Origin: Pseudomonadota bacterium
GTDB taxonomy: Bacteria > Pseudomonadota > Alphaproteobacteria > UBA1280 > RI-95
Reading direction: 5' to 3'
NCBI GenBank assembly: GCA_016125375.1
Contig: WGLU01000002.1
Location: 124,001 to 188,000, forward strand
DNA: 64,000 nucleotides
The position numbers were made by a program, and so were the translations under genes. Positions 1 to 64,000 of the stretch are shown piece by piece; the first letter of the stretch is position 1, and every line of letters begins with the position of its first letter. The notes below the pieces were generated by a model. It searched no databases. It was not told the origin of the DNA and saw only the letters and a list, made by a program, of their open reading frames with translations.

Positions 1-856
1 CACTGGCATTGGGCAGACCGGCAATGGAAACAATGTCCCCTGCCACGGCGCTTTCAACCGGCTGGCGGGATACGCCACGGAAAGCCAGGATTTTTGTCAC
101 ACGGCCTTTCTCGACCAGTTTACCGTCGCGGGTCATCACTTTCAGCGGCATGCCAACCTTGGCAGTACCTGTATAGATACGTCCGGTAATCAGACGGCCC
201 AGATAGGGATCGCGTTCCATGGTTGTACCCAGCAGGCTGAACGGGGCGTCGGAATCGGCCACCGGTGCGGGCACATGTTTGATAATCAGGTCCATGAGCG
301 GTTTGCAGTTCTCGCCCTTTTCATCTGCTTTGGCGGATACCCAGCCATCGCGGCCCACGGCATACATTACCGGAAAATCAAGCTGCTCTTCGGTCGCGCC
401 AAGGCTGTCGAACAGCTCGAACACTTCGTTTTCTACTTCGCTGATACGGGCATCCTTACGGTCAACCTTGTTGATGACCACAATCGGACGCAGGCCCTGC
501 TTGAGGGCCTTGGAGAGCACAAACTTGGTTTGCGGCATCGGGCCTTCGGAGGCATCCACCAGCAGAACGGTACCATCTACCATGCCCAGGACGCGTTCCA
601 CCTCGGAGCCAAAGTCGGCGTGGCCCGGTGTATCAACAATGTTAATCAGGTTGCTGCCGTACATGATGGCTGTGTTTTTTGCCAGAATGGTAATGCCGCG
701 CTCTTTTTCGAGGTCGTTGGAGTCCATCACGCGCTCGGTCACCGCTTCATTTGCGCGGAAAACGCCGGATTGGCGGAGCAATGCATCAACAAGTGTGGTT
801 TTGCCGTGGTCAACGTGGGCAATGATGGCCACGTTGCGGATATGGTTCGATTTCAT
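1..856 (-). CDS. typA: Translational GTPase TypA/BipA (N-terminal part, runs off the window)
   Basis: Ribosome-associated GTPase of the EF-G/LepA superfamily, involved in ribosome assembly and stress or cold adaptation. About 285 codons of the 5' part are present; the gene continues past base 1 (TypA is normally about 600 residues). The N-terminus begins [20 protein letters not shown] and contains the G1 loop (AHVDHGKTT) and the switch region ending [10 protein letters not shown], which is specific to TypA rather than EF-G or LepA. The start is the ATG at 854-856. An AAAGG lies about 15 bases upstream, rather far for a Shine-Dalgarno sequence, so translation initiation is uncertain in detail. 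Codon use is mixed: 25 of the 40 codons after the ATG end in G or C, a useful baseline for the unusual genes to its right. Confidence 0.95.
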
Positions 857-1150
857 GGATAAATACAGTCGCCTTTATGGATTCGTGGTCTTTTTATCCT
901 AAATCCTTGTGCACGCGCCATAAAAAAATGAAACAAGTCCCGTCCTGCCATCCATAAGCGCAGGGATTCGGGGCATAGGCTCTGCCAAGGCGCAGAACAT
1001 GTTCATTTGTCGAAGCGCATCGCGCACAGAGATTTGGGATGGATGGTTTATTTTGTGCAGACCCGAACGACGCAGTGTACACGCACGTACATGAGGAGAG
1101 AGGGTCGCACACAAAATGAAGCAGCCGCCCAAAGAACAAGCGCGTACCAC
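857..1150. other. Intergenic region holding an imperfect palindromic element
   Basis: About 330 bases without a convincing gene separate typA and the ClpX-like gene; short open frames here have no Shine-Dalgarno sequence and no family resemblance. The region includes the imperfect palindrome at 1051-1116, listed separately. It must carry the typA promoter, but I could not pick convincing -35/-10 boxes. Confidence 0.5.
1051..1116. repeat. Imperfect palindromic element, copy A
   Basis: Outer arms TTTTGTGCAGACCC (1051-1064) and GGGTCGCACACAAAA (1102-1116) are near-complementary. The centre contains AGTGTA (1074-1079) and TACATGAG (1088-1095). A similar element with AGTGTA and TACATGAG at similar spacing lies at 50618-50676. 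Seen directly: arms and shared core. Inferred: that both belong to one dispersed intergenic repeat family. Confidence 0.5.
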
Positions 1151-1183
1151 AAAAAAAAGCACGCCCCCAATCGGGGGCGTGCT
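1151..1183 (-). terminator. Rho-independent terminator of the ClpX-like gene
   Basis: Perfect 11-bp stem AGCACGCCCCC / GGGGGCGTGCT (1158-1168 with 1173-1183) and a 4-base loop, followed on the minus strand by eight T. It lies just after the stop codon of the leftward ClpX-like gene. There is no T-run on the plus side. Confidence 0.9.
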
Positions 1184-1191
1184 CATTCTCG

Positions 1192-2697
1192 TTACTTCGG
1201 ATCCTTGTCCTCCGCCGGCAGGGTGACGAACGTGTTGTCGTTACCCTTCTTGCGGAACGGCCAGGCCGGATGCGCGGTGTCGTAGGAACCGTCGTCCTTG
1301 ACAGGCAGACGACCCAGACGGATCAGCTCGGCGGTCAGCACCACCTCGTCGTACTCGCCGGAGAGCTCCGGCGCGACCTTGATGATGGGCTTGCACGCCT
1401 TCGTCATCTCGCTGCCGAGGGCGCGGGCGCCGGTGCCCTTGGAGGCAGCACGGACGGCCAGCTCCTCGAGCGCCTCGCCAGTCACGCTGAAAGCGTAACC
1501 GTCGTGGCCCAGCTCGGTGCCGATGACGCTGAAGCGATCGCGGAACTTGTGGAAGACGTTGCCTTCCACTTCGGTCAGGATCTTCTTGAGGTCGTTGTTG
1601 TCGAGGAAACGCAGCGCGGCGATGTAGCCGGCGCGGCCCACGAACTCGGGCTTGAGGCCGAACTTCACGAGGTCTTCCTCCACGACGTAGAGGTAGATAT
1701 CGTTCTCGTTCTCCTCGTTCTCGAGGTAGCCGCCGAAGCGACGACGCTCGCCGAACGCGGCCTCGGTGCCTTCACGACGCTCCTTGATGATCTTGCGCAG
1801 CGACGGGCGGTAGCTCGAGCGACCGCTCGCATCCGACGCCGGACCGGCATCGTCACCACCAGCCGGCATGAAGGCGCCGGCCATGATGAACATGATGTTC
1901 GAGGTGTCGATGCTGACCGGAATCGCCATGCCGGGCTGCGGACCAGGGAAATTGATCTGCATCTCGGCGCCTTCGATGATCGTCAGCAGCGCGTCCTGCA
2001 CGGACTCGCCACCCACGTCGCCGGGGCGACCCTTGTCTTGCGCGATCTTATCGAGCTCGTCGAGGCCGATGATCATGCCCTGCTTGGAGATGAACTCCGC
2101 CACCTTGCGGGGGTCGTCCGCCTCCTTGGTCTGGCCGATCTTGCGCATGAAGTCGGCAGCAGCCGGGAACGCCTGCTTGACGATGTCCTCGACGTCCTTA
2201 CCCACGTAACCCGCCTTCGTGACCTGGGGCAGGTTGCGGTAGATGTAGAACGGGAGGCCCGCCACCTTGGCCGCGGTCTGCATGATGTAGGTCTTACCCA
2301 CACCGGTCGGACCGACCATGATGACGTTCGTCTTGTAGGGCTCCTTGCCCTGCGCGATCAGCTCGCGGTTCTTGCAGTGGCTGTAGATCGCCAGAGCGAT
2401 CTCGTCCACGGCCTTGTCCTGGCCCCACACGGTGCGGCGGATGGCGACAGCCATCTCCTGCACGGTGAGCAGACGATCCTTGGAGGGATCCTTCTTGTCC
2501 TTGACGCGGCCGGCGACAGCCTGCTCGGCGACGAACTTGTCGGCGTAAAGCCGGGCCATCGACTCGCACAGGTACAGCTTACCGGGGATGCCGATCAGCT
2601 GGGGCGTCTTCTTGTCGTTGACGCCGGCGAGGCTGTGGCAATAGGGGTTGGCGCGGGTGCAGCCAGCAACGCTGCACTTCCAGTCGTTGGAAGCCAT
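1192..2697 (-). CDS. ClpX-like AAA+ unfoldase without a visible ClpP-docking loop
   Basis: Divergent ClpX-family ATPase, 501 residues (ClpX is about 420). Seen: Cys8, Cys13, Cys20 and Cys44 in the N-terminus, reminiscent of but not spaced like the ClpX zinc finger; Walker A GPTGVGKT (129-136); pore loop GYVG (163-166); Walker B LDELDK (212-217); a sensor-1-like NIMFIMAGAF (267-276); arginine-finger segment KFGLKPEFVGR (345-355); sensor-2 GTGARALGSEM near the C-terminus. Where ClpX has the IGF loop that docks ClpP, this protein has an unrelated Ser/Arg/Glu-rich stretch (277-337), and no IGF, LGF or VGF tripeptide occurs anywhere. The start at 2697 is chosen because AGGAGGA precedes it with good spacing; an in-frame ATG at 2718 would lie upstream of that site. 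It is divergent from the FtsH-like gene and is probably not the housekeeping ClpX, which normally sits by clpP and lon. ATP-driven unfolding or remodelling is inferred; the substrate is unknown. Confidence 0.85.
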   Translation of the reverse strand: MASNDWKCSVAGCTRANPYCHSLAGVNDKKTPQLIGIPGKLYLCESMARLYADKFVAEQAVAGRVKDKKDPSKDRLLTVQEMAVAIRRTVWGQDKAVDEIALAIYSHCKNRELIAQGKEPYKTNVIMVGPTGVGKTYIMQTAAKVAGLPFYIYRNLPQVTKAGYVGKDVEDIVKQAFPAAADFMRKIGQTKEADDPRKVAEFISKQGMIIGLDELDKIAQDKGRPGDVGGESVQDALLTIIEGAEMQINFPGPQPGMAIPVSIDTSNIMFIMAGAFMPAGGDDAGPASDASGRSSYRPSLRKIIKERREGTEAAFGERRRFGGYLENEENENDIYLYVVEEDLVKFGLKPEFVGRAGYIAALRFLDNNDLKKILTEVEGNVFHKFRDRFSVIGTELGHDGYAFSVTGEALEELAVRAASKGTGARALGSEMTKACKPIIKVAPELSGEYDEVVLTAELIRLGRLPVKDDGSYDTAHPAWPFRKKGNDNTFVTLPAEDKDPK

Positions 2698-2899
2698 GGT
2701 ATGTTCCTCCTGCATCAAACTTTTCAGATGCGATGCGAAAGTAAAAAGAGGGAAAGAGTGCGTAGAGTTGCAGAGTGGGAAACCCGTGGAACAGGCAATA
2801 AACCTGTGCTTATCGGATTATATCCCGGGGGATAAACAAAACGGACAAAAGCGAAAATAGATTTTCAATCATCGAAGTTTACTTGCGGGTGAAACTAAA

Positions 2900-2918
2900 A
2901 TGCAAGCGCTTTTTGCAT
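2900..2918. promoter_or_regulatory. Possible operator palindrome ATGCAA-N7-TTGCAT
   Basis: Perfect 6-base inverted repeat with a 7-base spacer between the two divergent AAA+ genes, upstream of the rightward promoter. The size suits a dimeric helix-turn-helix repressor. No regulator gene is adjacent, so this is only a candidate. Confidence 0.25.
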
Positions 2919-2978
2919 ACAACTTTCCCTAATTGCTCATTTTTTGTGCAACGCGGCAATATTTTTATATTTCATGAC

Positions 2979-3008
2979 TTGCAGGGAGTGACATCAATCC
3001 ACTATAAC
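2979..3008 (+). promoter_or_regulatory. Candidate sigma70 promoter of the FtsH-like gene
   Basis: TTGCAG (2979-2984), 18-base spacer, TATAAC (3003-3008). It would give a leader of roughly 150 bases before the ATG at 3169. Confidence 0.45.
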
Positions 3009-3168
3009 TGTATGCACGCACAAAAGCTGTGTGATCTCTTTTGTCTTTTTTTCACGGTTCATTTTTTCGTGTTTTTGGTTGTTAAGACCAATGTCTCACG
3101 TACCTCATTCCCCAGATTTTCCTAAGTCACTCTTTTTCTTTGTTCTCCTCTGAGACGGAGTATCACCG

Positions 3169-5448
3169 ATGAACAAATCTCGGTTCCTGATACTCGCCGC
3201 TTCGTTGCTGGTTGGCTGGCTGGCGATTACGTTCATCAGCCCCCCGCAAAATGCCACCCCTGCCAAGCCCTCCGTGGGCACCGAGCAGACGGTGACGCCG
3301 AACGGTGAGACCACCAAAACCCCGCCCGCTGCCACGCAGCAGACGGCTTCCCGCAACCCCATCGCCATCACCCATGGCGAGTTCGACGTCAAACTGGCGG
3401 CCGGCGAGTTCACTCGCGTGGCTGTTGCCAGCGACGGGCTGAAGGCCCTCGCCACGGGTTTGACCGCTGACGGCACGCGCTACCAGGCGCAGCTGCTGAG
3501 CGGCACCAGCGAGACCTTCTACCAGAACCTGCTGTCCCTGAACGCCAAGCGCGTGGCGGACGGCAAGACCCCGATCGGTTACCAGACCGCGGAATACCCG
3601 ACCAACCTGTTGGCGGACATCCCGTGGTTCTGGATCATCATGATCGTGGTCATGATCTGGCTGTTCCGTCGCATGGGCCAGGCCGCTAGCGGCCAGTCCA
3701 ACGGGCATAACCAGTTCATGAAGTCCACGGCCAAGGACGCCGAAGTGCCGGACATCACCCTCGACGACGTGGGCGGTATCGACCACATCAAGGGTGACCT
3801 GCGCAACTGGGTGCCCATGATGGTCAACAAGGGCGAGCTGGGCTTCCTCGGCGGCAACGTGCCGAAGGGTCTGCTGCTTGTCGGTCCTCCGGGTACCGGT
3901 AAAACGCTGACGGCGCGTGCGCTGGCCGGCGAAATGAACAAGGTCATCGGCGACCTTATCCGCTCCGGCGATCTGCCTGCCGAGACCCCGCGGGTGAAGT
4001 TCTTCACCACGTCGGGCTCGGAGTTCGTGCAGATGTTCGTCGGCGTGGGTGCGGCTCGCGTGCGCGACCTGTTTGCCACCGCCCGCAAGAACGCCCCCTG
4101 CGTGATCTTCATCGACGAGATCGACGCGCTGGGCAAGCGTGAAGGCGGCAGCAAGTTCAGCGGCGGCAACGACGAGCGCATCCAGACCCTCAACCAGATC
4201 CTGGTCGAGATGGATGGCTTCAACGCCAACGAGAAGCTGCTCGTGGTGGCTGCGACCAACCGTCCGGACATGATGGACGACGCGCTGCGCCGTCCGGGTC
4301 GTTTCGACCGGACCATCACCATCCCGAAGCCGGACTTCGTCGGCCGCGGTCAGATCCTCCCGGTTCTGGCCAAGAAGCTGTCGAAGCGTGCGGCCGAGCG
4401 ACGTGCCATCATGACCGGTGGCATGAAGCTGTCGGCCCGTGCGCCGTCGCTGGCAAGCTCGCTGAGCCCGCTGAAGAGCGTGTTCGTCGACGGGCTGGAC
4501 CTCAACGACATCGCCCGCGAGCTGGTCGACATGACCGGTGCGGAGATGGAGGAAGTGCTCAACCGTGCTGCGCAGTTCGCCGAAAAGGACGGCCTGGCCG
4601 CCCTCAAGGCGGGTACGTATGCTTCCCCGGCCGAAATGCTGGAGAAGACGCGCATCGACCTCAACCACATCCGTCAGGCGTTCCACGACGTTCTGATGGG
4701 TCCCGCCATGCCGAAGAGCATGCCCCTGCACGACAAGGTGCTGGTGGCGTACCACGAGGCGGCGGGTCACGGTGTGGTTGCGTGGCACCTGCACAACAAG
4801 TATGGCAACGACCATGCTGACCCCATCCAGTCGGCGACGATCATGCCCCGTGGGCAGTCGCTGGGTGCTGTCTGGCGCGTGCCGGGCAAGGACTCGCCGC
4901 TTGGGCGTTCGCGTATCTACTACGAGAACCTCATCGCGGTGGCTGCTGCCGGCCGTCTGGCCGAAGTCCTGTACCTCGGCCCGGGTTCGGAAACCCCCGG
5001 CGCGTCGAGCGACATCAAGACCGCGACCGGCGTCGCCGAGCAGATGGTTGTCAACTGGGGCATGAGCCCCACGCTTGGCTTCCGTTCCTACGCTCAGGAG
5101 TCGCTGGACGGATCGAAGGCCATGGACCCCGCGGTTCAGGCCGAGATCAAGCGGTACGTCGACGAGGGCTACCTGCAGGCCATGGCGATCATTCTCAAGT
5201 ACGAGAAGGAGATCGAGATGGTCGTGCGGGCGCTGCTTGCCAAGACGACGCTGGGCGGTGAGGAGTTCGACCTCCTCATGCGCGGTGATCCGACTGGTGA
5301 GTTGGCGGCCAAGGGCTTCTTCAAGCTCGATCCGGAAACGGAAGCCGAGTTCCAGAAGATCCACGCCAAGTTCCTCGCCGTGCGCGATGACGCCCGCAAT
5401 CAGATCCGGAGCAAGCATCCGGAACTGGCTGCCGATCTGGGCATCTAA
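3169..5448 (+). CDS. FtsH-like AAA+ membrane protein with an altered zinc-protease motif
   Basis: Divergent FtsH paralogue, 759 residues (FtsH is about 640). Two N-terminal membrane segments (about 6-23 and 151-167) flank a periplasmic domain. Seen in order: Walker A GPPGTGKT (239-246), FVQMFVGVGAARVRD pore region (286-300), Walker B CVIFIDEID (311-319), second-region-of-homology ATNRPD with RRPGRFDR (362-381), then an extra Ser/Ala/Arg-rich insertion (about 405-440). The metallopeptidase site reads YHEAAGH (528-534): His529 and Glu530 are followed by three residues before His534, whereas FtsH has HEAGH, two residues between. The third ligand region (GASSDIKTAT, Asp615) is retained. The start is preceded by GGAG eight bases upstream. 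It is monocistronic with its own terminator. The housekeeping FtsH (usually by tilS and folP) is not in the window. ATPase function is well supported; protease activity is doubtful. Confidence 0.88.
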   Translation: MNKSRFLILAASLLVGWLAITFISPPQNATPAKPSVGTEQTVTPNGETTKTPPAATQQTASRNPIAITHGEFDVKLAAGEFTRVAVASDGLKALATGLTADGTRYQAQLLSGTSETFYQNLLSLNAKRVADGKTPIGYQTAEYPTNLLADIPWFWIIMIVVMIWLFRRMGQAASGQSNGHNQFMKSTAKDAEVPDITLDDVGGIDHIKGDLRNWVPMMVNKGELGFLGGNVPKGLLLVGPPGTGKTLTARALAGEMNKVIGDLIRSGDLPAETPRVKFFTTSGSEFVQMFVGVGAARVRDLFATARKNAPCVIFIDEIDALGKREGGSKFSGGNDERIQTLNQILVEMDGFNANEKLLVVAATNRPDMMDDALRRPGRFDRTITIPKPDFVGRGQILPVLAKKLSKRAAERRAIMTGGMKLSARAPSLASSLSPLKSVFVDGLDLNDIARELVDMTGAEMEEVLNRAAQFAEKDGLAALKAGTYASPAEMLEKTRIDLNHIRQAFHDVLMGPAMPKSMPLHDKVLVAYHEAAGHGVVAWHLHNKYGNDHADPIQSATIMPRGQSLGAVWRVPGKDSPLGRSRIYYENLIAVAAAGRLAEVLYLGPGSETPGASSDIKTATGVAEQMVVNWGMSPTLGFRSYAQESLDGSKAMDPAVQAEIKRYVDEGYLQAMAIILKYEKEIEMVVRALLAKTTLGGEEFDLLMRGDPTGELAAKGFFKLDPETEAEFQKIHAKFLAVRDDARNQIRSKHPELAADLGI

Positions 5449-5463
5449 GCCGACATACGACGA

Positions 5464-5496
5464 CGCGCCGCCCCTTGTGGGCGGCGCGTTTTTTTT
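5464..5496 (+). terminator. Terminator of the FtsH-like gene
   Basis: 10-bp stem CGCGCCGCCC / GGGCGGCGCG (5464-5473 with 5479-5488), 5-base loop, then eight T. Confidence 0.92.
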
Positions 5497-5685
5497 GTCG
5501 GCCCGCTTGCAATTGCTTCTTCAAAGGCTTAAATGAAAAACGTTCAGTCCAACTGACCGATCTTTGTGCCCTTTTCTTCACCCCACGCAACGTGGCCCTT
5601 CGGGCATACACGTCAGGAACCTGGACATTCCCGTAACCTCCCCGCCGGCAATCCCGCCAGCGGCTTCCTCAGGAGTTTAACCACC

Positions 5686-6351
5686 ATGACCAACTTCAAC
5701 CTCGAGAGCGTTCTCACCGAGAACACCCTGCCCCTGCTCACCGACGAGACCCGTGGCAACTGCGCCACCATCCGCTTCGGTCGCGACGGCAAGCCCGTCG
5801 TGCAGGTCGGCATCCAGCTCAACCAGTACAAGTACCTCGACGGCCGTCTCGGCCTTCTGGTCTTCGCCGGTTCGAGCTACACCGACCCGAACACCGGCAA
5901 CTACAAGCCGCGTGCGCAGATGCCGGTCCACGAGCAGAAGCTGCTTGGCGCCAACGCCATCGCCCAGACCATGCGCCCCAAGCGCATCAACAACGGCGAC
6001 GGTACCCGCGACATGGTCGACACGCCCATCGCGGTGGTCGTCAACGCGCAGTACCTGGCCCTGCCGGGCAAGACGCCGTTCCTCGGCGTCAACGAAAGCG
6101 GCCGTCCGTCCGAGGGCTACGCCATGATCCTGCTCCGTCACGGTCAGGACACCATGGAACTCGAGGGCGGCGCCGAGGTCATCCTCGACGGCTACAGCGA
6201 AGAGAACGGCGCCCTGACGCGTCGCATCGCCGTCGTGAAGATCCCCGCCACCGGCAAGGTGAAGGTCGACCGCCGTCACAATGACGTCTCGGCCGTCTAC
6301 ACCTTCGGCTGGAGCGGCGACACCATCACCGTCGAGGCCCCCGAGGCCTAA
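5686..6351 (+). CDS. Unknown protein, 221 residues
   Basis: I do not recognise the family. The start is the ATG at 5686, preceded by AGGAG at 5671-5675. There is no signal peptide or membrane segment, so it is probably cytoplasmic. Composition and alternating hydrophobic patterns suggest mostly beta structure; Gly, Asn and Val are frequent, and there is one cysteine. Codon bias is extreme: 37 of the first 40 codons end in G or C, against 19 of 39 in rpsF. It follows the FtsH-like gene in the same direction but has its own Shine-Dalgarno sequence and terminator, and a terminator stands between them. Proximity to the AAA+ pair makes a functional link possible but unproven. Confidence 0.75.
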   Translation: MTNFNLESVLTENTLPLLTDETRGNCATIRFGRDGKPVVQVGIQLNQYKYLDGRLGLLVFAGSSYTDPNTGNYKPRAQMPVHEQKLLGANAIAQTMRPKRINNGDGTRDMVDTPIAVVVNAQYLALPGKTPFLGVNESGRPSEGYAMILLRHGQDTMELEGGAEVILDGYSEENGALTRRIAVVKIPATGKVKVDRRHNDVSAVYTFGWSGDTITVEAPEA

Positions 6352-6361
6352 GCAAGCGAGA

Positions 6362-6415
6362 ACCGGCGCGTTTTCCATCCCCTTCGGGGGATGGATCACT
6401 CGCCGGTGTTTTTTT
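6362..6415 (+). terminator. Nested double-hairpin terminator
   Basis: Outer stem ACCGGCG / CGCCGGT (6362-6368 with 6401-6407) encloses an inner stem CCATCCCC / GGGGATGG with a TTCG loop (6375-6394). Seven T follow at 6409-6415. It ends the unknown gene at 5686. Confidence 0.85.
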
Positions 6416-6761
6416 ATCCATAAAGTTCATTTTTCACGCTAAGATGTAAGGGTAAGGCATTGCATCCTTGTTCATTCCCCCATTCCCCACACCACAACAT
6501 GTTGTAGCTACACCGCGTCTGACGGACATATGACCATAGATGTTGTGTTATTTTTGTTGCGCCGGACAGGGCACCATGCTTAAATACATCATCACCTGTA
6601 GGCGCAAGTCTACGCTTCCTTTTCAAAGACAGCCTTGCCATCCGCCGTCCAAAAACAATAAGAACGACAACGGTGCGTATCTTAAGAACAAGAATAAAAT
6701 TTTGTTCTTTTGCCTGGAAACAGGCCAAGAGGGAAACAGACCACACAATTTTTGGCGACTT

Positions 6762-6792
6762 GGGCGCCCTCTGCAGAGGGCGCCCCTTTTTT
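6762..6792 (+). terminator. Orphan terminator 1
   Basis: 10-bp stem GGGCGCCCTC / GAGGGCGCCC (6762-6771 with 6776-6785), loop TGCA, then six T after one C. There is no T-run on the minus strand, so it does not serve ligA. Confidence 0.85.
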
Positions 6793-6833
6793 CCTGCGTA
6801 TAGGTACGATTAAGACTGACTTTGAGATTCCGA

Positions 6834-6857
6834 GGGAGCCGCAAGGCTCCCTTTTTT
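6834..6857 (+). terminator. Orphan terminator 2
   Basis: 7-bp stem GGGAGCC / GGCTCCC with a GCAA tetraloop (6834-6851), then six T. Only 41 bases separate it from orphan terminator 1, leaving room for a very short transcript. Confidence 0.8.
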
Positions 6858-6865
6858 ATTGTGCT

Positions 6866-10608
<3,743 letters not shown>

Positions 10609-10617
10609 GGCCGCCCC

Positions 10618-11436
10618 TTAAAACAGGTCTTCTACGCCTTTAACAAACTTACCTGCCCAGCTTTTACGCTCGTCCTCGGTCACCAGATGTTTACCGAGCA
10701 TGAGGTCGTAGGCATCCCGATACCAGATGGAGTCCGGATAGTTATAACCCAAAATGGCGGCGGAGCGCTTGGCATCTTCTTCCAGCCCTAGGGCCAGATA
10801 GCTTTCGGTCAGGCGGAAAAGCGCCTCGGCAGCCTGTGCGGTTTTCTGGTAGTTATCCACCACGTTGCGGAAACGGTTAACAGCGGCCAGATGCTGATTG
10901 TTCTGCTGGTAGTAGCGGCCGATATTCATCTCCTGCCCCGCGATGTGGTCACGGCAAAGGGTGATTTTCAGCTTGGCATCGCTGCTGTATTTGCTTGTGG
11001 GGAAGCGGCGGGCAAGCTCTTCGAACGCATGGAGCGCCTCCAGCGTAAAAGCCTGATCGCGGTTGACGTCGCGGATACGGTAGTACCCGTTCAGGCCGCG
11101 CAGATAATACATGTAATCCAGATTCGGGTGCCCCGGGTGCAGGCGGATGAACTGTTCGACACTGGCCAGCGATTCGTCATAGTCGCCCATACGGAATTGG
11201 GCGTAGGCCATCATCATCTGGCCGCGGGTTGCCCAACCGGAATACGGGTGCTGGCGCTCCAGTTCCTCGAACTGGGTGACGGCTTTGGCATATTTGCCCG
11301 CCTCTAGCAGGTCCATCCCGCTGTTATACAGCTCGTCCACAGGGGCGATTTTGGGCTCTTCTGGCGTACTTGCGCACGCGGAAAGCACAGCACAAAAAAC
11401 AATACAAAACAGCTTGTTGTTCATTTTTATTTTCAT
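10618..11436 (-). CDS. bamD: Outer membrane protein assembly lipoprotein BamD
   Basis: Essential lipoprotein of the BAM complex that inserts beta-barrel proteins into the outer membrane. 272 residues, typical. The signal sequence ends in lipobox LSAC with the lipidated Cys21, then TPR-like repeats (VDELYNSGMDLLEAGKYAKA, FEELERQHPYSGWATRGQ, YDESLASVEQFIRLHPGHP). The start at 11436 lies one base beyond the ccsA stop, suggesting coupling; an alternative in-frame ATG at 11424 has no better ribosome site. It fits with lptD, surA and bamB elsewhere in the window. Confidence 0.96.
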   Translation of the reverse strand: MKIKMNNKLFCIVFCAVLSACASTPEEPKIAPVDELYNSGMDLLEAGKYAKAVTQFEELERQHPYSGWATRGQMMMAYAQFRMGDYDESLASVEQFIRLHPGHPNLDYMYYLRGLNGYYRIRDVNRDQAFTLEALHAFEELARRFPTSKYSSDAKLKITLCRDHIAGQEMNIGRYYQQNNQHLAAVNRFRNVVDNYQKTAQAAEALFRLTESYLALGLEEDAKRSAAILGYNYPDSIWYRDAYDLMLGKHLVTEDERKSWAGKFVKGVEDLF

Positions 11437-11437
11437 A

Positions 11438-12445
11438 CTACATTAACTTTCCGTAACTATGCAGGCCACTGAGCATCATGTTCACGCCCAGATAGCAGAA
11501 CAGCGTAACACCAAATCCGGCAATTGCCCACCATGCAAGGCGGGCACCCTTCCACCCGTGTGTGAGGCGCGCGTGCAGGTAACCGCCATAGACCAGCCAG
11601 ACAATCAGCGCCCATGTTTCTTTCGGGTCCCATGACCAGTAGCCGCCCCAGGCCTCATACGCCCACGCACTGCCCAGCACAATAGCCAACGAGAAAATGG
11701 GGAAGCCGACGGCAATTGCACGAAAAGTTATCTCCTCCGCAACCGTTTGTGCGGGTAGCAGACGGGCCGTGCGGCCCTTGGCGTCGGTACGGGCACGCAG
11801 GAGCTGCATGGCACCGGCTGCTGCGGCAACAGCAAAACAACCATAGCCGACAAAATTGGCCAGAACGTGCATGGGTAGCCAATAGCTGCGGAGCGCCGGC
11901 ATCAGGTGGCGCGGGCCTGCCTGTCCGATATCCCCCAGCCACAGGGTAAAGAGTGCACCGGTAACCAGCAGAGGCGCCACAAAAATACCCAGTCCCTGAT
12001 GGCGTGTCTGCCGTATCAGCACCTGCGCGGCAAACCCGACAACACCCAGCAACAGGATACTGACCTCGTACATATTGGTAATAGCGATATGCCCAGCCTC
12101 GAGCACCTGATAGCTTTCCCAGCTGGTGGTGACAACCAGCGCGGCAGCCAAGGCTGATGCCAGCGTCACGAACATGCCCCCGGCCTCGGCAAGCCACGTG
12201 CGGTTGCGCACCGCGTAGACCCCGTAAAGAGCTGCGCCAAGCAGGTACAGGCCCGCCATGTGGGGCATCAGTTTGACGCTCAGCAGCGCATCCGGCAGGG
12301 TTTGCAGACCGATGCGCCCCGCTTGCGCACCGATCAGGATAGCAACAAACACGCCCGCCAGCGCTGCAAAACACAGGCTGTAGCGGGTTGGCGCCCCCAA
12401 ATTGGGCAGACGGGCGGCGGATTTTTGGCTTGCGGTCGAGGTCAT
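11438..12445 (-). CDS. ccsA: CcsA-type cytochrome c assembly protein (System II haem handling)
   Basis: Polytopic membrane protein, 335 residues. The tryptophan-rich motif WGGYWSWDPKETWALIVW near the C-terminus is the CcsA/ResC form, not the CcmC or CcmF form. Conserved His-containing segments (LPMHVLANFVGYGCF, SGLHSYG) fit axial haem ligands. The start is the ATG at 12445, with AAGG 11 bases upstream; the frame is open further upstream, but that stretch has no membrane-protein character. CcsA normally works with CcsB (ResB) to export haem and attach it to c-type cytochromes; no ccsB is in the window. Most alphaproteobacteria use System I (Ccm), so this is unusual. A standalone HemX/YpjD-like role is the main alternative. 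Confidence 0.85.
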   Translation of the reverse strand: MTSTASQKSAARLPNLGAPTRYSLCFAALAGVFVAILIGAQAGRIGLQTLPDALLSVKLMPHMAGLYLLGAALYGVYAVRNRTWLAEAGGMFVTLASALAAALVVTTSWESYQVLEAGHIAITNMYEVSILLLGVVGFAAQVLIRQTRHQGLGIFVAPLLVTGALFTLWLGDIGQAGPRHLMPALRSYWLPMHVLANFVGYGCFAVAAAAGAMQLLRARTDAKGRTARLLPAQTVAEEITFRAIAVGFPIFSLAIVLGSAWAYEAWGGYWSWDPKETWALIVWLVYGGYLHARLTHGWKGARLAWWAIAGFGVTLFCYLGVNMMLSGLHSYGKLM

Positions 12446-12608
12446 CACAGAAACCTTATTCTTAAAGCCCGCAAAAGGTAGCATTTTACGCCGTCCGGCT
12501 CCAGCCCTTTTGTCACGTGGACAGGCGCGCCAAAATCGCGTAATCTGCTGGCAACAAGTTCGCACTGTTTTCTTTTCGTCAATGACCCTGTACAAAAGGC
12601 ACCTGCCC

Positions 12609-13592
12609 ATGTACGACCTGACCATTATCGGCAATGCTCCCGTGGACGCGCTCTATCACGTCGACGACGCACTGCTGACGCAATTCAACCTGAAAAAGGG
12701 CGACTGGCAGCGACTGCCCGTCGAAACCTTTGACGCCATCATGAAAACCCTTGCCGACGACGGCAACCTGCCGGAGCTCATCCCCGGCGGCAGCGGCGCC
12801 AATACGGCGTGGCATCTGGCCCGTATGGGGCACAAGGTTTTCTTTGCCGGTCTGGTGGGCGATGACGCCCCCGGCCAGCTGTTCTACACCTCCCTCATCA
12901 CCGCAGGCGCGGACATGACCCCGCCCGTCAAAGGGCTGGCCACGTTCGTGCTGGGCTGTCTGGTCACGCCGGATGGCGAGAGGACCTTCATCTCCGACGG
13001 CCGCTGCCCGGACTTTCTGCCCGAGCATGTGCCCGAGGCGGTGGTCCGCCAGAGCCGCTACCTGATGCTGGAAGGCTATCTGCTGGGCACGGGCTACCCT
13101 GCCCTCGCCCATGCGGCGGAGTTGGGCCGCGCGGCTGGCGCCAAGTTGCTGCTGACGCTGGCTGCCCCCTCCTTTGTGCAAAAGCATTGCGCGCAGATCG
13201 TCGAGCTGCTTACCCACGAGCACGCCACGCTGTTCTTTGCCAACGACAAGGAACTGGCCATGCTGCGCAACCAGATCCCGCATCTGATGGACCCCCGGCT
13301 CATCACCAAGGCGTTGCAGGCCCTGTACCTGACCAACTATGTGGTCACCCACGGTGGCCGTGGTGCGGAGTACTACCACAAGGGCAACAGCAACGGACTG
13401 GTGCCGCCCGCCCGCAAGGTGAGCAAAGTGGTCGATGCGACCGGCGCCGGCGATGCCTTCGCTGCCGGTTTCCTGCACGTGTGGATGGCAGACCCGGACA
13501 ACGTGACCGATGCCATTCAGGCCGGTCATACGCTCGCGGGCAAGGTGATTGCCCATCTGGGCGGCCGCCCCAACGTGACGCTGGACGACTGA
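12609..13592 (+). CDS. PfkB-family carbohydrate/nucleoside kinase
   Basis: Ribokinase-like kinase, 327 residues. Seen: first PfkB signature region PGGSGANTAWHLARMGHKV (about residues 60-78) and second signature VDATGAGDAFAAGFLHVW with the catalytic Asp near the C-terminus. The family phosphorylates sugars or nucleosides with ATP. The general layout resembles the adenosine-kinase/sugar-kinase subgroup common in alphaproteobacteria; the substrate cannot be read from sequence. The start at 12609 is the MYDLTIIGNAPVDA methionine; an upstream in-frame ATG at 12582 is possible. It has its own terminator and is followed by the Nmad2 gene. Codon use is strongly G/C-ending in its middle part. Confidence 0.9.
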   Translation: MYDLTIIGNAPVDALYHVDDALLTQFNLKKGDWQRLPVETFDAIMKTLADDGNLPELIPGGSGANTAWHLARMGHKVFFAGLVGDDAPGQLFYTSLITAGADMTPPVKGLATFVLGCLVTPDGERTFISDGRCPDFLPEHVPEAVVRQSRYLMLEGYLLGTGYPALAHAAELGRAAGAKLLLTLAAPSFVQKHCAQIVELLTHEHATLFFANDKELAMLRNQIPHLMDPRLITKALQALYLTNYVVTHGGRGAEYYHKGNSNGLVPPARKVSKVVDATGAGDAFAAGFLHVWMADPDNVTDAIQAGHTLAGKVIAHLGGRPNVTLDD

Positions 13593-13601
13593 TAACGAAA
13601 G

Positions 13602-13625
13602 CACCCCCTCACGGGGGTGTTTTTT
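13602..13625 (+). terminator. Terminator of the PfkB kinase gene
   Basis: 7-bp stem CACCCCC / GGGGGTG (13602-13608 with 13613-13619), loop TCAC, then six T. Confidence 0.9.
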
Positions 13626-13704
13626 ATTGCCTGCCCTTGCAGGCAGGCGCCGCAGCGCTTATGTCAAGGAACGCTATCCCTGTCACGTTTCCCAAGGTAT
13701 TTCC

Positions 13705-14295
13705 ATGCCCAAGAGCTACCCCAAGCGCTTGCTTGTGTACGTTGTCGCGTCCGACAACGGCCTTGCGCCCAACATCAACGGCGGGCTTTGCTCGCTCAGC
13801 GTCTGCAAACCGGTCGTGCGCCAGAGCGCGACCATCGGCACCGACTGGGTGGTTGGCATGTCCACCGCCAAGCACGGCGCCGCCCGTGTCATCTACGCCA
13901 TGACCGTGGACGAGAAGATTCCCTTCGCGGATTTCTTCACCGACCCGCGTTTTCAGGCCAAGAAACCCTCCCGCAGCAATCCGAAGGGGGATAACTTCTT
14001 CGACCTGCGTGCCGGCACATTGCAGGTGGTCAATACCCGTGCTGCCCATGCGGGCAAGGCGGACAAGATTGCCCGCGACCTGCGCACGCCGTTGGCCGTC
14101 ATCGGCCATACATTCTGGTACTTTGGCGCCAACGCGCCGGAGGTGCCGGGCAAACTGCAACAGAGCCGCATCGTCCAGGGCAACCGCCGCGGTCACCGCA
14201 TCATCACCGATGCGAAGACCATCAAGGCGTTCTGCGACTGGCTGTATGCGCAGGAACAGGGCGTCCGCGGCCCGCACCGTGACCCTGTCTGCTGA
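13705..14295 (+). CDS. Nmad2-family protein (nucleotide modification associated domain 2)
   Basis: 196 residues. Seen: the family's characteristic N-terminus with YVVASDNGLAPNINGGLCSL, CKPVVRQSA, DWVVGMSTA, VIYAMTVDEKI, then FADFFTDPRFQAKKPS, GDNFF and a late GHTFWYFG motif. I recognise this as the Nmad2 domain, described in phage and bacterial contexts linked to modified DNA bases; its biochemical activity is not established as far as I know. The start is the ATG at 13705 with AAGG at 13694-13697. It sits between a PfkB kinase and a convergent secreted-protein gene, with a terminator on each side. No restriction, methylase or phage structural genes are nearby, which is unlike the contexts that defined the family. 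Cytoplasmic. Confidence 0.85.
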   Translation: MPKSYPKRLLVYVVASDNGLAPNINGGLCSLSVCKPVVRQSATIGTDWVVGMSTAKHGAARVIYAMTVDEKIPFADFFTDPRFQAKKPSRSNPKGDNFFDLRAGTLQVVNTRAAHAGKADKIARDLRTPLAVIGHTFWYFGANAPEVPGKLQQSRIVQGNRRGHRIITDAKTIKAFCDWLYAQEQGVRGPHRDPVC

Positions 14296-14303
14296 CAAAC
14301 GAA

Positions 14304-14331
14304 ACACCCCCGCAGTGCGGGGGTGTTTTTT
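14304..14331. terminator. Terminator between the Nmad2 gene and the convergent secreted-protein gene
   Basis: Stem ACACCCCCG / CGGGGGTGT (14304-14312 with 14318-14326), then six T on the plus strand. On the minus strand it follows the stop of the leftward gene and is followed by a weaker T-rich stretch, so it may work both ways. Confidence 0.85.
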
Positions 14332-16009
14332 ATGGGTGATCCGGCTGCGCGCACATATTTACAATTTTCAAATCATTCACATGATGGCTCGAACCTATGG
14401 TGCTTGGTTCACGGCAGATCGTTGCCATATGACAACCGTCAGGTCCAATAGTACGGACGGCACAGTTACGCCCTAACTTGGCTAAACGGTAGGGTTTGCC
14501 TTGGTAAGTCAGCAGGTAAACCTCATCCTTCTCGGTCCCCACAACAAAGCCGTCGCGGGCTGGCTGTGTAAGGTAACGGATTACAGGTGAGACATTTTCA
14601 ATATCCGCCACATCTTTGGCACCGCCCCACGGCGTACCTTCTGCTACACCTGTAATGGGTATCCATTTATTATCCGGTGTCAGCCAGTAGGGCTTGCGCA
14701 GCAGCAACCTGATACGACCGGCCAACTCTTCTATCTTCTGCTGCTTCATTCGGTGTTTATATTCATCTTGTTCGGTATTTTCAGGAATCTTTATTTCTTC
14801 CGGCAGATCTTTGGGCAGCAGGTAGACAAGCAAATTGCCATTGAGCGGATTTACGACATAATCTTCGTATTTATCCTTATCAGATATCGACAAAATTAAA
14901 GACCGATGATATGCAAACATGCCGCTCGGAGGAGGAATTTCTTCATTATCCCGCTCCCAATCAAAAAGCTTAAGGGAACCCGTATCTCTTGGTTCTAAGA
15001 AGTTTATAAACCCCTTACCAGCCGCCCAGTACCTAGGGCCAACCCGCCTCACCCCATTAACGGCATTTCCATATATTTGGAGTACAGGGAACAATCCGCA
15101 TTGATGAACAGAAAAGTAAAATTGCTCATCCATTTTTGTTTCTGGTGAGCTTGCAAGCCACATAGGCGTCCAAGGGGTTACTTGAAATGCCGCTGGTGGA
15201 CCACCACGCGCCGCACCCTCTTTCGCCAAAGCGACGAGGTTATACACCTTTACATCCTCAGGGGTGCCATACCAGACCTTAAAGTGGACTAAATCGTCTT
15301 TTGACAGGGGGTTATCCACCACCTCCTCTATGGCAAACTTGCCTTTACCATCGCCACAAAAATGCGGGAGCGGGCGCATCCAATTCACCGTTTTATCGCC
15401 GGTCGTATTGAGTTTTGTTTTCTCACCCGTCCGGATATCGTACATCCAGACAACATTTTCGTACTGGAAGTCACGCTTTACCTCTGGTTTTGGCGTCCAG
15501 AAATTCCCACCACCCCACAGAAGCGACCACTTGCCATATTTAGTGACATAGTCCCACTTCATCTTCCAGCCTGCGAGGGTTTTATACCAACCTTCGTGCC
15601 TGTCTATCTTCTCCCAGCGTGGGTCAACCAACTTGGAAGCCCCCCAGATAACACGGTGATCATCAATCCACATGGGGCGGGTTAATGTTTCAATATATTT
15701 ATACCCCAACGTGTCCCATGCCTCGGAGCGGACGCCGGTAGCTTCAATCGTGTAACTGTTGGGGTCCAAGTCGGGGATTTTGCCAAACTCTTCCTCGTAC
15801 CGTTTGTTGGCCTCACGTACCGGTGCCATGCGTTCGTTCCATCTGTCCACATATTGGCCCCAGGCAGCACCAATCTGTTTGGCTATGCCCTGTGGCTCTG
15901 TTGTTGGGCTTACATCCGCACCATACACCGCAGTGGGCAAAACAAAAGCGCAGGCAATAAGCACTGCGCTTGTAAGAACTGATTTTACTTGCTGTCGTTT
16001 GGTCATCAT
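14330..16009 (-). CDS. Unknown secreted protein, about 560 residues
   Basis: I do not recognise the family. A cleavable signal peptide is clear: Lys/Arg start, hydrophobic core VLTSAVLIACAFVLPTAVYG, then ADVS. The mature part is rich in Trp, Tyr, Lys and Asp, with motifs such as YGKWSLLWGGGNFW, and contains six scattered cysteines. Weak alternating strand patterns hint at a beta-propeller-like or periplasmic enzyme fold. The start ATG at 16009 overlaps the holC stop (TGATG), so translation is coupled; a second ATG follows at once (16006). Base composition is visibly more A/T-rich than the neighbours, with codons such as TTT, ATT and AAA common, opposite in bias to the G/C-ending singletons. 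It occupies the place where ndk often follows holC. Recent acquisition is possible. Confidence 0.8.
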   Translation of the reverse strand: MMTKRQQVKSVLTSAVLIACAFVLPTAVYGADVSPTTEPQGIAKQIGAAWGQYVDRWNERMAPVREANKRYEEEFGKIPDLDPNSYTIEATGVRSEAWDTLGYKYIETLTRPMWIDDHRVIWGASKLVDPRWEKIDRHEGWYKTLAGWKMKWDYVTKYGKWSLLWGGGNFWTPKPEVKRDFQYENVVWMYDIRTGEKTKLNTTGDKTVNWMRPLPHFCGDGKGKFAIEEVVDNPLSKDDLVHFKVWYGTPEDVKVYNLVALAKEGAARGGPPAAFQVTPWTPMWLASSPETKMDEQFYFSVHQCGLFPVLQIYGNAVNGVRRVGPRYWAAGKGFINFLEPRDTGSLKLFDWERDNEEIPPPSGMFAYHRSLILSISDKDKYEDYVVNPLNGNLLVYLLPKDLPEEIKIPENTEQDEYKHRMKQQKIEELAGRIRLLLRKPYWLTPDNKWIPITGVAEGTPWGGAKDVADIENVSPVIRYLTQPARDGFVVGTEKDEVYLLTYQGKPYRLAKLGRNCAVRTIGPDGCHMATICREPSTIGSSHHVNDLKIVNMCAQPDHP

Positions 16010-16464
16010 CAGGCTTTTTTGACCCATTTACCGTCTTCGCGGGCCCAGTAGATGAGTGGATAGCCCTTGTCCTTAAGGTCTTTCCAGCGTTTGCGGGCGG
16101 CGTCCTTTTGCGGTTCGCTGCCCTCGAACACATCCAGCACGCGGGCGTAGGAAGAAAAATCACCCGCATCCGCACCGCTCAGGCGCACAAGAATGTCCGC
16201 GCCACCGGGATTTTCATCCTGCGTGGTCAGGTAAACAGGCTGCTTGTCGGCATGGCCGTCGGCAGCTGCGCCGTGGGGCAGGAAGCTTTCCGGTGCGTAG
16301 CTCCACAGGTACTCGTTCAGGCGCTCGAGGCGCTTGTCATCCGGACAGCGGACAACGGCCTTGTGCCCGCTCTGAAGGATTTTTTCCAACAGTGCGGGCA
16401 GCATGGCGTCGGCCCCTGCGGGGGTATTGGCATCCCCCACCAGATAGAACGAGATTTCCGTCAT
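16009..16464 (-). CDS. holC: DNA polymerase III chi subunit HolC
   Basis: Clamp-loader accessory subunit that links the polymerase III holoenzyme to SSB. 151 residues, normal length. The sequence begins MTEISFYLVGDANTPAGADA and contains YLWSYAPESFLPHG and DILVRL segments typical of the family, ending YPLIYWAREDGKWVKKA. It follows pepA with a 4-base gap, a widespread arrangement. Confidence 0.93.
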   Translation of the reverse strand: MTEISFYLVGDANTPAGADAMLPALLEKILQSGHKAVVRCPDDKRLERLNEYLWSYAPESFLPHGAAADGHADKQPVYLTTQDENPGGADILVRLSGADAGDFSSYARVLDVFEGSEPQKDAARKRWKDLKDKGYPLIYWAREDGKWVKKA

Positions 16465-16468
16465 CGGC

Positions 16469-17965
16469 TTAGCGGCCAGCTTCCAGATAACGGGTCAGCA
16501 GGCGCACGCCAAAGCCGCTGGCCCCTGTGATTTCCATCCCGCCGGGGATTTTTTCGGCCATGCCGACGCCGGCGATGTCCAGGTGAGCCCAGTCGGTTTT
16601 ATCCACAAACTCGGACAGGAAGGCCGCAGCCGTGCAGGCGCCGCCGTACTGACCACCGATGTTGGACAGGTCGGCCACCTTGCTTTCCAGCATTTTGGTG
16701 TACTCAGGCCCAATCGGCAGGTGCCAGAGTTTTTCGCCCGTGGACTCCCCTGCTTCCTGCAGGCCTTTGACCATGCGGGGGCTGTTGCTGAACAGACCTG
16801 CGTAGGCGGCGCCCAGCGCCACCATGCACGCACCGGTCAGCGTGGCGATGTCGATAACCTCAGCCGGTTTTTCCTTGTCGATGATGTAAGCCATCGCGTC
16901 ACCCAGGACCAAACGGCCCTCGGCATCGGTGTTGTTGATTTCCACGGTTTTGCCGTTGTAGGCGGTAATCACGTCGGACGGACGGGTTGCCTGGCCGTTA
17001 ATCATATTCTCCACACAACCGCACACGCCGATAACGTTGACGGCACTCTTGCGGCCAGCAATGGCCTTCATCATGCCCAGAACGGCTGCCGCACCGGCCA
17101 TGTCGGCCTTCATGCCGACCATGCCCTGTGCGGGTTTGATGCAGTAGCCGCCGGTGTCGAAGGTAACGCCTTTACCCACAACAGCCTTGAACGGCTTGCC
17201 TTTACCGGCACCCTGCCATTTCATGACAATCAGAGCCGGAGCCACGTCGGAGCCCTTGTTCACGCTCAGCAGCATGCGCAGGCCGGCTTTTTCCAGTTCC
17301 TTCTGGCGCAGAATTTCTACCTTTACGCCAAGGTCGGCGAGCTTTTTGGCTTCCTCGACCAGTGTATCGGCATTGACGATGTTGGCCGGACCATTGACGA
17401 GGTCACGGGCCAGATTGCAGCCTGCCGTTTGCGCGGCAACCAGTGTGACGATATTGGCAGTGGCTTTGACGTATTTGCTGTCGACCATAATGGTAAGCTT
17501 GCTCATGCTCGGCTTTTGGCTTTCGGACACCTTGCGCAGCACGTCGTAGCGGTACAGGCCCAGCTCCATCCCCTCAACCAGTTCGGCAGAGGCCATAATC
17601 GGGTCCACCTTGACGCTGGTGACCTCGCCCATCAGGGCGGTGACTTCTTTCACGCCATACTGGTCCAGCGCCTTGCCGAGTGTTACTGCAGCTTTGCGGA
17701 CAGTGCCTTCCTTGATTTTGGCTTTGCCGCCCCACCCCAGCACCACAACGCGCTCGATCGCGCCCAGATGCGGCGACGGGATGTTCAGGATCTGACCCTT
17801 ATCACCATGGAAACGGCTCATCTTGATGACCTTTGTCACCAGACCGTCATGCGCCTTGTCAAACTCGGCTGCGCGGGGGCCCAGCTTGTTGCCGGAAAAA
17901 GCAAACAGAACAACGGTTTTCTTGAGTTTTGCGAGACTGATAGCAGTAACATTAACGGTGAGCAC
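16469..17965 (-). CDS. pepA: Cytosol (leucyl) aminopeptidase PepA
   Basis: Two-metal M17 aminopeptidase, cytoplasmic, hexameric in the family; also a DNA-binding factor in some bacteria. Seen: metal-site segment VGKGVTFDTGGYCIKPA and the signature NTDAEGRLVLGDAMAYI. I prefer the GTG at 17965 (giving 498 residues) because AAAGGGA lies just upstream; an in-frame ATG at 18010 would add a His/Lys-rich tail (MHHHAKKIKIRK). It is first in the pepA-holC run and divergent from lptF across about 150 bases. Confidence 0.96.
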   Translation of the reverse strand: MLTVNVTAISLAKLKKTVVLFAFSGNKLGPRAAEFDKAHDGLVTKVIKMSRFHGDKGQILNIPSPHLGAIERVVVLGWGGKAKIKEGTVRKAAVTLGKALDQYGVKEVTALMGEVTSVKVDPIMASAELVEGMELGLYRYDVLRKVSESQKPSMSKLTIMVDSKYVKATANIVTLVAAQTAGCNLARDLVNGPANIVNADTLVEEAKKLADLGVKVEILRQKELEKAGLRMLLSVNKGSDVAPALIVMKWQGAGKGKPFKAVVGKGVTFDTGGYCIKPAQGMVGMKADMAGAAAVLGMMKAIAGRKSAVNVIGVCGCVENMINGQATRPSDVITAYNGKTVEINNTDAEGRLVLGDAMAYIIDKEKPAEVIDIATLTGACMVALGAAYAGLFSNSPRMVKGLQEAGESTGEKLWHLPIGPEYTKMLESKVADLSNIGGQYGGACTAAAFLSEFVDKTDWAHLDIAGVGMAEKIPGGMEITGASGFGVRLLTRYLEAGR

Positions 17966-18117
17966 GGAATGTCCCTTTCGGATTTTTATCTTTTTTGCAT
18001 GGTGATGCATGTTTCGTAAAAGCGAAAATTAGGATATATCTTTTCAAGCGCCCGCGCTAGAACCAAACCGCTAAAAACAACGCAAAACCACATTAAAAAA
18101 CGGACCATCCACCGCGC

Positions 18118-19200
18118 GTGAAAACACTCAACCGCTACCTGATGCGTGACCTGATAAAGCCGTCGCTGGTGGCGCTTTTCATCATGCTGTCGGTTATCTG
18201 GCTGATGCAGTCGCTGCGGTTCATGGACCTGATTATCAACCGCGGTATTGATATGGGTACCTTTTTGTGGCTGACGTTACTGCTGGTGCCGTCGCTGCTG
18301 ATTGTGATTCTGCCCGTGTCGTTCTTTGCAGGCGGGTGCTACACCCTCAAACGCATGGTCGACGATAGCGAGGCTGACGCGCTGTTCGCCGCAGGCATCA
18401 GCCGTCTCCAGCTTGCCAAGCCAGGCCTCAAGCTGGCGTTTATGCTGGTGGTGCTGGGGTACGTGATCTCCCTGTGGGCACTGCCGGAGGGTAAAAACCG
18501 CTTCAAGGAAATCCAGAACAACCTGCGCGGCGCCCAAAGCGCCCTGCTGCTGGAGGAAGGAACCTTCAACCCCGCGTCCGACACGCTGACCATCTACATC
18601 AAGAGCCGCGACCCGGACGGGACGCTCCATAACATCATGGTCCACGAACGCAAGAACAAGGACCGCCCGGAGACATGGATTGCCCAGGAAGGGCGCATCC
18701 GCATCAACGAGGCAGGCTTCCCGCAGCTGTATCTGGAGGGCGGTGCACGCCTTGAGGTCAACGACGAAAAGCTGTCCACCCTCGCCTTCGACCACTACAC
18801 CATGGATGTGAGCCGTCAGATGAAGATGGAAGGCCCGCGCTTTAAGGGTGCCGAAGAACGCTCCATGCCCGAGCTGTTCGACTACGACGGCCTACCGGAG
18901 AAGTTCAAGAACGAGTTTATGGCCGAGCTGCAACGCCGCCTCATCTGGCCGCTGACGCCGATTCCTCTGCTACTCATGGCCCTGCTGAGCATCGTCCGGC
19001 TGGACAAACGCCGCGCCGGCAGCGGCCGCACCGTTGTGCAGGCCAGCCTGCTCGCCGCGTCCTATCAGGGGTTGTTGATGGTGGCCAACAGCATGGCCAG
19101 CGACGGCAACCTTATTGTGCTCTACGCCCAGTGGATGCTGCCCGTTGGTGCCACACTCGCCTGCGTGGCCTTTATGAAATGGCAGGAGGTCCGGTCATGA
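18118..19200 (+). CDS. lptF: LPS export ABC transporter permease LptF
   Basis: Inner-membrane half of the LptB2FG extractor that moves lipopolysaccharide toward the outer membrane. 360 residues: N-terminal helices (YLMRDLIKPSLVALFIMLSV), the hydrophobic block FLWLTLLLVPSLLIVILPVS, a periplasmic beta-jellyroll in the middle and a C-terminal membrane bundle (LIWPLTPIPLLLMALLSIV). The start is the GTG at 18118; no ATG fits better. The stop overlaps the lptG ATG (ATGA). First gene of a rightward envelope operon running at least to rsmA. Confidence 0.96.
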   Translation: MKTLNRYLMRDLIKPSLVALFIMLSVIWLMQSLRFMDLIINRGIDMGTFLWLTLLLVPSLLIVILPVSFFAGGCYTLKRMVDDSEADALFAAGISRLQLAKPGLKLAFMLVVLGYVISLWALPEGKNRFKEIQNNLRGAQSALLLEEGTFNPASDTLTIYIKSRDPDGTLHNIMVHERKNKDRPETWIAQEGRIRINEAGFPQLYLEGGARLEVNDEKLSTLAFDHYTMDVSRQMKMEGPRFKGAEERSMPELFDYDGLPEKFKNEFMAELQRRLIWPLTPIPLLLMALLSIVRLDKRRAGSGRTVVQASLLAASYQGLLMVANSMASDGNLIVLYAQWMLPVGATLACVAFMKWQEVRS

Positions 19201-20342
19201 GGAGCAGCCGCAGTATGCGCCGTTATTATTCCGCCACCATGTTCGGGTATCTGGCCCGCCAGTATGTTGCCGCCGTGTTCGGGACAACAGTTGCCCTGGC
19301 CGCCGTGCTGCTGGCCGCGGAAACGATCGAGACCCTGCGCCGCATCAGCGGCAAGGCCGTCAGCAACCCGGATCTGGTGAAGCTTATCTTCTTCAAAATG
19401 CCGGATATGCTGCTGCAAATCGCACCCTTTGCTGTCATGCTGGGCACGCTGTTCTGCCTGTTCCGCCTCAACCGGAATCACGAGTTGGCCGCCATCCGCG
19501 CAAGTGGCGTATCGGCTTGGCAGTTCCTGCTGCCGCCGATGGTGATGTGCCTGCTCATCGGTACATTCAACATGCTGGTCATGAACCCGTTTGCAGCGTC
19601 AACCCTCAAGCGCTACGAACGCTTGAATGCGGATATTTTCCCCGGTAGCGCGCGCGGTCTGGTGGTCGAGGGCGGGGCCATTTGGCTCAAGCAGGACGAA
19701 CCCACAGCAGACGTTATCATCTACGCCGACAAGGTGCGCGAACAGGGCCAGCAGCTGGATAACGTGACGGTGTTCAAGTTCACCAAGGACGGCGGATTCA
19801 TCAACCTGCTGGCGGCGGATAACATGTCGCTGGATGAACAGAATCCCAATGATGACGCCGAGAAAAACGGCGACTGGGTGTTGAAAAACGTCAAGGTTTT
19901 GTCCACCCACGAACCGGTGCAGCGCGTGGACAGTGTGCGTCTGCCGACGACCATGACTGTTGAAAAACTGCAAAGCAGTTTCACCTCCCCCAATACGCTG
20001 AGCATCTGGCAAATGCCCGAGTTCATCCAGACGTTGAAGGAAACAGGTTTCCCGACTGCCATGCACGAGCTGCACTGGCACCGCACCCTGTCCATGCCGG
20101 CGATGGCGCTGGCCATGTTCCTGCTTGCAGCGCCCTTCCCGCTGCGACTGTCCCGCCGGGGGGGCATCGGACGGTTGATGCTCGTGGGTTTGTGCAGCGG
20201 CTTCGGGTTTTATCTGTTCAGTAACATCATCGGTGCCTACGGTTTGTCGGGCCGTCTGGCTATTCCGCTGGCGGCGTGGACCCCTACGTTGATTGCTGCC
20301 CTGACGGGCGTTGCCCTGCTCCTGCACTTTGGTGAGGAATAA
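19197..20342 (+). CDS. lptG: LPS export ABC transporter permease LptG
   Basis: Partner of LptF. 381 residues from the ATG at 19197, which overlaps the lptF stop by four bases. Seen: membrane segments TTVALAAVLLAAETIETLRR and APFAVMLGTLFCLFRL, the conserved NHELAAIRASGVSAWQ coupling-helix region that contacts LptB, a periplasmic jellyroll and C-terminal helices (MPAMALAMFLLAAPFPLRLS). LptB and LptA/LptC are not in the window. Confidence 0.96.
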   Translation: MRSSRSMRRYYSATMFGYLARQYVAAVFGTTVALAAVLLAAETIETLRRISGKAVSNPDLVKLIFFKMPDMLLQIAPFAVMLGTLFCLFRLNRNHELAAIRASGVSAWQFLLPPMVMCLLIGTFNMLVMNPFAASTLKRYERLNADIFPGSARGLVVEGGAIWLKQDEPTADVIIYADKVREQGQQLDNVTVFKFTKDGGFINLLAADNMSLDEQNPNDDAEKNGDWVLKNVKVLSTHEPVQRVDSVRLPTTMTVEKLQSSFTSPNTLSIWQMPEFIQTLKETGFPTAMHELHWHRTLSMPAMALAMFLLAAPFPLRLSRRGGIGRLMLVGLCSGFGFYLFSNIIGAYGLSGRLAIPLAAWTPTLIAALTGVALLLHFGEE

Positions 20343-20346
20343 GCGG

Positions 20347-22410
20347 ATGCGATTGACGGCGAGCGCCCTGACCATCAGCCTGTTCCTGAGTGCCACAACG
20401 GCACTGGCCAAGGACCAGCCGTTCCTGCTGACCGCCGACCAGATTACCTACGACAGCGAGCACAACACCGTTACCGCCGAAGGGCATATCGAGATTTTGT
20501 CCGAATACGGTGCCGTGCAGGCCAACAAGATTATCTACGACCAGACAGGCGACCTGCTGACTGCCGAAGGGGATGTGCTTTACCTGAACGAACAGGAAGT
20601 AGCGGTATTTGCCGACAGGCTGGAGCTGGAAGGCTCGCTGAAAGCCGGTGCGATTGATCAATTGCGCGTCCGTATGAAAAACAACGGGCCCGCACTGGTT
20701 GCAAAACGTGCCATCAAAACGGACGAGAATCATTACAAACTCGAAAGCGCCGCCTATTCGGCCTGTAAAGCCTGCGAGAATGGTGAAGGCCTGATGCCGT
20801 GGAAAATCCGCGCGGATGAGATTGCCTATGACGCGCAGGAAGAAGTGGTATCCTACAAAAACGCAGTACTGGATGTGTACGGCGTGCCTGTTGTCTGGGT
20901 ACCGGAGCTGAGCCACTCGGTTGCCAAGAAAAAGCCCCGCAGCGGTATGCTGCCGCCTCGTTTTGGCCGTTCCGGTTCCCGCGGGGAAGAGGTTACCCTC
21001 GCCTACTATAAAAAGGTGAACGAGAATCTGGATTACACCTTCCGGACCCGCGCCATGACCGAACGCGGCGTCCAGCTGGTGGCCGAAAACCGCTACGCCG
21101 GCAAACACGCGAGCGGAGAGTTCCGTGGCAGTATTATCGCCGATGATAACACCGACACGGTCCGCTCCCACGTAGACGGCTCGGGAGAGGTTGTCTTCCG
21201 CAAAGGTAACCGCGCAGGCCTGAGTGCACAGGTAGCCTCCGACGATACCTATTACGATGATTTTCTGGGCACCAACCCGTCGTACCTCAAGTCCAACGCC
21301 TATGCAGAGAGCGCAAGCCCGCTGCACTATGCGGCATTCAATAGTACGTTCTTTCAGGATACCCGCGACGGTCAGGACCCCGGCCAGACAGCGCAGCCGC
21401 TGGCGCAGGCGCAGGTGGAGCGCGTTTTTGTGCTGGATGACCGTGTGAGCCAGTTGAACCTGTCGGGTAACGTGCTGGCCCTGCACCGCGGCGAAGGCAT
21501 CAGCTCCCGCCGTATCGTCGTACAAGGCGCTTATAACAAGCCGTGGATGAGCGCCGACGGTGACCTGCTGGAGTTTACCACCAGCTTGCGCGGCGATATC
21601 TACAACGTGGACAGTACCAATAACGACGACATTATCGCCCGCGGTCTGCCCAGCATGTCCGTCACCTGGCAACGCCCGTACGTATCGGGCGGTGGCAACC
21701 ACACTGTTGTGCCGCAGGCCATGGTCATTGCAGCGCCACGCGGTGGCAACCCCAGCGAAATCCCGAACGAGGATTCGGTGGCTTACGAACTGGATTCCAC
21801 AAACCTGTTCGACGAAAGTCGTTTTGCTGGCTTTGACCGTATCGAAACCGGTAGCCGCTTCATTTACGGTCTGGATAACCAGTACGGCCCGGGCCGCGGC
21901 CACACCAAATACCGGCTGTTCATCGGCCAGAGCCTGCGCTTTGACGAGGACAGTTCACTGCCCTCACTGGGCGGAACGGAAACACGTGACTCCGACTGGG
22001 TTGGTTACACCAGCCTCAACCCCACGCCGTGGTTTGGCCTGAGCAGTCGTTTCCGTCTTGACAATGCTGACCTGACGGCCCGCCGGATGGACAATGCCCT
22101 GACATTGGGGGACATCAACCACTCCTACGCGACCATTACCTATACGTACCTGGATGGTGGCCCCGAGGAAGTAAGCGCCCGCAGCCGCCTGTACATGACC
22201 GAATATACGTACTTTGAATCCCAGGCCCGCCGCGACCTTGCCGACGATGGCCGCCTGCTGCTGGCCAGCGGGAATATCGTCTACGAGCACGAGTGCTACA
22301 AACTGTCCTTCACCGTCCGCCGCCGCGGTTTCAGTAACCGGAACGTGCCGCCGTCGACCGACTATCTGTTCAACATCGAGCTGCTCACGCTGGGCCGTAA
22401 TCTGGACTGA
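20347..22410 (+). CDS. lptD: LPS assembly outer membrane protein LptD
   Basis: Outer-membrane beta-barrel that inserts LPS into the outer leaflet with the lipoprotein LptE. 687 residues with a signal peptide (RLTASALTISLFLSATTALA), an N-terminal LptA-like jellyroll (LLTADQITYDSEHNTVTAEG) and a C-terminal barrel. The conserved segment AYSACKACENGEGLMPWKIR carries the cysteine pair seen in alphaproteobacterial LptD; another cysteine lies near the C-terminus (YEHECYKLSF), allowing the disulfide typical of mature LptD. Start at 20347 with AGCGG just ahead. Confidence 0.96.
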   Translation: MRLTASALTISLFLSATTALAKDQPFLLTADQITYDSEHNTVTAEGHIEILSEYGAVQANKIIYDQTGDLLTAEGDVLYLNEQEVAVFADRLELEGSLKAGAIDQLRVRMKNNGPALVAKRAIKTDENHYKLESAAYSACKACENGEGLMPWKIRADEIAYDAQEEVVSYKNAVLDVYGVPVVWVPELSHSVAKKKPRSGMLPPRFGRSGSRGEEVTLAYYKKVNENLDYTFRTRAMTERGVQLVAENRYAGKHASGEFRGSIIADDNTDTVRSHVDGSGEVVFRKGNRAGLSAQVASDDTYYDDFLGTNPSYLKSNAYAESASPLHYAAFNSTFFQDTRDGQDPGQTAQPLAQAQVERVFVLDDRVSQLNLSGNVLALHRGEGISSRRIVVQGAYNKPWMSADGDLLEFTTSLRGDIYNVDSTNNDDIIARGLPSMSVTWQRPYVSGGGNHTVVPQAMVIAAPRGGNPSEIPNEDSVAYELDSTNLFDESRFAGFDRIETGSRFIYGLDNQYGPGRGHTKYRLFIGQSLRFDEDSSLPSLGGTETRDSDWVGYTSLNPTPWFGLSSRFRLDNADLTARRMDNALTLGDINHSYATITYTYLDGGPEEVSARSRLYMTEYTYFESQARRDLADDGRLLLASGNIVYEHECYKLSFTVRRRGFSNRNVPPSTDYLFNIELLTLGRNLD

Positions 22411-22446
22411 TTGCACACGCCCGCTAAAAGAGGTAAAACAACCCCT

Positions 22447-23733
22447 ATGAAAAAGTTTATGCGCTTTCTGGTTCTTGTGCTGCTCTGCCTGAGCTGCGCC
22501 GCTTCCGTTGCCCGTGCAGCAACCGTTGACCGCATTGTGGCCGTTGTGAACGAAAATGTGATTACCCTGCAAGACCTCAATGCCCGCTTCGAGTTCATGA
22601 AAAAGAACCTCGGGCGGGAGCTGGACCGCGCCCATAACCGTGTACTGTTGGATCAGGCCCTGAACGCCCTGATTGAAGAGGAGCTCAACCGCCAGTTTGC
22701 CGCCGAGCAAGGCATCAAGGTGAATCAGAAGCAGGTCGATGAAGCGGTTATTGGTCTGGAGAAGCGTAACAAGCAGCCGGAAGGCAGCTTCCTGAGATTT
22801 GCGGGCGACCTGAAGGACACTGCGCTAGCACAGGTCAAGGACGAGATTATCCGCACCGAAATCGTCAAACAGTTTGTTATTCCGCGGATTACCGTCACCC
22901 CCGAAGAGGTGGATAACCTGATTAAGGGTATGTTGAATACTGGCCGCACAAGCGAGCGTGAAATCGCCCAGATTTTTGTCCCCGTTACCGATGAGTCGGA
23001 CGAGAACAGCGCCCGTGACACCATCCAGAGCATCTACCGCCAGCTGGCGCAGGGTGAAGGATTCGAGGCACTGGCCCGCACCTACTCCAAGGACAAGAGC
23101 GCTGCCGAAGGCGGCTACATCGGCTGGGTCAGCAGCGGCGAACTGCCACCAGTCATGGACGCGGCCGTCAGCAAGCTCGACAAAGGCGGCACCAGCGAGC
23201 CTGTGCGCGGCCCGTCCGGCTGGCACATCATGAAGGTGCTGGATACGCGGGAGACGACCCCGCCTGACCTGAGCGCCGTGGAGGAAGTCCGCCTCGTCCA
23301 GCTGCACAAAACCGTCAACCTGCAGGACAAACGCCCCAACAGCGAACAGATTGCCGATATCGTCAAAGAGTTCGAGGATGTGCGCAAAAAGACCCGCACC
23401 CTTGCAGCTTTCGAGGACGTTTTGAAAAGCCATAAGGATGACAAAGTCTACGGTGCCAGCGGTGATATGGGCTGGCTGTCCCTCAAAGATCTGCCGCAGG
23501 AGTTTCAGGACGCACTGAAAGGCCTGAAAAAAGGCCAGTTCAGCACTATTGTAGCCGGGGATAGCGGCGTGCACCTGTTCTATCTGGCCGACCGCCGTGA
23601 CCGCCCCAACAAAATGCTGGAAGCCTATCGCACCCGTGTGACCGACCGTCTGGTGGAATCCCGCGGCGACCGGTTAACCCGCCGGTTCCTGCGCGATCTG
23701 CGCCGTAAAGCGTATATCGACATCCGCCTGTAA
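22447..23733 (+). CDS. surA: Periplasmic chaperone and peptidyl-prolyl isomerase SurA
   Basis: Guides outer-membrane proteins, including LptD, across the periplasm. 428 residues with a signal peptide ending VARA. Core domain begins RIVAVVNENVITLQDLNARF. Two parvulin-type PPIase domains are visible: one around FEALARTYSKDKSAAEGGYI, with GPSGWHIMKVLD, and a second around YGASGDMGWLSLKDLPQEF, ending GVHLFYLADRR. It lies directly after lptD, and its stop overlaps the rsmA start (TAATG). The pdxA gene often found between surA and rsmA is absent. Confidence 0.96.
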   Translation: MKKFMRFLVLVLLCLSCAASVARAATVDRIVAVVNENVITLQDLNARFEFMKKNLGRELDRAHNRVLLDQALNALIEEELNRQFAAEQGIKVNQKQVDEAVIGLEKRNKQPEGSFLRFAGDLKDTALAQVKDEIIRTEIVKQFVIPRITVTPEEVDNLIKGMLNTGRTSEREIAQIFVPVTDESDENSARDTIQSIYRQLAQGEGFEALARTYSKDKSAAEGGYIGWVSSGELPPVMDAAVSKLDKGGTSEPVRGPSGWHIMKVLDTRETTPPDLSAVEEVRLVQLHKTVNLQDKRPNSEQIADIVKEFEDVRKKTRTLAAFEDVLKSHKDDKVYGASGDMGWLSLKDLPQEFQDALKGLKKGQFSTIVAGDSGVHLFYLADRRDRPNKMLEAYRTRVTDRLVESRGDRLTRRFLRDLRRKAYIDIRL

Positions 23734-24518
23734 TGACCGCCACACCTGCCGCGCGTAAAAGCCTTGGCCAGAACTATCTGGTCGACCCGCATTTCCGTCA
23801 GAAAATCACCAACGTCTGCAAGCCGCAGGCAGGCAAGCCGATTATCGAAATCGGCCCCGGCCCCGGCTCCCTGACCGAAGGTCTGCTGGCTGCCGGTGCC
23901 CATGTGATTGCGGTGGAGATGGATGAACGTTTTGTTCCTGTTCTTGAAGAACTGGCTGCCAAATATCCGCAGGGCAAGTTGACTCTCCGTCTGGGCGATG
24001 CGCTTAAAACGCCCCTGCATGAGCTGGCAGGCGAACCTGCACCACTGGTGGGCAACCTGCCCTACAACGTGGGCACCCAGATTGTGGTGAACGCCCTTGA
24101 CCACGGGTATGCGTTTCCGCATATGACCTTTTTGCTGCAAAAAGAGGTTGTGGGCCGTATCTGTGCCAGCGCAGGCGACGACGACTGGGGACGGCTGGGC
24201 GTGCTGTGCGACTTGCTGGCCAAACGGCAGAAGCTGTTTGATGTACCGGCCGGCGCCTTCCGCCCCATGCCAAAGGTTACCTCCAGCGTGGTGAGCCTTG
24301 TGCCCTTGAGCGCCCCGCGCCTTGATGTCGATCGCAAAAAGCTGGAAGAAATCACCCGCCGTGCCTTTGGGCAGCGCCGCAAGATGCTGCGCGCCAGCCT
24401 GAAAGGCCTGCTGAGCGAGGCCGACATCAGCGCCACCGGCATTGACCCGGCAGCCAGACCGGAAACACTGACGCTGGAAAGTTTTGCCCAACTTGCGGCA
24501 GCGGTAAAAAAACCTTGA
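23733..24518 (+). CDS. rsmA: 16S rRNA dimethyladenosine transferase RsmA (KsgA)
   Basis: Dimethylates two adjacent adenosines near the 3' end of 16S rRNA using S-adenosylmethionine, a late step in small-subunit assembly. 261 residues. Seen: KSLGQNYLVDPHF, SAM-binding IEIGPGPGSLTEGLLAAGA, acidic motif VEMDERF and catalytic NLPYNVGTQIV. The ATG shares one base with the surA stop. A weak hairpin (ACGCCCCTTTGGGCGCA, about 24522-24540) follows and may end the operon. Confidence 0.97.
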   Translation: MTATPAARKSLGQNYLVDPHFRQKITNVCKPQAGKPIIEIGPGPGSLTEGLLAAGAHVIAVEMDERFVPVLEELAAKYPQGKLTLRLGDALKTPLHELAGEPAPLVGNLPYNVGTQIVVNALDHGYAFPHMTFLLQKEVVGRICASAGDDDWGRLGVLCDLLAKRQKLFDVPAGAFRPMPKVTSSVVSLVPLSAPRLDVDRKKLEEITRRAFGQRRKMLRASLKGLLSEADISATGIDPAARPETLTLESFAQLAAAVKKP

Positions 24519-24595
24519 CCCGCACGCCCCTTTGGGCGCATTTCTAGGTCATATCCTTCTCCCTTTTCACGCTCAAGATCACAAGGATCACCTTC

Positions 24596-24883
24596 ATGAT
24601 TCTGCTCGGGTTCTGCCTGCTGCTGATGATCGGCAGCCAGCTGGGTTTCGGCGGCTATGCGGGTTACAGCGCCTTCACGTGGGCTTTTGCCGCCATTGGC
24701 GGCGGTGCCGGCGGCTGGGTGCTGGGGATTCTGGCGGGCATCGTTGCCTATGCGGTCATCGGCATGATTGCCGGCTACATCGCGGGCTGGATTTCCATCC
24801 TGCTGGGCCAGATGTTCGGCTATTCCAGCTGTTCGTTCTCCGTCAGCTTCCCGCTGGGGGCAAACATCCGCTTCTCCTCGTAA
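24596..24883 (+). CDS. Small Gly/Ala-rich membrane protein, 95 residues
   Basis: I do not recognise the family. Nearly the whole protein is hydrophobic and glycine-rich, with about three membrane segments (around 2-18, 25-45 and 46-73); the C-terminus YSSCSFSVSFPLGANIRFSS is polar. Small residues in GG and AG steps suggest tight helix packing. The start at 24596 follows AAGGATCACCTTC. It is monocistronic between rsmA and the convergent gmk, with a shared terminator, and its codons are mostly G/C-ending (GGC, GCC, CTG, ATC). One of the inserted single genes discussed in the findings. Confidence 0.7.
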   Translation: MILLGFCLLLMIGSQLGFGGYAGYSAFTWAFAAIGGGAGGWVLGILAGIVAYAVIGMIAGYIAGWISILLGQMFGYSSCSFSVSFPLGANIRFSS

Positions 24884-24888
24884 ACGGT

Positions 24889-24916
24889 AAAGCCGCCCTG
24901 ACGGGCGGCTTTTTTA
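24889..24916. terminator. Bidirectional terminator between the small membrane gene and gmk
   Basis: 10-bp stem AAAGCCGCCC / GGGCGGCTTT (24889-24898 with 24903-24912), loop TGAC, T-run on the plus strand. On the minus strand TTTACCGTTT follows the stem, so it can also end the leftward acpP-fabF-mltG-gmk unit. Confidence 0.85.
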
Positions 24917-25597
24917 TTTGAGCAAATTATTCACAAACCCGTCCAGCCACGGCTGGCGGTGGCGGCGCAGACGCTCGGCCCGCAGGATACGGTTCATCCG
25001 TCGCAGCACACTGCCCAGATCGTCGTTCACGACAACGTAGTCGTATTCATGGTAGTGGGAAATATCCACCTTGCCCTGCTCCAGACGGCGCTTAATCACG
25101 TCGTCGGTTTCCGTCCCACGTTTGCGCAGGCGTTTTTCGAGCTCTTTCATGGAGGGGGGCAGCAGAAAGACTTTGACCACATCGTCCGGCATGGCTTTGC
25201 TCAGTTTACGTGCGCCGTTCCAGTCGATAACAAACAGGACGTCGATACCTTTGGAGAGTTTTTCTTCCACCGGTCCGCGGGGGATACCATACCAATTGCC
25301 CACAAAGTCGTTGGTTTCCAGAAAGTAGTTCTGGGAGCGTTTGGCCAGGAAGTCATCCTTGTCCATGAAGTAGTAGTCCACGCCGTCTTCCTCACCCGCG
25401 CGCATGCCGCGTGTGGTTGCGGTGATACAACGGGAGATGTAGGGGTCTTCCTCGTCCAGCAGGGCCGCGATGGTATCCTTGCCGCCACCCGAGGGGCCGG
25501 AGATAACCAGCATCAACCCGCGCTGGCGGTGTTCGTGACTGAGCTTCAACTCAAAGGCGGACAGCCAGTTTTCCACTTCATTGGCGTGCGTCGTCAT
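24914..25597 (-). CDS. gmk: Guanylate kinase Gmk
   Basis: Phosphorylates GMP to GDP with ATP. 227 residues, with about 25 extra residues before the P-loop. Seen: P-loop GPSGGGKDT, GMP-binding region ATTRGMRAGEEDGVDYYFMD, YGIPRGPVEEKLSKG, VLFVIDWNGARKL and a C-terminal lid with RLRKRGTETDDVIKRRLEQ. The Walker A Ser/Thr is replaced by Asp (GKD instead of GKS/T); I recall GKD in PhnN and some divergent Gmk proteins. Context (mltG upstream, fab cluster) and the GMP-binding motifs support Gmk rather than PhnN. It follows mltG by 12 bases. Confidence 0.92.
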   Translation of the reverse strand: MTTHANEVENWLSAFELKLSHEHRQRGLMLVISGPSGGGKDTIAALLDEEDPYISRCITATTRGMRAGEEDGVDYYFMDKDDFLAKRSQNYFLETNDFVGNWYGIPRGPVEEKLSKGIDVLFVIDWNGARKLSKAMPDDVVKVFLLPPSMKELEKRLRKRGTETDDVIKRRLEQGKVDISHYHEYDYVVVNDDLGSVLRRMNRILRAERLRRHRQPWLDGFVNNLLK

Positions 25598-25609
25598 CGG
25601 TTTCTTCCC

Positions 25610-26596
25610 TTACTTCTCTGCGTTCTTCAGCAGCTCTTTTTGTTTTCTCAGAAAGTCTTGCACATTTTTGCGGTGCTCTTCGTATGTTTTTGCAAACAGG
25701 TGACCGCCGTTCCCGTCGGCAACAAAAAACAGATACTCCGTCTGTGCGGGCTGCGCCGCAGCCTGTATGGATGCGCGGCCCGGGTTGCAGATTGGTCCCG
25801 GCGGCAGGCCCTTATGGACGTAGGTATTGTAGGCATGATCTTCTTTCAGATGGGCGTTGGTAATATCACCCGTGTAGCCGCTTGCGCCATAAATCACGGT
25901 AGGGTCGGCCTGTAGTTTCATGCCCTTTTTCAGGCGGTTCACGTAAACGCTGGCCACAATATCGCGCTCTTCGTCGCGGGCCGTTTCCTTCTCGACAATA
26001 GAAGCGAGCACCAGCAAGTCATGCGGGTTTTCAAGCGGCAGGTCCGGTGCGCGCAGCTCCCATGCTGCATTGACGGTATCCGTCATGGCAACAGCCATCC
26101 GGCGCATCATTTCCGTCACTTTGTCCCCATAACGGAACGCGTAGGTATCCGGCAGCAGTGCACCTTCGTCAAAAGCCAGCGGCGGGCCGAAAAGACCGTC
26201 CGTCGTCATCAGGCGCTGGGTGACTTCCGCAACGGTGAGACCTTCCGGCAGGGTGACAGTACGGTGCAGCACATCCCCGCCGCTGATTTTGGTAATCGCC
26301 TCGCGGATGGAGATGCCCGGGTCAAAGCTGTACTCACCAGCCTGCAGAGTACGATCTGCAAACGTGGCGCGTACGCCGATACGGAACTTGAGGGGGCTGT
26401 TGATAACGCCGGCGTCCTGCAGTTGCTTGGCAATCGCCCCGACGCTGGCGCCTTTTGGAATAATCACCGACACAGGCTCTTCCAATGGGCCCTTTTGACC
26501 CAGCGAGCCGATAAACAGGGCAAACGCCGTCCAGCAAACAGTTGCCGCCACAATGAAAGTTATCAGACTCTTGATGACGGTTTTGTTGCTGGCCAT
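25610..26596 (-). CDS. mltG: Endolytic peptidoglycan transglycosylase MltG
   Basis: Membrane-anchored lytic transglycosylase that cuts nascent glycan strands and sets strand length. 328 residues: N-terminal membrane helix (SLITFIVAATVCWTAFALFI), a LysM-like segment (VIIPKGASVGAIAKQL), then the YceG domain with LASIVEKETARDEER, in which the first Glu is catalytic, and LQADPTVIYG, GLPPGPICNPGRASI and a terminal YLFFVADGNGGHLF. It follows fabF with a 3-base gap, the standard alphaproteobacterial place. Confidence 0.96.
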   Translation of the reverse strand: MASNKTVIKSLITFIVAATVCWTAFALFIGSLGQKGPLEEPVSVIIPKGASVGAIAKQLQDAGVINSPLKFRIGVRATFADRTLQAGEYSFDPGISIREAITKISGGDVLHRTVTLPEGLTVAEVTQRLMTTDGLFGPPLAFDEGALLPDTYAFRYGDKVTEMMRRMAVAMTDTVNAAWELRAPDLPLENPHDLLVLASIVEKETARDEERDIVASVYVNRLKKGMKLQADPTVIYGASGYTGDITNAHLKEDHAYNTYVHKGLPPGPICNPGRASIQAAAQPAQTEYLFFVADGNGGHLFAKTYEEHRKNVQDFLRKQKELLKNAEK

Positions 26597-26599
26597 GGT

Positions 26600-27832
26600 T
26601 TAAACCTCCTTGAATACCAGTGATGCGTTGGTGCCGCCGAAACCGAAGGAATTGTTCAGCGCCACCTTGACCTTAAGGTCACGCCCCGTGTGGGGGATGT
26701 AGTCCAGACGGCAGTTATCGGACGGTGTGGCAAGGTTAATGGTTGGTGGTACATGACCGGTGCGGATGGCCTGAATGCAGACGATACTCTCCAGCGCACC
26801 AGCGGCACCCAGCAGGTGGCCCGTCATGGACTTGGTGGAGGACACCGCAATTTTGCCGCCGAAGGTGGCCTCAATCGCGCCGGACTCGATCTCGTCCCCG
26901 GCGGGGGTGGATGTGGCGTGGGCGTTAACATACTGCACGCCGGACGCGGCAACACCTGCATCTGCCAGTGCCATTGCCATAGCGCGCTTGGCGCCATTAC
27001 CGTCAGGTGCGGGCGACGTCATGTGATAGCCGTCACCGGACAGGCCGTAACCTGCAACTTCCGCATAAATCGTCGCACTACGGGCCTTGGCGTGTTCGTA
27101 CTCTTCCAGAATCAGGGTTGCGGCACCCTCGCCCATAACAAAGCCGTCACGGTCCTTGTCAAAAGGGCGTGAGGCGGCGGCAGGATTATCATTGTACCCG
27201 GTAGACAGGGCTCGGGAGGCAGCAAAACCGCCAACGGCCAACGGGCAGACGGCACTTTCGGCACCGCCGGCTACCATCACATCCGCAATACCGCGGCGAA
27301 TCATCTCAGCCGCATCGCCCACTGCGTGCGCAGACGTTGCACAGGCCGACACCGTACTGGTGTTGGGACCACGGAAACCGTACCGGATGCTCACATGGCC
27401 CGGCAGCAGGTTAATCAGGATGGAGGGAATAAAGAATGGCGAGATACGACGCGGACCGCGTTCCTTGAGGGTCGTGTAAGCCTCTTCAATTGCAGGCAGG
27501 CCGCCGATACCGGAGCCGAGCAACACACCGATGCGGTCTTTCATCGCTTCCGGTGCTTCTTCCAGGCCGGCCATCTTAAGGGCTTCGGCCGTTGCGGCCA
27601 TCCCGTACTGGATGAATACGTCCATCTTTTTCTGGTCTTTAACGTTGACCCAGTCGTCTACATTAAAGTCCGGCACTTCGGCGGCAATACGGCAGGCGTA
27701 GTCCGACGTATCGAAACGGGTAATGGCCCGCACACCGGAGCGGCCATTCATCAGCCCATCCCATGTTTTGGCCAGACCCGTCCCAAGTGGGGAAACAACC
27801 CCCATACCTGTAACGACAACGCGACGACGCAT
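26600..27832 (-). CDS. fabF: 3-oxoacyl-ACP synthase II FabF
   Basis: Elongating condensing enzyme of type II fatty acid synthesis, joining malonyl-ACP to acyl-ACP. 410 residues. Catalytic triad visible: Cys in TVSACATSAHAVGDA, His in NAHATSTPAGD and His in TKSMTGHLLGAAGALE. The N-terminus RRRVVVTGMGVVSPLGTG is canonical. It lies downstream of acpP with a hairpin in the gap that may tune the ratio of acpP to fabF transcript. Confidence 0.98.
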   Translation of the reverse strand: MRRRVVVTGMGVVSPLGTGLAKTWDGLMNGRSGVRAITRFDTSDYACRIAAEVPDFNVDDWVNVKDQKKMDVFIQYGMAATAEALKMAGLEEAPEAMKDRIGVLLGSGIGGLPAIEEAYTTLKERGPRRISPFFIPSILINLLPGHVSIRYGFRGPNTSTVSACATSAHAVGDAAEMIRRGIADVMVAGGAESAVCPLAVGGFAASRALSTGYNDNPAAASRPFDKDRDGFVMGEGAATLILEEYEHAKARSATIYAEVAGYGLSGDGYHMTSPAPDGNGAKRAMAMALADAGVAASGVQYVNAHATSTPAGDEIESGAIEATFGGKIAVSSTKSMTGHLLGAAGALESIVCIQAIRTGHVPPTINLATPSDNCRLDYIPHTGRDLKVKVALNNSFGFGGTNASLVFKEV

Positions 27833-27856
27833 ATTCCCTATCTCCTGAAAAAGACG

Positions 27857-27900
27857 CCGACGCCCGCAGTCTGATGGGTATCAGGCCGGCGGGCGTCGTG
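27857..27900 (-). promoter_or_regulatory. Hairpin between acpP and fabF, possible attenuator
   Basis: Arms CGACGCCCGC (27859-27868) and GCGGGCGTCG pair around an inner CTGAT...ATCAG stem. On the minus strand, a few bases beyond the hairpin, comes CTTTTT followed by the fabF ribosome site region. It looks like a partial terminator that would let acpP be expressed above fabF. The role is inferred. Confidence 0.5.
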
Positions 27901-27939
27901 TACTCGAGTCGCTTAAAATAACTTTAAGCGGCAGACGAC

Positions 27940-28182
27940 TTACGCAGCGGAAGCGTGGTCGCTGATGTATTTTACAGCCTGGTCAACGCTGGTGATCTGC
28001 TCGGCTTCCTCGTCGGGGATTTCGATCCCGAACTCTTCTTCAAAAGCCATAACCAGTTCAACCTGATCCAGAGAATCCGCACCGAGATCGTCTACAAAGC
28101 TGGAGGTGTTGCCGACTTTACCTTCGTCTACACCCAGTTGCTCGATAACAATCTTCTTCACACGCGCAGCGACATCGCTCAT
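27940..28182 (-). CDS. acpP: Acyl carrier protein AcpP
   Basis: Carries growing acyl chains on a 4'-phosphopantetheine arm. 80 residues, very acidic. The attachment site is the Ser in the canonical motif [20 protein letters not shown]. The start is the ATG at 28182 ([20 protein letters not shown]); an upstream in-frame ATG would add only a basic tail. A promoter candidate lies at 28264-28292. In alphaproteobacteria acpP normally follows fabG directly; here a roughly 1-kb stretch with two small genes intervenes. Confidence 0.98.
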
Positions 28183-28263
28183 TTGCTTCAAACCTTTTCG
28201 CTTGTGGAGTTTTTCCATATAAAGCCCGCGGCGCGCGCGGCACTTTGCTTTTTAATCTTGGTC

Positions 28264-28292
28264 ATACTAACCAAGCGCTAGATTTAACACAA
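28264..28292 (-). promoter_or_regulatory. Candidate promoter of acpP
   Basis: On the minus strand: TTGTGT (28292-28287), 17-base spacer, TAGTAT (28269-28264). Leader of about 75 bases to the acpP start. Confidence 0.5.
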
Positions 28293-28436
28293 GCGCCTGA
28301 ATTGGCAAGACCTAATTTTACGCTGCCGTAAAACAATCCTCCAGCGTTGACAGAGCGCCTGTTCTTCGGGCATCTATAGGCCGTTTGACCTTTATCTTTT
28401 CTTTCCTTTTCCGGCCCAGAAAAAACGGAGCCTCTT

Positions 28437-28895
28437 ATGCTCGGTCGTATCGTCACCCTGCTTGCGCAGTTCCCTTTCGAGGGTCTCCGCCTGCGCAACT
28501 GGCGGGCCAATAAGCCAACAACCTTCGGCAGCACCTTGTGGGTGGACAGCACCTACAACGGCAAGGCCGACACCCTGACCTGCCAAGTCTATGACCGCGG
28601 GTGCGTCAAACCCAATATTGTGGTTATCGACGCCAACAACTCCCGCTGGGACTATCTGCACCCGACCCGCAAACCGGTGTTCGGACAGACCGTGGACGTC
28701 AGCGGCTGCCATGCCACCATCAGCATCCCATCCGGCTACCGGCTGGTGCGCGCGGTTTTTACCGCCCATCCCCTGAACGGTGGTCAGATGCGTGTCCAGC
28801 TCCTTGCGCGTGACTTTTTCGGCAAGGAAGCGACCTGCGAGCTGACACTGCGGACCCGCCTTATCAGCGACCCTGACCCGGATTTCACGGTATAG
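28437..28895 (+). CDS. Unknown protein inserted in the fab cluster, 152 residues
   Basis: I do not recognise the family. The start at 28437 follows GGAG at 28427-28430. There is no signal peptide or membrane helix. It has four cysteines and strand-like patterns (STLWVDSTYNGKADTLTCQV, GQTVDVSGCHATISI, MRVQLLARDFFGKEATCELT), suggesting a small beta-sandwich. It runs opposite to the fab genes, carries its own terminator, and separates fabG from acpP. Codon use is largely G/C-ending (25 of 30 codons in the stretch after codon 31). Confidence 0.72.
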   Translation: MLGRIVTLLAQFPFEGLRLRNWRANKPTTFGSTLWVDSTYNGKADTLTCQVYDRGCVKPNIVVIDANNSRWDYLHPTRKPVFGQTVDVSGCHATISIPSGYRLVRAVFTAHPLNGGQMRVQLLARDFFGKEATCELTLRTRLISDPDPDFTV

Positions 28896-28902
28896 AACGA
28901 CG

Positions 28903-28930
28903 AAGCCCCCGCCATGCGGGGGCTTTTTTA
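28903..28930 (+). terminator. Terminator of the 28437 gene
   Basis: Stem AAGCCCCCGC / GCGGGGGCTT (28903-28912 with 28916-28925), three-base loop, then a T-run. It may also act weakly on leftward transcripts from the small gene at 28944. Confidence 0.88.
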
Positions 28931-28943
28931 TTCATGTGTTACC

Positions 28944-29048
28944 TTATCCGGCCATTTTGCTTGCCAGATAGAGAGCGGCCACAAAAAAGACAAACGCCTC
29001 TAGCACACCGCCGATGAATCCTTTTTTACCACCGGATTTACCTGCCAT
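28944..29048 (-). CDS. 34-residue single-helix membrane peptide
   Basis: A short gene easily missed. ATG at 29048, stop TAA at 28944-28946, preceded by a near-perfect Shine-Dalgarno sequence AAGGAGG with 8-base spacing. The peptide starts MAGKSGGKKGF (basic, glycine-rich), continues with one hydrophobic helix of about 18 residues (GGVLEAFVFFVAALYLA) and ends SKMAG. That is the layout of a small inner-membrane regulatory or stress peptide; no toxin family is recognised. A single Glu sits inside the helix. It lies between the fabG terminator and the 28437 gene, with no partner gene overlapping it. Confidence 0.65.
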   Translation of the reverse strand: MAGKSGGKKGFIGGVLEAFVFFVAALYLASKMAG

Positions 29049-29125
29049 GACGATGACCTCCTTCTGCATATATATCTTGAAAGGAATAGATAACGCAGCC
29101 TGCGTAAAAATCAAGGCCGCAACTC

Positions 29126-29153
29126 AAAAAAAGGCCCCGCTTCTTGCGGGGCC
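29126..29153 (-). terminator. Terminator downstream of fabD-fabG
   Basis: 8-bp stem GGCCCCGC / GCGGGGCC (29133-29140 with 29146-29153), loop TTCTT, then seven T on the minus strand. It ends leftward transcription from fabG, or a possible structured RNA from 29155-29264. Confidence 0.88.
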
Positions 29154-29264
29154 AGGCTTCCCAATGCTCTGGGGGCTCTGACGGCGGCGGGGAGGATATT
29201 CTCTACCTGCTGCCGAAAAGTGTATTTAAAGGATTTAGGGCAGCCTCCCCGTTTCGTCAAGTAC
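29154..29264. other. Structured leader/trailer next to fabG
   Basis: Contains an imperfect hairpin GGCGGCGGG...CCTGCTGCC (about 29182-29215) that allows G-U pairs, directly before the fabG terminator. It could be the 3' trailer of fabG mRNA or a small RNA. I tested it by eye for SRP RNA motifs and found none. Confidence 0.3.
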
Positions 29265-29987
29265 CTACATATACATACCACCGTTGACGTGCATGGTTGC
29301 TCCCGTTATGTAGGCAGCCTCGTCAGAGGCCAAAAACCGCACAGAAGCTGCAACATGTTCGGGTTCACCGAATGTTTGGGCGGCAATTGCCTCCTTGAAT
29401 TTTTCCACCATTTTTTCCGGCAGGGAGGATGTCATGTCCGTATGGATGAACCCCGGGGCAACACAGTTGACGGTCACACCTTTGCGGGCAATCTCTTTGG
29501 CCAGACCTTTGGTGAAACCTGTAATCGCTGCTTTTGACGTGATGTAGTTGGTCTGCCCGACGTTACCCATGTGGGCCACAATGGACGAAATATTGATAAT
29601 CCGGCCCCAGTTCTTTTTGCTCATGGCCGGCAGCAGTGCGCGGGTCAGGCGGACGGCAGCATCCAGATTGACGCGCAGCACGTCGTTCCACGCATCGTCG
29701 GACTGGCGGATGAAGAGCCCATCACGGGTAATACCTGCGTTGTTGACCAGAATATCCACCGCACCGGCCTCCTGTGCCAGGCGGTCAACCTGTGCGCTGT
29801 CGCTCAAATCTGCGGCGATATAGCGGGCGCCGATTTCGGCGGCGGTTTCTTTCAGGGCGTCCACATTGGTACCGGAAATAATCACTTCGGCTCCGGCGTT
29901 ACGCAGTTCTTTGGCAATTGCCTTGCCAATACCGCGGCTGCCGCCGGTTACCAGAGCCACTTTGCCTGTCAGATTACAAAAACTCAT
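29265..29987 (-). CDS. fabG: 3-oxoacyl-ACP reductase FabG
   Basis: NADPH-dependent reductase of fatty acid elongation, short-chain dehydrogenase fold, 240 residues. Seen: cofactor motif TGGSRGIGKAIAKEL, NNAG (ILVNNAGITRDG), and catalytic Ser, Tyr and Lys in INISSIVAHMGNVGQTNYIT followed by SKAA. The C-terminus ITGATMHVNGGMYM is typical. The start overlaps the fabD stop (ATGA). Confidence 0.97.
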   Translation of the reverse strand: MSFCNLTGKVALVTGGSRGIGKAIAKELRNAGAEVIISGTNVDALKETAAEIGARYIAADLSDSAQVDRLAQEAGAVDILVNNAGITRDGLFIRQSDDAWNDVLRVNLDAAVRLTRALLPAMSKKNWGRIINISSIVAHMGNVGQTNYITSKAAITGFTKGLAKEIARKGVTVNCVAPGFIHTDMTSSLPEKMVEKFKEAIAAQTFGEPEHVAASVRFLASDEAAYITGATMHVNGGMYM

Positions 29988-31009
29988 GATGCGTTGCTCC
30001 TGTTGTCATTCAAGGATTTCCAGAAAATATCCATCTCGTCCGGTGTGCTGAGCGGTGTTGCACTGATACCGGATGTGGCAATTTGCGGTGCGCGGCGCCG
30101 GTCAACAACCCCTGTCGGCAATGCCTCTGGCGAACCGACACGGCGGTCAACACGCTGGGCAAGCCCAGTCAGGACACGACCCACACCCAGCTCCAGAATC
30201 TCACTCACGCCGTTTTGCGCCATAAACAACATCGTTTCGCGCCAGCGCACATTGCCTGTCACCTGTTTGACCAGCAGCTCCTTGATAACAGCGGGGTCAG
30301 TTTCGGGACGGGCGGTTACGTTCATCACCACAGGCACCTGCGGGGCGTTGACGGTTACTTTGGCCAGCGCTTCGGCCATCACTTTTGCAGCCGGGGCCAT
30401 CAAATCGCAGTGAAATGGCGCCGACACCGGAAGCCTAAGCACACGTTTGGCGCCTTCTTTGGATGCCAGTTCAATCAGGCGATCGATGCTTTCCACCGTA
30501 CCCGAAACCACCACCTGCCCGCGGGAGTTGTCATTGGCGACCGCGCATTTGGCACGTCCGGCCAGAACGGTCACGGCATCAATCTCCAGCCCCAGAACAG
30601 CAGCCATGGCGCCTTTACCTGCGGGCACGGCAGCCTGCATGGCTTTGCCGCGGGTATGGACCAGACGCAGTCCGTCCTCAAACGTCAGCGCACCTGCACA
30701 GACCAGCGCCGTATACTCTCCCAGACTATGACCTGCCATATAGCGGCAAAAACTGGCCAGCGGCGCGGCAGGACCACTTTTGGTGAGGTAGAGAAAAGCA
30801 GCGTATCCGGCCAGCAGCAGCGCCGGTTGGGTATTCTCGGTCTTGGTCAGGGTTTCCATATCGCCCTCGAGCATGATTTTGCTCAGGCGATAGCCCAATG
30901 TCCGGTCAGCCTGCTCGAACAGCGGTGCCGTCAGCGGGTTGGCGGCCAGATCGCGGCACATCCCCACTGTTTGCGACCCTTGGCCGGGAAAAACCAGCGC
31001 ACGTGTCAT
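29984..31009 (-). CDS. fabD: Malonyl-CoA:ACP transacylase FabD
   Basis: Moves malonyl from CoA to ACP. 341 residues from the ATG at 31009 (MTRALVFPGQGSQTVGM); an ATG three codons upstream (31018) is also possible, as GAGGA sits close to it. Seen: nucleophile elbow AGHSLGEYTALVCAGAL and catalytic His in LPVSAPFHCDLMAPA. The C-terminus has about 30 extra residues with an Arg-rich stretch (VDRRVGSPEAL). First gene of the leftward fabD-fabG unit, divergent from rpsF. Confidence 0.95.
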   Translation of the reverse strand: MTRALVFPGQGSQTVGMCRDLAANPLTAPLFEQADRTLGYRLSKIMLEGDMETLTKTENTQPALLLAGYAAFLYLTKSGPAAPLASFCRYMAGHSLGEYTALVCAGALTFEDGLRLVHTRGKAMQAAVPAGKGAMAAVLGLEIDAVTVLAGRAKCAVANDNSRGQVVVSGTVESIDRLIELASKEGAKRVLRLPVSAPFHCDLMAPAAKVMAEALAKVTVNAPQVPVVMNVTARPETDPAVIKELLVKQVTGNVRWRETMLFMAQNGVSEILELGVGRVLTGLAQRVDRRVGSPEALPTGVVDRRRAPQIATSGISATPLSTPDEMDIFWKSLNDNRSNAS

Positions 31010-31094
31010 GTTACACATAATCCTCTTTTTTCATCGGCACACATCATCCCATGTTGGGCTGCACTGTCAAGCCGCATAAACGGATAAAAAACGC

Positions 31095-31123
31095 TTGCCT
31101 TATGTGCGCTTTGCCCCTATTTT
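31095..31123 (+). promoter_or_regulatory. Candidate promoter of the rpsF operon
   Basis: TTGCCT (31095-31100), 17-base spacer, TATTTT (31118-31123). The leader of about 95 bases before rpsF has GC-rich inverted segments and could hold the S6:S18 autoregulatory RNA known from many bacteria; I could not confirm its conserved CCG bulge. Confidence 0.45.
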
Positions 31124-31225
31124 GCCCGATACGCAACCTTGCTGGGGCGGCCTTGTTGTATGCAAGCCCTCTGGCGGCAAGCGGGAATAACCCCGCAAAC
31201 AACCCATAAGGTTAAAGGTATTAAA

Positions 31226-31657
31226 ATGGCATTTTATGAAATTGTCTTTATTGTCCGGCCTGATGTTTCCAATCAGCAAGCCGAACAACTGGCCGAGAAA
31301 TTCGGCACCGCTGTTGCCGAAAACGGCGGCAAACTGATCAAATCCGAGTACTGGGGTCTGCGCACGCTGGCTTACCGTGTGAAAAAACACCGTAAGGGCC
31401 ACTACGTGATGCTGGGTACCTCCGGCGAAGGCGAAATGGTTGCCGAAATCGAGCGCCAACTGGGCCTGTCGGACGACGTTATCCGTTACCTGACCATCAA
31501 GGTAGAAGAAGTAACCGACCAACCTTCCGTGCAAATGCAAACCCGCAGCCGCTTTGAATCCCGCGGCGAAGGTCGTGAAGGTGGCCGTGGTGGCCGTGGC
31601 CGCTTCAACCGCGATGCCGACAGCGAAGACGAATCCACCGATTCCGCTGACGCGTAA
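31226..31657 (+). CDS. rpsF: Ribosomal protein S6
   Basis: Small-subunit protein pairing with S18. 143 residues from the ATG at 31226 (MAFYEIVFIVRPDVSNQQAE), preceded by AAAGG. Canonical core (YWGLRTLAYRVKKHRKGHYV) and a C-terminal extension rich in Arg, Gly, Glu and Asp (GREGGRGGRGRFNRDADSED), longer than in E. coli and likely disordered. Codons are E. coli-like (GAA, AAA, GCT); only 19 of the 39 codons after the ATG end in G or C. Confidence 0.97.
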   Translation: MAFYEIVFIVRPDVSNQQAEQLAEKFGTAVAENGGKLIKSEYWGLRTLAYRVKKHRKGHYVMLGTSGEGEMVAEIERQLGLSDDVIRYLTIKVEEVTDQPSVQMQTRSRFESRGEGREGGRGGRGRFNRDADSEDESTDSADA

Positions 31658-31688
31658 GTTTATCCCCTCGAAAAAGGAAGATTAGATT

Positions 31689-31991
31689 ATGGCTACCGAA
31701 ACCAAACAAACCGGCGAATTTGCAGGTAAAGACAAAGACGGCGGCAAAAAAGTTGCCCCGCGTCTGTATGGTCGTCCGTACTTTCAGCGTCGTAAGAGCT
31801 GCCCGTTCAGCGGCCCGGACGGCATGAAAATCGACTACAAAGACATCAAAACGCTGAGCCGTTACGTGTCCGAGTACGGGAAAATCATCCCGAACCACAT
31901 CACCGGTGTGAGCACCCTGAAACAACGTGAACTGGCTGCTGCCATCAAGCGCGCCCGCGCTCTGGCCCTGCTGCCGTACACCAACCGCTAA
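31689..31991 (+). CDS. rpsR: Ribosomal protein S18
   Basis: 100 residues, about 25 more than E. coli S18 because of a Lys/Gly-rich N-terminal extension ([14 protein letters not shown]). The core has [30 protein letters not shown] and [20 protein letters not shown]. It follows rpsF by 31 bases with its own AAGGA site. Confidence 0.97.
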
Positions 31992-32012
31992 CCGGTTACT
32001 GGAGAAAAAACC

Positions 32013-32462
32013 ATGCAAGTTATTCTGCTGGAACGCGTGCCCAACCTGGGCAAAATGGGCCAGACCGTGAACGTAAAACCCGGTTTTGCTCGTAACTTCC
32101 TGTTGCCTCGTGGCAAGGCTCTGCCTGCTACTGATGCAAACCTGGCTAAATACGAAGCCATGGCTGCCGAACTGACCGCCCAAAGCGCTGCTGAAAAAGC
32201 TGAAGCCGAAAAAGTAGCTGCCAAGCTGCAAGACGCTTCGGTAACTATCGAGCGTCAGGCTTCCGAAGTTGGCCAGCTCTACGGTTCCGTTAAACCGAGC
32301 GACATCGTTAAAGCGATGGAAGCCAAAGGCTACGACGTACCCAAGGGCAGTGTTACCCTGCGCGAACCCATCAAAACTGTTGGTGAGTTCAATGCCAAAG
32401 TAACCCTGCACCCTGAAGTCATTGTGACGGTGCCTGTAAACGTAACCCGTTACAGCAACTAA
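32013..32462 (+). CDS. rplI: Ribosomal protein L9
   Basis: 149 residues. N-terminal domain begins MQVILLERVPNLGKMGQTVN, with VKPGFARNFLLPRGKAL, then the long connecting helix rich in Ala, Glu and Lys, then the C-terminal domain (LYGSVKPSDIVKAMEAKGYD). GGAG lies nine bases upstream of the start. dnaB follows by seven bases. Confidence 0.98.
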   Translation: MQVILLERVPNLGKMGQTVNVKPGFARNFLLPRGKALPATDANLAKYEAMAAELTAQSAAEKAEAEKVAAKLQDASVTIERQASEVGQLYGSVKPSDIVKAMEAKGYDVPKGSVTLREPIKTVGEFNAKVTLHPEVIVTVPVNVTRYSN

Positions 32463-32469
32463 TCCGTCC

Positions 32470-33918
32470 ATGGCCACAGCGAGCGACACAAAACTCGCGC
32501 TGGTTGATACGGCGCAGGCCGACGATAAAAGTCGGTCTGTGCCGTTCAGTCAGGACGCCGAGCAGGCCCTGCTTGGCGCTCTCCTCCTGAACAATACCCT
32601 CTACTACGAAATTGAAGGTTTTCTGCGCGCCGACCACTTTTACGTTGGTGTGCATGGCCGTATTTTCGAGGCAATGTCAAAGCTCGTCGAGCGTGATCAG
32701 GTTGCAGACCCCGTCTCCCTGACAGACTTCTTCGGCAGCAGCGACTGGTTTAAAGAAGTCGGTGGACGGACCTTCCTCGAGCAGCTGAACGAAAATGCCA
32801 GCACAATCATCAACATCAAAACCTACGCCGGCATCATTTATAACCACTTCCTGTCTCGTCAGGTCATCGACATCGGCAGCGGTATGGTCAATACCGCCAT
32901 GGACGTGGAAAACCGCCGCCCCCCCGCCGAAGTGATCGAAGAGGCTGAAAGTGCGCTCTTCAAACTGGCCGAACAAGGCAGCTCCAAAAGTGCTTACCAG
33001 AACCTGAAGAATCCCCTGAAAGGCGTGATTGAGCGCATTGAGGCCGCCCGCGCCAGCGGTGGTCAGGTCACAGGTGTGCCCACAGGTTTTTATGGCATAG
33101 ACAGCACACTGGGTGGCTGGCAGAACTCTGACCTGGTGATTCTGGCGGCACGTCCCTCCATGGGTAAAACGGCTTTTGCTCTGAATGTCGCCTTGAATGC
33201 CGCCAAATCCAAAATGAACGGTGAAAAAGGTGCCGTTGGCGTGGGATTCTTCTCGCTGGAGATGTCGGCAGAGCAGTTGGCCAGCCGTCTGCTGTCCAGT
33301 GAGTCGGGCATCAGCAGTCAGGATATTTCCCGCGGGGATATCCATGGCGAGAACTTCCAGCATCTGGTGATGGCGACCGATACCCTCTCCCAGCTTGACC
33401 TGTATATCGACGACACCCCTGCCCTCGGCATCGGTGCCATGCGCAGCCGCGCCCGCCGGATGAAGCGCAATCACAACGTGGGCCTGATTATTGTGGACTA
33501 CCTCCAGCTCATGAAAGGCAGCGCCAAGAACGACGCCAACCGTGTGCAGGAGATTTCGGAAATCTCTCAAGGTCTTAAGTCTATCGCCCGTGAGCTGAAT
33601 GTGCCGGTTATTGCGCTCTCTCAGCTCTCCCGTGCGGTGGAAAGCCGCGAGAACAAGCGCCCGATGCTCTCCGACCTCCGGGAATCCGGCTCGATTGAGC
33701 AGGACGCCGACGTGGTGATGTTCCTCTACCGCGAGATTTACTATAAGGAAAAGGCTCTCGGTGCCGCCCCGACGCCCGAGCAGACTGCCGAGTTGGATAG
33801 CATCCGCAATTTGGCCGAGCTGCTGATTTCTAAAAACCGTAAGGGTCCAACCACAGCAATCCAACTGGTATTTGACGGGCCGACCACCACCTTCAAGAAC
33901 TATTTGCAGACGGAATAA
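32470..33918 (+). CDS. dnaB: Replicative DNA helicase DnaB
   Basis: Hexameric helicase that unwinds DNA at the fork. 482 residues. N-terminal domain (VPFSQDAEQALLGALLLNNT), linker, then RecA-like core with Walker A ARPSMGKTAFALNVAL, GFFSLEMSAEQLASRLL, Walker B LIIVDYLQLM and the DNA-binding region VPVIALSQLSRAVESR, ending KNRKGPTTAIQLVFDG. Coupled to the ribosomal protein genes; a modest hairpin with a T-run (CCCG...CGGG, about 33931-33949) follows. Confidence 0.98.
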   Translation: MATASDTKLALVDTAQADDKSRSVPFSQDAEQALLGALLLNNTLYYEIEGFLRADHFYVGVHGRIFEAMSKLVERDQVADPVSLTDFFGSSDWFKEVGGRTFLEQLNENASTIINIKTYAGIIYNHFLSRQVIDIGSGMVNTAMDVENRRPPAEVIEEAESALFKLAEQGSSKSAYQNLKNPLKGVIERIEAARASGGQVTGVPTGFYGIDSTLGGWQNSDLVILAARPSMGKTAFALNVALNAAKSKMNGEKGAVGVGFFSLEMSAEQLASRLLSSESGISSQDISRGDIHGENFQHLVMATDTLSQLDLYIDDTPALGIGAMRSRARRMKRNHNVGLIIVDYLQLMKGSAKNDANRVQEISEISQGLKSIARELNVPVIALSQLSRAVESRENKRPMLSDLRESGSIEQDADVVMFLYREIYYKEKALGAAPTPEQTAELDSIRNLAELLISKNRKGPTTAIQLVFDGPTTTFKNYLQTE

Positions 33919-34045
33919 TTGTGCTTTACCCCGCTTGACGGGTTTTTATGTCGTCGCCACATTAACACCTAGATGCGCTCTGCGTATACCTTTCACGTTT
34001 GAAACCCAACCCTTCCACCTTCTTTTGTCTTTATGGAGACAACCC

Positions 34046-34573
34046 ATGACCATCAAGAAGCTCACGACCTATGTCGTGCGCGCCCTCGTTCTTGGCGCGC
34101 TCGTCTTCTTCGCCCAGCCGCAACACGCCCGTGCGGATGACCTCAATAACCTGCTGCGGGGCATCTTCAACGGCGGCGGCACGTTCAACGGCAACGGCTT
34201 CAGCTACAATAGCCGTAAAGAGAACATGCACCTCGACGCGTTTGTTTATCGCTTCAACCCCCGTGGTGTCGCGATCAATGAACTGCGTGACGTGCTGTTC
34301 CAGCCCGAAAAGAACCAGAACACCGACAACAGCTGGCGTGGCAACGTCGACGGCGACGACGTCTGGGGCACCATCCGGGTGACCGAGACCAAGCGCGGTC
34401 CGCAAGGCGTTTGCCGCTCCTTCCAGGTCGAAGTGAACTGGATTCTGGTCGAGTGGTACAACGGCCAAGCCAACCGTCAGCGCCAGACCCGCTCGGTCTA
34501 CGGCGAGGCCTGCCTTGCCGCCAATAATCAGGGCCAGCAGTTCTGGGTCATCGGCGACCGGTACTGGCAGTAA
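34046..34573 (+). CDS. Secreted protein with a surface-antigen-like C-terminus
   Basis: 175 residues with a clear signal peptide (VVRALVLGALVFFAQPQHARA) and GGAG ahead of the ATG at 34046. After a Gly/Asn-rich stretch (GIFNGGGTFNGNGFSYNS), the C-terminal third has the pattern GVCRSFQVEV...GEACL...FWVI, which resembles the 17-kDa surface antigen/Rickettsia-type domain (Cys-Arg-x-Phe/Tyr ... Tyr-Gly-x-Ala-Cys ... Trp). That assignment rests on spacing of Cys and aromatic residues and is tentative. No lipobox Cys, so probably periplasmic or secreted. Monocistronic with a strong terminator; G/C-ending codons dominate. Confidence 0.7.
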   Translation: MTIKKLTTYVVRALVLGALVFFAQPQHARADDLNNLLRGIFNGGGTFNGNGFSYNSRKENMHLDAFVYRFNPRGVAINELRDVLFQPEKNQNTDNSWRGNVDGDDVWGTIRVTETKRGPQGVCRSFQVEVNWILVEWYNGQANRQRQTRSVYGEACLAANNQGQQFWVIGDRYWQ

Positions 34574-34585
34574 CCCTTCAAGCGA

Positions 34586-34616
34586 GCAGCCCCCTTCACG
34601 GGGGCTGCTTTTTTTT
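34586..34616 (+). terminator. Terminator of the 34046 gene
   Basis: 9-bp stem GCAGCCCCC / GGGGGCTGC (34586-34594 with 34600-34608), loop TTCAC, eight T. Confidence 0.92.
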
Positions 34617-34717
34617 GCTTTATGCCTTGATTTAATGCCCGGAAGGCCTAAATTAAGCGGGTTCATTTTGTCCCTTTTCCTCCTTTTACCCTTCCCTCTT
34701 ATGTGGAGTCATCACGC

Positions 34718-35956
34718 ATGATTCTCTTCCTCACACTGGGTGTGGTGCTGCTGTTTGTCGGTGCCGCGCTCGTCAGCCAGCGTAACCATACGTTCCGCAT
34801 GGCGGGTCTGGTTGCCGCTCTGGCCGGTCTGGTCATGGTCATCCCGTCGGTCTACATCTACAAGACTTCGGGCAGTACCGACGCGGCCCCCAAGGTCGAA
34901 GCACCGGCCAAGCCGGCTGCCAAGCCCAAGGCCGAAGCCGACAAGCCCCAGCCCGCCAAGCCGCAGGAAAACGTGCAGGGCAACACGCCCCGCACACCTG
35001 TTGCGCCGGCCGAGCTGGCCAGCAACCGCGTGCCGCTGTTCAGCGCTTTCCCCGACGGGAACAAGAGCTGTGCGGCCGGTACGTATCTGGTCAGCCAGAT
35101 TCAGCCGACCGAACTGGCCCAGGGCAGCGTGGAGGTCATCCTCCGCACCGCCAGCGGTACCGAGCCCTGCTCGGTGCTGATGAGCCTCGGCAAGCTGAGC
35201 GCCAACCGCGTCGTCAGCGGCATGACCGCGTACGTGGGCATTGGCACCGGTAACAGCGACAAGCTGACCGCTGCTGCCGACGTCACCCGTGATGCCATTC
35301 CGATGGAAAAGCATCCGGACAGCAGCATGGCCTGTGCCGAGGGCGACTACACCATCGCCGAAGTCGGCCTGTCCCAGCGCTATGCGGACAAAGGCTACCT
35401 CGGTCTGGGCACGCCCAAGAGCACGAACCAGTGCACGGTCTACATCCCGCTCGAGGCCTACAAGGGCCTGAAGGCGAATGTGGGTCTGCGCGCCACGGTC
35501 AAGTACGACGGTACGGGCAGCATCTTCGGCATCGAGCCGCGGATCACGGCCGACCATGTCGTCTTCGGCAAGGCGCTCAGCAGCGACCAGGTCTGCACGG
35601 CGGGTCACTACACCGTCAGCGGTCTGGGCCTGTCCCGCCGCCTGAAGGACAAGGGCTACCTGAGCCTGTCCAAGCCGGAAGGCAATGGCAGCTGCACGGT
35701 GTACCTCGGCTACGGGGACCTCACCCAGCTGGCGCCCTACGCCGGCCAGGAACTGGACGTGACCTACACGGCCGCGGCCCAGTCGGACATGCCCAAGTGC
35801 AGTGCGGCCAACGGCTACACCATCACCGAGCTGCAGCCGGAAAGCGGTACCGTCATCCTGTCGGATAACGACCGTAATCTCTGCAAGGTGCTCAACGTGC
35901 CGGCGGAGAAGTTCTCCGGCTTGAGCATCGGCGGCAAGGTGACCGTCGGCAACTAA
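34718..35956 (+). CDS. Membrane-anchored protein with four Cys-paired repeats
   Basis: 412 residues; family not recognised. Start at 34718, with GGAG nine bases upstream. Two N-terminal membrane helices (about 1-19 and 28-47), then a Lys/Pro/Ala linker (about 58-95) that probably crosses the periplasm, then four repeats of roughly 75-85 residues. Each repeat opens with Cys followed by Gly or Ala, Tyr and a hydrophobic stretch (CAAGTYLVSQIQP, CAEGDYTIAEVGL, CTAGHYTVSGLGL, CSAANGYTITELQP) and has a second Cys near its middle (PCSVLM, QCTVYI, SCTVYL, LCKVLN), so one disulfide per repeat is likely. Extracytoplasmic binding or structural role inferred. Monocistronic, between the secreted protein and the mla operon; G/C-ending codons. 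Confidence 0.75.
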   Translation: MILFLTLGVVLLFVGAALVSQRNHTFRMAGLVAALAGLVMVIPSVYIYKTSGSTDAAPKVEAPAKPAAKPKAEADKPQPAKPQENVQGNTPRTPVAPAELASNRVPLFSAFPDGNKSCAAGTYLVSQIQPTELAQGSVEVILRTASGTEPCSVLMSLGKLSANRVVSGMTAYVGIGTGNSDKLTAAADVTRDAIPMEKHPDSSMACAEGDYTIAEVGLSQRYADKGYLGLGTPKSTNQCTVYIPLEAYKGLKANVGLRATVKYDGTGSIFGIEPRITADHVVFGKALSSDQVCTAGHYTVSGLGLSRRLKDKGYLSLSKPEGNGSCTVYLGYGDLTQLAPYAGQELDVTYTAAAQSDMPKCSAANGYTITELQPESGTVILSDNDRNLCKVLNVPAEKFSGLSIGGKVTVGN

Positions 35957-35971
35957 GCCATCCAAGCGATG

Positions 35972-36003
35972 AAACGCCTCCCCTGACGGGGAGGCGTTTT
36001 TTT
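35972..36003 (+). terminator. Terminator of the four-repeat protein gene
   Basis: 12-bp stem AAACGCCTCCCC / GGGGAGGCGTTT (35972-35983 with 35988-35999), loop TGAC, T-run to 36003. An in-frame ATG at 36004 sits right after it, which argues against that ATG as the mlaE start. Confidence 0.92.
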
Positions 36004-36078
36004 ATGCCTGCCACTTTGACAGACGGGGGGCATTCCCGTACTCTGAGTACGATTTTTCAAGCCTTGGAGTTACCCATT

Positions 36079-36852
36079 TTGGTCAACCCGGTTACCCTTA
36101 TCGGCCGCACAACCCTGAACGCGATTAATACCGCGGGTACGCTGACGCTGTTTCTGGGCGAGGCCTTGGGCCAACTCGTCAAGCGGCCCATGTACTTCCG
36201 GCTGTTTCTGCGTCAGTGTGAGCTGGTAGGTGTAAACTCCCTGCCGATTGTCCTGCTGACGGCCATTTTTACCGGCGGTGTGCTTGCCCTGCAAAGCTTC
36301 CGCGGGTTTGACAACGCCACAATTGCGGCGGAGTCGGTCGGTACTGTCGTCGCCCTGTCCATGCTGCGGGAATTGGGACCCGTCCTTGCCAGCCTGATGG
36401 TAGCTGGCCGTGTAGGCGCCTCTATGGCTGCCGAAATCGGCACCATGCGTGTGACAGAGCAGATTGACGCCCTCGTCACCCTTGCGACCAATCCCATGAA
36501 GTACCTTGTCCTGCCGCGCATTCTGGCATTAGCGGTGATGATGCCCTTGCTGGCCATTCTTGCCAACGTGGTGGGTATTTTCGGTGGGTATCTGGTTGCC
36601 ACCAAATCGCTGGGCCTGAACGCCTATACCTATATCGACAAATCATTTGCCAGCGTACAGTTTGCGGATATCACCCTCGGCCTGGTCAAAGCCTTTGTAT
36701 TCGGTATCATCATCGCCCTGATGGGGTGCTACCACGGATACACCACCCGCGGCGGTGCCGAAGGTGTGGGACGTGCCACCACGACAGCGGTTGTGTATGC
36801 CTCCGTCATGATTCTGGTCACAGACTATCTGCTGACGGCATTGATGTTTTAA
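36079..36852 (+). CDS. mlaE: Phospholipid transport ABC permease MlaE
   Basis: Inner-membrane permease of an MCE-type lipid transporter that keeps outer-membrane lipid asymmetry. I prefer the TTG at 36079 (257 residues, family-typical), because GGAG lies nine bases upstream; the frame is open to an ATG at 36004, but that abuts the previous terminator. Seen: GVNSLPIVLLTAIFTGGVLA, LRELGPVLASLMVAGRVGAS, MAAEIGTMRVTEQIDALVTL and a C-terminal GCYHGYTTRGGAEGVGRATT, all hallmarks of MlaE. mlaF follows by three bases. Confidence 0.93.
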   Translation: MVNPVTLIGRTTLNAINTAGTLTLFLGEALGQLVKRPMYFRLFLRQCELVGVNSLPIVLLTAIFTGGVLALQSFRGFDNATIAAESVGTVVALSMLRELGPVLASLMVAGRVGASMAAEIGTMRVTEQIDALVTLATNPMKYLVLPRILALAVMMPLLAILANVVGIFGGYLVATKSLGLNAYTYIDKSFASVQFADITLGLVKAFVFGIIIALMGCYHGYTTRGGAEGVGRATTTAVVYASVMILVTDYLLTALMF

Positions 36853-36855
36853 GCC

Positions 36856-37635
36856 ATGACAAAAGCAACCGCCCCAATGCTCGAAATCCGCAACCTGACC
36901 AAAGGGTTTGGCGGCAGACAGGTGCTCAAAGGCATTAACCTGAGCGTGCCCAAAGGGGATTCTACCGTCATCATCGGCGGTTCCGGTAGCGGTAAATCCG
37001 TTCTGCTCAAGTGCATCCTCGGCCTGTTGGAACCGGATGACGGGCAGGTTCTGGTGGATGGTCAGGACACCACCCATCTGGACGAAAAAACCCGCTACAA
37101 GCTGATGACCCGCTTTGGCATGCTGTTCCAGAACGGCGCACTGTTCGACTCATTGAGTGTTTGGGAGAATGTGGCCTTCGGCCTCATCCGCGAAGGGACA
37201 AGCGAGAGCAAGGCCCATAAAATTGCCGTGGAAAAACTGGCGATGGTCGGCCTTGCCGCCCACGTGGCCGACCAGGCTCCGAGCGAACTCTCCGGCGGGA
37301 TGAAAAAGCGCGTTGCACTGGCGCGTGCGATTTGTCAGGAACCGGAAATCATCTTTTACGACGAGCCGACAACCGGCCTCGACCCCATTACATCGGACGT
37401 GATTAATGAGCTCATCCTCAAACTCAAGCGCGAACTGGGCGTGACGTCCGTCACCATTACCCACGACATGACCAGCGCGTACAAAATCGCGGATCATATT
37501 TCCATGCTTTTTGAGGGGCAGATGATTGCCTACGGCACTGTGCCGGAGATACAGAAAAGCGACAATCCCTACGTCCAGCAGTTCATCCACGGCCGTGCGG
37601 ACGGCCCGATTAAAATGGCTGTGCGGGCGCACTAA
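36856..37635 (+). CDS. mlaF: Phospholipid transport ATP-binding protein MlaF
   Basis: ATPase of the Mla transporter, 259 residues. Seen: Walker A IIGGSGSGKSVLLKCILGLL, Q-loop MLFQNGALFDSLSV, signature ELSGGMKKRVALARAI, Walker B IIFYDEPTTGLDPI, switch His in TITHDM. The FQNGALFDSLSVWENVAF segment is typical of MlaF. No STAS-domain MlaB follows. Confidence 0.96.
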   Translation: MTKATAPMLEIRNLTKGFGGRQVLKGINLSVPKGDSTVIIGGSGSGKSVLLKCILGLLEPDDGQVLVDGQDTTHLDEKTRYKLMTRFGMLFQNGALFDSLSVWENVAFGLIREGTSESKAHKIAVEKLAMVGLAAHVADQAPSELSGGMKKRVALARAICQEPEIIFYDEPTTGLDPITSDVINELILKLKRELGVTSVTITHDMTSAYKIADHISMLFEGQMIAYGTVPEIQKSDNPYVQQFIHGRADGPIKMAVRAH

Positions 37636-37655
37636 TTACGGTAGGATAGGCCACC

Positions 37656-39209
37656 ATGAAAAGCATCGCCACAGAAACCAAAGTCGGCACCCTCGTCCTC
37701 GCGGCGGCGGTGGCTTTGGGCTGGCTGAGCTACCAGAGCGGCACGATTGCCAAAAGCGGCCTGTCTAACATGCGCGTGCTGGATGTTGCCTTTACCAATG
37801 CCGACGGCATCGGCGTGGGCAGCAAGGTTAAAATTGCCGGTGTTCAGGTAGGTGAAATCAGTGGCGTCCGCCTTGGCAGTGGCGGTGAGGCCATCGTCAG
37901 TATTGCCGTGCGTCCGGACGTGACACTGCCCGCCAACATCAAGGCGCAAATCACCTCCTCCGGCCTGATTGGCGAGCGTTTTATCGCCCTGACAACCGAC
38001 TTTGCGCCGGAAGGCCAGCTGGCGGATGACAGCAAAACCATCCCCGCCCTGCCGACCGCCGACATTGGCGACATTGGCAACCAGTTTGCAGGCATCAGCG
38101 CCGATTTGAAGGAAGTTTCCACCGCGTTGCGCCAGTCTATGGGCGGTCAGGAAAACGCGGAAAAACTCTCCCGTATTGTTAACAACCTCGATGCGGTCAG
38201 TACACGGATGAACGGCATCCTGAATCAGGAGCTGGAGCCGGGTAAAATCAACGGCATCGTCAATAACATCTACGACGTGACGGAAGAGCTTAAGGGTGAT
38301 GATGTCCGCAGCATCGTGACCGACCTGAAAGCCGCCTCCAAATCCCTGCGGCAGATTCTGGAAAGCAATCAGGGTGAGGCCTCCGGCCTTATTGCAAACC
38401 TGTCCGTCACGGCAGAGAATCTGGCCGCCATTACCGAAAAACTGGCCGCCGGACAAGGGACCATCGGGCAGCTCCTGAACGATGACAGCGTCAGCAAAGA
38501 CCTGAAAATCGCCATGAATGACCTGCGCAACGTTGCAGACAAGCTCAACAGCGGCGAAGGTTCCATCGGCAAGCTGATTAACGACAGCAGCACCGTGGAT
38601 AAACTCGAGAACGCCCTGGATAACTTTTCTGCCTTCAGCCAGCGGGTGGATGCCTTCCGGACGGAGGTGGACTTCCACGGTTATACCCTGCTGGGCGAAG
38701 ACGTGGGCAAGGGCCGCTTTAACATTACGCTGCGCCCCCGCCCGTCCCGCTACTATGTGCTGGGCGTGACAGCCGACGGATTTGCCACCGAAGCCGGCGA
38801 CAAACGCAATACCAACGGCTTGCGCGGGCAGGACTTTGGGGATGACCTCAAGTTCACCGCCCAGTTTGGCCATGTGTACGAGAATGCCATTTTCGGGCAG
38901 GATATCGGCATGCGCGTTGGTCTTAAAGACAGTGCCTTCGGTATTGGCCTTGATGTTGAGCCGGAAATCATGGACTACTTTGTCAGCCTGTCCGCCGACC
39001 TGTACGACTTTACGGGCGAGAACTCCGGTACATCGAACGAGAATCCGCACCTCGACCTGACGGCACGTGTGAACCTCATTAACAAGAATATCTACGGTAT
39101 GGTCGGTGTGGATAACGCGCTGAATGACCGCTACGCCGCGCCCTTTGTGGGCCTCGGCTTCCGCTTTGCGGATGACGACTTCAAATATCTGGCAAACAAG
39201 GCTCTGTAA
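37656..39209 (+). CDS. mlaD: Long MlaD/MCE-domain lipid transport protein
   Basis: 517 residues, far longer than E. coli MlaD (about 180). One N-terminal membrane helix (VGTLVLAAAVALGWLSYQSG), one MCE domain (about 40-125, with FTNADGIGVGSKVKIAGVQV and ITSSGLIGERFIAL), then a long helical region (about 140-340; LRQSMGGQENAEKLSRIVNN, several KxLN repeats) and a C-terminal beta-rich domain (RFNITLRPRPSRYYVLGVTA ... FGIGLDVEPEIMDYFVSLSA). The helical part could form a periplasm-spanning tube; the beta part could meet the outer membrane directly. This layout resembles long MlaD-like proteins of other phyla and may make a separate MlaC unnecessary; no mlaC is here. A weak terminator (39215-39238) follows. 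Confidence 0.9.
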   Translation: MKSIATETKVGTLVLAAAVALGWLSYQSGTIAKSGLSNMRVLDVAFTNADGIGVGSKVKIAGVQVGEISGVRLGSGGEAIVSIAVRPDVTLPANIKAQITSSGLIGERFIALTTDFAPEGQLADDSKTIPALPTADIGDIGNQFAGISADLKEVSTALRQSMGGQENAEKLSRIVNNLDAVSTRMNGILNQELEPGKINGIVNNIYDVTEELKGDDVRSIVTDLKAASKSLRQILESNQGEASGLIANLSVTAENLAAITEKLAAGQGTIGQLLNDDSVSKDLKIAMNDLRNVADKLNSGEGSIGKLINDSSTVDKLENALDNFSAFSQRVDAFRTEVDFHGYTLLGEDVGKGRFNITLRPRPSRYYVLGVTADGFATEAGDKRNTNGLRGQDFGDDLKFTAQFGHVYENAIFGQDIGMRVGLKDSAFGIGLDVEPEIMDYFVSLSADLYDFTGENSGTSNENPHLDLTARVNLINKNIYGMVGVDNALNDRYAAPFVGLGFRFADDDFKYLANKAL

Positions 39210-39214
39210 ACGCG

Positions 39215-39238
39215 AAAGCCGCCCCATAGGGCGGCTTT
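39215..39238. terminator. Hairpin between mlaD and the convergent 39246 gene
   Basis: 10-bp stem AAAGCCGCCC / GGGCGGCTTT with loop CATA. Only short T-runs on either side, so probably a modest terminator in both directions. Confidence 0.65.
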
Positions 39239-39245
39239 CTCCGAT

Positions 39246-39815
39246 TCAGGCAGACTTGTTGTAGTCGCGCAGACGGCGCTTGGCCAGCAAATGCAGCACG
39301 CCGGTGATGACGAAGGATACGGCACCGTACATGCCAACCTTGGTCGCCAGCGGCAGCAGGTCGACAACCTCGTCGTTGATGGTGACATTGCCGTTCATTA
39401 CGGCCATTGCCAACGCGGCAACCAGCGCCATGGTGCTGGCAAAAACAGCCAGTCCGGTCATCAGCTCCGGCAGTGCATACAGCACCGCAAAACGCCAGAA
39501 CTCCGGCGATGTGACACCGCTGAACGCTTCCTTGAAATTACTTGCCAGCTCGGCGCACAGGGCGCGGAACTCTTTGGCGAGACGTCGCAGGTTTTCGGCT
39601 GTGAGCATGCGCGTCCAGACCAGCATGGCAGCTGTCGCCGCCGCTACCAGTGCCAGGCCGCTCCACAGCGCATAAACGCCGTACAGCTCCACATGGTTGC
39701 CGTTGACCGTCAGGGTCATACCACAGGTGAGCACGCCATAGAACAGAACGGGCATGCCAAGACCATGACCGACGCTTACCAGCAACCTTTTCCAAAAAGG
39801 AAGATGGTCGTACAT
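39246..39815 (-). CDS. Unknown membrane protein, 189 residues
   Basis: No family recognised. About four membrane segments: around 20-36, 42-66, 110-140 and 160-176. A cytoplasmic amphipathic stretch between the second and third (LTAENLRRLAKEFRALCAEL) could form a helical hairpin. The start at 39815 is preceded by GGAG nine bases upstream. It is convergent with mlaD and divergent from radA; no operon partner. Confidence 0.7.
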   Translation of the reverse strand: MYDHLPFWKRLLVSVGHGLGMPVLFYGVLTCGMTLTVNGNHVELYGVYALWSGLALVAAATAAMLVWTRMLTAENLRRLAKEFRALCAELASNFKEAFSGVTSPEFWRFAVLYALPELMTGLAVFASTMALVAALAMAVMNGNVTINDEVVDLLPLATKVGMYGAVSFVITGVLHLLAKRRLRDYNKSA

Positions 39816-39957
39816 TTTTCGAGACTCCGTGTTTCAGAAAAGAAAAGCCAAGATGAGGTAAGAGGTAATCCAGTACATCTGGTGCCAACCGACTAAAAGT
39901 CAACCTTTCCCTAACGGCTTTTTTTCCTTAAACTGTAGGCAGTTGAAAGGGATTTCC

Positions 39958-41304
39958 ATGGCCAAACTCAAAACCCGTTATGTCTGTCAGGAATGCGGCG
40001 CCGACTACCCCCGCTGGGCCGGTAAGTGCGATGCCTGCGGCGCGTGGAACAGCATTGTGGAAGAAGCGCCCGTTGCCAGCGTCACCCGCTTGGGTGCGAC
40101 CAAAGGCCACGCGGCAGAAACAGTGAGCCTGCAAGCCCACCTGCCCGAAGAACCCCGCTGGCATACGGGCAGCGAGGAGCTGGACCGTGTCCTTGGTGGT
40201 GGCATGGTGCGTGGCTCTGCCATCCTGATTGGCGGCGACCCGGGCATTGGCAAATCCACGTTGTTGTTACAGTCATCAGCTTTTGTGGGCAAAACCGTGC
40301 CCGTGCTGTATGTGAGTGGCGAGGAATCCGCCCAACAGATTCAGATGCGCGCCAAGCGCCTCGGCCTTGCCGATACGCCCATGAAGCTGGCCACCACAGG
40401 CCAAATTGAGGCCATTCTGGCCACCATCGCTCAGGAAAAACCGGGACTGGTGATTCTGGACTCCATCCAGACACTCTTCTCGGAAAAATCGGAGTCTGCA
40501 CCGGGGACCGTTTCACAAGTGCGCCTTGCTGCCCACGAGCTGATTCAGGTCGCCAAACGCACCAACACCACCATTATTTTTGTCGGCCACGTAACCAAAG
40601 AAGGACAAATTGCCGGCCCCCGCGTACTGGAGCATATGGTCGATACCGTGCTGTACTTTGAGGGCGAGCGCGGCCATACCTTCCGCATTTTGCGCGCCTT
40701 CAAGAACCGCTTTGGTGCCACCAACGAAATCGGCGTGTTCGAGATGCAGTCCGAAGGCCTGCGCGATGTGACCAACCCTTCCGCCCTGTTCCTGTCCGAG
40801 CGGCCCGAAGGGGCCGCCGGCAGCGCCGTACTGGCCGCGCTGGAGGGTACCCGTCCTGTTTTGATGGAAGTACAGGCGCTGGTCAGCCAGTCACAGCTTG
40901 CCCAGCCCCGCCGTACCACGCTGGGGGTTGATGGCAACCGCGTGGCCATGATTGCTGCCGTACTGGAAAAACATTGCGGCTTCCCGTTCGGGCGACATGA
41001 CATCTTCCTGAACATCACTGGCGGATTAAAGGTTACTGAACCAGGTGCCGACCTCGCCATTGCGGCGGCGCTGGTATCGTCCCTTCTGGAGCGCCCCATT
41101 GACCCGCATACGGTTATTCTGGGCGAAGTTGGCCTTGCCGGAGAGGTACGCACCGTCAGCCAGTTGGACATGCGCGTGAAGGAAGCGGCCAAGCTCGGTT
41201 TCACGAAGGCCTTGACACCGCCCGCCGGAAAAACCATCCCTAAAGGTATGCGTGTTTCTTCCCTGAAACGGCTGGACGAGTTGACTGCGGGGCTTTTTGA
41301 CTGA
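39958..41304 (+). CDS. radA: DNA repair protein RadA
   Basis: RecA/Lon-like branch-migration helicase. 448 residues from the ATG at 39958, with AAAGG upstream. Seen: N-terminal four-Cys zinc finger (YVCQECGADYPRWAGKCDAC), Walker A IGGDPGIGKSTLLLQ, the RadA-specific KNRFG motif (FKNRFGATNEIGVFEM) and a C-terminal Lon-protease-like domain (VLGEVGLAGEVRTVSQLDMR). The stop overlaps the cvpA ATG (TGATG). Confidence 0.97.
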   Translation: MAKLKTRYVCQECGADYPRWAGKCDACGAWNSIVEEAPVASVTRLGATKGHAAETVSLQAHLPEEPRWHTGSEELDRVLGGGMVRGSAILIGGDPGIGKSTLLLQSSAFVGKTVPVLYVSGEESAQQIQMRAKRLGLADTPMKLATTGQIEAILATIAQEKPGLVILDSIQTLFSEKSESAPGTVSQVRLAAHELIQVAKRTNTTIIFVGHVTKEGQIAGPRVLEHMVDTVLYFEGERGHTFRILRAFKNRFGATNEIGVFEMQSEGLRDVTNPSALFLSERPEGAAGSAVLAALEGTRPVLMEVQALVSQSQLAQPRRTTLGVDGNRVAMIAAVLEKHCGFPFGRHDIFLNITGGLKVTEPGADLAIAAALVSSLLERPIDPHTVILGEVGLAGEVRTVSQLDMRVKEAAKLGFTKALTPPAGKTIPKGMRVSSLKRLDELTAGLFD

Positions 41305-41912
41305 TGGCTGAAAAGTTTGATTTGATTGTCTACCTGCTGCTTATCGGCGCGGCTATTGGCGGCTGGCGTAAGGGCCTGCTGCGCGAAGTGCTGATTTTTA
41401 TTGTCTGGATTCCGGCTGTTTATGCCATTGTCAGCATCATGATTAACAACTTCACCCCGACCGAGGGGCTGGATAGTCAAAGCCAGGCGAGTCTGAAGTA
41501 CATCGGGATGATGTTCCTGGGGGCGTCCATCGTGGTTGTTATTGCCGACTATGCCTTTATCAAGCCCACCCTGCGCGATGTTGCGGACGGCTCCTTGCTG
41601 ATGGCCAACAAGGTTGCAGGCCTTGCCTTCGGTACGGCGCGTGTGTTCGGGCTGATTATCATCGGCATGGCGATGTTCGACATTTATGCGCGGCCACTGG
41701 ACGATGTGAAAATCGTCAACGACTCTGCCGTCCTCAGCACTGGCAAACACATGGCTAAAGACTTTGTGGCCTACCTGCGTGATAACAATTACATCACCAA
41801 CGAGGTCACCATGTACGATTACGCGGAAGAACAGGAACGCAAAATCCGCGAGCAGTACGACGATATTATGCCCACAGGCAACGCCGGTATTTTCAATCTG
41901 GGTAAACACTGA
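41304..41912 (+). CDS. cvpA: CvpA family membrane protein
   Basis: 202 residues with four membrane segments (VYLLLIGAAIGGWRKGLL; LIFIVWIPAVYAIVSIM; GMMFLGASIVVVIADYAFI; GTARVFGLIIIGMAMFDIY). CvpA proteins are linked to colicin V production in E. coli and to envelope stability; molecular role unclear. In alphaproteobacteria the order radA-cvpA-purF is common; purF is missing here and a small membrane gene follows instead. Translationally coupled to radA. Confidence 0.88.
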   Translation: MAEKFDLIVYLLLIGAAIGGWRKGLLREVLIFIVWIPAVYAIVSIMINNFTPTEGLDSQSQASLKYIGMMFLGASIVVVIADYAFIKPTLRDVADGSLLMANKVAGLAFGTARVFGLIIIGMAMFDIYARPLDDVKIVNDSAVLSTGKHMAKDFVAYLRDNNYITNEVTMYDYAEEQERKIREQYDDIMPTGNAGIFNLGKH

Positions 41913-42187
41913 TGCAAACCGTTGCCGGATTCTTTTTGACCGGATGGTTTGCGGTGGCGAGTTTGCCATGGCTGCTGCCCCTCCCCGTCCGTATACGGCT
42001 GGCACTTTACCTTACCGCCCTGCCCGCAGCGGGCTTTGTTGGCTATCTGCTGGATAATCACTATATGGACAAGCCCCACAGCGCGTGGTCATCGCCGGAT
42101 TTTTACCTCACCCTTATCAGCATCCATGCTGTGTTTGCCGCGCCCAGTTTTATTTACTGGTTCTCCACACGCAAAAAGACCACATAA
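41912..42187 (+). CDS. Small membrane protein downstream of cvpA, 91 residues
   Basis: Family not recognised. Three predicted membrane segments (about 5-22, 27-45 and 65-84) and a basic C-terminus (STRKKTT). The ATG overlaps the cvpA stop (TGATG), so radA, cvpA and this gene form one coupled operon, which suggests work with CvpA in the inner membrane. Confidence 0.75.
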   Translation: MQTVAGFFLTGWFAVASLPWLLPLPVRIRLALYLTALPAAGFVGYLLDNHYMDKPHSAWSSPDFYLTLISIHAVFAAPSFIYWFSTRKKTT

Positions 42188-42214
42188 AAAAACGCCCCCT
42201 GATGGGGGCGTTTT
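42186..42214. terminator. Bidirectional terminator between the radA operon and the 42218 gene
   Basis: Stem AACGCCCCC / GGGGGCGTT (42191-42199 with 42204-42212), loop TGAT. The minus strand has seven T after the stem, the plus strand TTTTCGTT, so it is strongest for the leftward 42218 gene. Confidence 0.88.
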
Positions 42215-42217
42215 CGT

Positions 42218-42856
42218 TCAGTCTGCCTTGTTCAGCAGAATACGCAGGCGATGCCAGCCGCGGGGCTTTTCGTCCGTGGCTTTGTAGCACTCGGTCGCCA
42301 GATCATAGAGCTGGTTCAGCATGACGCGGTATTGACCGTTGTCCTGCAGCAGCTTCACCAGTTCCTGAAGTGCGTCCAGACTGGCCATGTCGGCCTCGGT
42401 CGGGTTGTTGAGCTTGTCCAGCGCGTCCGTCACCTCGAGGCACGGCTTGCGGGACGAACCCTTCTCGTCGAAGCGGACGGAGAACTTGATGTCCGCCTTG
42501 CGGAACTTGCGGTGCGCGGGCGTGAACTCGAACACCAGTGCGCCGAGCCACTTCACGCCGTGCTGGTCCGTGTAGGCCGGGCGCACGCTGAAGCGGTAGT
42601 CGCTGGTGTCGATGACCAGTGACGGTGCCTCCAGACACACGCCGCCGACCACCCGTCCCGGCTCGAGCCGGAAGGTGTTGGGCGGGAAGTGCGACATCAG
42701 CTTGGGCAGAACCGTCCGCAGGTCGTCGCGCTTGAAGGAGGTGTTGTCGTGGTCGATCCACAGGCGCGGCTTGCGGGTTTTCTCGCAGGCGAGAAAGGCA
42801 TGCAGCCAATAGCGCAGCAGATCGGGATTGAAGGAAAGAGTACCGATGTCCGGCAT
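42218..42856 (-). CDS. Unknown protein, 212 residues
   Basis: No family recognised. Start at 42856 with GGAG upstream (CGGAGCGTATC). Probably cytoplasmic: no signal or membrane segment. N-terminal half mixed alpha/beta with several aromatic residues (FNPDLLRYWLHAFLACEKTR; PRLWIDHDNTSFKRDDL), middle beta-rich (YRFSVRPAYTDQHGVKWLGA), C-terminal third helical (MASLDALQELVKLLQDNG). It has its own terminator and heavy G/C-ending codon use. The exonuclease gene lies upstream in the same direction but is separated by a terminator. Confidence 0.72.
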   Translation of the reverse strand: MPDIGTLSFNPDLLRYWLHAFLACEKTRKPRLWIDHDNTSFKRDDLRTVLPKLMSHFPPNTFRLEPGRVVGGVCLEAPSLVIDTSDYRFSVRPAYTDQHGVKWLGALVFEFTPAHRKFRKADIKFSVRFDEKGSSRKPCLEVTDALDKLNNPTEADMASLDALQELVKLLQDNGQYRVMLNQLYDLATECYKATDEKPRGWHRLRILLNKAD

Positions 42857-42947
42857 GATACGCTCCGTACGGGGAGTGGGTCATGAAAAGAAAGCAGAGA
42901 TGAGATTGTGTATACACATTAGGGCAAGCGCCCATGAAACGCAAAGA

Positions 42948-42974
42948 AAAAGCCACCCCGACGGGGTGGCTTTT
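42948..42974 (-). terminator. Terminator of the exonuclease gene
   Basis: Stem AAAAGCCACCCC-type arm with GGGGTGGCTTTT (42948-42959 with 42963-42974), three-base loop, followed on the minus strand by a T-rich run. Confidence 0.88.
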
Positions 42975-42979
42975 ATCGC

Positions 42980-43612
42980 TTACGGCAGGTTGCGGGCCTG
43001 CCAGTCACGCAGGCGGCGCCACAGCCAGCCTTTCAGGCCGCGCTGGCGGCTTTCCAGCAGCATGTTGATGAATAGCACACCTTGGGAGCGGGCATCTTCC
43101 ACCGCCACATGGGTGTGGGGCGGCACGTTCAGGTACCAGCGGCCGGGCATCTTGGCCTTGGCGGCCAGTGCATAGTCCTTGCCCAGCAAGCCCATGGCAA
43201 AGCTGCGCATGTCGACCACGCGGCTGTTGAACGGGTCACTGCCCAGGAACAGGCGCGCGTAGTACAGCACAAAGCCGTAGTCGTAGCTGGCGGGGTAAGC
43301 CACCATCACGCATTCGGCCTTGTAGCGGCGCTCGAGCTCGTGGAGCCACAGGGCAAAGCGTTGCATCACGTGGGACGGGTTGGCCGGACTTGCCGTGGTT
43401 CGTGCCCAGGCGTCCGGATAATCGGCCCACCATTTCATGGTGGCAGGGTTCTGCACCGCACCGGGCAGCGCTTCCAGATTCTCGCTGAAAGCATCCACTT
43501 CCGCACCTTGTGCGTCGTAAGCCGTGGCCCCGAGGCTCAACATGCTGTTGACGCCGGGGATGGGGCCGTCAGCCTCCATATCCAGACTGATGTAGATGAC
43601 GGGTTTCGTCAT
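42980..43612 (-). CDS. DEDD-type 3'-5' exonuclease-like protein
   Basis: 210 residues. Exo I motif at the N-terminus (YISLDMEADGPIPGVNSML, giving the Asp-x-Glu pair), a middle Tyr/Asp-rich segment (VMVAYPASYDYGFVLYYARL) where motif II would place an Asp, and Exo III near the C-terminus (HTHVAVEDARSQG, His and Asp). The pattern fits the RNase T/Rv2179c-like exoribonuclease group, cutting single-stranded RNA or DNA with two metal ions. The start at 43612 has AAGGA upstream. Monocistronic, G/C-ending codons, divergent from the ADP-ribosylglycohydrolase across 91 bases. Confidence 0.82.
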   Translation of the reverse strand: MTKPVIYISLDMEADGPIPGVNSMLSLGATAYDAQGAEVDAFSENLEALPGAVQNPATMKWWADYPDAWARTTASPANPSHVMQRFALWLHELERRYKAECVMVAYPASYDYGFVLYYARLFLGSDPFNSRVVDMRSFAMGLLGKDYALAAKAKMPGRWYLNVPPHTHVAVEDARSQGVLFINMLLESRQRGLKGWLWRRLRDWQARNLP

Positions 43613-43703
43613 GGAAAATCCTTGTATTCGCGTACGGAAAAGTGAGTAAAAGATGCTAGAATCTACAGGCAGTATACACATTTTTCCCCGCAGAGGAAGT
43701 GCC

Positions 43704-44663
43704 ATGACCATCAGCAACCGTACCGCTCTTCTTCTTGGCAAAGCTGTGGGCGACGCCCTTGGCGCGGGTGTGGAAACGGCAACACCGGATACGGCAACCA
43801 CCTTTGTTGCCGAGGTCCTACGGCCCCTCAAAATACCCTCCAAAACCCCTGCCAACCGCCCATTCGGCCAGTATACGGACGACACACAAATGGCCCGCGA
43901 GATGCTGGTCCACGTCCGTGACAACACAACATTCCACCCGCAGAAACTGGCCGAACATTGGGCCGACTTTGTGCTCTCGGGCAAGCTTGTCGGCGGCGGG
44001 CGAACGACAGTGGCCGCAGCACAGGCCATTGCCGATGGTAAGACGTGGGAAGACGCGGGCAGCCCCCGCCCCAGCAATGGTAGCGCCATGCGCGCTGCTG
44101 TGGTTGCACTACTTAACCCTGATAACCTGCAAGACCTTGCTGCCACCCAAAGCCGGATTACCCATACGGCCCCCGCTGCACAAGCGGCAAGCGTGATAAT
44201 GGCAACTGCTGCCGCAGACATGCTGCGCACACCCAAACTGGATGCCACCCACTTTCTGGAAAAGCTGGCAGCCCATGCCGCCCCGTACGACGACGCGACA
44301 CCGGCGCAGCTGGAACTGCTGCACGACCACCTGAAGAAACCACCGCTCGCGGTATTGGACGTTCTGCACACGCGGCTAGGGCTGGGTGCAGAATGGCGTA
44401 AATATCCGGGGGTTTCCGTCCATGCGGCCGAGGCCACACTCTGGGCGCTTTATGCCTTCCTTACCCATGCCGATGATTATATGGCCGCCGTCGGCACGGC
44501 AATTTCTGGCGGGGGTGATGCGGACACAACGGCTGCGATGACAGGTGCCCTTGCCGGTGCACGGTTAGGCATGGACGCACTGCCGAAAGTTTATCTGGAC
44601 GTCATCCACGATAACGGGGACTGGCGCGCGGATGATTTACGCGCCCTCGTAAGCGCCCTCTGA
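43704..44663 (+). CDS. ADP-ribosylglycohydrolase family protein
   Basis: Removes ADP-ribose from protein or nucleic-acid substrates in this family (DraG/ARH fold). 319 residues, start at 43704 with AGAGGAAG upstream. Metal-binding motifs are visible: QYTDDTQMAREML (about 69-81) and GGGDADTTAAMTGALAGARL near the C-terminus; GKAVGDALGAGVE opens the domain. No ADP-ribosyltransferase partner (DraT, DarT) is nearby, so the substrate is unknown. Four bases separate its stop from the convergent der stop. Confidence 0.92.
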   Translation: MTISNRTALLLGKAVGDALGAGVETATPDTATTFVAEVLRPLKIPSKTPANRPFGQYTDDTQMAREMLVHVRDNTTFHPQKLAEHWADFVLSGKLVGGGRTTVAAAQAIADGKTWEDAGSPRPSNGSAMRAAVVALLNPDNLQDLAATQSRITHTAPAAQAASVIMATAAADMLRTPKLDATHFLEKLAAHAAPYDDATPAQLELLHDHLKKPPLAVLDVLHTRLGLGAEWRKYPGVSVHAAEATLWALYAFLTHADDYMAAVGTAISGGGDADTTAAMTGALAGARLGMDALPKVYLDVIHDNGDWRADDLRALVSAL

Positions 44664-44666
44664 TAC

Positions 44667-46103
44667 CTAGGATTTTTTGCGGTCGTACGGGTTGCTGCTG
44701 CCGCCGCGGGTGCGCACACGCAGGACAATACCCTCATAGCCGAACGCCTCGCGCAGACCATTGGTCAGGTAGCGGATGTAGCTGGGAACAACAGCCTTGG
44801 GCAGGTTACATACCACGGTGAACGTGGGTGGACGCACGCCTGTTTGGGCCATGTATTTGAGTTTGACCGCCTTGCCCGTGCTGGACATGGGCGGCTGGTG
44901 AGCTTCCACCGCGCCTTGTAGGAAGCGGTTCAGGTGGGCGGTAGGAATACGCTTGTGCCATTGGTCGTAAAGCCCGAGCACAGGCTTGAGCAGACGGTGC
45001 ATACCCATACCGGTCAGGGCGCTCAGCGCCACCATCGGCACGTTTTTGACCTGAGAAAGACCCGTATCGAGCTGGTAACGCATCTCGTCGAGGAGCTTTT
45101 CCTTATCCTTGATCATGTCCCATTTGTTCAGGGCAATCACCAGTGGTTTGCCTTCACCAATCACACGGGCGGCGATGGTCTGGTCCTGATGCTCGAACGG
45201 CATAGTGGCATCCAGCAGCAGAACTACTACGTCGGCATTCTCAATCGCCTTGATGGCGCTGGACGCACCAAGCTGCTCCACACGGTCGGTAATACGGGCT
45301 TTGCGGCGCAGGCCTGCTGTATCCACCAGCTCGAATTTCTGCCCTTCAAACACCCATTCGGTACTCAGGCTTTCACGCGTCAGACCTGCCTCGGGTCCGG
45401 TCATCATCCGGTTTTGCCCCAGCAGGCGGTTAATCAGGGTCGATTTGCCGGCATTCGGACGACCCACAATGGTCAGGCGCAACGGGCGCTCGCGGCGCTC
45501 CTTAAGGGCTTCTTCCTCGTCAATCTCCTCATCCGGTACAAAGTCTTCCACCTCGCCCTGAGCGGTAGCGGCGTTTGCGTCCTCTTCCTCTTCAGGCAGC
45601 AGGTCGCCGATGTAGGGCTTGAGTACGTCCATCACGTCGGCAGTGCCGATGCCATGCTCGGCGGCCACCAGCACGGGGTCGCCAAAGCCAAGGCGATACA
45701 CATCGTGCAGGTTCTGGTTGGAGGCTTTGGTATCCACCTTGTTCATCACCAGTGTGACCGGCTTGCCGGATTTTTTGAGCATCCGCGCCAGACCTTCGTC
45801 CAGCGGCGTAACACCCACCTGCCCGTCTATCACAAACAGAACGGCATCGGCCTCGGCTACCGCAGCGGCAGAGATGTCGTTCATGCGTTTGGAGATAACC
45901 TCGGACGTGCCTTCCTCGTACCCTGCGGTATCGACCACACGCACACTGCCGTTTTTGAAGTTCACCACCCCGTAATGGCGGTCACGGGTTACACCCGCAC
46001 GGTCGTGCACCAGCGCCTTACGGGCGCCGATAAGGCGGTTGAACAGCGTGGACTTGCCCACATTGGGGCGGCCGATGATGGCAATGGTACCGGGTTGGGG
46101 CAT
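44667..46103 (-). CDS. der: Ribosome-associated double GTPase Der (EngA)
   Basis: 50S assembly GTPase with two tandem G domains and a KH-like C-terminus, 478 residues. Seen: first P-loop IIGRPNVGKSTLFNRLIGAR with DTAGYEEG and MNKVDTK; second P-loop IVGRPNAGKSTLINRLLGQN with DTAGLRRKARI and ALNKWDM; C-terminal RPPTFTVVCNLPKAVVPSYI. An acidic linker (about 165-195) separates the domains. It follows bamB with a 9-base gap, in the conserved yfgM-bamB-der order. Confidence 0.98.
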   Translation of the reverse strand: MPQPGTIAIIGRPNVGKSTLFNRLIGARKALVHDRAGVTRDRHYGVVNFKNGSVRVVDTAGYEEGTSEVISKRMNDISAAAVAEADAVLFVIDGQVGVTPLDEGLARMLKKSGKPVTLVMNKVDTKASNQNLHDVYRLGFGDPVLVAAEHGIGTADVMDVLKPYIGDLLPEEEEDANAATAQGEVEDFVPDEEIDEEEALKERRERPLRLTIVGRPNAGKSTLINRLLGQNRMMTGPEAGLTRESLSTEWVFEGQKFELVDTAGLRRKARITDRVEQLGASSAIKAIENADVVVLLLDATMPFEHQDQTIAARVIGEGKPLVIALNKWDMIKDKEKLLDEMRYQLDTGLSQVKNVPMVALSALTGMGMHRLLKPVLGLYDQWHKRIPTAHLNRFLQGAVEAHQPPMSSTGKAVKLKYMAQTGVRPPTFTVVCNLPKAVVPSYIRYLTNGLREAFGYEGIVLRVRTRGGSSNPYDRKKS

Positions 46104-46112
46104 TTAAATAAC

Positions 46113-47417
46113 CTATCTGAAAGCGACAAGGTCGCCGTCGTTGGTCAAAAAGTACAGGGTACCGGCGGCCACGACCGGCGGCAGGCTGATGCCATCCCCC
46201 ATTTTAACCAGACTCAGACGTTTGCCTGTGTAGGGAGATATCGACGCCGCATAGCCTTCGCTCGAGACAACAATCAGACGGTCACCGGCCAGAACGGGAC
46301 CCGTCCAGAAGACGTTCTCGTCCTTATCCTCGATGCCTGTCTTACCCAGATCGTAAATCCAGCGCACAGTGCCGTTTTTACGGTTCAGGGCGATCAGCTG
46401 ATTCTGGTCGGAGAGGATGAACACGCTGTTACCTGCAACCCAAGGCAGGTTGATGGCGGAGAGCTCCTTCTCCCACAGACGGCGGCCTGTGTTGAGGTTG
46501 AAGGTGCTGATCATGCCGTTATGGTTCACAGCGTAAACAACATCTGCCACGATAACAGGCGGTGCTTCAACATCCACCAGTGCGGAATACGGGTCGGAGC
46601 CGACACGGAAGGCCAGTGCCTCGTGCCAGAGGTAGTTACCGTCGTTGGTGCCCAAGGCATAAATCTCGCCACTGGAGTACGGCGCAATCACAACACCGGC
46701 AGAAACAGCCGGTGGCGCGCCACCCAGAATGCCAATCCCCTCTTCAATACCGGCGTGGGTCCACAAAATGGTCCCGTCGATGGCGGAAAGAACATGCAGA
46801 CGGTTGTTGTGGCTGACCACAAACACCTTGCCCTCTGCGATGGTTGGAGCCGCGCGCACGGGCGCCCCCACGTTCACGCGCCACAGCTCGCCACCTTTGA
46901 ACGCTTCCAGCGCAATCACGTCGCCGTTACCGGCCGTGATGTAGAGGGTGCCGCCAACGATGGCCATGCCACCCGTAATGGCGGTGTTATCGGTGGTGAC
47001 GTCCTTACGCCAGACCACTTTGCCGGTTTCCATGTTCACGGCAGTGACCTGACCACCTGTGTCCAGCACGTAAACGTGCCCTTCGCCCACAACGGGCGGG
47101 TTGGTGATTTTAGCTTCTTCGCTGGAGCCACGGGCAACGTGCACCGACCAGGCTTTGAACACCTTGTCGTTGAGTTTGATGTGCATGGGTGCATGGTCTG
47201 CAAAACCGCCGACTTGGCCCCAGTCGCGGAGCTCAATGGGTGTTGGCAGCAGGACCTGCTCGGCAGCAGAGTCCGGATCGGGCTTGAGGGCCGGAGCGAC
47301 AGTCAGTACCGCCTCGCGCGTGCCTTCAAGTTTTTCCTTGGTTTTACCGCTGCAACCACTGACCGCCAGAGCTGCGGCCAATACGAGCATGGGAACAACA
47401 ACAGGACGCAGCATCAT
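46113..47417 (-). CDS. bamB: Outer membrane assembly lipoprotein BamB
   Basis: Beta-propeller lipoprotein of the BAM complex. 434 residues; the start at 47417 places AAGG nine bases upstream (a GTG two codons earlier is possible). Signal with lipobox VSGC (Cys22), then PQQ-like propeller repeats (VYVLDTGGQVTAVNMETGKV, LYITAGNGDVIALEAFKGGE, VFVVSHNNRLHVLSAIDGTI). Works with BamD (10618), SurA and LptD encoded elsewhere in the window. Confidence 0.95.
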   Translation of the reverse strand: MMLRPVVVPMLVLAAALAVSGCSGKTKEKLEGTREAVLTVAPALKPDPDSAAEQVLLPTPIELRDWGQVGGFADHAPMHIKLNDKVFKAWSVHVARGSSEEAKITNPPVVGEGHVYVLDTGGQVTAVNMETGKVVWRKDVTTDNTAITGGMAIVGGTLYITAGNGDVIALEAFKGGELWRVNVGAPVRAAPTIAEGKVFVVSHNNRLHVLSAIDGTILWTHAGIEEGIGILGGAPPAVSAGVVIAPYSSGEIYALGTNDGNYLWHEALAFRVGSDPYSALVDVEAPPVIVADVVYAVNHNGMISTFNLNTGRRLWEKELSAINLPWVAGNSVFILSDQNQLIALNRKNGTVRWIYDLGKTGIEDKDENVFWTGPVLAGDRLIVVSSEGYAASISPYTGKRLSLVKMGDGISLPPVVAAGTLYFLTNDGDLVAFR

Positions 47418-47452
47418 CGGCACCGGCCTTATTTAACTTTAACGTGTGAACA

Positions 47453-48112
47453 CTACTGGCTGTCGCGTTCGGCTTCCAGCGCGGCGACGCGCATTTGCGC
47501 ACGGTCACGGATGCCTGCAGGCAGGGCAGTGTCGTTTTCCAGCAGCTGCTTGTACAGGTTCAGCGCCGCAGATTTGTTGTTCTGGTTCTCAGCCAGCATG
47601 GCCTGGAATTCCATGGCCGAATACATGAACGGACTGTTGTTGGTGCGCAGGTCGCTCAGCATGCTTTCTGCTTTTGCAGCGTCAGTTGCCATCAGCAGCT
47701 GGGCAGCCATCAATTTGGCCAGATCCCGGAAGGTCGCATCGGCCTTGCTGTCGCCCGCAACAGTTTCAAACAGGGTGATGGCTTCGGCGGTTTTACCGAC
47801 GCCGGCATACATATTGGCAAGGCGCAGGCTCGCCAGCGTGCGATAGCCTTCGTGACTCAGTTTGCTGGCAGCCGCCACCTTTTCCAGTGCTTCGGCATTG
47901 TTGCCCTCACTGTCCTTCACTGCACTCCAGTAAGAGGTTGCTGCAGTCAACTGATTGGCGCGTGTGGTGGTTCTGTACCACTCGAATCCCGCCAGACCGA
48001 CAAACAGAATGGCCACACCGCCAACAACTGCCCAGCGGTACGTTTGCCACAGGCTGCTCATGCGCTCGGCGCGCAGGGTTTCGTCAATCTCGTGCAAAAA
48101 TTCAGCGCTCAT
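47453..48112 (-). CDS. YfgM-like TPR membrane protein
   Basis: 219 residues: short cytoplasmic start (AEFLHEIDETLRAERMSSLW), one membrane helix (about 26-46, WAVVGGVAILFVGLAGFEWY) and a periplasmic TPR-like helical domain. The same layout and neighbours (bamB, der) as E. coli YfgM, which associates with PpiD and the SecYEG translocon and helps pass secreted proteins to periplasmic chaperones. Start at 48112 with GGAG upstream. Confidence 0.85.
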   Translation of the reverse strand: MSAEFLHEIDETLRAERMSSLWQTYRWAVVGGVAILFVGLAGFEWYRTTTRANQLTAATSYWSAVKDSEGNNAEALEKVAAASKLSHEGYRTLASLRLANMYAGVGKTAEAITLFETVAGDSKADATFRDLAKLMAAQLLMATDAAKAESMLSDLRTNNSPFMYSAMEFQAMLAENQNNKSAALNLYKQLLENDTALPAGIRDRAQMRVAALEAERDSQ

Positions 48113-48186
48113 CGGTTGGCTCCTTTATGCCAGTCGTCAAATTTGTGTCTCAAAGTGATACCGCAATTCCAGATAAAAGGCAAAAC

Positions 48187-49782
48187 CTAAGCCACTTTAT
48201 CTTCACCCGGAATGGCGGCCAGCAGTGTGCGCGTATACGGGTGCTGCGGATTGGTGAACAAGGCGTGGGTTGTGCCCTCCTCCACCACTTTGCCGGCGTG
48301 CATGACGGCAATGCGGTCACAAACCTGCGAGACCACCCGCAAATCGTGCGAGATAAACACATAGCTGAGGCCGTGCTCTTTCTTGAGCTTGTCCATCAGT
48401 TCCAGAATCTGTTTTTGCACCGATACATCCAACGCAGATACCGGCTCGTCCGCAATTATAATATCCGGCTTAAGGGCAAGGGCGCGGGCAATACATACCC
48501 GTTGGCGCTGCCCGCCTGAGAACTGGTGCGGATAGCGGTCATAGCTGCCCGCAGGCAGGCCGCAGTCGGCCAGCAGTTGCTCCACATAGACACGGCGGGC
48601 TTTGGCATCCATCAAGCCATAGGCACGCAGGCCCTCGCCCACGCTTTCGCCCACGCGCATGCGCGGGTTGAGGGAGGAAAACGGGTCCTGAAACACCATC
48701 TGGATATTGCGCCGCATGGCTCTGAGGGCGGCACCCTTAAGCGGAGCGGTGTTCTGGCCGTTCAGCACCACCTCGCCGGCATCCGGTTTGTAAATGCGCA
48801 TCAGGCAGCGCGCGAGGGTAGACTTGCCGCAGCCGGACTCCCCCACGATGCCCAGCGTTTCGCCCTTATGCAGGGTCACCGACACCCCGTCGAGCGCCTT
48901 AAAGGGTTTGGACGTGCTGAAAAAACCGCCCTTTTTGACCTGAAAGACCTTGCTGACGTTTTTAACCTCCAGCAGCGGCGGCGTGGCCACCACGGCTTTG
49001 GCGCCTGTTTCCAGCCGGGGCATGGCGGCCAGCAGGCTTTTTGTGTAGGCATGTTTGGGTTTTTCCATCACCTGTTTGACGGTACCCTGCTCCACAATCT
49101 GCCCGTGCTGCATCACCGCCACCCGGTCGGCCAGCGCGCGTACCACGCCAAAGTCGTGGGTGATAAACAGCACGCCCATGCCGCTTTCCTTTTGCAGGCT
49201 GCGGATGAGGGAGAGGATTTCCCCCTGCACCGTCACATCCAGCGCGGTGGTGGGTTCGTCCGCAATCAGCAGGCGGGTGTTCATGGCAAGCGCCATCGCA
49301 ATCATCACCCGCTGGCGCTGCCCGCCGGAAAGCTGATTCGGGTAGGCATGGTAGCGGCGCTCCGGCTCGGGTATCTGCACTTTACTGAACAGCTCAATCA
49401 CGCGTTTGTAGCGGCTTTTGGCATCACCCACGCCGTGCACGGCCAACACTTCGGCCACCTGGTCCCCTACCTTAAAAACGGGGTTAAGGCTGGTCATGGG
49501 TTCCTGAAAAATCATGCTCATTTGCGCGCCGCGCAGCAGGCGGCGGGGTTCGGCGTCCATGGTCAGAACGTCTTTACCGTCAAACAGAGCGGCCCCGCTG
49601 AGGATAGTCGCCTGCGGCGGGAGCAAGTCCATCACCGCCAGCGCGCTGACGGTCTTGCCGCTGCCGGATTCGCCCACCAGACACAGCACTTCGCCCGCAT
49701 CCACATGGAACGATACGTTTTTGACGGCCTGCACGCTGCCGAACGCGACGGAAAGGTTCTGCACATCCAACAGGTGGGTCAT
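48187..49782 (-). CDS. Double-ATPase ABC transporter subunit, YejF/oligopeptide type
   Basis: 531 residues with two full ATP-binding domains in one chain. First: Walker A VGESGSGKTVSALAVM, signature LSGGQRQRVMIAMALA, Walker B LLIADEPTTALDV. Second: Walker A VGESGCGKSTLARCLM, signature FSGGQRQRVCIARALA, Walker B IIIADEPVSALDV. Both have the C-terminal oligopeptide-family tail region (HPYTRTLLAAIPG). The family drives peptide import (YejABEF, DppDF/OppDF fusions). No permease or binding-protein gene is adjacent, so its partners are elsewhere. It lies 74 bases upstream of yfgM on the same strand. Confidence 0.92.
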   Translation of the reverse strand: MTHLLDVQNLSVAFGSVQAVKNVSFHVDAGEVLCLVGESGSGKTVSALAVMDLLPPQATILSGAALFDGKDVLTMDAEPRRLLRGAQMSMIFQEPMTSLNPVFKVGDQVAEVLAVHGVGDAKSRYKRVIELFSKVQIPEPERRYHAYPNQLSGGQRQRVMIAMALAMNTRLLIADEPTTALDVTVQGEILSLIRSLQKESGMGVLFITHDFGVVRALADRVAVMQHGQIVEQGTVKQVMEKPKHAYTKSLLAAMPRLETGAKAVVATPPLLEVKNVSKVFQVKKGGFFSTSKPFKALDGVSVTLHKGETLGIVGESGCGKSTLARCLMRIYKPDAGEVVLNGQNTAPLKGAALRAMRRNIQMVFQDPFSSLNPRMRVGESVGEGLRAYGLMDAKARRVYVEQLLADCGLPAGSYDRYPHQFSGGQRQRVCIARALALKPDIIIADEPVSALDVSVQKQILELMDKLKKEHGLSYVFISHDLRVVSQVCDRIAVMHAGKVVEEGTTHALFTNPQHPYTRTLLAAIPGEDKVA

Positions 49783-49909
49783 GGGAGCGGCTTTCTTATT
49801 ATTAATGCCCTAAAAGAGTACGCAAAAAGCGCCGTTCTGTCTATCCCGCTTGCCTTGTTGCGCCGCCTGTTTTAGCCTGAAGGCCACAGCCGTTAAAAGG
49901 AGCCCGACC

Positions 49910-50527
49910 ATGTACCGTATCTACCTTGCCGGACCCGATGTTTTTGCCCGCGACCCGTTCCTGCTTGCCGCCAAGAAAAAGGCCATCTGCGCCAAGTACG
50001 GTTTTGAGGGTGTGTTCCCGATGGATAACGAGCTGGATTTTGACGGCCTGAAGCCCTTTGAAAAGGGGCTGAAAATCTCCGCCGCCAACGAGGACTTGAT
50101 GCGCGGCTGCGACCTTGTTATCGCTAATATGACGCCGTTCCGCGGCCCCAATACCGACAGCGGCACCGCGTATGAGATGGGCTTTATGCGTGCCCTGGGC
50201 AAACCTGTGCTGGGTTATGCCAACGTGTACAACTCCCCCACCGGTGAGGCCGGATTCCCCCATATGGAGCGCGTAAAAACCTACTACGGCCACCTGCTGC
50301 TGCGTGACGGCAGTGAAGAGGCCGAGGACCCTATCCACCACATGCTGGTAGAGGATTTTGACATGGTCGACAACCTGATGCTCGACGGTGCCGTGTACTT
50401 TAGCGGCGGCGAAGTGATGGTGCAGGAAGTGGACGAGCGCGACCGCTACGACAATCTGGAAGGCTTTGAGCAGTGCGTGATGCAGGCCGCCCAGATGATG
50501 GCCGCCCCTAAAATCAAAAAAGGCTGA
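49910..50527 (+). CDS. Nucleoside 2-deoxyribosyltransferase
   Basis: Swaps the base of deoxyribonucleosides or hydrolyses them; salvage or clean-up enzyme. 205 residues from the ATG at 49910, preceded by AAAAGGAG. Seen: N-terminal IYLAGPDVFARDPFLLAAKK, substrate region CDLVIANMTPFRGPNTDSGT followed by AYEMGFMRALGKPVLGY with the catalytic Glu of the family. Cytoplasmic, monocistronic. Confidence 0.92.
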   Translation: MYRIYLAGPDVFARDPFLLAAKKKAICAKYGFEGVFPMDNELDFDGLKPFEKGLKISAANEDLMRGCDLVIANMTPFRGPNTDSGTAYEMGFMRALGKPVLGYANVYNSPTGEAGFPHMERVKTYYGHLLLRDGSEEAEDPIHHMLVEDFDMVDNLMLDGAVYFSGGEVMVQEVDERDRYDNLEGFEQCVMQAAQMMAAPKIKKG

Positions 50528-50535
50528 TACTTTTA

Positions 50536-50564
50536 CTGGATTTGCGCCTTCGCGGGAATGACGG
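50536..50564. repeat. Degenerate copy of a dispersed palindromic repeat
   Basis: CTGGATTTGCGCC followed by TTCGCGGGAATGACGG is close to the extragenic palindrome with core CCCGCCTTCGCGGGAATGACGG that I know from many proteobacterial genomes. Here one arm is degenerate (TTTGCG instead of TTCCCG). Confidence 0.65.
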
Positions 50565-50617
50565 TTTTTAAGGATCCAACCCAACAGGAATAACGAATTT
50601 ACGCGCAGATTTTGTGG

Positions 50618-50676
50618 TTTTGCAGCGGCGCGCAGCGGAGTGTATAGAGCATACATGAGCAGCACAGCCGCAAAAA
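50618..50676. repeat. Imperfect palindromic element, copy B
   Basis: Arms TTTTGCAGCGGC (50618-50629) and GCCGCAAAA (50667-50675). Core AGTGTA (50639-50644) and TACATGAG (50652-50659), shared with copy A at 1051-1116. Confidence 0.5.
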
Positions 50677-50705
50677 AGCGCAAAAGGTGCCGTAAAGGCG
50701 TATTC

Positions 50706-51389
50706 CTAGCCTTTAAAGCCGGTTGCGACGATGAATACTTCCTTCGACTCCGCCCGGCTGGCCTCCGGCTTCTCGAACTTGGACTTCTCGAAGTGCTGGC
50801 GCAGGGATTCCATAAACTTCTTCTCCTCGCCGCCCATAAATATCTTACAGACAAAATCACCGCCCGGCCGCAGGGTGCGCAGGGCAAAATCCAGTGCCAT
50901 CTCGCACAGCTGAATACTGCGTAAGTGGTCGAGGTTGGCCACGCCGGAGGTCTCCGGCGCCAGGTCAGACAGCACCACATCCACACCGTCCGGACACAGG
51001 GTCAGCAAGTGCTCGAACACGGCCTCGTCATTAAAGTCACCCTGAATAAAGGTGACGTTGTTGACGGTTTCCATCTCCAGCTTGTCCAGCGCGATAATGC
51101 CGGCTTTGCTGCCGAGCTTGCGCGCTGCGTACTGCGACCACCCGCCGGGAGCTGCGCCCAAGTCCACCACTTTGCGCCCCGCACGGATGAGGTTGTGCTT
51201 GTCGTCAATAAAGGCAATTTTGTAGGCAGCACGGCTGCGATAGCCTTCCTTGCGGGCCTTCTCGCTCCAGACATCACCCGCTTGGCGTTCCAGATAACGG
51301 CGGCTGGAGGTCGAGAGCTTTTTGTTCTCGAACTTGGTGTTATGCTTCTGGATTTTCTTTTTCTTAGGCTTGGCTGTGGCCGTGGTCAT
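50706..51389 (-). CDS. rlmE: 23S rRNA 2'-O-methyltransferase RlmE (FtsJ/RrmJ)
   Basis: Methylates U2552 in the ribosomal A loop. 227 residues with a Lys-rich N-terminal tail (KPKKKKIQKHNTK). Seen: catalytic Lys region SRAAYKIAFIDDKHN, SAM motif VVDLGAAPGGWSQYAARKLG, DVVLSDLAPETSGVANLDH, and GGDFVCKIFMGGEEKKF with the second Lys of the K-D-K tetrad. The start overlaps the ppx stop (ATGA). Confidence 0.96.
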   Translation of the reverse strand: MTTATAKPKKKKIQKHNTKFENKKLSTSSRRYLERQAGDVWSEKARKEGYRSRAAYKIAFIDDKHNLIRAGRKVVDLGAAPGGWSQYAARKLGSKAGIIALDKLEMETVNNVTFIQGDFNDEAVFEHLLTLCPDGVDVVLSDLAPETSGVANLDHLRSIQLCEMALDFALRTLRPGGDFVCKIFMGGEEKKFMESLRQHFEKSKFEKPEASRAESKEVFIVATGFKG

Positions 51390-52330
51390 AGTTTACCCTC
51401 CGCCACCGCATGCAGCAGCCCTTTGGTCACGCCGGACGGCGCCAGCACCAGTTTATCCACACCGCCAGCCTGCATCAGCGCCAGACATTTGGCGGCGGCA
51501 GGCACCAGCCAGCGCGCACCGGCGGGGCTGATGTACGGGTGTTCCATACGGCCGCTGTACCCTAAGTTACGCAGCGTATGGGCAATTTCTTCCATTTCAG
51601 CCACCGTAAAGATATGGCCGTCGTAATCGCCAAGCATCTCCTCCGCCAGCTCCAGCTTGTAGCGGATGAGGTAGAACGGCGCACCGGCCAGTACAAGACC
51701 TTCAACCGGCGTCTTATGCCCGACTTCCGTCATAAAACCGCGGACATAATCGTGCAGCTCGCGGGTCATGGTATCGAATGTTTCGGCGTCGGTCACGTCG
51801 GTATGGGCGAGGCGCTGCCCCAGACCCGTTACACCAAACTTAAAGCTGTGCATGGCCTTGACCTTGAGGCTCGGTGCGTCAACCAGCGCCACTTCGGTAC
51901 TGCCGCCGCCACTATCGGCAAAGAGGACGTTGCCGCTGAACACCTGCACGTGGTGGCGGCTGCCCAGCAGGGAGAAATCCAGTTCCTCTTCACCTGTCAG
52001 CAGGCGCATCTCCAGCCCTGTTGCGGCTTTGACTTTTGCCATAAACTCTTTGCCGTTGGCGGAACCGCGGACGGACTCCGTCCCCACCACCACGGTGCGG
52101 GCGGGCGCAAAACTGTCGGCCTTTTGTTTTTCGGCCTTAAAAAGCTCCAGCGTTTTGGCCATCTCGTCGTCAGAGAACAAGCCGTTCTTCGCCAACTCCT
52201 CACCCAGCAGGTGGTTGGTGTTTTTGTAGTGGAGGACGTTGACGCCGGTTACGGCATCCACCTCGGCCACGGTCAGGCGCAGGCTGCCGGTGCCAAAGTC
52301 CATCACCGCGTAACGGTTGGGGTGCGGCAT
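51386..52330 (-). CDS. ppx: Ppx/GppA-family phosphatase
   Basis: Exopolyphosphatase or guanosine pentaphosphatase family, ASKHA fold. 314 residues, matching the short alphaproteobacterial form without the C-terminal HD domain. Seen: phosphate-1 YAVMDFGTGSLRLTVAEVDA, NVLFADSGGGSTEVALVDAP and a C-terminal LAPSGVTKGLL. It sits between hemL (3-base gap) and rlmE (overlap); ppx-rlmE adjacency is common in this class. Whether it cuts polyphosphate or pppGpp cannot be decided. Confidence 0.93.
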   Translation of the reverse strand: MPHPNRYAVMDFGTGSLRLTVAEVDAVTGVNVLHYKNTNHLLGEELAKNGLFSDDEMAKTLELFKAEKQKADSFAPARTVVVGTESVRGSANGKEFMAKVKAATGLEMRLLTGEEELDFSLLGSRHHVQVFSGNVLFADSGGGSTEVALVDAPSLKVKAMHSFKFGVTGLGQRLAHTDVTDAETFDTMTRELHDYVRGFMTEVGHKTPVEGLVLAGAPFYLIRYKLELAEEMLGDYDGHIFTVAEMEEIAHTLRNLGYSGRMEHPYISPAGARWLVPAAAKCLALMQAGGVDKLVLAPSGVTKGLLHAVAEGKL

Positions 52331-52333
52331 GTA

Positions 52334-53650
52334 TTACAGCCCCGCCAGTACGCTGTCGGCTGCGCTCAGGGTGTGCTCAATCAGGCTGTCGTCGTGAGCG
52401 TAGCTGACAAAGCAGGCCTCGAACGGCGACGGTGCCAGATAAACCCCCTCCTCCAGCATGCCGTGGAAGAACTTTTTAAAGCGCTCCACGTCGGTCTTTT
52501 TAACCTCGGCAAAGTTGGTGGGGGCCTTGTCGGCAAAAAAGATGCTGAACATACCGCATACACCGGTAAAGGCAGCCGGAATGTTATGTTTGGCGGTCAG
52601 CTTTTGCAGCTCTTTGATGATGTGGAGGGTGGTTTCGTCCACTTTTTTGTACACGTCGTCGGTCAATTGCTCAACGGTGGCGGCACCGGCGGCAACAGCC
52701 AGCGGGTTACCGGAGAGCGTACCGGCCTGATAAACAGGCCCGAGGGGAGCGAGCTTCTGCATAATCTCGCGGCGGCCACCGTAGGCTGCCAGCGGCAGGC
52801 CACCGCCGATAATTTTACCGAAGCAGGCGATATCCGGCTCGATACCGTACAGGGTCTGCGCGGAACCTTTATGCACGCGGAAGCCCGTCATCACCTCGTC
52901 GATAATCAGCAGCACGCCGTGGGCTGTGCACAGCTTGCGCAGTGCCTGCAAATACCCTTCCGCCGGGGGCACGCAGCCCATATTGCCGGCAACGGGTTCA
53001 ATAATAACAGCGGCGATATCATCATATGTTTTGAACACACTTTCCATGGCTGCCATATCGTTCCACGGCACAACGGTGGTCAGCTCGGCCAGCGCCTTTG
53101 GCACACCTGCGGAGCCGGGAATGCCCGCACTCGCCGCACCGCTACCGGCGGCAACCAGCAGGCTATCGCCATGGCCATGATAGTGTCCGTCGCATTTAAT
53201 CAGGCGCTCCTTACCCGTAAAGCCGCGTGCAAGACGGATGGCGCTCATTGTGGCTTCCGTCCCGCTGTTGACCAGCCGCACCATATCGATGTGGGGGTGA
53301 CGGTCGCAAATGAGGTCGGCAAGGTACGTCTCGCGGTCGGTCGGCGCGCCGAAGGAAGTACCGAGCTGCGCAGTCTCCGTAATCGCGGCAATCACCTTTT
53401 TATTGGCATGTCCCAGAATCATCGGCCCCCAGGAGCCGACAAAATCCACGTACTGGTGGCCGTCCATGTCCTGCAGGACAGCACCATCGGCCCCGGCGAT
53501 GAAGATGGGCGTGCCGCCAACGGCGTTGAAGGCACGTACAGGAGAGTTAACTCCGCCGGGAATCAGCGCTTTTGCCCGTTCGAACATCTGTTCGGAATGC
53601 ACGTGGCGGCTGACGTTGCTAAAGTCGTACTGGACTTGGTGCTGGCTCAT
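52334..53650 (-). CDS. hemL: Glutamate-1-semialdehyde 2,1-aminomutase HemL
   Basis: PLP enzyme making 5-aminolevulinate in the C5 route to haem. 438 residues from the ATG at 53650, with GGAG upstream. Seen: PGGVNSPVRAFNAVGGTPIF, DGHQYVDFVGSWGPMILGH, NSGTEATMSAIRLARGFTGK, IIDEVMTGFRVHKGSAQTLY and the PLP lysine in ACFGKIIGGGLPLAAYGG. Most alphaproteobacteria make aminolevulinate by HemA (ALAS, the C4 route), so use of hemL is a lineage trait worth noting. Confidence 0.93.
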   Translation of the reverse strand: MSQHQVQYDFSNVSRHVHSEQMFERAKALIPGGVNSPVRAFNAVGGTPIFIAGADGAVLQDMDGHQYVDFVGSWGPMILGHANKKVIAAITETAQLGTSFGAPTDRETYLADLICDRHPHIDMVRLVNSGTEATMSAIRLARGFTGKERLIKCDGHYHGHGDSLLVAAGSGAASAGIPGSAGVPKALAELTTVVPWNDMAAMESVFKTYDDIAAVIIEPVAGNMGCVPPAEGYLQALRKLCTAHGVLLIIDEVMTGFRVHKGSAQTLYGIEPDIACFGKIIGGGLPLAAYGGRREIMQKLAPLGPVYQAGTLSGNPLAVAAGAATVEQLTDDVYKKVDETTLHIIKELQKLTAKHNIPAAFTGVCGMFSIFFADKAPTNFAEVKKTDVERFKKFFHGMLEEGVYLAPSPFEACFVSYAHDDSLIEHTLSAADSVLAGL

Positions 53651-53708
53651 GGGGTTATCTCCAAAAAACTGTTCTGTATGGGTTTTACCGCAATCCCGCG
53701 ATTTAGGC

Positions 53709-53739
53709 AAAAAAAAGACGGCCCCGCATGGGGGCCGTC
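53709..53739 (-). terminator. Terminator of the 53757 gene
   Basis: 9-bp stem GACGGCCCC / GGGGCCGTC (53717-53725 with 53731-53739), loop GCATG, eight T on the minus strand. Confidence 0.92.
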
Positions 53740-53756
53740 TCTCCGTATGGCTTGCG

Positions 53757-54179
53757 TCAGATGTTCCTGCGGCCGTAGCTCATCAGGATGTCCCGCCCGA
53801 GGCTGAACGCCTTGTCACGCGACGAGGCATACTCCGCCACCGCGCGCATGTAGACCGCGGATTCCGGGCCGTACTTGTCGCTCGTGGCGTAGTAGACGAT
53901 CGCCTGGGCGAAGAAGTCCATGTTGACCATGGCCTGATTGTAGGCCGCAACGCGCGGGTCGTCCTTCAGGCCGCCGTCGTTGACCACGGCCCACTGGACC
54001 AGTTCATCGAGCGGCTGTGCCACATCGTCCGCATTGGCGTTGTCGATGAGGATTTCCTCGACAACCTCGACCGGGATGAGGCTCTTGGGCTTGAATTCTT
54101 CGGCCTTGGCCGAACCGGAACCGCCGAAAGCGGCAAACGACAGGAAAAGCGCGAACGCGCAGGCAGAGAAGACACGCAT
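53757..54179 (-). CDS. Small secreted protein, 140 residues
   Basis: Family not recognised. Signal peptide (VFSACAFALFLSFAAFGGSG) cleaved probably after AKA; GGAG upstream of the ATG at 54179. The mature part is helical and acidic (PVEVVEEILIDNANADDVAQ; DFFAQAIVYYATSD), with no cysteine after the signal. Periplasmic or secreted. Monocistronic with a terminator; G/C-ending codons in most positions. Confidence 0.72.
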   Translation of the reverse strand: MRVFSACAFALFLSFAAFGGSGSAKAEEFKPKSLIPVEVVEEILIDNANADDVAQPLDELVQWAVVNDGGLKDDPRVAAYNQAMVNMDFFAQAIVYYATSDKYGPESAVYMRAVAEYASSRDKAFSLGRDILMSYGRRNI

Positions 54180-54320
54180 GGGATTGCTCCGTTCAAAAAG
54201 AGAGGGGGAATCACACAAGCATGACGTTAGGCCCGAATGGGCACCGTGAGATAGAAAACGTCATACAAAGTGTTGATGCATAATATATGGGCATGGCGGA
54301 GAAGCCCCGCAAGACCGCGC

Positions 54321-54354
54321 AAAACGAAAGAACCCCCGCCTATGCGGGGGTTCT
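54321..54354 (-). terminator. Terminator of the 54364 gene
   Basis: 11-bp stem AGAACCCCCGC / GCGGGGGTTCT (54329-54339 with 54344-54354), loop CTAT, T-rich run on the minus strand. Confidence 0.85.
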
Positions 54355-54363
54355 GCCGGATGG

Positions 54364-54711
54364 CTAGTGGATGGTGGGTTCGTTGATGCCGTAGGGCAGG
54401 ACCAGCTGGCCGCCGTAGGTGTCGAACACCGGTTGGGCGAGGCTGATGGCCGTCTGGATGCGGTTGGAACGCGCACCGAGCAGGTTCTTGTACTTTTCCT
54501 GCACCTCCGGCGTGGCGCTGCCGCGGTTGATGGACGGCGCAAGGGCGAAGAACTCGGCCGTGAAGCGCTCGTAGTCCGCAACGGTGTCGCGGAAAGCCTT
54601 CACTTCACCCTCGTGGGTGCCGGCCTTCTCCGCGATGCGGATGAAGCCGCTGGCATAGAACAGGTGGTCGATGGCCGCGGGAGCGACGTCGATATAGGTC
54701 TGGTAGTCCAT
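54364..54711 (-). CDS. Unknown helical protein, 115 residues
   Basis: Family not recognised. The start at 54711 has GGAGG five bases upstream. No signal or membrane segment; almost wholly alpha-helical by pattern (YIDVAPAAIDHLFYASGFIR; VKAFRDTVADYERFTAEFFA; YKNLLGARSNRIQTAISLAQ), perhaps a small helical bundle. 34 of its first 40 codons end in G or C. Same strand as the secreted gene at 53757 but with a terminator between. Confidence 0.7.
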   Translation of the reverse strand: MDYQTYIDVAPAAIDHLFYASGFIRIAEKAGTHEGEVKAFRDTVADYERFTAEFFALAPSINRGSATPEVQEKYKNLLGARSNRIQTAISLAQPVFDTYGGQLVLPYGINEPTIH

Positions 54712-54857
54712 AAGGACCTCCGTGCAAAGAAGGAAGATGGTGAAACGATGAGGAGATGGCACATTAAAGTGTCGCAAAGTAACGTAGGCACGCTCACGGC
54801 GCGCTTCAAGCTGAAAAAAATGCACACATCAGGGGTAAATCGGCTACACTGCGCGGC

Positions 54858-55775
54858 ATGAAAATTATCCTCGCCAATCCCCGCGGCTTCTGCGCCGGTG
54901 TGGACCGCGCCATCCAGACGGTTGAGCGCGCACTGGCGTTATTCGGCACCCCCCTTTATGTACGCCACGAAATTGTGCACAACAAAACCGTGGTCGAAGA
55001 TTTTGAGAGCCGCGGCGTTGTGTTTGTGGAGGAGCTGGCAGATGTGCCCGCGGGTAATGTCGTCATTTTTTCCGCTCACGGTGTGGGTAAGGCCGTCGTG
55101 GCCGAGGCAAAGGCCCGTGGCCTGACCGCCATTGACGCCACCTGCCCGCTGGTCACCAAGGTCCACATGGAAGCCGCCCGCTTTGCCCGAGAGGGGGCAC
55201 ATATTCTGCTTATCGGCCATGCTGGGCATGTGGAAGTGCTGGGCACGCTCGGTCAGGTCGCCATGGACGATATTACCCTGATTCAAACCGTGCAGGACGC
55301 CGAGGCGGTTACCATTCCGGAAGGACAGGAAGTCGGCATCCTGACCCAGACCACCCTCTCGGTCGATGAAACCCGCGATATTATGGCTGTGCTCAAGCGG
55401 CGTTTCCCGCATATACGCATCCCGAAGAAAGACGACATCTGCTACGCGACCCAAAACCGTCAGGACGCGGTAAAGGATCTGGCAAAACAGGCCGATGTTG
55501 TTCTGGTTGTCGGCTCGAAGAACTCCAGTAACTCTGCCCGCCTGCGCGAGGTCGCCCTGCAAGCAGGCGTGCGCGCCGCCTATCTGATAGACGGCCCGCA
55601 GGACTTGACCATCGACATGGTGAATGGGGCAAAAGTTGTCGGCATTACCGCAGGTGCCAGCGCGCCGGAGCATCTGGTGCAGGCACTGGTCCAGCATCTG
55701 CCCGCAACCAGCGTGGATACACTTGTTACCGTGCGTGAAGATGTCACCTTCCAACTGCCGAAAGAGGTTCGCTGA
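54858..55775 (+). CDS. ispH: HMBPP reductase IspH (LytB)
   Basis: Last step of the MEP isoprenoid pathway, an iron-sulfur enzyme. 305 residues. Cluster cysteines in [24 protein letters not shown] and [14 protein letters not shown]; His residues in [12 protein letters not shown] and [10 protein letters not shown]. First gene of the ispH-thrB-rnhA-yqgE operon, a gene order characteristic of alphaproteobacteria. Confidence 0.98.
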
Positions 55776-55778
55776 GTC

Positions 55779-56765
55779 ATGGCCGTCTTTACAAACGTCA
55801 GCAAGGCCGATGCCACGTCGCTGCTGGAGGCTTATCCCCAGATAGGCACGCTACAGGCTCTCGAAGGCATTGCCGAAGGTACTGAAAACACAAATTACAA
55901 GCTAACTGCCGACAGCGGGAACTACATCCTTACCCTTTTTGAAGGCCGGTTGGATGCCACCCGCCTGCAATGGTATCTGGACCTGCAGGCGCACCTCAAG
56001 GCCCGCGGCATTCCGGCCCCCCTCACCCACACAGGTACGGACGGTGCGCAAATCCGCAAGGTAGCGGGCATACCCGCCTCGGTCTTCGAGTTTCTCACGG
56101 GCCACGCGACAGCAACCCCTAGCCCTGCCCAGTGCAAAAGTGCCGGTGCCATGCTGGCGGCCATGCATATGGCAGCAGCGGATTTTGAACCCCGTCACCC
56201 GAACCTGATGGATATCTCCACCCTGCGGCAGATGCAGGGCACCATCATGGCCGACGTGCCCGAGCTGCCGGGGCCGATGATGAGCCTGCTGCAGACGCTG
56301 GTAGATGCCACCATTGACCTGAGCAAAGACCTGACCGCCCTGCCCGATAGCCTGCCGCGCGGTGTTGTGCATCTGGATTACTTTCCGGACAATGTGTTCT
56401 TTGACGGTAATGCCGTGAGCGGCGTCATCGATTACTTTTTCGCCGGGACCGACTGCTGGGCCTACGACTTTGCCATCGCCCTGATTGCGTGGGGCTATGA
56501 AGGACCTACCGGATCCCTTAAACCCGAACATTTTGCCGCAATGGTACAAGGCTATACGGCAGCACGTCAGCTAAGCGACGACGAAGTGGCATGGATGCCT
56601 GTCTTTATGCGCCTTGCAGCAGCACGCTTTCTAACCACACGCCTGTACGACGCGGTACTGCCCCGCAAACGCGGTGCGGGCAAACCCCATAATCCCCTGC
56701 CCATGTACCGCCGCCTGGTTCACACGCGCGGCATTGCCCGCTGGGAGGATTACCCGCAGGCATGA
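55779..56765 (+). CDS. thrB: Homoserine kinase ThrB (APH-fold type)
   Basis: Phosphorylates homoserine in threonine synthesis. 328 residues of the aminoglycoside-phosphotransferase-fold form found in alphaproteobacteria, not the GHMP form of E. coli. Seen: catalytic loop [17 protein letters not shown] and metal-binding [20 protein letters not shown]. Three bases after ispH; its stop overlaps rnhA (ATGA). Confidence 0.95.
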
Positions 56766-57220
56766 GCGCAAAACCCCATGTCATCATTTATACCGACGGC
56801 GCCTGCAAAGGTAACCCGGGTGTGGGCGGCTGGGGGGCCGTACTCATCTGGCAGGGGCAAGAAAAGGAACTTTATGGTTATGACCCTGAAACAACCAACA
56901 ACCGGATGGAGTTGATGGCTGTTATTCAGGCGCTCGCTGCCCTTAAAAAGCCCTGCAAAATAGATCTGTTTACGGACTCTACCTATGTCCTCAAAGGTGC
57001 GACGGAATGGCTTGCGCTCTGGAAGCGCACCGGCTGGAAAAAAGGCACGGTCAAGAACCGCGACCTGTGGGAGCAACTGGATTTACTGCTGAGTAAACAC
57101 CATATATCATTTAAGTGGGTGCGTGGTCATAGTGGAGACCCCCTCAACGAGCGGGTCGACGGTCTGGCCAACAAAGCCATCGAAGAGAATAACGGGGACA
57201 CGTCACCGGATGCGCACTGA
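56762..57220 (+). CDS. rnhA: Ribonuclease HI
   Basis: Removes RNA from RNA-DNA hybrids. 152 residues. Active-site residues visible: Asp in [17 protein letters not shown], Glu in [12 protein letters not shown], Asp in [14 protein letters not shown], and the last Asp in [20 protein letters not shown]. Coupled to thrB upstream and overlapping yqgE downstream by 11 bases. Confidence 0.98.
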
Positions 57221-57782
57221 ATCCATCACCAATCTGACCAATTATCTTCTGGTAGCCACGCCTGCGCTGGACGGTACGGTGTTTGAGAAAGCGGTGATTT
57301 ACGTGTGCAGTCACGGCGATACAGGCGCTATGGGCGTTGTCATCAACAACCCGATTCCCGATGTCTCCTTCAACGAGATTATGGACAGTCTGGATATTCT
57401 GCCCCGTCAGGGCATTCAGAACGACCCGATTGTCTACGCCGGCGGTCCGGTTGAAGCCAACCGCGGTTTCGTCCTCCACACCCCCGACTATGTGCATGAG
57501 AGCACCATGATGCTGAGCAACAAGGCATCCCTCTCGGCCACCGCGGATATTGTCACCGCCATTGCCACTGGCAGCGGCCCGCGCAAAATGAATTTCTGCC
57601 TTGGCTATGCAGGCTGGGAGCCAGGTCAGCTCGAAGCCGAAATTGCAGAGAACGACTGGCTTATTCTGCCTGCGGAAGAAGAAATTGTTTACAATGCCCC
57701 TGCGGATACGCGCCACACACTCTGTGTCACCAGACTGGGCGTTGATATGTCAAAACTCATTCACAATAGCGGCTCTGCATAA
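57210..57782 (+). CDS. YqgE/AlgH family protein (UPF0301)
   Basis: 190 residues from the ATG at 57210. Family motifs: [83 protein letters not shown]. Biochemical function is not established; the family has been linked to alginate regulation in Pseudomonas. It overlaps rnhA and ends the operon; a 7-bp hairpin ATGCCTA / TAGGCAT with T-run (about 57888-57909) probably terminates it. Confidence 0.93.
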
Positions 57783-58078
57783 ACGCGCGCAGGTCATCCA
57801 CAGATGACGGGGGTAACCCTGTGGATAACTCTGTGGGCTTTTTATGGACCCCGCAGAACCCGCCCCTGCAAGATGAAAATCTGGGCATGCCTAAAAAATA
57901 GGCATTTTTCACATGTTAGCATTCACTATCATTTAATATCAATAAGTTAACAGAAAACGCACATAAGCCAAAAAGCAACTGACACCCCGTCCGCGGTTTT
58001 CCGTACGGGGTGTCATTTACGATTTTCGGGATGTGAATAATTTGTATACCTGTATACGTTTTATCGTCAAAAAGGCGT
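57783..58078. other. AT-rich intergenic region with a perfect DnaA box
   Basis: No gene. Contains TTATCCACA on the minus strand (57828-57820), a near match TCATCCACA on the plus strand (57794-57802), a terminator-like hairpin (57888-57909), an AT-rich stretch (about 57895-57965) and a longer hairpin TGACACCCCGT / ACGGGGTGTCA (57980-57990 with 58005-58015), which probably terminates the leftward glycosyltransferase gene. A replication-related role is possible but weakly supported. Confidence 0.4.
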
Positions 58079-59605
58079 CTAAAAGTTTTTGACCAATGCG
58101 CGGGTCATTCCTTTAAAGCCCTGACAAATATATAAATGTGCCCGGCGAAGCAGTAGGCCGTCGCGCGTTGCTTCCAGCGCAGGCTGACGGTCGCAGCTTT
58201 CGAAAGCGTCAGCAATGTCCTGCTCAAGAACCATGGATCCGTCGGGACTCTCGCGCACGTACACAAAGGTACGGTCCTTCATATCGGCAGGCCACGACCA
58301 GTAGTCGTACTGGTTACGACGGCGGTAACCGGGATTGACGTACAGTACTTCGGGGTTGCCTTTGGTATAGAAGGCAATTTCGCCCGCCGTCTGGTACCGC
58401 GTAGTCAGAATCAGCGTATCGGCAGGCAGTTTTTCCGTATAGGCGCTTATTTGCTCGCCCAGCTCACGCCAGCCCATGACCTCTTTCAGCGGATCCTTTT
58501 TAATCGGCCAGTCGACGCCCAGCTCACGCACCCAGAAGCTGTCATAAGCGACCAGCGTCACCAGCAGGGAAATCACCAGACCGCCAGCCAGCATACGGAT
58601 ACGCCGCAACCGCTGCGCCGCCCATAGAGACACCACAATCACCGCACCGTAAGCACCGAGCAGCGGCCAGTTAGGCTGCACTTTTGCGCCCATCGCCTTG
58701 GCGGCAAAAAAGGCGTACACAGGCACGGTCAGCCACCAGACCAGCGGCAGCTCCCGCAGGGTCTTGAGGCGCACGCCGGACAGAAAGGCCATCACCATCA
58801 GGATAAACGTAACCGGCCCCAGCAGCGCAACCTGCCCGCCGATAAAGTTACCGAAGGTTTTGACCGGCTCGAAGGGGCGGTTGCCCTCTATCTGGCCCAG
58901 CACGTGGTGCAGCGTCGGCCAGCCGTTGGTTGCATTCCAATAAAACACGGGGGCCATCATCACCAGTGAAATCAGGCCCATAACGTAGATATGCGGGCGC
59001 AGAAACCATTGGCGGCGGTCCTTATCGACCAACAGGTACAGCCCCAGCAACGGATAGAACAGCGCAGCCGTATATTTGGCAAGGCCGGAAAGGCCGATCA
59101 GGATGCCCAAGACAACAAATGCCCGCCAGCGGACAGCCTGCCCTTCCCATGGCTGGAGCGTCGCTACGTACAGGGCGAGCGCCCAGAAGGTGAGGCAGGG
59201 CACATCAGGCGTCATCATCAGGCCACCGGCAGCAAAAAGCGGTGTCAGGTGAATCACCGCAAAAGCAAGCCACGCCGCAGACAGGTCACCCAACCGACGC
59301 GCAGTCAAAAAGGCCAGTCCGCCCAGCAGGAACTGCCCGACCAGCGCAAAAAAGCGCACGCCCATCGGCGTATGGCCGAAGGTTGACGTGCTGACATGCA
59401 TTAACCAGGCAACCAGCGGGGGCTTGCTGTAATACGACCAGTCAAGATGGCGAGACCACTCCCAATAATGGGCCTCGTCTGGCGACAAATCGAGCGGGGA
59501 AATAAGTACATAAACGAACCGGACCAGCAAAAGCAGCAGGCTCAGCCGCAGCATTTGCACCGTGGGGTTGGCATTGCTCAGGTGGCTATACATCAGGCGC
59601 GACAT
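58079..59605 (-). CDS. ArnT/PMT-like glycosyltransferase (GT39/GT83 superfamily)
   Basis: 508 residues with about 11-12 membrane helices and the N-terminal DE motif LSPDEAHYWEWSRHLDWSYY followed by SKPPLVAWLMH, typical of ArnT-like enzymes that use undecaprenyl-phosphate sugars. The C-terminal soluble part contains LILTTRYQTAGEIAFYTKGN. The family transfers sugars such as aminoarabinose, mannose or galacturonic acid to lipid A or protein. It is divergent from a PAP2 phosphatase across 64 bases, which fits a lipid A or carrier-lipid role. Confidence 0.85.
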   Translation of the reverse strand: MSRLMYSHLSNANPTVQMLRLSLLLLLVRFVYVLISPLDLSPDEAHYWEWSRHLDWSYYSKPPLVAWLMHVSTSTFGHTPMGVRFFALVGQFLLGGLAFLTARRLGDLSAAWLAFAVIHLTPLFAAGGLMMTPDVPCLTFWALALYVATLQPWEGQAVRWRAFVVLGILIGLSGLAKYTAALFYPLLGLYLLVDKDRRQWFLRPHIYVMGLISLVMMAPVFYWNATNGWPTLHHVLGQIEGNRPFEPVKTFGNFIGGQVALLGPVTFILMVMAFLSGVRLKTLRELPLVWWLTVPVYAFFAAKAMGAKVQPNWPLLGAYGAVIVVSLWAAQRLRRIRMLAGGLVISLLVTLVAYDSFWVRELGVDWPIKKDPLKEVMGWRELGEQISAYTEKLPADTLILTTRYQTAGEIAFYTKGNPEVLYVNPGYRRRNQYDYWSWPADMKDRTFVYVRESPDGSMVLEQDIADAFESCDRQPALEATRDGLLLRRAHLYICQGFKGMTRALVKNF

Positions 59606-59669
59606 GGGAACTTGCTTTATCCTGTTGCTTTAGGTGATAAACTAATACCCCAATACCCACGATAAGACA

Positions 59670-60746
59670 ATGAAAGACCCGTCCTTGATACGCACCCTTG
59701 GCTATATTCTCGTTCCCAGTGTTGTTCTATCCGTCCTTCTGGTCTGGAGCGGCGCAGATATGGCGTGGGCAAAAGCGACATACGGTGTTGCCCCGCGGCT
59801 GGCCATGTGGGCACGGGAATACGGCCCGTACCCTGCCATCGCCGTCACGGTGTGGGCACTGGCAGTCCTGTTGGCCGCAGTTGTGCCGCAATTGAGCCGC
59901 CGTGCTGCCGTTTACAAGCCGCTGGCACTGGTATGGATTCTGACGTTGGCAATAGGGTCCGGCCTGATTACCAATATGGTCCTGAAAGAATATGCCGAAC
60001 GGCCCCGCCCCCGTGATGTTGTTGAACTAGGCGGCGGTTACAGCTATCGGGCGCCCTTCACCCTGCCGCAAGGCGAACAAGGTAAATCATTCCCGTCGGG
60101 ACACGCGACCATGGGCTTTATTTTTGCCAGCCTGTACTGGCCCCTCCGCCGCCAGAAGCGGCAGGCTGCTGCTGTTTATGCGCTTGTTGGCGGGCTGACC
60201 TATGGCACACTGCTCGGTTTGGGCCGCATGCTGGCCGGCGGGCATTTTGCGACTGACGTCATCTGGGCCGGGGCCGTCATGCTCGTCACCGCAGTATTGG
60301 TTGACCATACCGTTAACCGGATGCAGAACCGCCTTGTATGGACTGCCCTGCCCGTTGCACTGGTATTGTTGACGGGTGCGTTGACGCTCGTCCGCCCGAT
60401 TGATACACAACGCAGCCTTACATTGAGCGCCGAGAGCATTCGCCTTGACCTGCCTTGCCCACGGCTCGAAATCCGCCCCACGGATGCGCCCCAGACCACC
60501 CTTAATGTGCATCTGACAGGCTTGGGCGCGCCTAAAAAAGGCCTTCAGCTGCAACGCGCCGCCGATGGCACGATTACCCTGACCGAAAAAGGCTATTATC
60601 ACGACCTTTCCTGCCAGGCACAACTGCTGGCAGCGCGCGGCACTGTTGTTGAAAGCCGGGCCAGTACGGCCCTGAGCATCATCGGCACCATTCTGCCGCT
60701 GGAAAGCAAAACAGAAGGTTGGCAGCGTCTTAAGCTGCTGGACTAG
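59670..60746 (+). CDS. PAP2-superfamily lipid phosphatase with an extra C-terminal domain
   Basis: 358 residues. Membrane phosphatase with the three PAP2 motifs: KEYAERPRP, FPSGHATMGF and GRMLAGGHFATDV. The family includes LpxE/LpxF (lipid A dephosphorylation), PgpB and undecaprenyl-diphosphate phosphatases. After the last helix there is an extra stretch of about 120 residues, probably a small periplasmic beta domain (LSLTAES-type strands; SIRLDLPCPRLEIRP; LNVHLTGLGAPKKGLQL), not usual in LpxE. Divergent from the ArnT-like gene. A short AAGCT/AGCTT hairpin with seven T overlaps the stop region (60731-60757). Confidence 0.88.
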   Translation: MKDPSLIRTLGYILVPSVVLSVLLVWSGADMAWAKATYGVAPRLAMWAREYGPYPAIAVTVWALAVLLAAVVPQLSRRAAVYKPLALVWILTLAIGSGLITNMVLKEYAERPRPRDVVELGGGYSYRAPFTLPQGEQGKSFPSGHATMGFIFASLYWPLRRQKRQAAAVYALVGGLTYGTLLGLGRMLAGGHFATDVIWAGAVMLVTAVLVDHTVNRMQNRLVWTALPVALVLLTGALTLVRPIDTQRSLTLSAESIRLDLPCPRLEIRPTDAPQTTLNVHLTGLGAPKKGLQLQRAADGTITLTEKGYYHDLSCQAQLLAARGTVVESRASTALSIIGTILPLESKTEGWQRLKLLD

Positions 60747-60921
60747 CTTTTTTTGGTTGACAGAACAGGGCGTGCAGACTAAAAACGGATTCCATGCACG
60801 CACGCGGCGTGAGGTAGGGACTTGAAGAACAGCCTCTAACCCCCCAGTTATGCGGCCATGAGTAACCAAACCACCGGGCATTAGGCCTGTGTGAAGACGA
60901 GATTTGAAAGAGGATAGTCCC
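60747..60921. other. Leader region of rpmB
   Basis: No gene. Contains a 7-bp inverted repeat GCGTGCA / TGCACGC (60770-60776 with 60795-60801) with a Gly/Arg-codon-like GC-rich shoulder; a possible L28 leader structure or repeat relic. No promoter boxes stand out. Confidence 0.35.
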
Positions 60922-61230
60922 ATGGGTCAACAGTGTGAAATTACCGGCAAAAAACCGTTGGTAGGCAACAACGTGTCGCACGCCCACAACAAGACCAAGC
61001 GCCGTCAGCTGCCGAACCTGCAAACCCGCTCCATGATGAGCGAGATTCTGGGCCGTATGATCAGCCTGCGCCTGAGCACCAAAGCGATCCGCACCATCGA
61101 CAAGCACGGCGGTCTGGACAACTTTATGCAAGCCAGCAAAGGCAGCCACGCCAAAACCTTCTCGGACAAAGCGCTGACAATCCGCAGCAAAATCCGTAAA
61201 GCTGTTTCCGGCGACCAGGCTTCTGCCTAA
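60922..61230 (+). CDS. rpmB: Ribosomal protein L28
   Basis: 102 residues from the ATG at 60922 ([20 protein letters not shown]), with GAGGAT upstream. Typical alphaproteobacterial long form (about 97-102 residues against 78 in E. coli), with [31 protein letters not shown] and a Lys/Ser-rich tail. No zinc-binding Cys motif. Monocistronic. Confidence 0.97.
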
Positions 61231-61244
61231 GGGTTACCTGCTTT

Positions 61245-61856
61245 TTAAGACCGGCCTGCCTCGCAGGCCGGTTTTTTTATGTTCCCGATAGCCTCTCCGC
61301 TCAGGATACGCCAGCCGGTCACAGGGTCCTGCATATACAGCCAGCCGAAAATACCGAATAACAGCGCAAACACACTGCCTACAAACCAGAGGACACCCTT
61401 CAGGTTGATCCCTCCTTTACGGGCAAGCAGCTCGGCAAAGGCAACATCGGTCAGTTGGTGACCGTACCGCTGCCAAAGCTTATCCACCTTCCGGCGGCAG
61501 TGCCGCCAATAGAGGATATCGGCCAGAAAGCCAACCACCAGTGCCGATATCACCATCGGTGCAAAAAAGCGGATGAGGTCATCCTCGGCCAGTGGCAAAC
61601 AGCTCGCATCCAGCAGGTTCTGGATGCTTTGGTCTACCCAAAGATAGGCGACACAAATAACCAGACCCACCAGATACATTTTGTGATACCAGAACCAGAA
61701 AAAACTCCAGAACGACGCCGAAAGATTAAACCTGAACCAACGCCTGCCGGATTCGATTTCCTTGAATCTTTTCAGATAGATATCTTGTTTTCCCGCAGGC
61801 AGAAAAGCACGCGCGAGGGCTGCAAAATCATCATAGGGCAAAATAAAACGTCGCAT
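61245..61856 (-). CDS. DUF2628-like membrane protein
   Basis: 203 residues. Starts with a soluble helix (DIYLKRFKEIESGRRWFRFN), then the aromatic membrane motif LSASFWSFFWFWYHKMYLVG seen in DUF2628 proteins (a short aromatic pair of helices), then further helices around 70-110 and 150-175. Function unknown. The C-terminus KKPACEAGRS is encoded by the rpmB terminator hairpin read in the opposite direction. A second protein of the same type lies at 62678. Confidence 0.75.
   Translation of the reverse strand: MRRFILPYDDFAALARAFLPAGKQDIYLKRFKEIESGRRWFRFNLSASFWSFFWFWYHKMYLVGLVICVAYLWVDQSIQNLLDASCLPLAEDDLIRFFAPMVISALVVGFLADILYWRHCRRKVDKLWQRYGHQLTDVAFAELLARKGGINLKGVLWFVGSVFALLFGIFGWLYMQDPVTGWRILSGEAIGNIKKPACEAGRS
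61250..61278 (+). terminator. Terminator of rpmB
   Basis: 10-bp stem ACCGGCCTGC / GCAGGCCGGT (61250-61259 with 61263-61272), loop CTC, seven T. The hairpin lies inside the last codons of the convergent gene at 61245. Confidence 0.92.
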
Positions 61857-61963
61857 GGACCCATTGTGCGCGAAAAAACGCTTGCAATACAGACTTATAA
61901 ACGCAATTTAGAACATACATGACTCTCTTCCCTTTTCCGCCTTTCTTTGGAAGGACTTTCCCT

Positions 61964-62632
61964 ATGGCTCAAACCGGTACGACCTCTGCCGTCTGGTCTG
62001 GCGTCGCCCTCATCCAAGCGGATCGGGCCGACATCTTCTTCCAGATCTTTCCCGAGGCATCCGAAAAGCTTTACGCTGCCTACTGCTTTGCCTTGTGGCA
62101 TCACCGCAAGCAAAAGCGTCGTGGCCGCGGCCGGGCATTCATCCATCATCCGCTCACTGTCGCGCTCATCGTGCAGCAGGCCGGTGGCACCGAGGAGCAG
62201 CTCATTGCTGCCTTCCTCCATGACACCATTGAGGATGCGGACGCCAACAAGAAGACCCGTGATCAGGTCTACAATGCCATCAAGCGCAAGTTCGGCAAAG
62301 ACGTAGCCGATCTGGTGCTGGCCCTGAGCAACGCCGACAAGCTCGACAAAAAGCTCAAGCGCCAATGGCAGCTGGATCACTATGCCAAGGCCCCGGACAA
62401 GGTACGGCTGGTCAAGAGCTGCGACACGGTCTCCAAGCTCGTGGACGAGGTGTTCGACCCCTCGCGCAAGCCCAAGAGCATCGTCAAGCTAGTGCACTTC
62501 CTGAACGCCTTTCTGGCGCAGAAGGACGGCACCAACCCCCTTGCCGCGCAGTTGCGCGACGAGGTGGTGGCCCGCCTGAATCTGGACATCGCCACCCCGG
62601 TGCCCGACGACGGCGAGACCGACGACGCCTAA
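61964..62632 (+). CDS. HD-domain hydrolase, RelA/SpoT-like small alarmone hydrolase type
   Basis: 222 residues from the ATG at 61964, with GGAAGGA upstream. HD metal-binding pattern: His in FIHHPLTVALIVQQAGG, His-Asp in LIAAFLHDTIEDADANKK, then FGKDVADLVLALSNADK and a late Asp in VRLVKSCDTVSKLVDEVF. This matches the (p)ppGpp hydrolase half of RelA/SpoT, without synthetase, TGS or ACT domains, like Mesh1/SAH proteins. Role in clearing (p)ppGpp or NADPH-like nucleotides is inferred. Monocistronic with terminator (62648-62680), between two DUF2628-like genes; G/C-ending codons, e.g. 32 of 40 in the stretch from Glu87. Confidence 0.85.
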   Translation: MAQTGTTSAVWSGVALIQADRADIFFQIFPEASEKLYAAYCFALWHHRKQKRRGRGRAFIHHPLTVALIVQQAGGTEEQLIAAFLHDTIEDADANKKTRDQVYNAIKRKFGKDVADLVLALSNADKLDKKLKRQWQLDHYAKAPDKVRLVKSCDTVSKLVDEVFDPSRKPKSIVKLVHFLNAFLAQKDGTNPLAAQLRDEVVARLNLDIATPVPDDGETDDA

Positions 62633-62647
62633 GCATCCGACAAACGG

Positions 62648-62680
62648 AAAACCGCCCCTGAGAAGGGGCGGTTTTTTTTA
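62648..62680 (+). terminator. Terminator of the HD hydrolase gene
   Basis: Stem ACCGCCCC / GGGGCGGT (62651-62658 with 62665-62672), extended by A-T pairs, then eight T. It reaches the stop of the convergent gene at 62678. Confidence 0.9.
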
Positions 62681-63238
62681 TTTAACCTTCAGTGAAATCA
62701 GGAAAGGGTCAAGCCATCCGCTGACCACAGAAAAATAGTACGGCGACAGCACAAACCAAAAAATGAACGAGAACAGAATCTTGCCCAGAATAGCCGAGTA
62801 AACCAGAAACGGCAGACCGGGCATGGTACCCCCGCGCCACATCAGGTCAACAACCCTCTGGCTGTCCCCGAAACCGCTGTCCACCACATCCTGACGGAGC
62901 ATCATCCGCCGGCAACGCAGGTAGTACACGTTATTGCCAGCCAGAAACAGCGCCAGATGCGGCAGCACAAAAATAAGCGGCCAATGCTGGGACAGGTCTT
63001 TAAAGCTTGTGTAGAAAGCATGCAGGACCAGATAGGACAACACGACCATAGGCAGGTAAAAGAGCACCACACCCACCACCAGCTTGCGGCGGATCATCCA
63101 CAGCGGGCCAAAAATGCCCGCGAAGATGTTGGGGTTCAGGGGCCAGCCATTCTCTATCTTTTCAAACACAGACAGATAGTAGCTGGTCCCTTTTTCCCCG
63201 ATCAGGATGCCGAAGTCGCGGCGGCGTTTATCGTCCAA
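62678..63238 (-). CDS. DUF2628-like membrane protein, second copy
   Basis: 186 residues. Same plan as the 61245 gene: soluble start (GTSYYLSVFEKIENGWPLNP), then an aromatic/hydrophobic block (NIFAGIFGPLWMIRRKLVVG) and further helices (VLFYLPMVVLSYLVLHAFYT; WPLIFVLPHLALFLAGNNVY; FSFIFWFVLSPYYFSVV). YYLRCRRMMLRQD after the third helix parallels YWRHCRRKVDKL of the other copy, supporting common descent. Function unknown. It follows icd by 14 bases. Confidence 0.75.
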   Translation of the reverse strand: MDDKRRRDFGILIGEKGTSYYLSVFEKIENGWPLNPNIFAGIFGPLWMIRRKLVVGVVLFYLPMVVLSYLVLHAFYTSFKDLSQHWPLIFVLPHLALFLAGNNVYYLRCRRMMLRQDVVDSGFGDSQRVVDLMWRGGTMPGLPFLVYSAILGKILFSFIFWFVLSPYYFSVVSGWLDPFLISLKVK

Positions 63239-63252
63239 GCAGGCAGCCTTTC

Positions 63253-64000
63253 TTACATTTTGGCGATAACGGCATCACCAAAGGCCGAGCACTTCACTTC
63301 TTTGGCGCCATCCATCAGACGGGCAAAATCGTAAGTGACGGTTTTGGCGGTGATGGCACCTTCGATGCCTTTAATCACCATGTCGGCGGCCTCGACCCAG
63401 CCCATGTGGCGGAGCATCATCTCGCCCGAGAGGATGACCGAGCTCGGGTTGACCTTGTCCAGCCCTGCGTATTTGGGCGCAGTGCCGTGAGTAGCCTCGA
63501 AAATCGCGTGGCCGCTGGTGTAGTTGATATTGGCACCCGGAGCAATACCGATACCGCCAACAGTGGCGGCCAGCGCGTCAGAGATGTAGTCCCCGTTCAG
63601 GTTCATGGTCGCAATGACCGAGTATTCCTTCGGACGGGTCAGAATCTGTTGCAGGAAGGCATCCGCAATCACATCCTTGACCATGATTTTGCCGGGCTGT
63701 TCTTCCCAGTTCACATCCTCGGCCACAACGGCTTTGCCCACATACTCTTTACGGACCAGATCATAACCCCAGTCCTTGAAGGCACCTTCGGTGAACTTCA
63801 TGATGTTACCTTTGTGGACCAGCGTCACGGAAGGCAGCTTGTTGGCAATGGCGTAGTCGAGCGCGGCGCGTACCAGACGCTCCGTCCCCTCGCGGGAGCA
63901 GGGCTTGATGCCGATGCCGGAGGTTTCGGGGAAGCGGATTTTCTTCACGCCCATCTCTTCCATCAGGAACTTGATGACCTTCTTCACTTCCGGTGTGCCT
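63253..64000 (-). CDS. icd: NADP-dependent isocitrate dehydrogenase (C-terminal part, runs off the window)
   Basis: TCA-cycle enzyme converting isocitrate to 2-oxoglutarate. About 249 codons are present; the 5' part lies beyond base 64000. Seen: [40 protein letters not shown], metal/substrate region [20 protein letters not shown] with [20 protein letters not shown], and the cofactor segment [20 protein letters not shown]. This sequence type is the E. coli-like dimeric Icd ([15 protein letters not shown]) rather than the eukaryote-like form common in Rhizobiales and Sphingomonadales. Confidence 0.96.

Follow-up and report, generated by a model that had tools for sequence, protein, structure and literature searches.

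A stand-alone clade of Nmad2-domain proteins that may share a fold with the PUA superfamily

The Nmad2-domain gene of the window (the whole 64,000-nucleotide stretch of alphaproteobacterial DNA analysed here) stands alone on the chromosome and forms, with six relatives, a single clade apart from the cassettes of TIR, MazG and uracil-DNA glycosylase (UDG) genes in which the family is frequently found. The reading we prefer, at a probability of roughly 0.45, is that a domesticated stand-alone Nmad2 protein binds a modified base or nucleotide, acting on one being less likely. What is new here is the clade, which comes from sequence comparison, and the suggestion of a fold, which comes from predicted models; fold, ligand and role are all inferred, and the function is offered as a proposal only.

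The preliminary description of this DNA had named an Nmad2 domain and proposed the Pfam profile for its confirmation. The profile indeed matched residues 8–191 of the ORF at 140.6 bits against a curated cut-off of 26.1, and positions 3–190 of its 200 were covered (Table 1). The gene is single-copy in the window genome (1.98 Mb in 9 contigs, 97.7% complete), whose family has no second genome in the collection. The protein found no match in NCBIfam, PADLOC or, by sequence, among solved structures, and two weak ones in PHROGs (best E 0.038). A phage origin was rejected, as the 50,697 phage records searched gave no match and the PHROG matches are weak. A foreign composition of the gene was not seen either: its GC3 is 0.832 against 0.828 in the PfkB gene upstream, and seven further genes measured gave 0.509–0.74. 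Literature and database searches found no assigned function for Nmad2, and a literature search for PF18753 found no paper mentioning the accession.

Table 1 Features around the Nmad2 gene (window positions)
Feature	Position	Strand	Evidence
PfkB-family kinase gene, upstream of Nmad2	12609..13592	+	PF00294 E 2.4e-35; best NCBIfam match ribokinase, far under its cut-off
Terminator-like hairpin and T run between PfkB and Nmad2	13597..13624	+	12-pair, -19.6 kcal/mol, z -4.96; pattern scans
Nmad2-domain protein, 196 aa, stand-alone clade	13705..14295	+	PF18753 E 6.1e-41; clade support 100/99
Terminator-like hairpin and T run directly 3' of Nmad2	14301..14329	+	13-pair, -23.3 kcal/mol, z -6.29; pattern scan
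ORF of 565 residues converging on Nmad2	14330..16027	-	GC 49%, GC3 0.51; sub-threshold Pfam match only, no NCBIfam match
rRNA adenine dimethylase gene, ~9.4 kb from Nmad2	23733..24518		Pfam

Because strong terminator-like hairpins lie on both sides of it, the Nmad2 gene looks like a monocistronic transcription unit of its own, a prediction made from the letters of the DNA. No shuffled sequence folded as well as either hairpin; the consensus terminator scan listed the upstream one on both strands and did not list the downstream one. The neighbours named by Pfam are a cytochrome c assembly gene, the PfkB gene, holC, pepA, lptD, surA, an rRNA adenine dimethylase gene and a guanylate kinase gene, and the window also holds genes that are probably ligA, recN and lptFG. 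The housekeeping neighbourhood that had been described is thus real, while the accompanying remark that there is no methylase is not strictly true, given the rRNA adenine dimethylase. An Rfam search of positions 12000–15000 gave no match. PADLOC, run on ten hand-picked ORFs of the window, some of which are perhaps not real genes, gave three weak matches, all to one ORF. The 565-residue ORF that converges on Nmad2 has GC values well under those of its neighbours and may have been acquired recently.

A tree of 33 rows places the seven stand-alone genes, including that of the window, in one clade (100/99) on a long stem of 2.15 changes per column, and the nearest relative of the window protein is L036 (99/86). 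L089 joins this clade from outside, with a long-branch warning. Since there is no outgroup, the tree does not tell whether stand-alone genes arose from cassettes or cassettes from stand-alone genes. The residue count was made on 30 rows, leaving out L091, L048 and L092, which are truncated or hard to align, and the partial copies L033, L034 and L020–L022 were excluded from both analyses. Twenty-two positions are conserved across the seven stand-alone rows and in no fewer than 20 of the 23 remaining ones, and Y12, D17, P22, L31, C34, R39, D47, D96, H115, Y139, G141 and W179 do not vary across the 30 rows; the alignment shows that the stand-alone clade has retained the core residues of the family. 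The clade is marked by P6, S16, M52, S53, H57, R161 and R192. Its proteins are 193–199 residues long, against a median of 209 in the 23 others, and are without one 4-residue and one 6-residue stretch present in many of those.

The seven genes occupy six different core-gene settings. Nmad2 lies beside PfkB in the window, FKBP in L035, cysS and an RNase E/G gene in L036, an SRP54-type GTPase and a methyltransferase in L037 and L087, PhoH in L038, and RpoC and a PLP enzyme in L039. BLAST found no TIR, MazG, UDG, HMUDK or Nmad3 gene in the stretches read around any of them. ThsB_TIR was absent from four genomes of the clade, that of the window included, and TIR_2 from the window genome, with the positive control detected in both searches. 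Neither MazG_C nor Nmad3 was matched in the stand-alone-clade genomes, in searches without any responding control; for MazG_C this applies to the window genome as a whole, and none lies near the window gene. Conserved neighbours, which the preliminary description had proposed to look for, were not found: no adjacent gene is conserved between genera within the clade, and partners linked to nucleotide metabolism (MazG_C, UDG and a 5-hmdU-kinase-like protein) occur outside it only. Four genes of the L039 locus are also present 11–14 kb from the window Nmad2, two being guanylate kinase and YceG and the other two presumably acpP and ketoacyl synthase, which they resemble, and one L036 ORF weakly matches (25–29%) a pair of window ORFs over 20 kb from Nmad2; we attribute the former to the usual synteny of core genes and the latter to membership of a large protein family. 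L037 and L087, from two species of a single genus, have a common Nmad2 neighbourhood. In this genus pair the position of Nmad2 is kept, the proteins are 78% identical and dN/dS is ~0.14, an approximate value at a dS of 1.15, showing purifying selection within the genus; six neighbouring genes of the pair gave 0.036–0.328. In L036, a 113-residue ORF without a Pfam match (7648–7989) overlaps the start of the stand-alone Nmad2 by four bases.

Across the class, Nmad2 was found in 13 of 385 genomes. Close relatives occur in three of the six genomes of the window's order, its own counted, and in three of 18 in the order of G087; relatives at 48–57% identity are present in other genomes. G005, a 99% complete genome from the genus of G004, has no Nmad2, so that even within this genus the gene is not universal. 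Such a patchy occurrence speaks against Nmad2 being essential. A plain protein scan of genome contigs returned no relatives, and an alignment-based scan returned six, five of them of the stand-alone type (UBA6503, RI_185, ANT-120, KhW_metabat.34 and UBA2136) and the sixth a distant relative from Chromatiales outside the clade. With the four-row alignment A1, six of 398 genomes in a phylum sample matched, the only stand-alone type being the window's own. Eighteen plasmid records contained an Nmad2 match, and a TIR-domain gene lay directly upstream in all five that were read.

Outside the clade the picture is of another kind. Partners were probed by BLAST at 38 loci, of which 34 were distinct after removal of four duplicates; L034 lay outside this set. 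A ThsB-like TIR gene lies directly upstream of Nmad2 at 14 of the 34, and these 14 also carry MazG (11), UDG (8) and an HMUDK-type protein (5); two of them, L042 and L006, have a near-identical cassette. MazG without a detected TIR was found at three loci, and Nmad3 (PF18754) adjoins Nmad2 at three loci (L047, L090 and L091). Fourteen loci are without any probed partner; seven are those of the window and its clade, and the others include L033, which is truncated by a contig end, and L041. The TIR protein of L003 is of the ThsB type (PADLOC 6.5e-52; PF08937 1.7e-20), and the Pfam names of representative partners are MazG_C, UDG and HMUDK_hel. The order TIR-Nmad2-MazG_C-UDG recurs, as in L030 (2646–5559), L044 (5528–8420) and similar loci, and has the appearance of a defence cassette in its own right, so far uncharacterised. 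On a predicted viral contig (L041, 4647–5876), a nucleotidyltransferase-like gene with sub-threshold Pfam matches stands divergently beside Nmad2. The relatives of the window protein elsewhere adjoin genes of likely anti-virus immunity. An NMAD label, of unspecified Nmad family, appears in legends on tested and predicted defence systems in passages of PMC13092281, and passages of PMC7641849 contain neither the term Nmad nor the term MazG.

AlphaFold gave models for the window protein (pLDDT 94.3, pTM 0.90) and for the TIR-linked Nmad2 of L044 (pLDDT 83.8, pTM 0.85), which are not fully independent because the same 14 proteins are in both alignments. Among the best 20 Foldseek matches in the PDB, 18 for the window model and 17 for the L044 model are ASCH, YTH, EVE or McrB N-terminal domains, at E values of 0.09 or worse, so that no structural match is significant alone. 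Some of the EVE/ASCH labels, such as those of Atu2648, MJECL36 and CXorf40A, are presumptive assignments. In VIA, all of the best 50 matches of both models are YTH domains, a domain of many entries that fills the list, and the top scores (Z 8.4 over 134 residues at 3.3 Å for the window model; Z 8.2 over 132 residues at 3.4 Å for L044) lie barely above 8, under which a match may be a mere common arrangement. A BFVD fold search gave weak matches only, and hhalign of Nmad2 with a profile of 27 EVE proteins gave no support (probability 0.5%). A PUA-superfamily-like fold is therefore likely but unproven, at borderline scores of predicted models. Of the superfamily domains matched (YTH, EVE, ASCH, McrB-N), several read modified bases, and the role in handling modified nucleotides that had been called conceivable seems plausible on these predicted folds.

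If Nmad2 folds in this way, the conserved Y12, D17, P22-N23, C34-K35, R39, D47, K86, D96, H115, Y139 and W179 may bind a modified base or nucleotide. According to PMC7897488, several residues of the EVE base pocket of VcaM4I lie near its N-terminus, from Q10 to P24. D17, P22 and N23, just after the first strand of Nmad2, would occupy a comparable place, a likeness of topology only. Within a cassette, binding would signal modified nucleotides of phage type to the TIR protein. A stand-alone protein would use this pocket for an RNA, DNA or nucleotide of the cell itself.

An enzyme would fit the invariant Asp, Cys, Lys, His and Arg equally well, and the second-ranked explanation after binding, one we regard as rather unlikely, is that Nmad2 cleaves RNA or nucleotides or alters bases on a PUA-like scaffold, the stand-alone clade taking part in RNA or nucleotide turnover. 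The polar D17, C34, R39, D47, D96 and H115 show no variation in the 30 rows, and the top Foldseek match of the window model (E 0.22) is ZmASCH, which is reported to cleave single-stranded RNA with contributions from Tyr47, Lys53 and Ser128 (PMC5615036). However, none of the known active-site patterns was recognised in Nmad2, and the structural match is weak. Binding of a modified base or nucleotide remains for us the most likely activity.

Still less probable is that the window gene was left over or split off from an anti-phage system and continues to defend alone or with unlinked genes. The TIR linkage at 14 of 34 distinct loci, the patchy distribution and the NMAD label in defence systems (PMC13092281) would suit it, but the stand-alone genes sit among core genes and keep their position within one genus, four genomes of the clade are without ThsB_TIR and, in the search in which no control responded, without MazG_C or Nmad3 matches, and the GC3 matches that of the adjoining PfkB gene. 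Slightly more doubtful again is the idea that a domain known elsewhere from TIR-linked cassettes of probable anti-phage function became a cellular reader of modified bases or nucleotides in small-genome alphaproteobacteria, maybe in the place of EVE. EVE, a housekeeping reader of bases that is common in the class (30 of 41 sampled genomes), was found neither in the six genomes of the order (G000–G005) nor in G087; this absence does not show replacement, because the three Nmad2-free genomes of the order are also without EVE, and lineage loss fits equally, so replacement by Nmad2 was set aside. A joint salvage of a modified nucleoside by Nmad2 and the PfkB kinase, the link drawn in the preliminary description, seems very improbable. 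The two genes are neighbours on the same strand, 112 bp apart and of similar GC3. Yet a terminator-like hairpin separates them, and no PfkB was found in the stretches read around the other six members of the clade (2.1 kb upstream for L037). We therefore rejected this partnership; the adjacency of the two genes looks accidental.

Compared with Thoeris, in which the ThsB TIR protein works with the effector ThsA, the TIR protein of the L003 cassette matches ThsB models, while the window genome is without a ThsB_TIR match. The PUA superfamily (YTH, EVE, ASCH and the McrB N-terminal domain) supplies the prevailing structural neighbours of both predicted models, although the scores are borderline and the EVE profile gives no support. 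If the PUA-like fold is true, the cassette of TIR, Nmad2, MazG and UDG could naturally be read as a TIR protein coupled to a sensor for modified nucleotides. With Nmad2 of the ThsB-TIR/MazG_C/UDG or HMUDK cassettes, the window protein has the same domain in full length and the same conserved residues; unlike them, its gene has no TIR, MazG_C, UDG, HMUDK or Nmad3 nearby, and it belongs to a separate, long-stem clade of shorter proteins. Should the fold be as predicted, this clade would offer a minimal protein of ~196 residues in which the ligand could be sought apart from the rest of the system.
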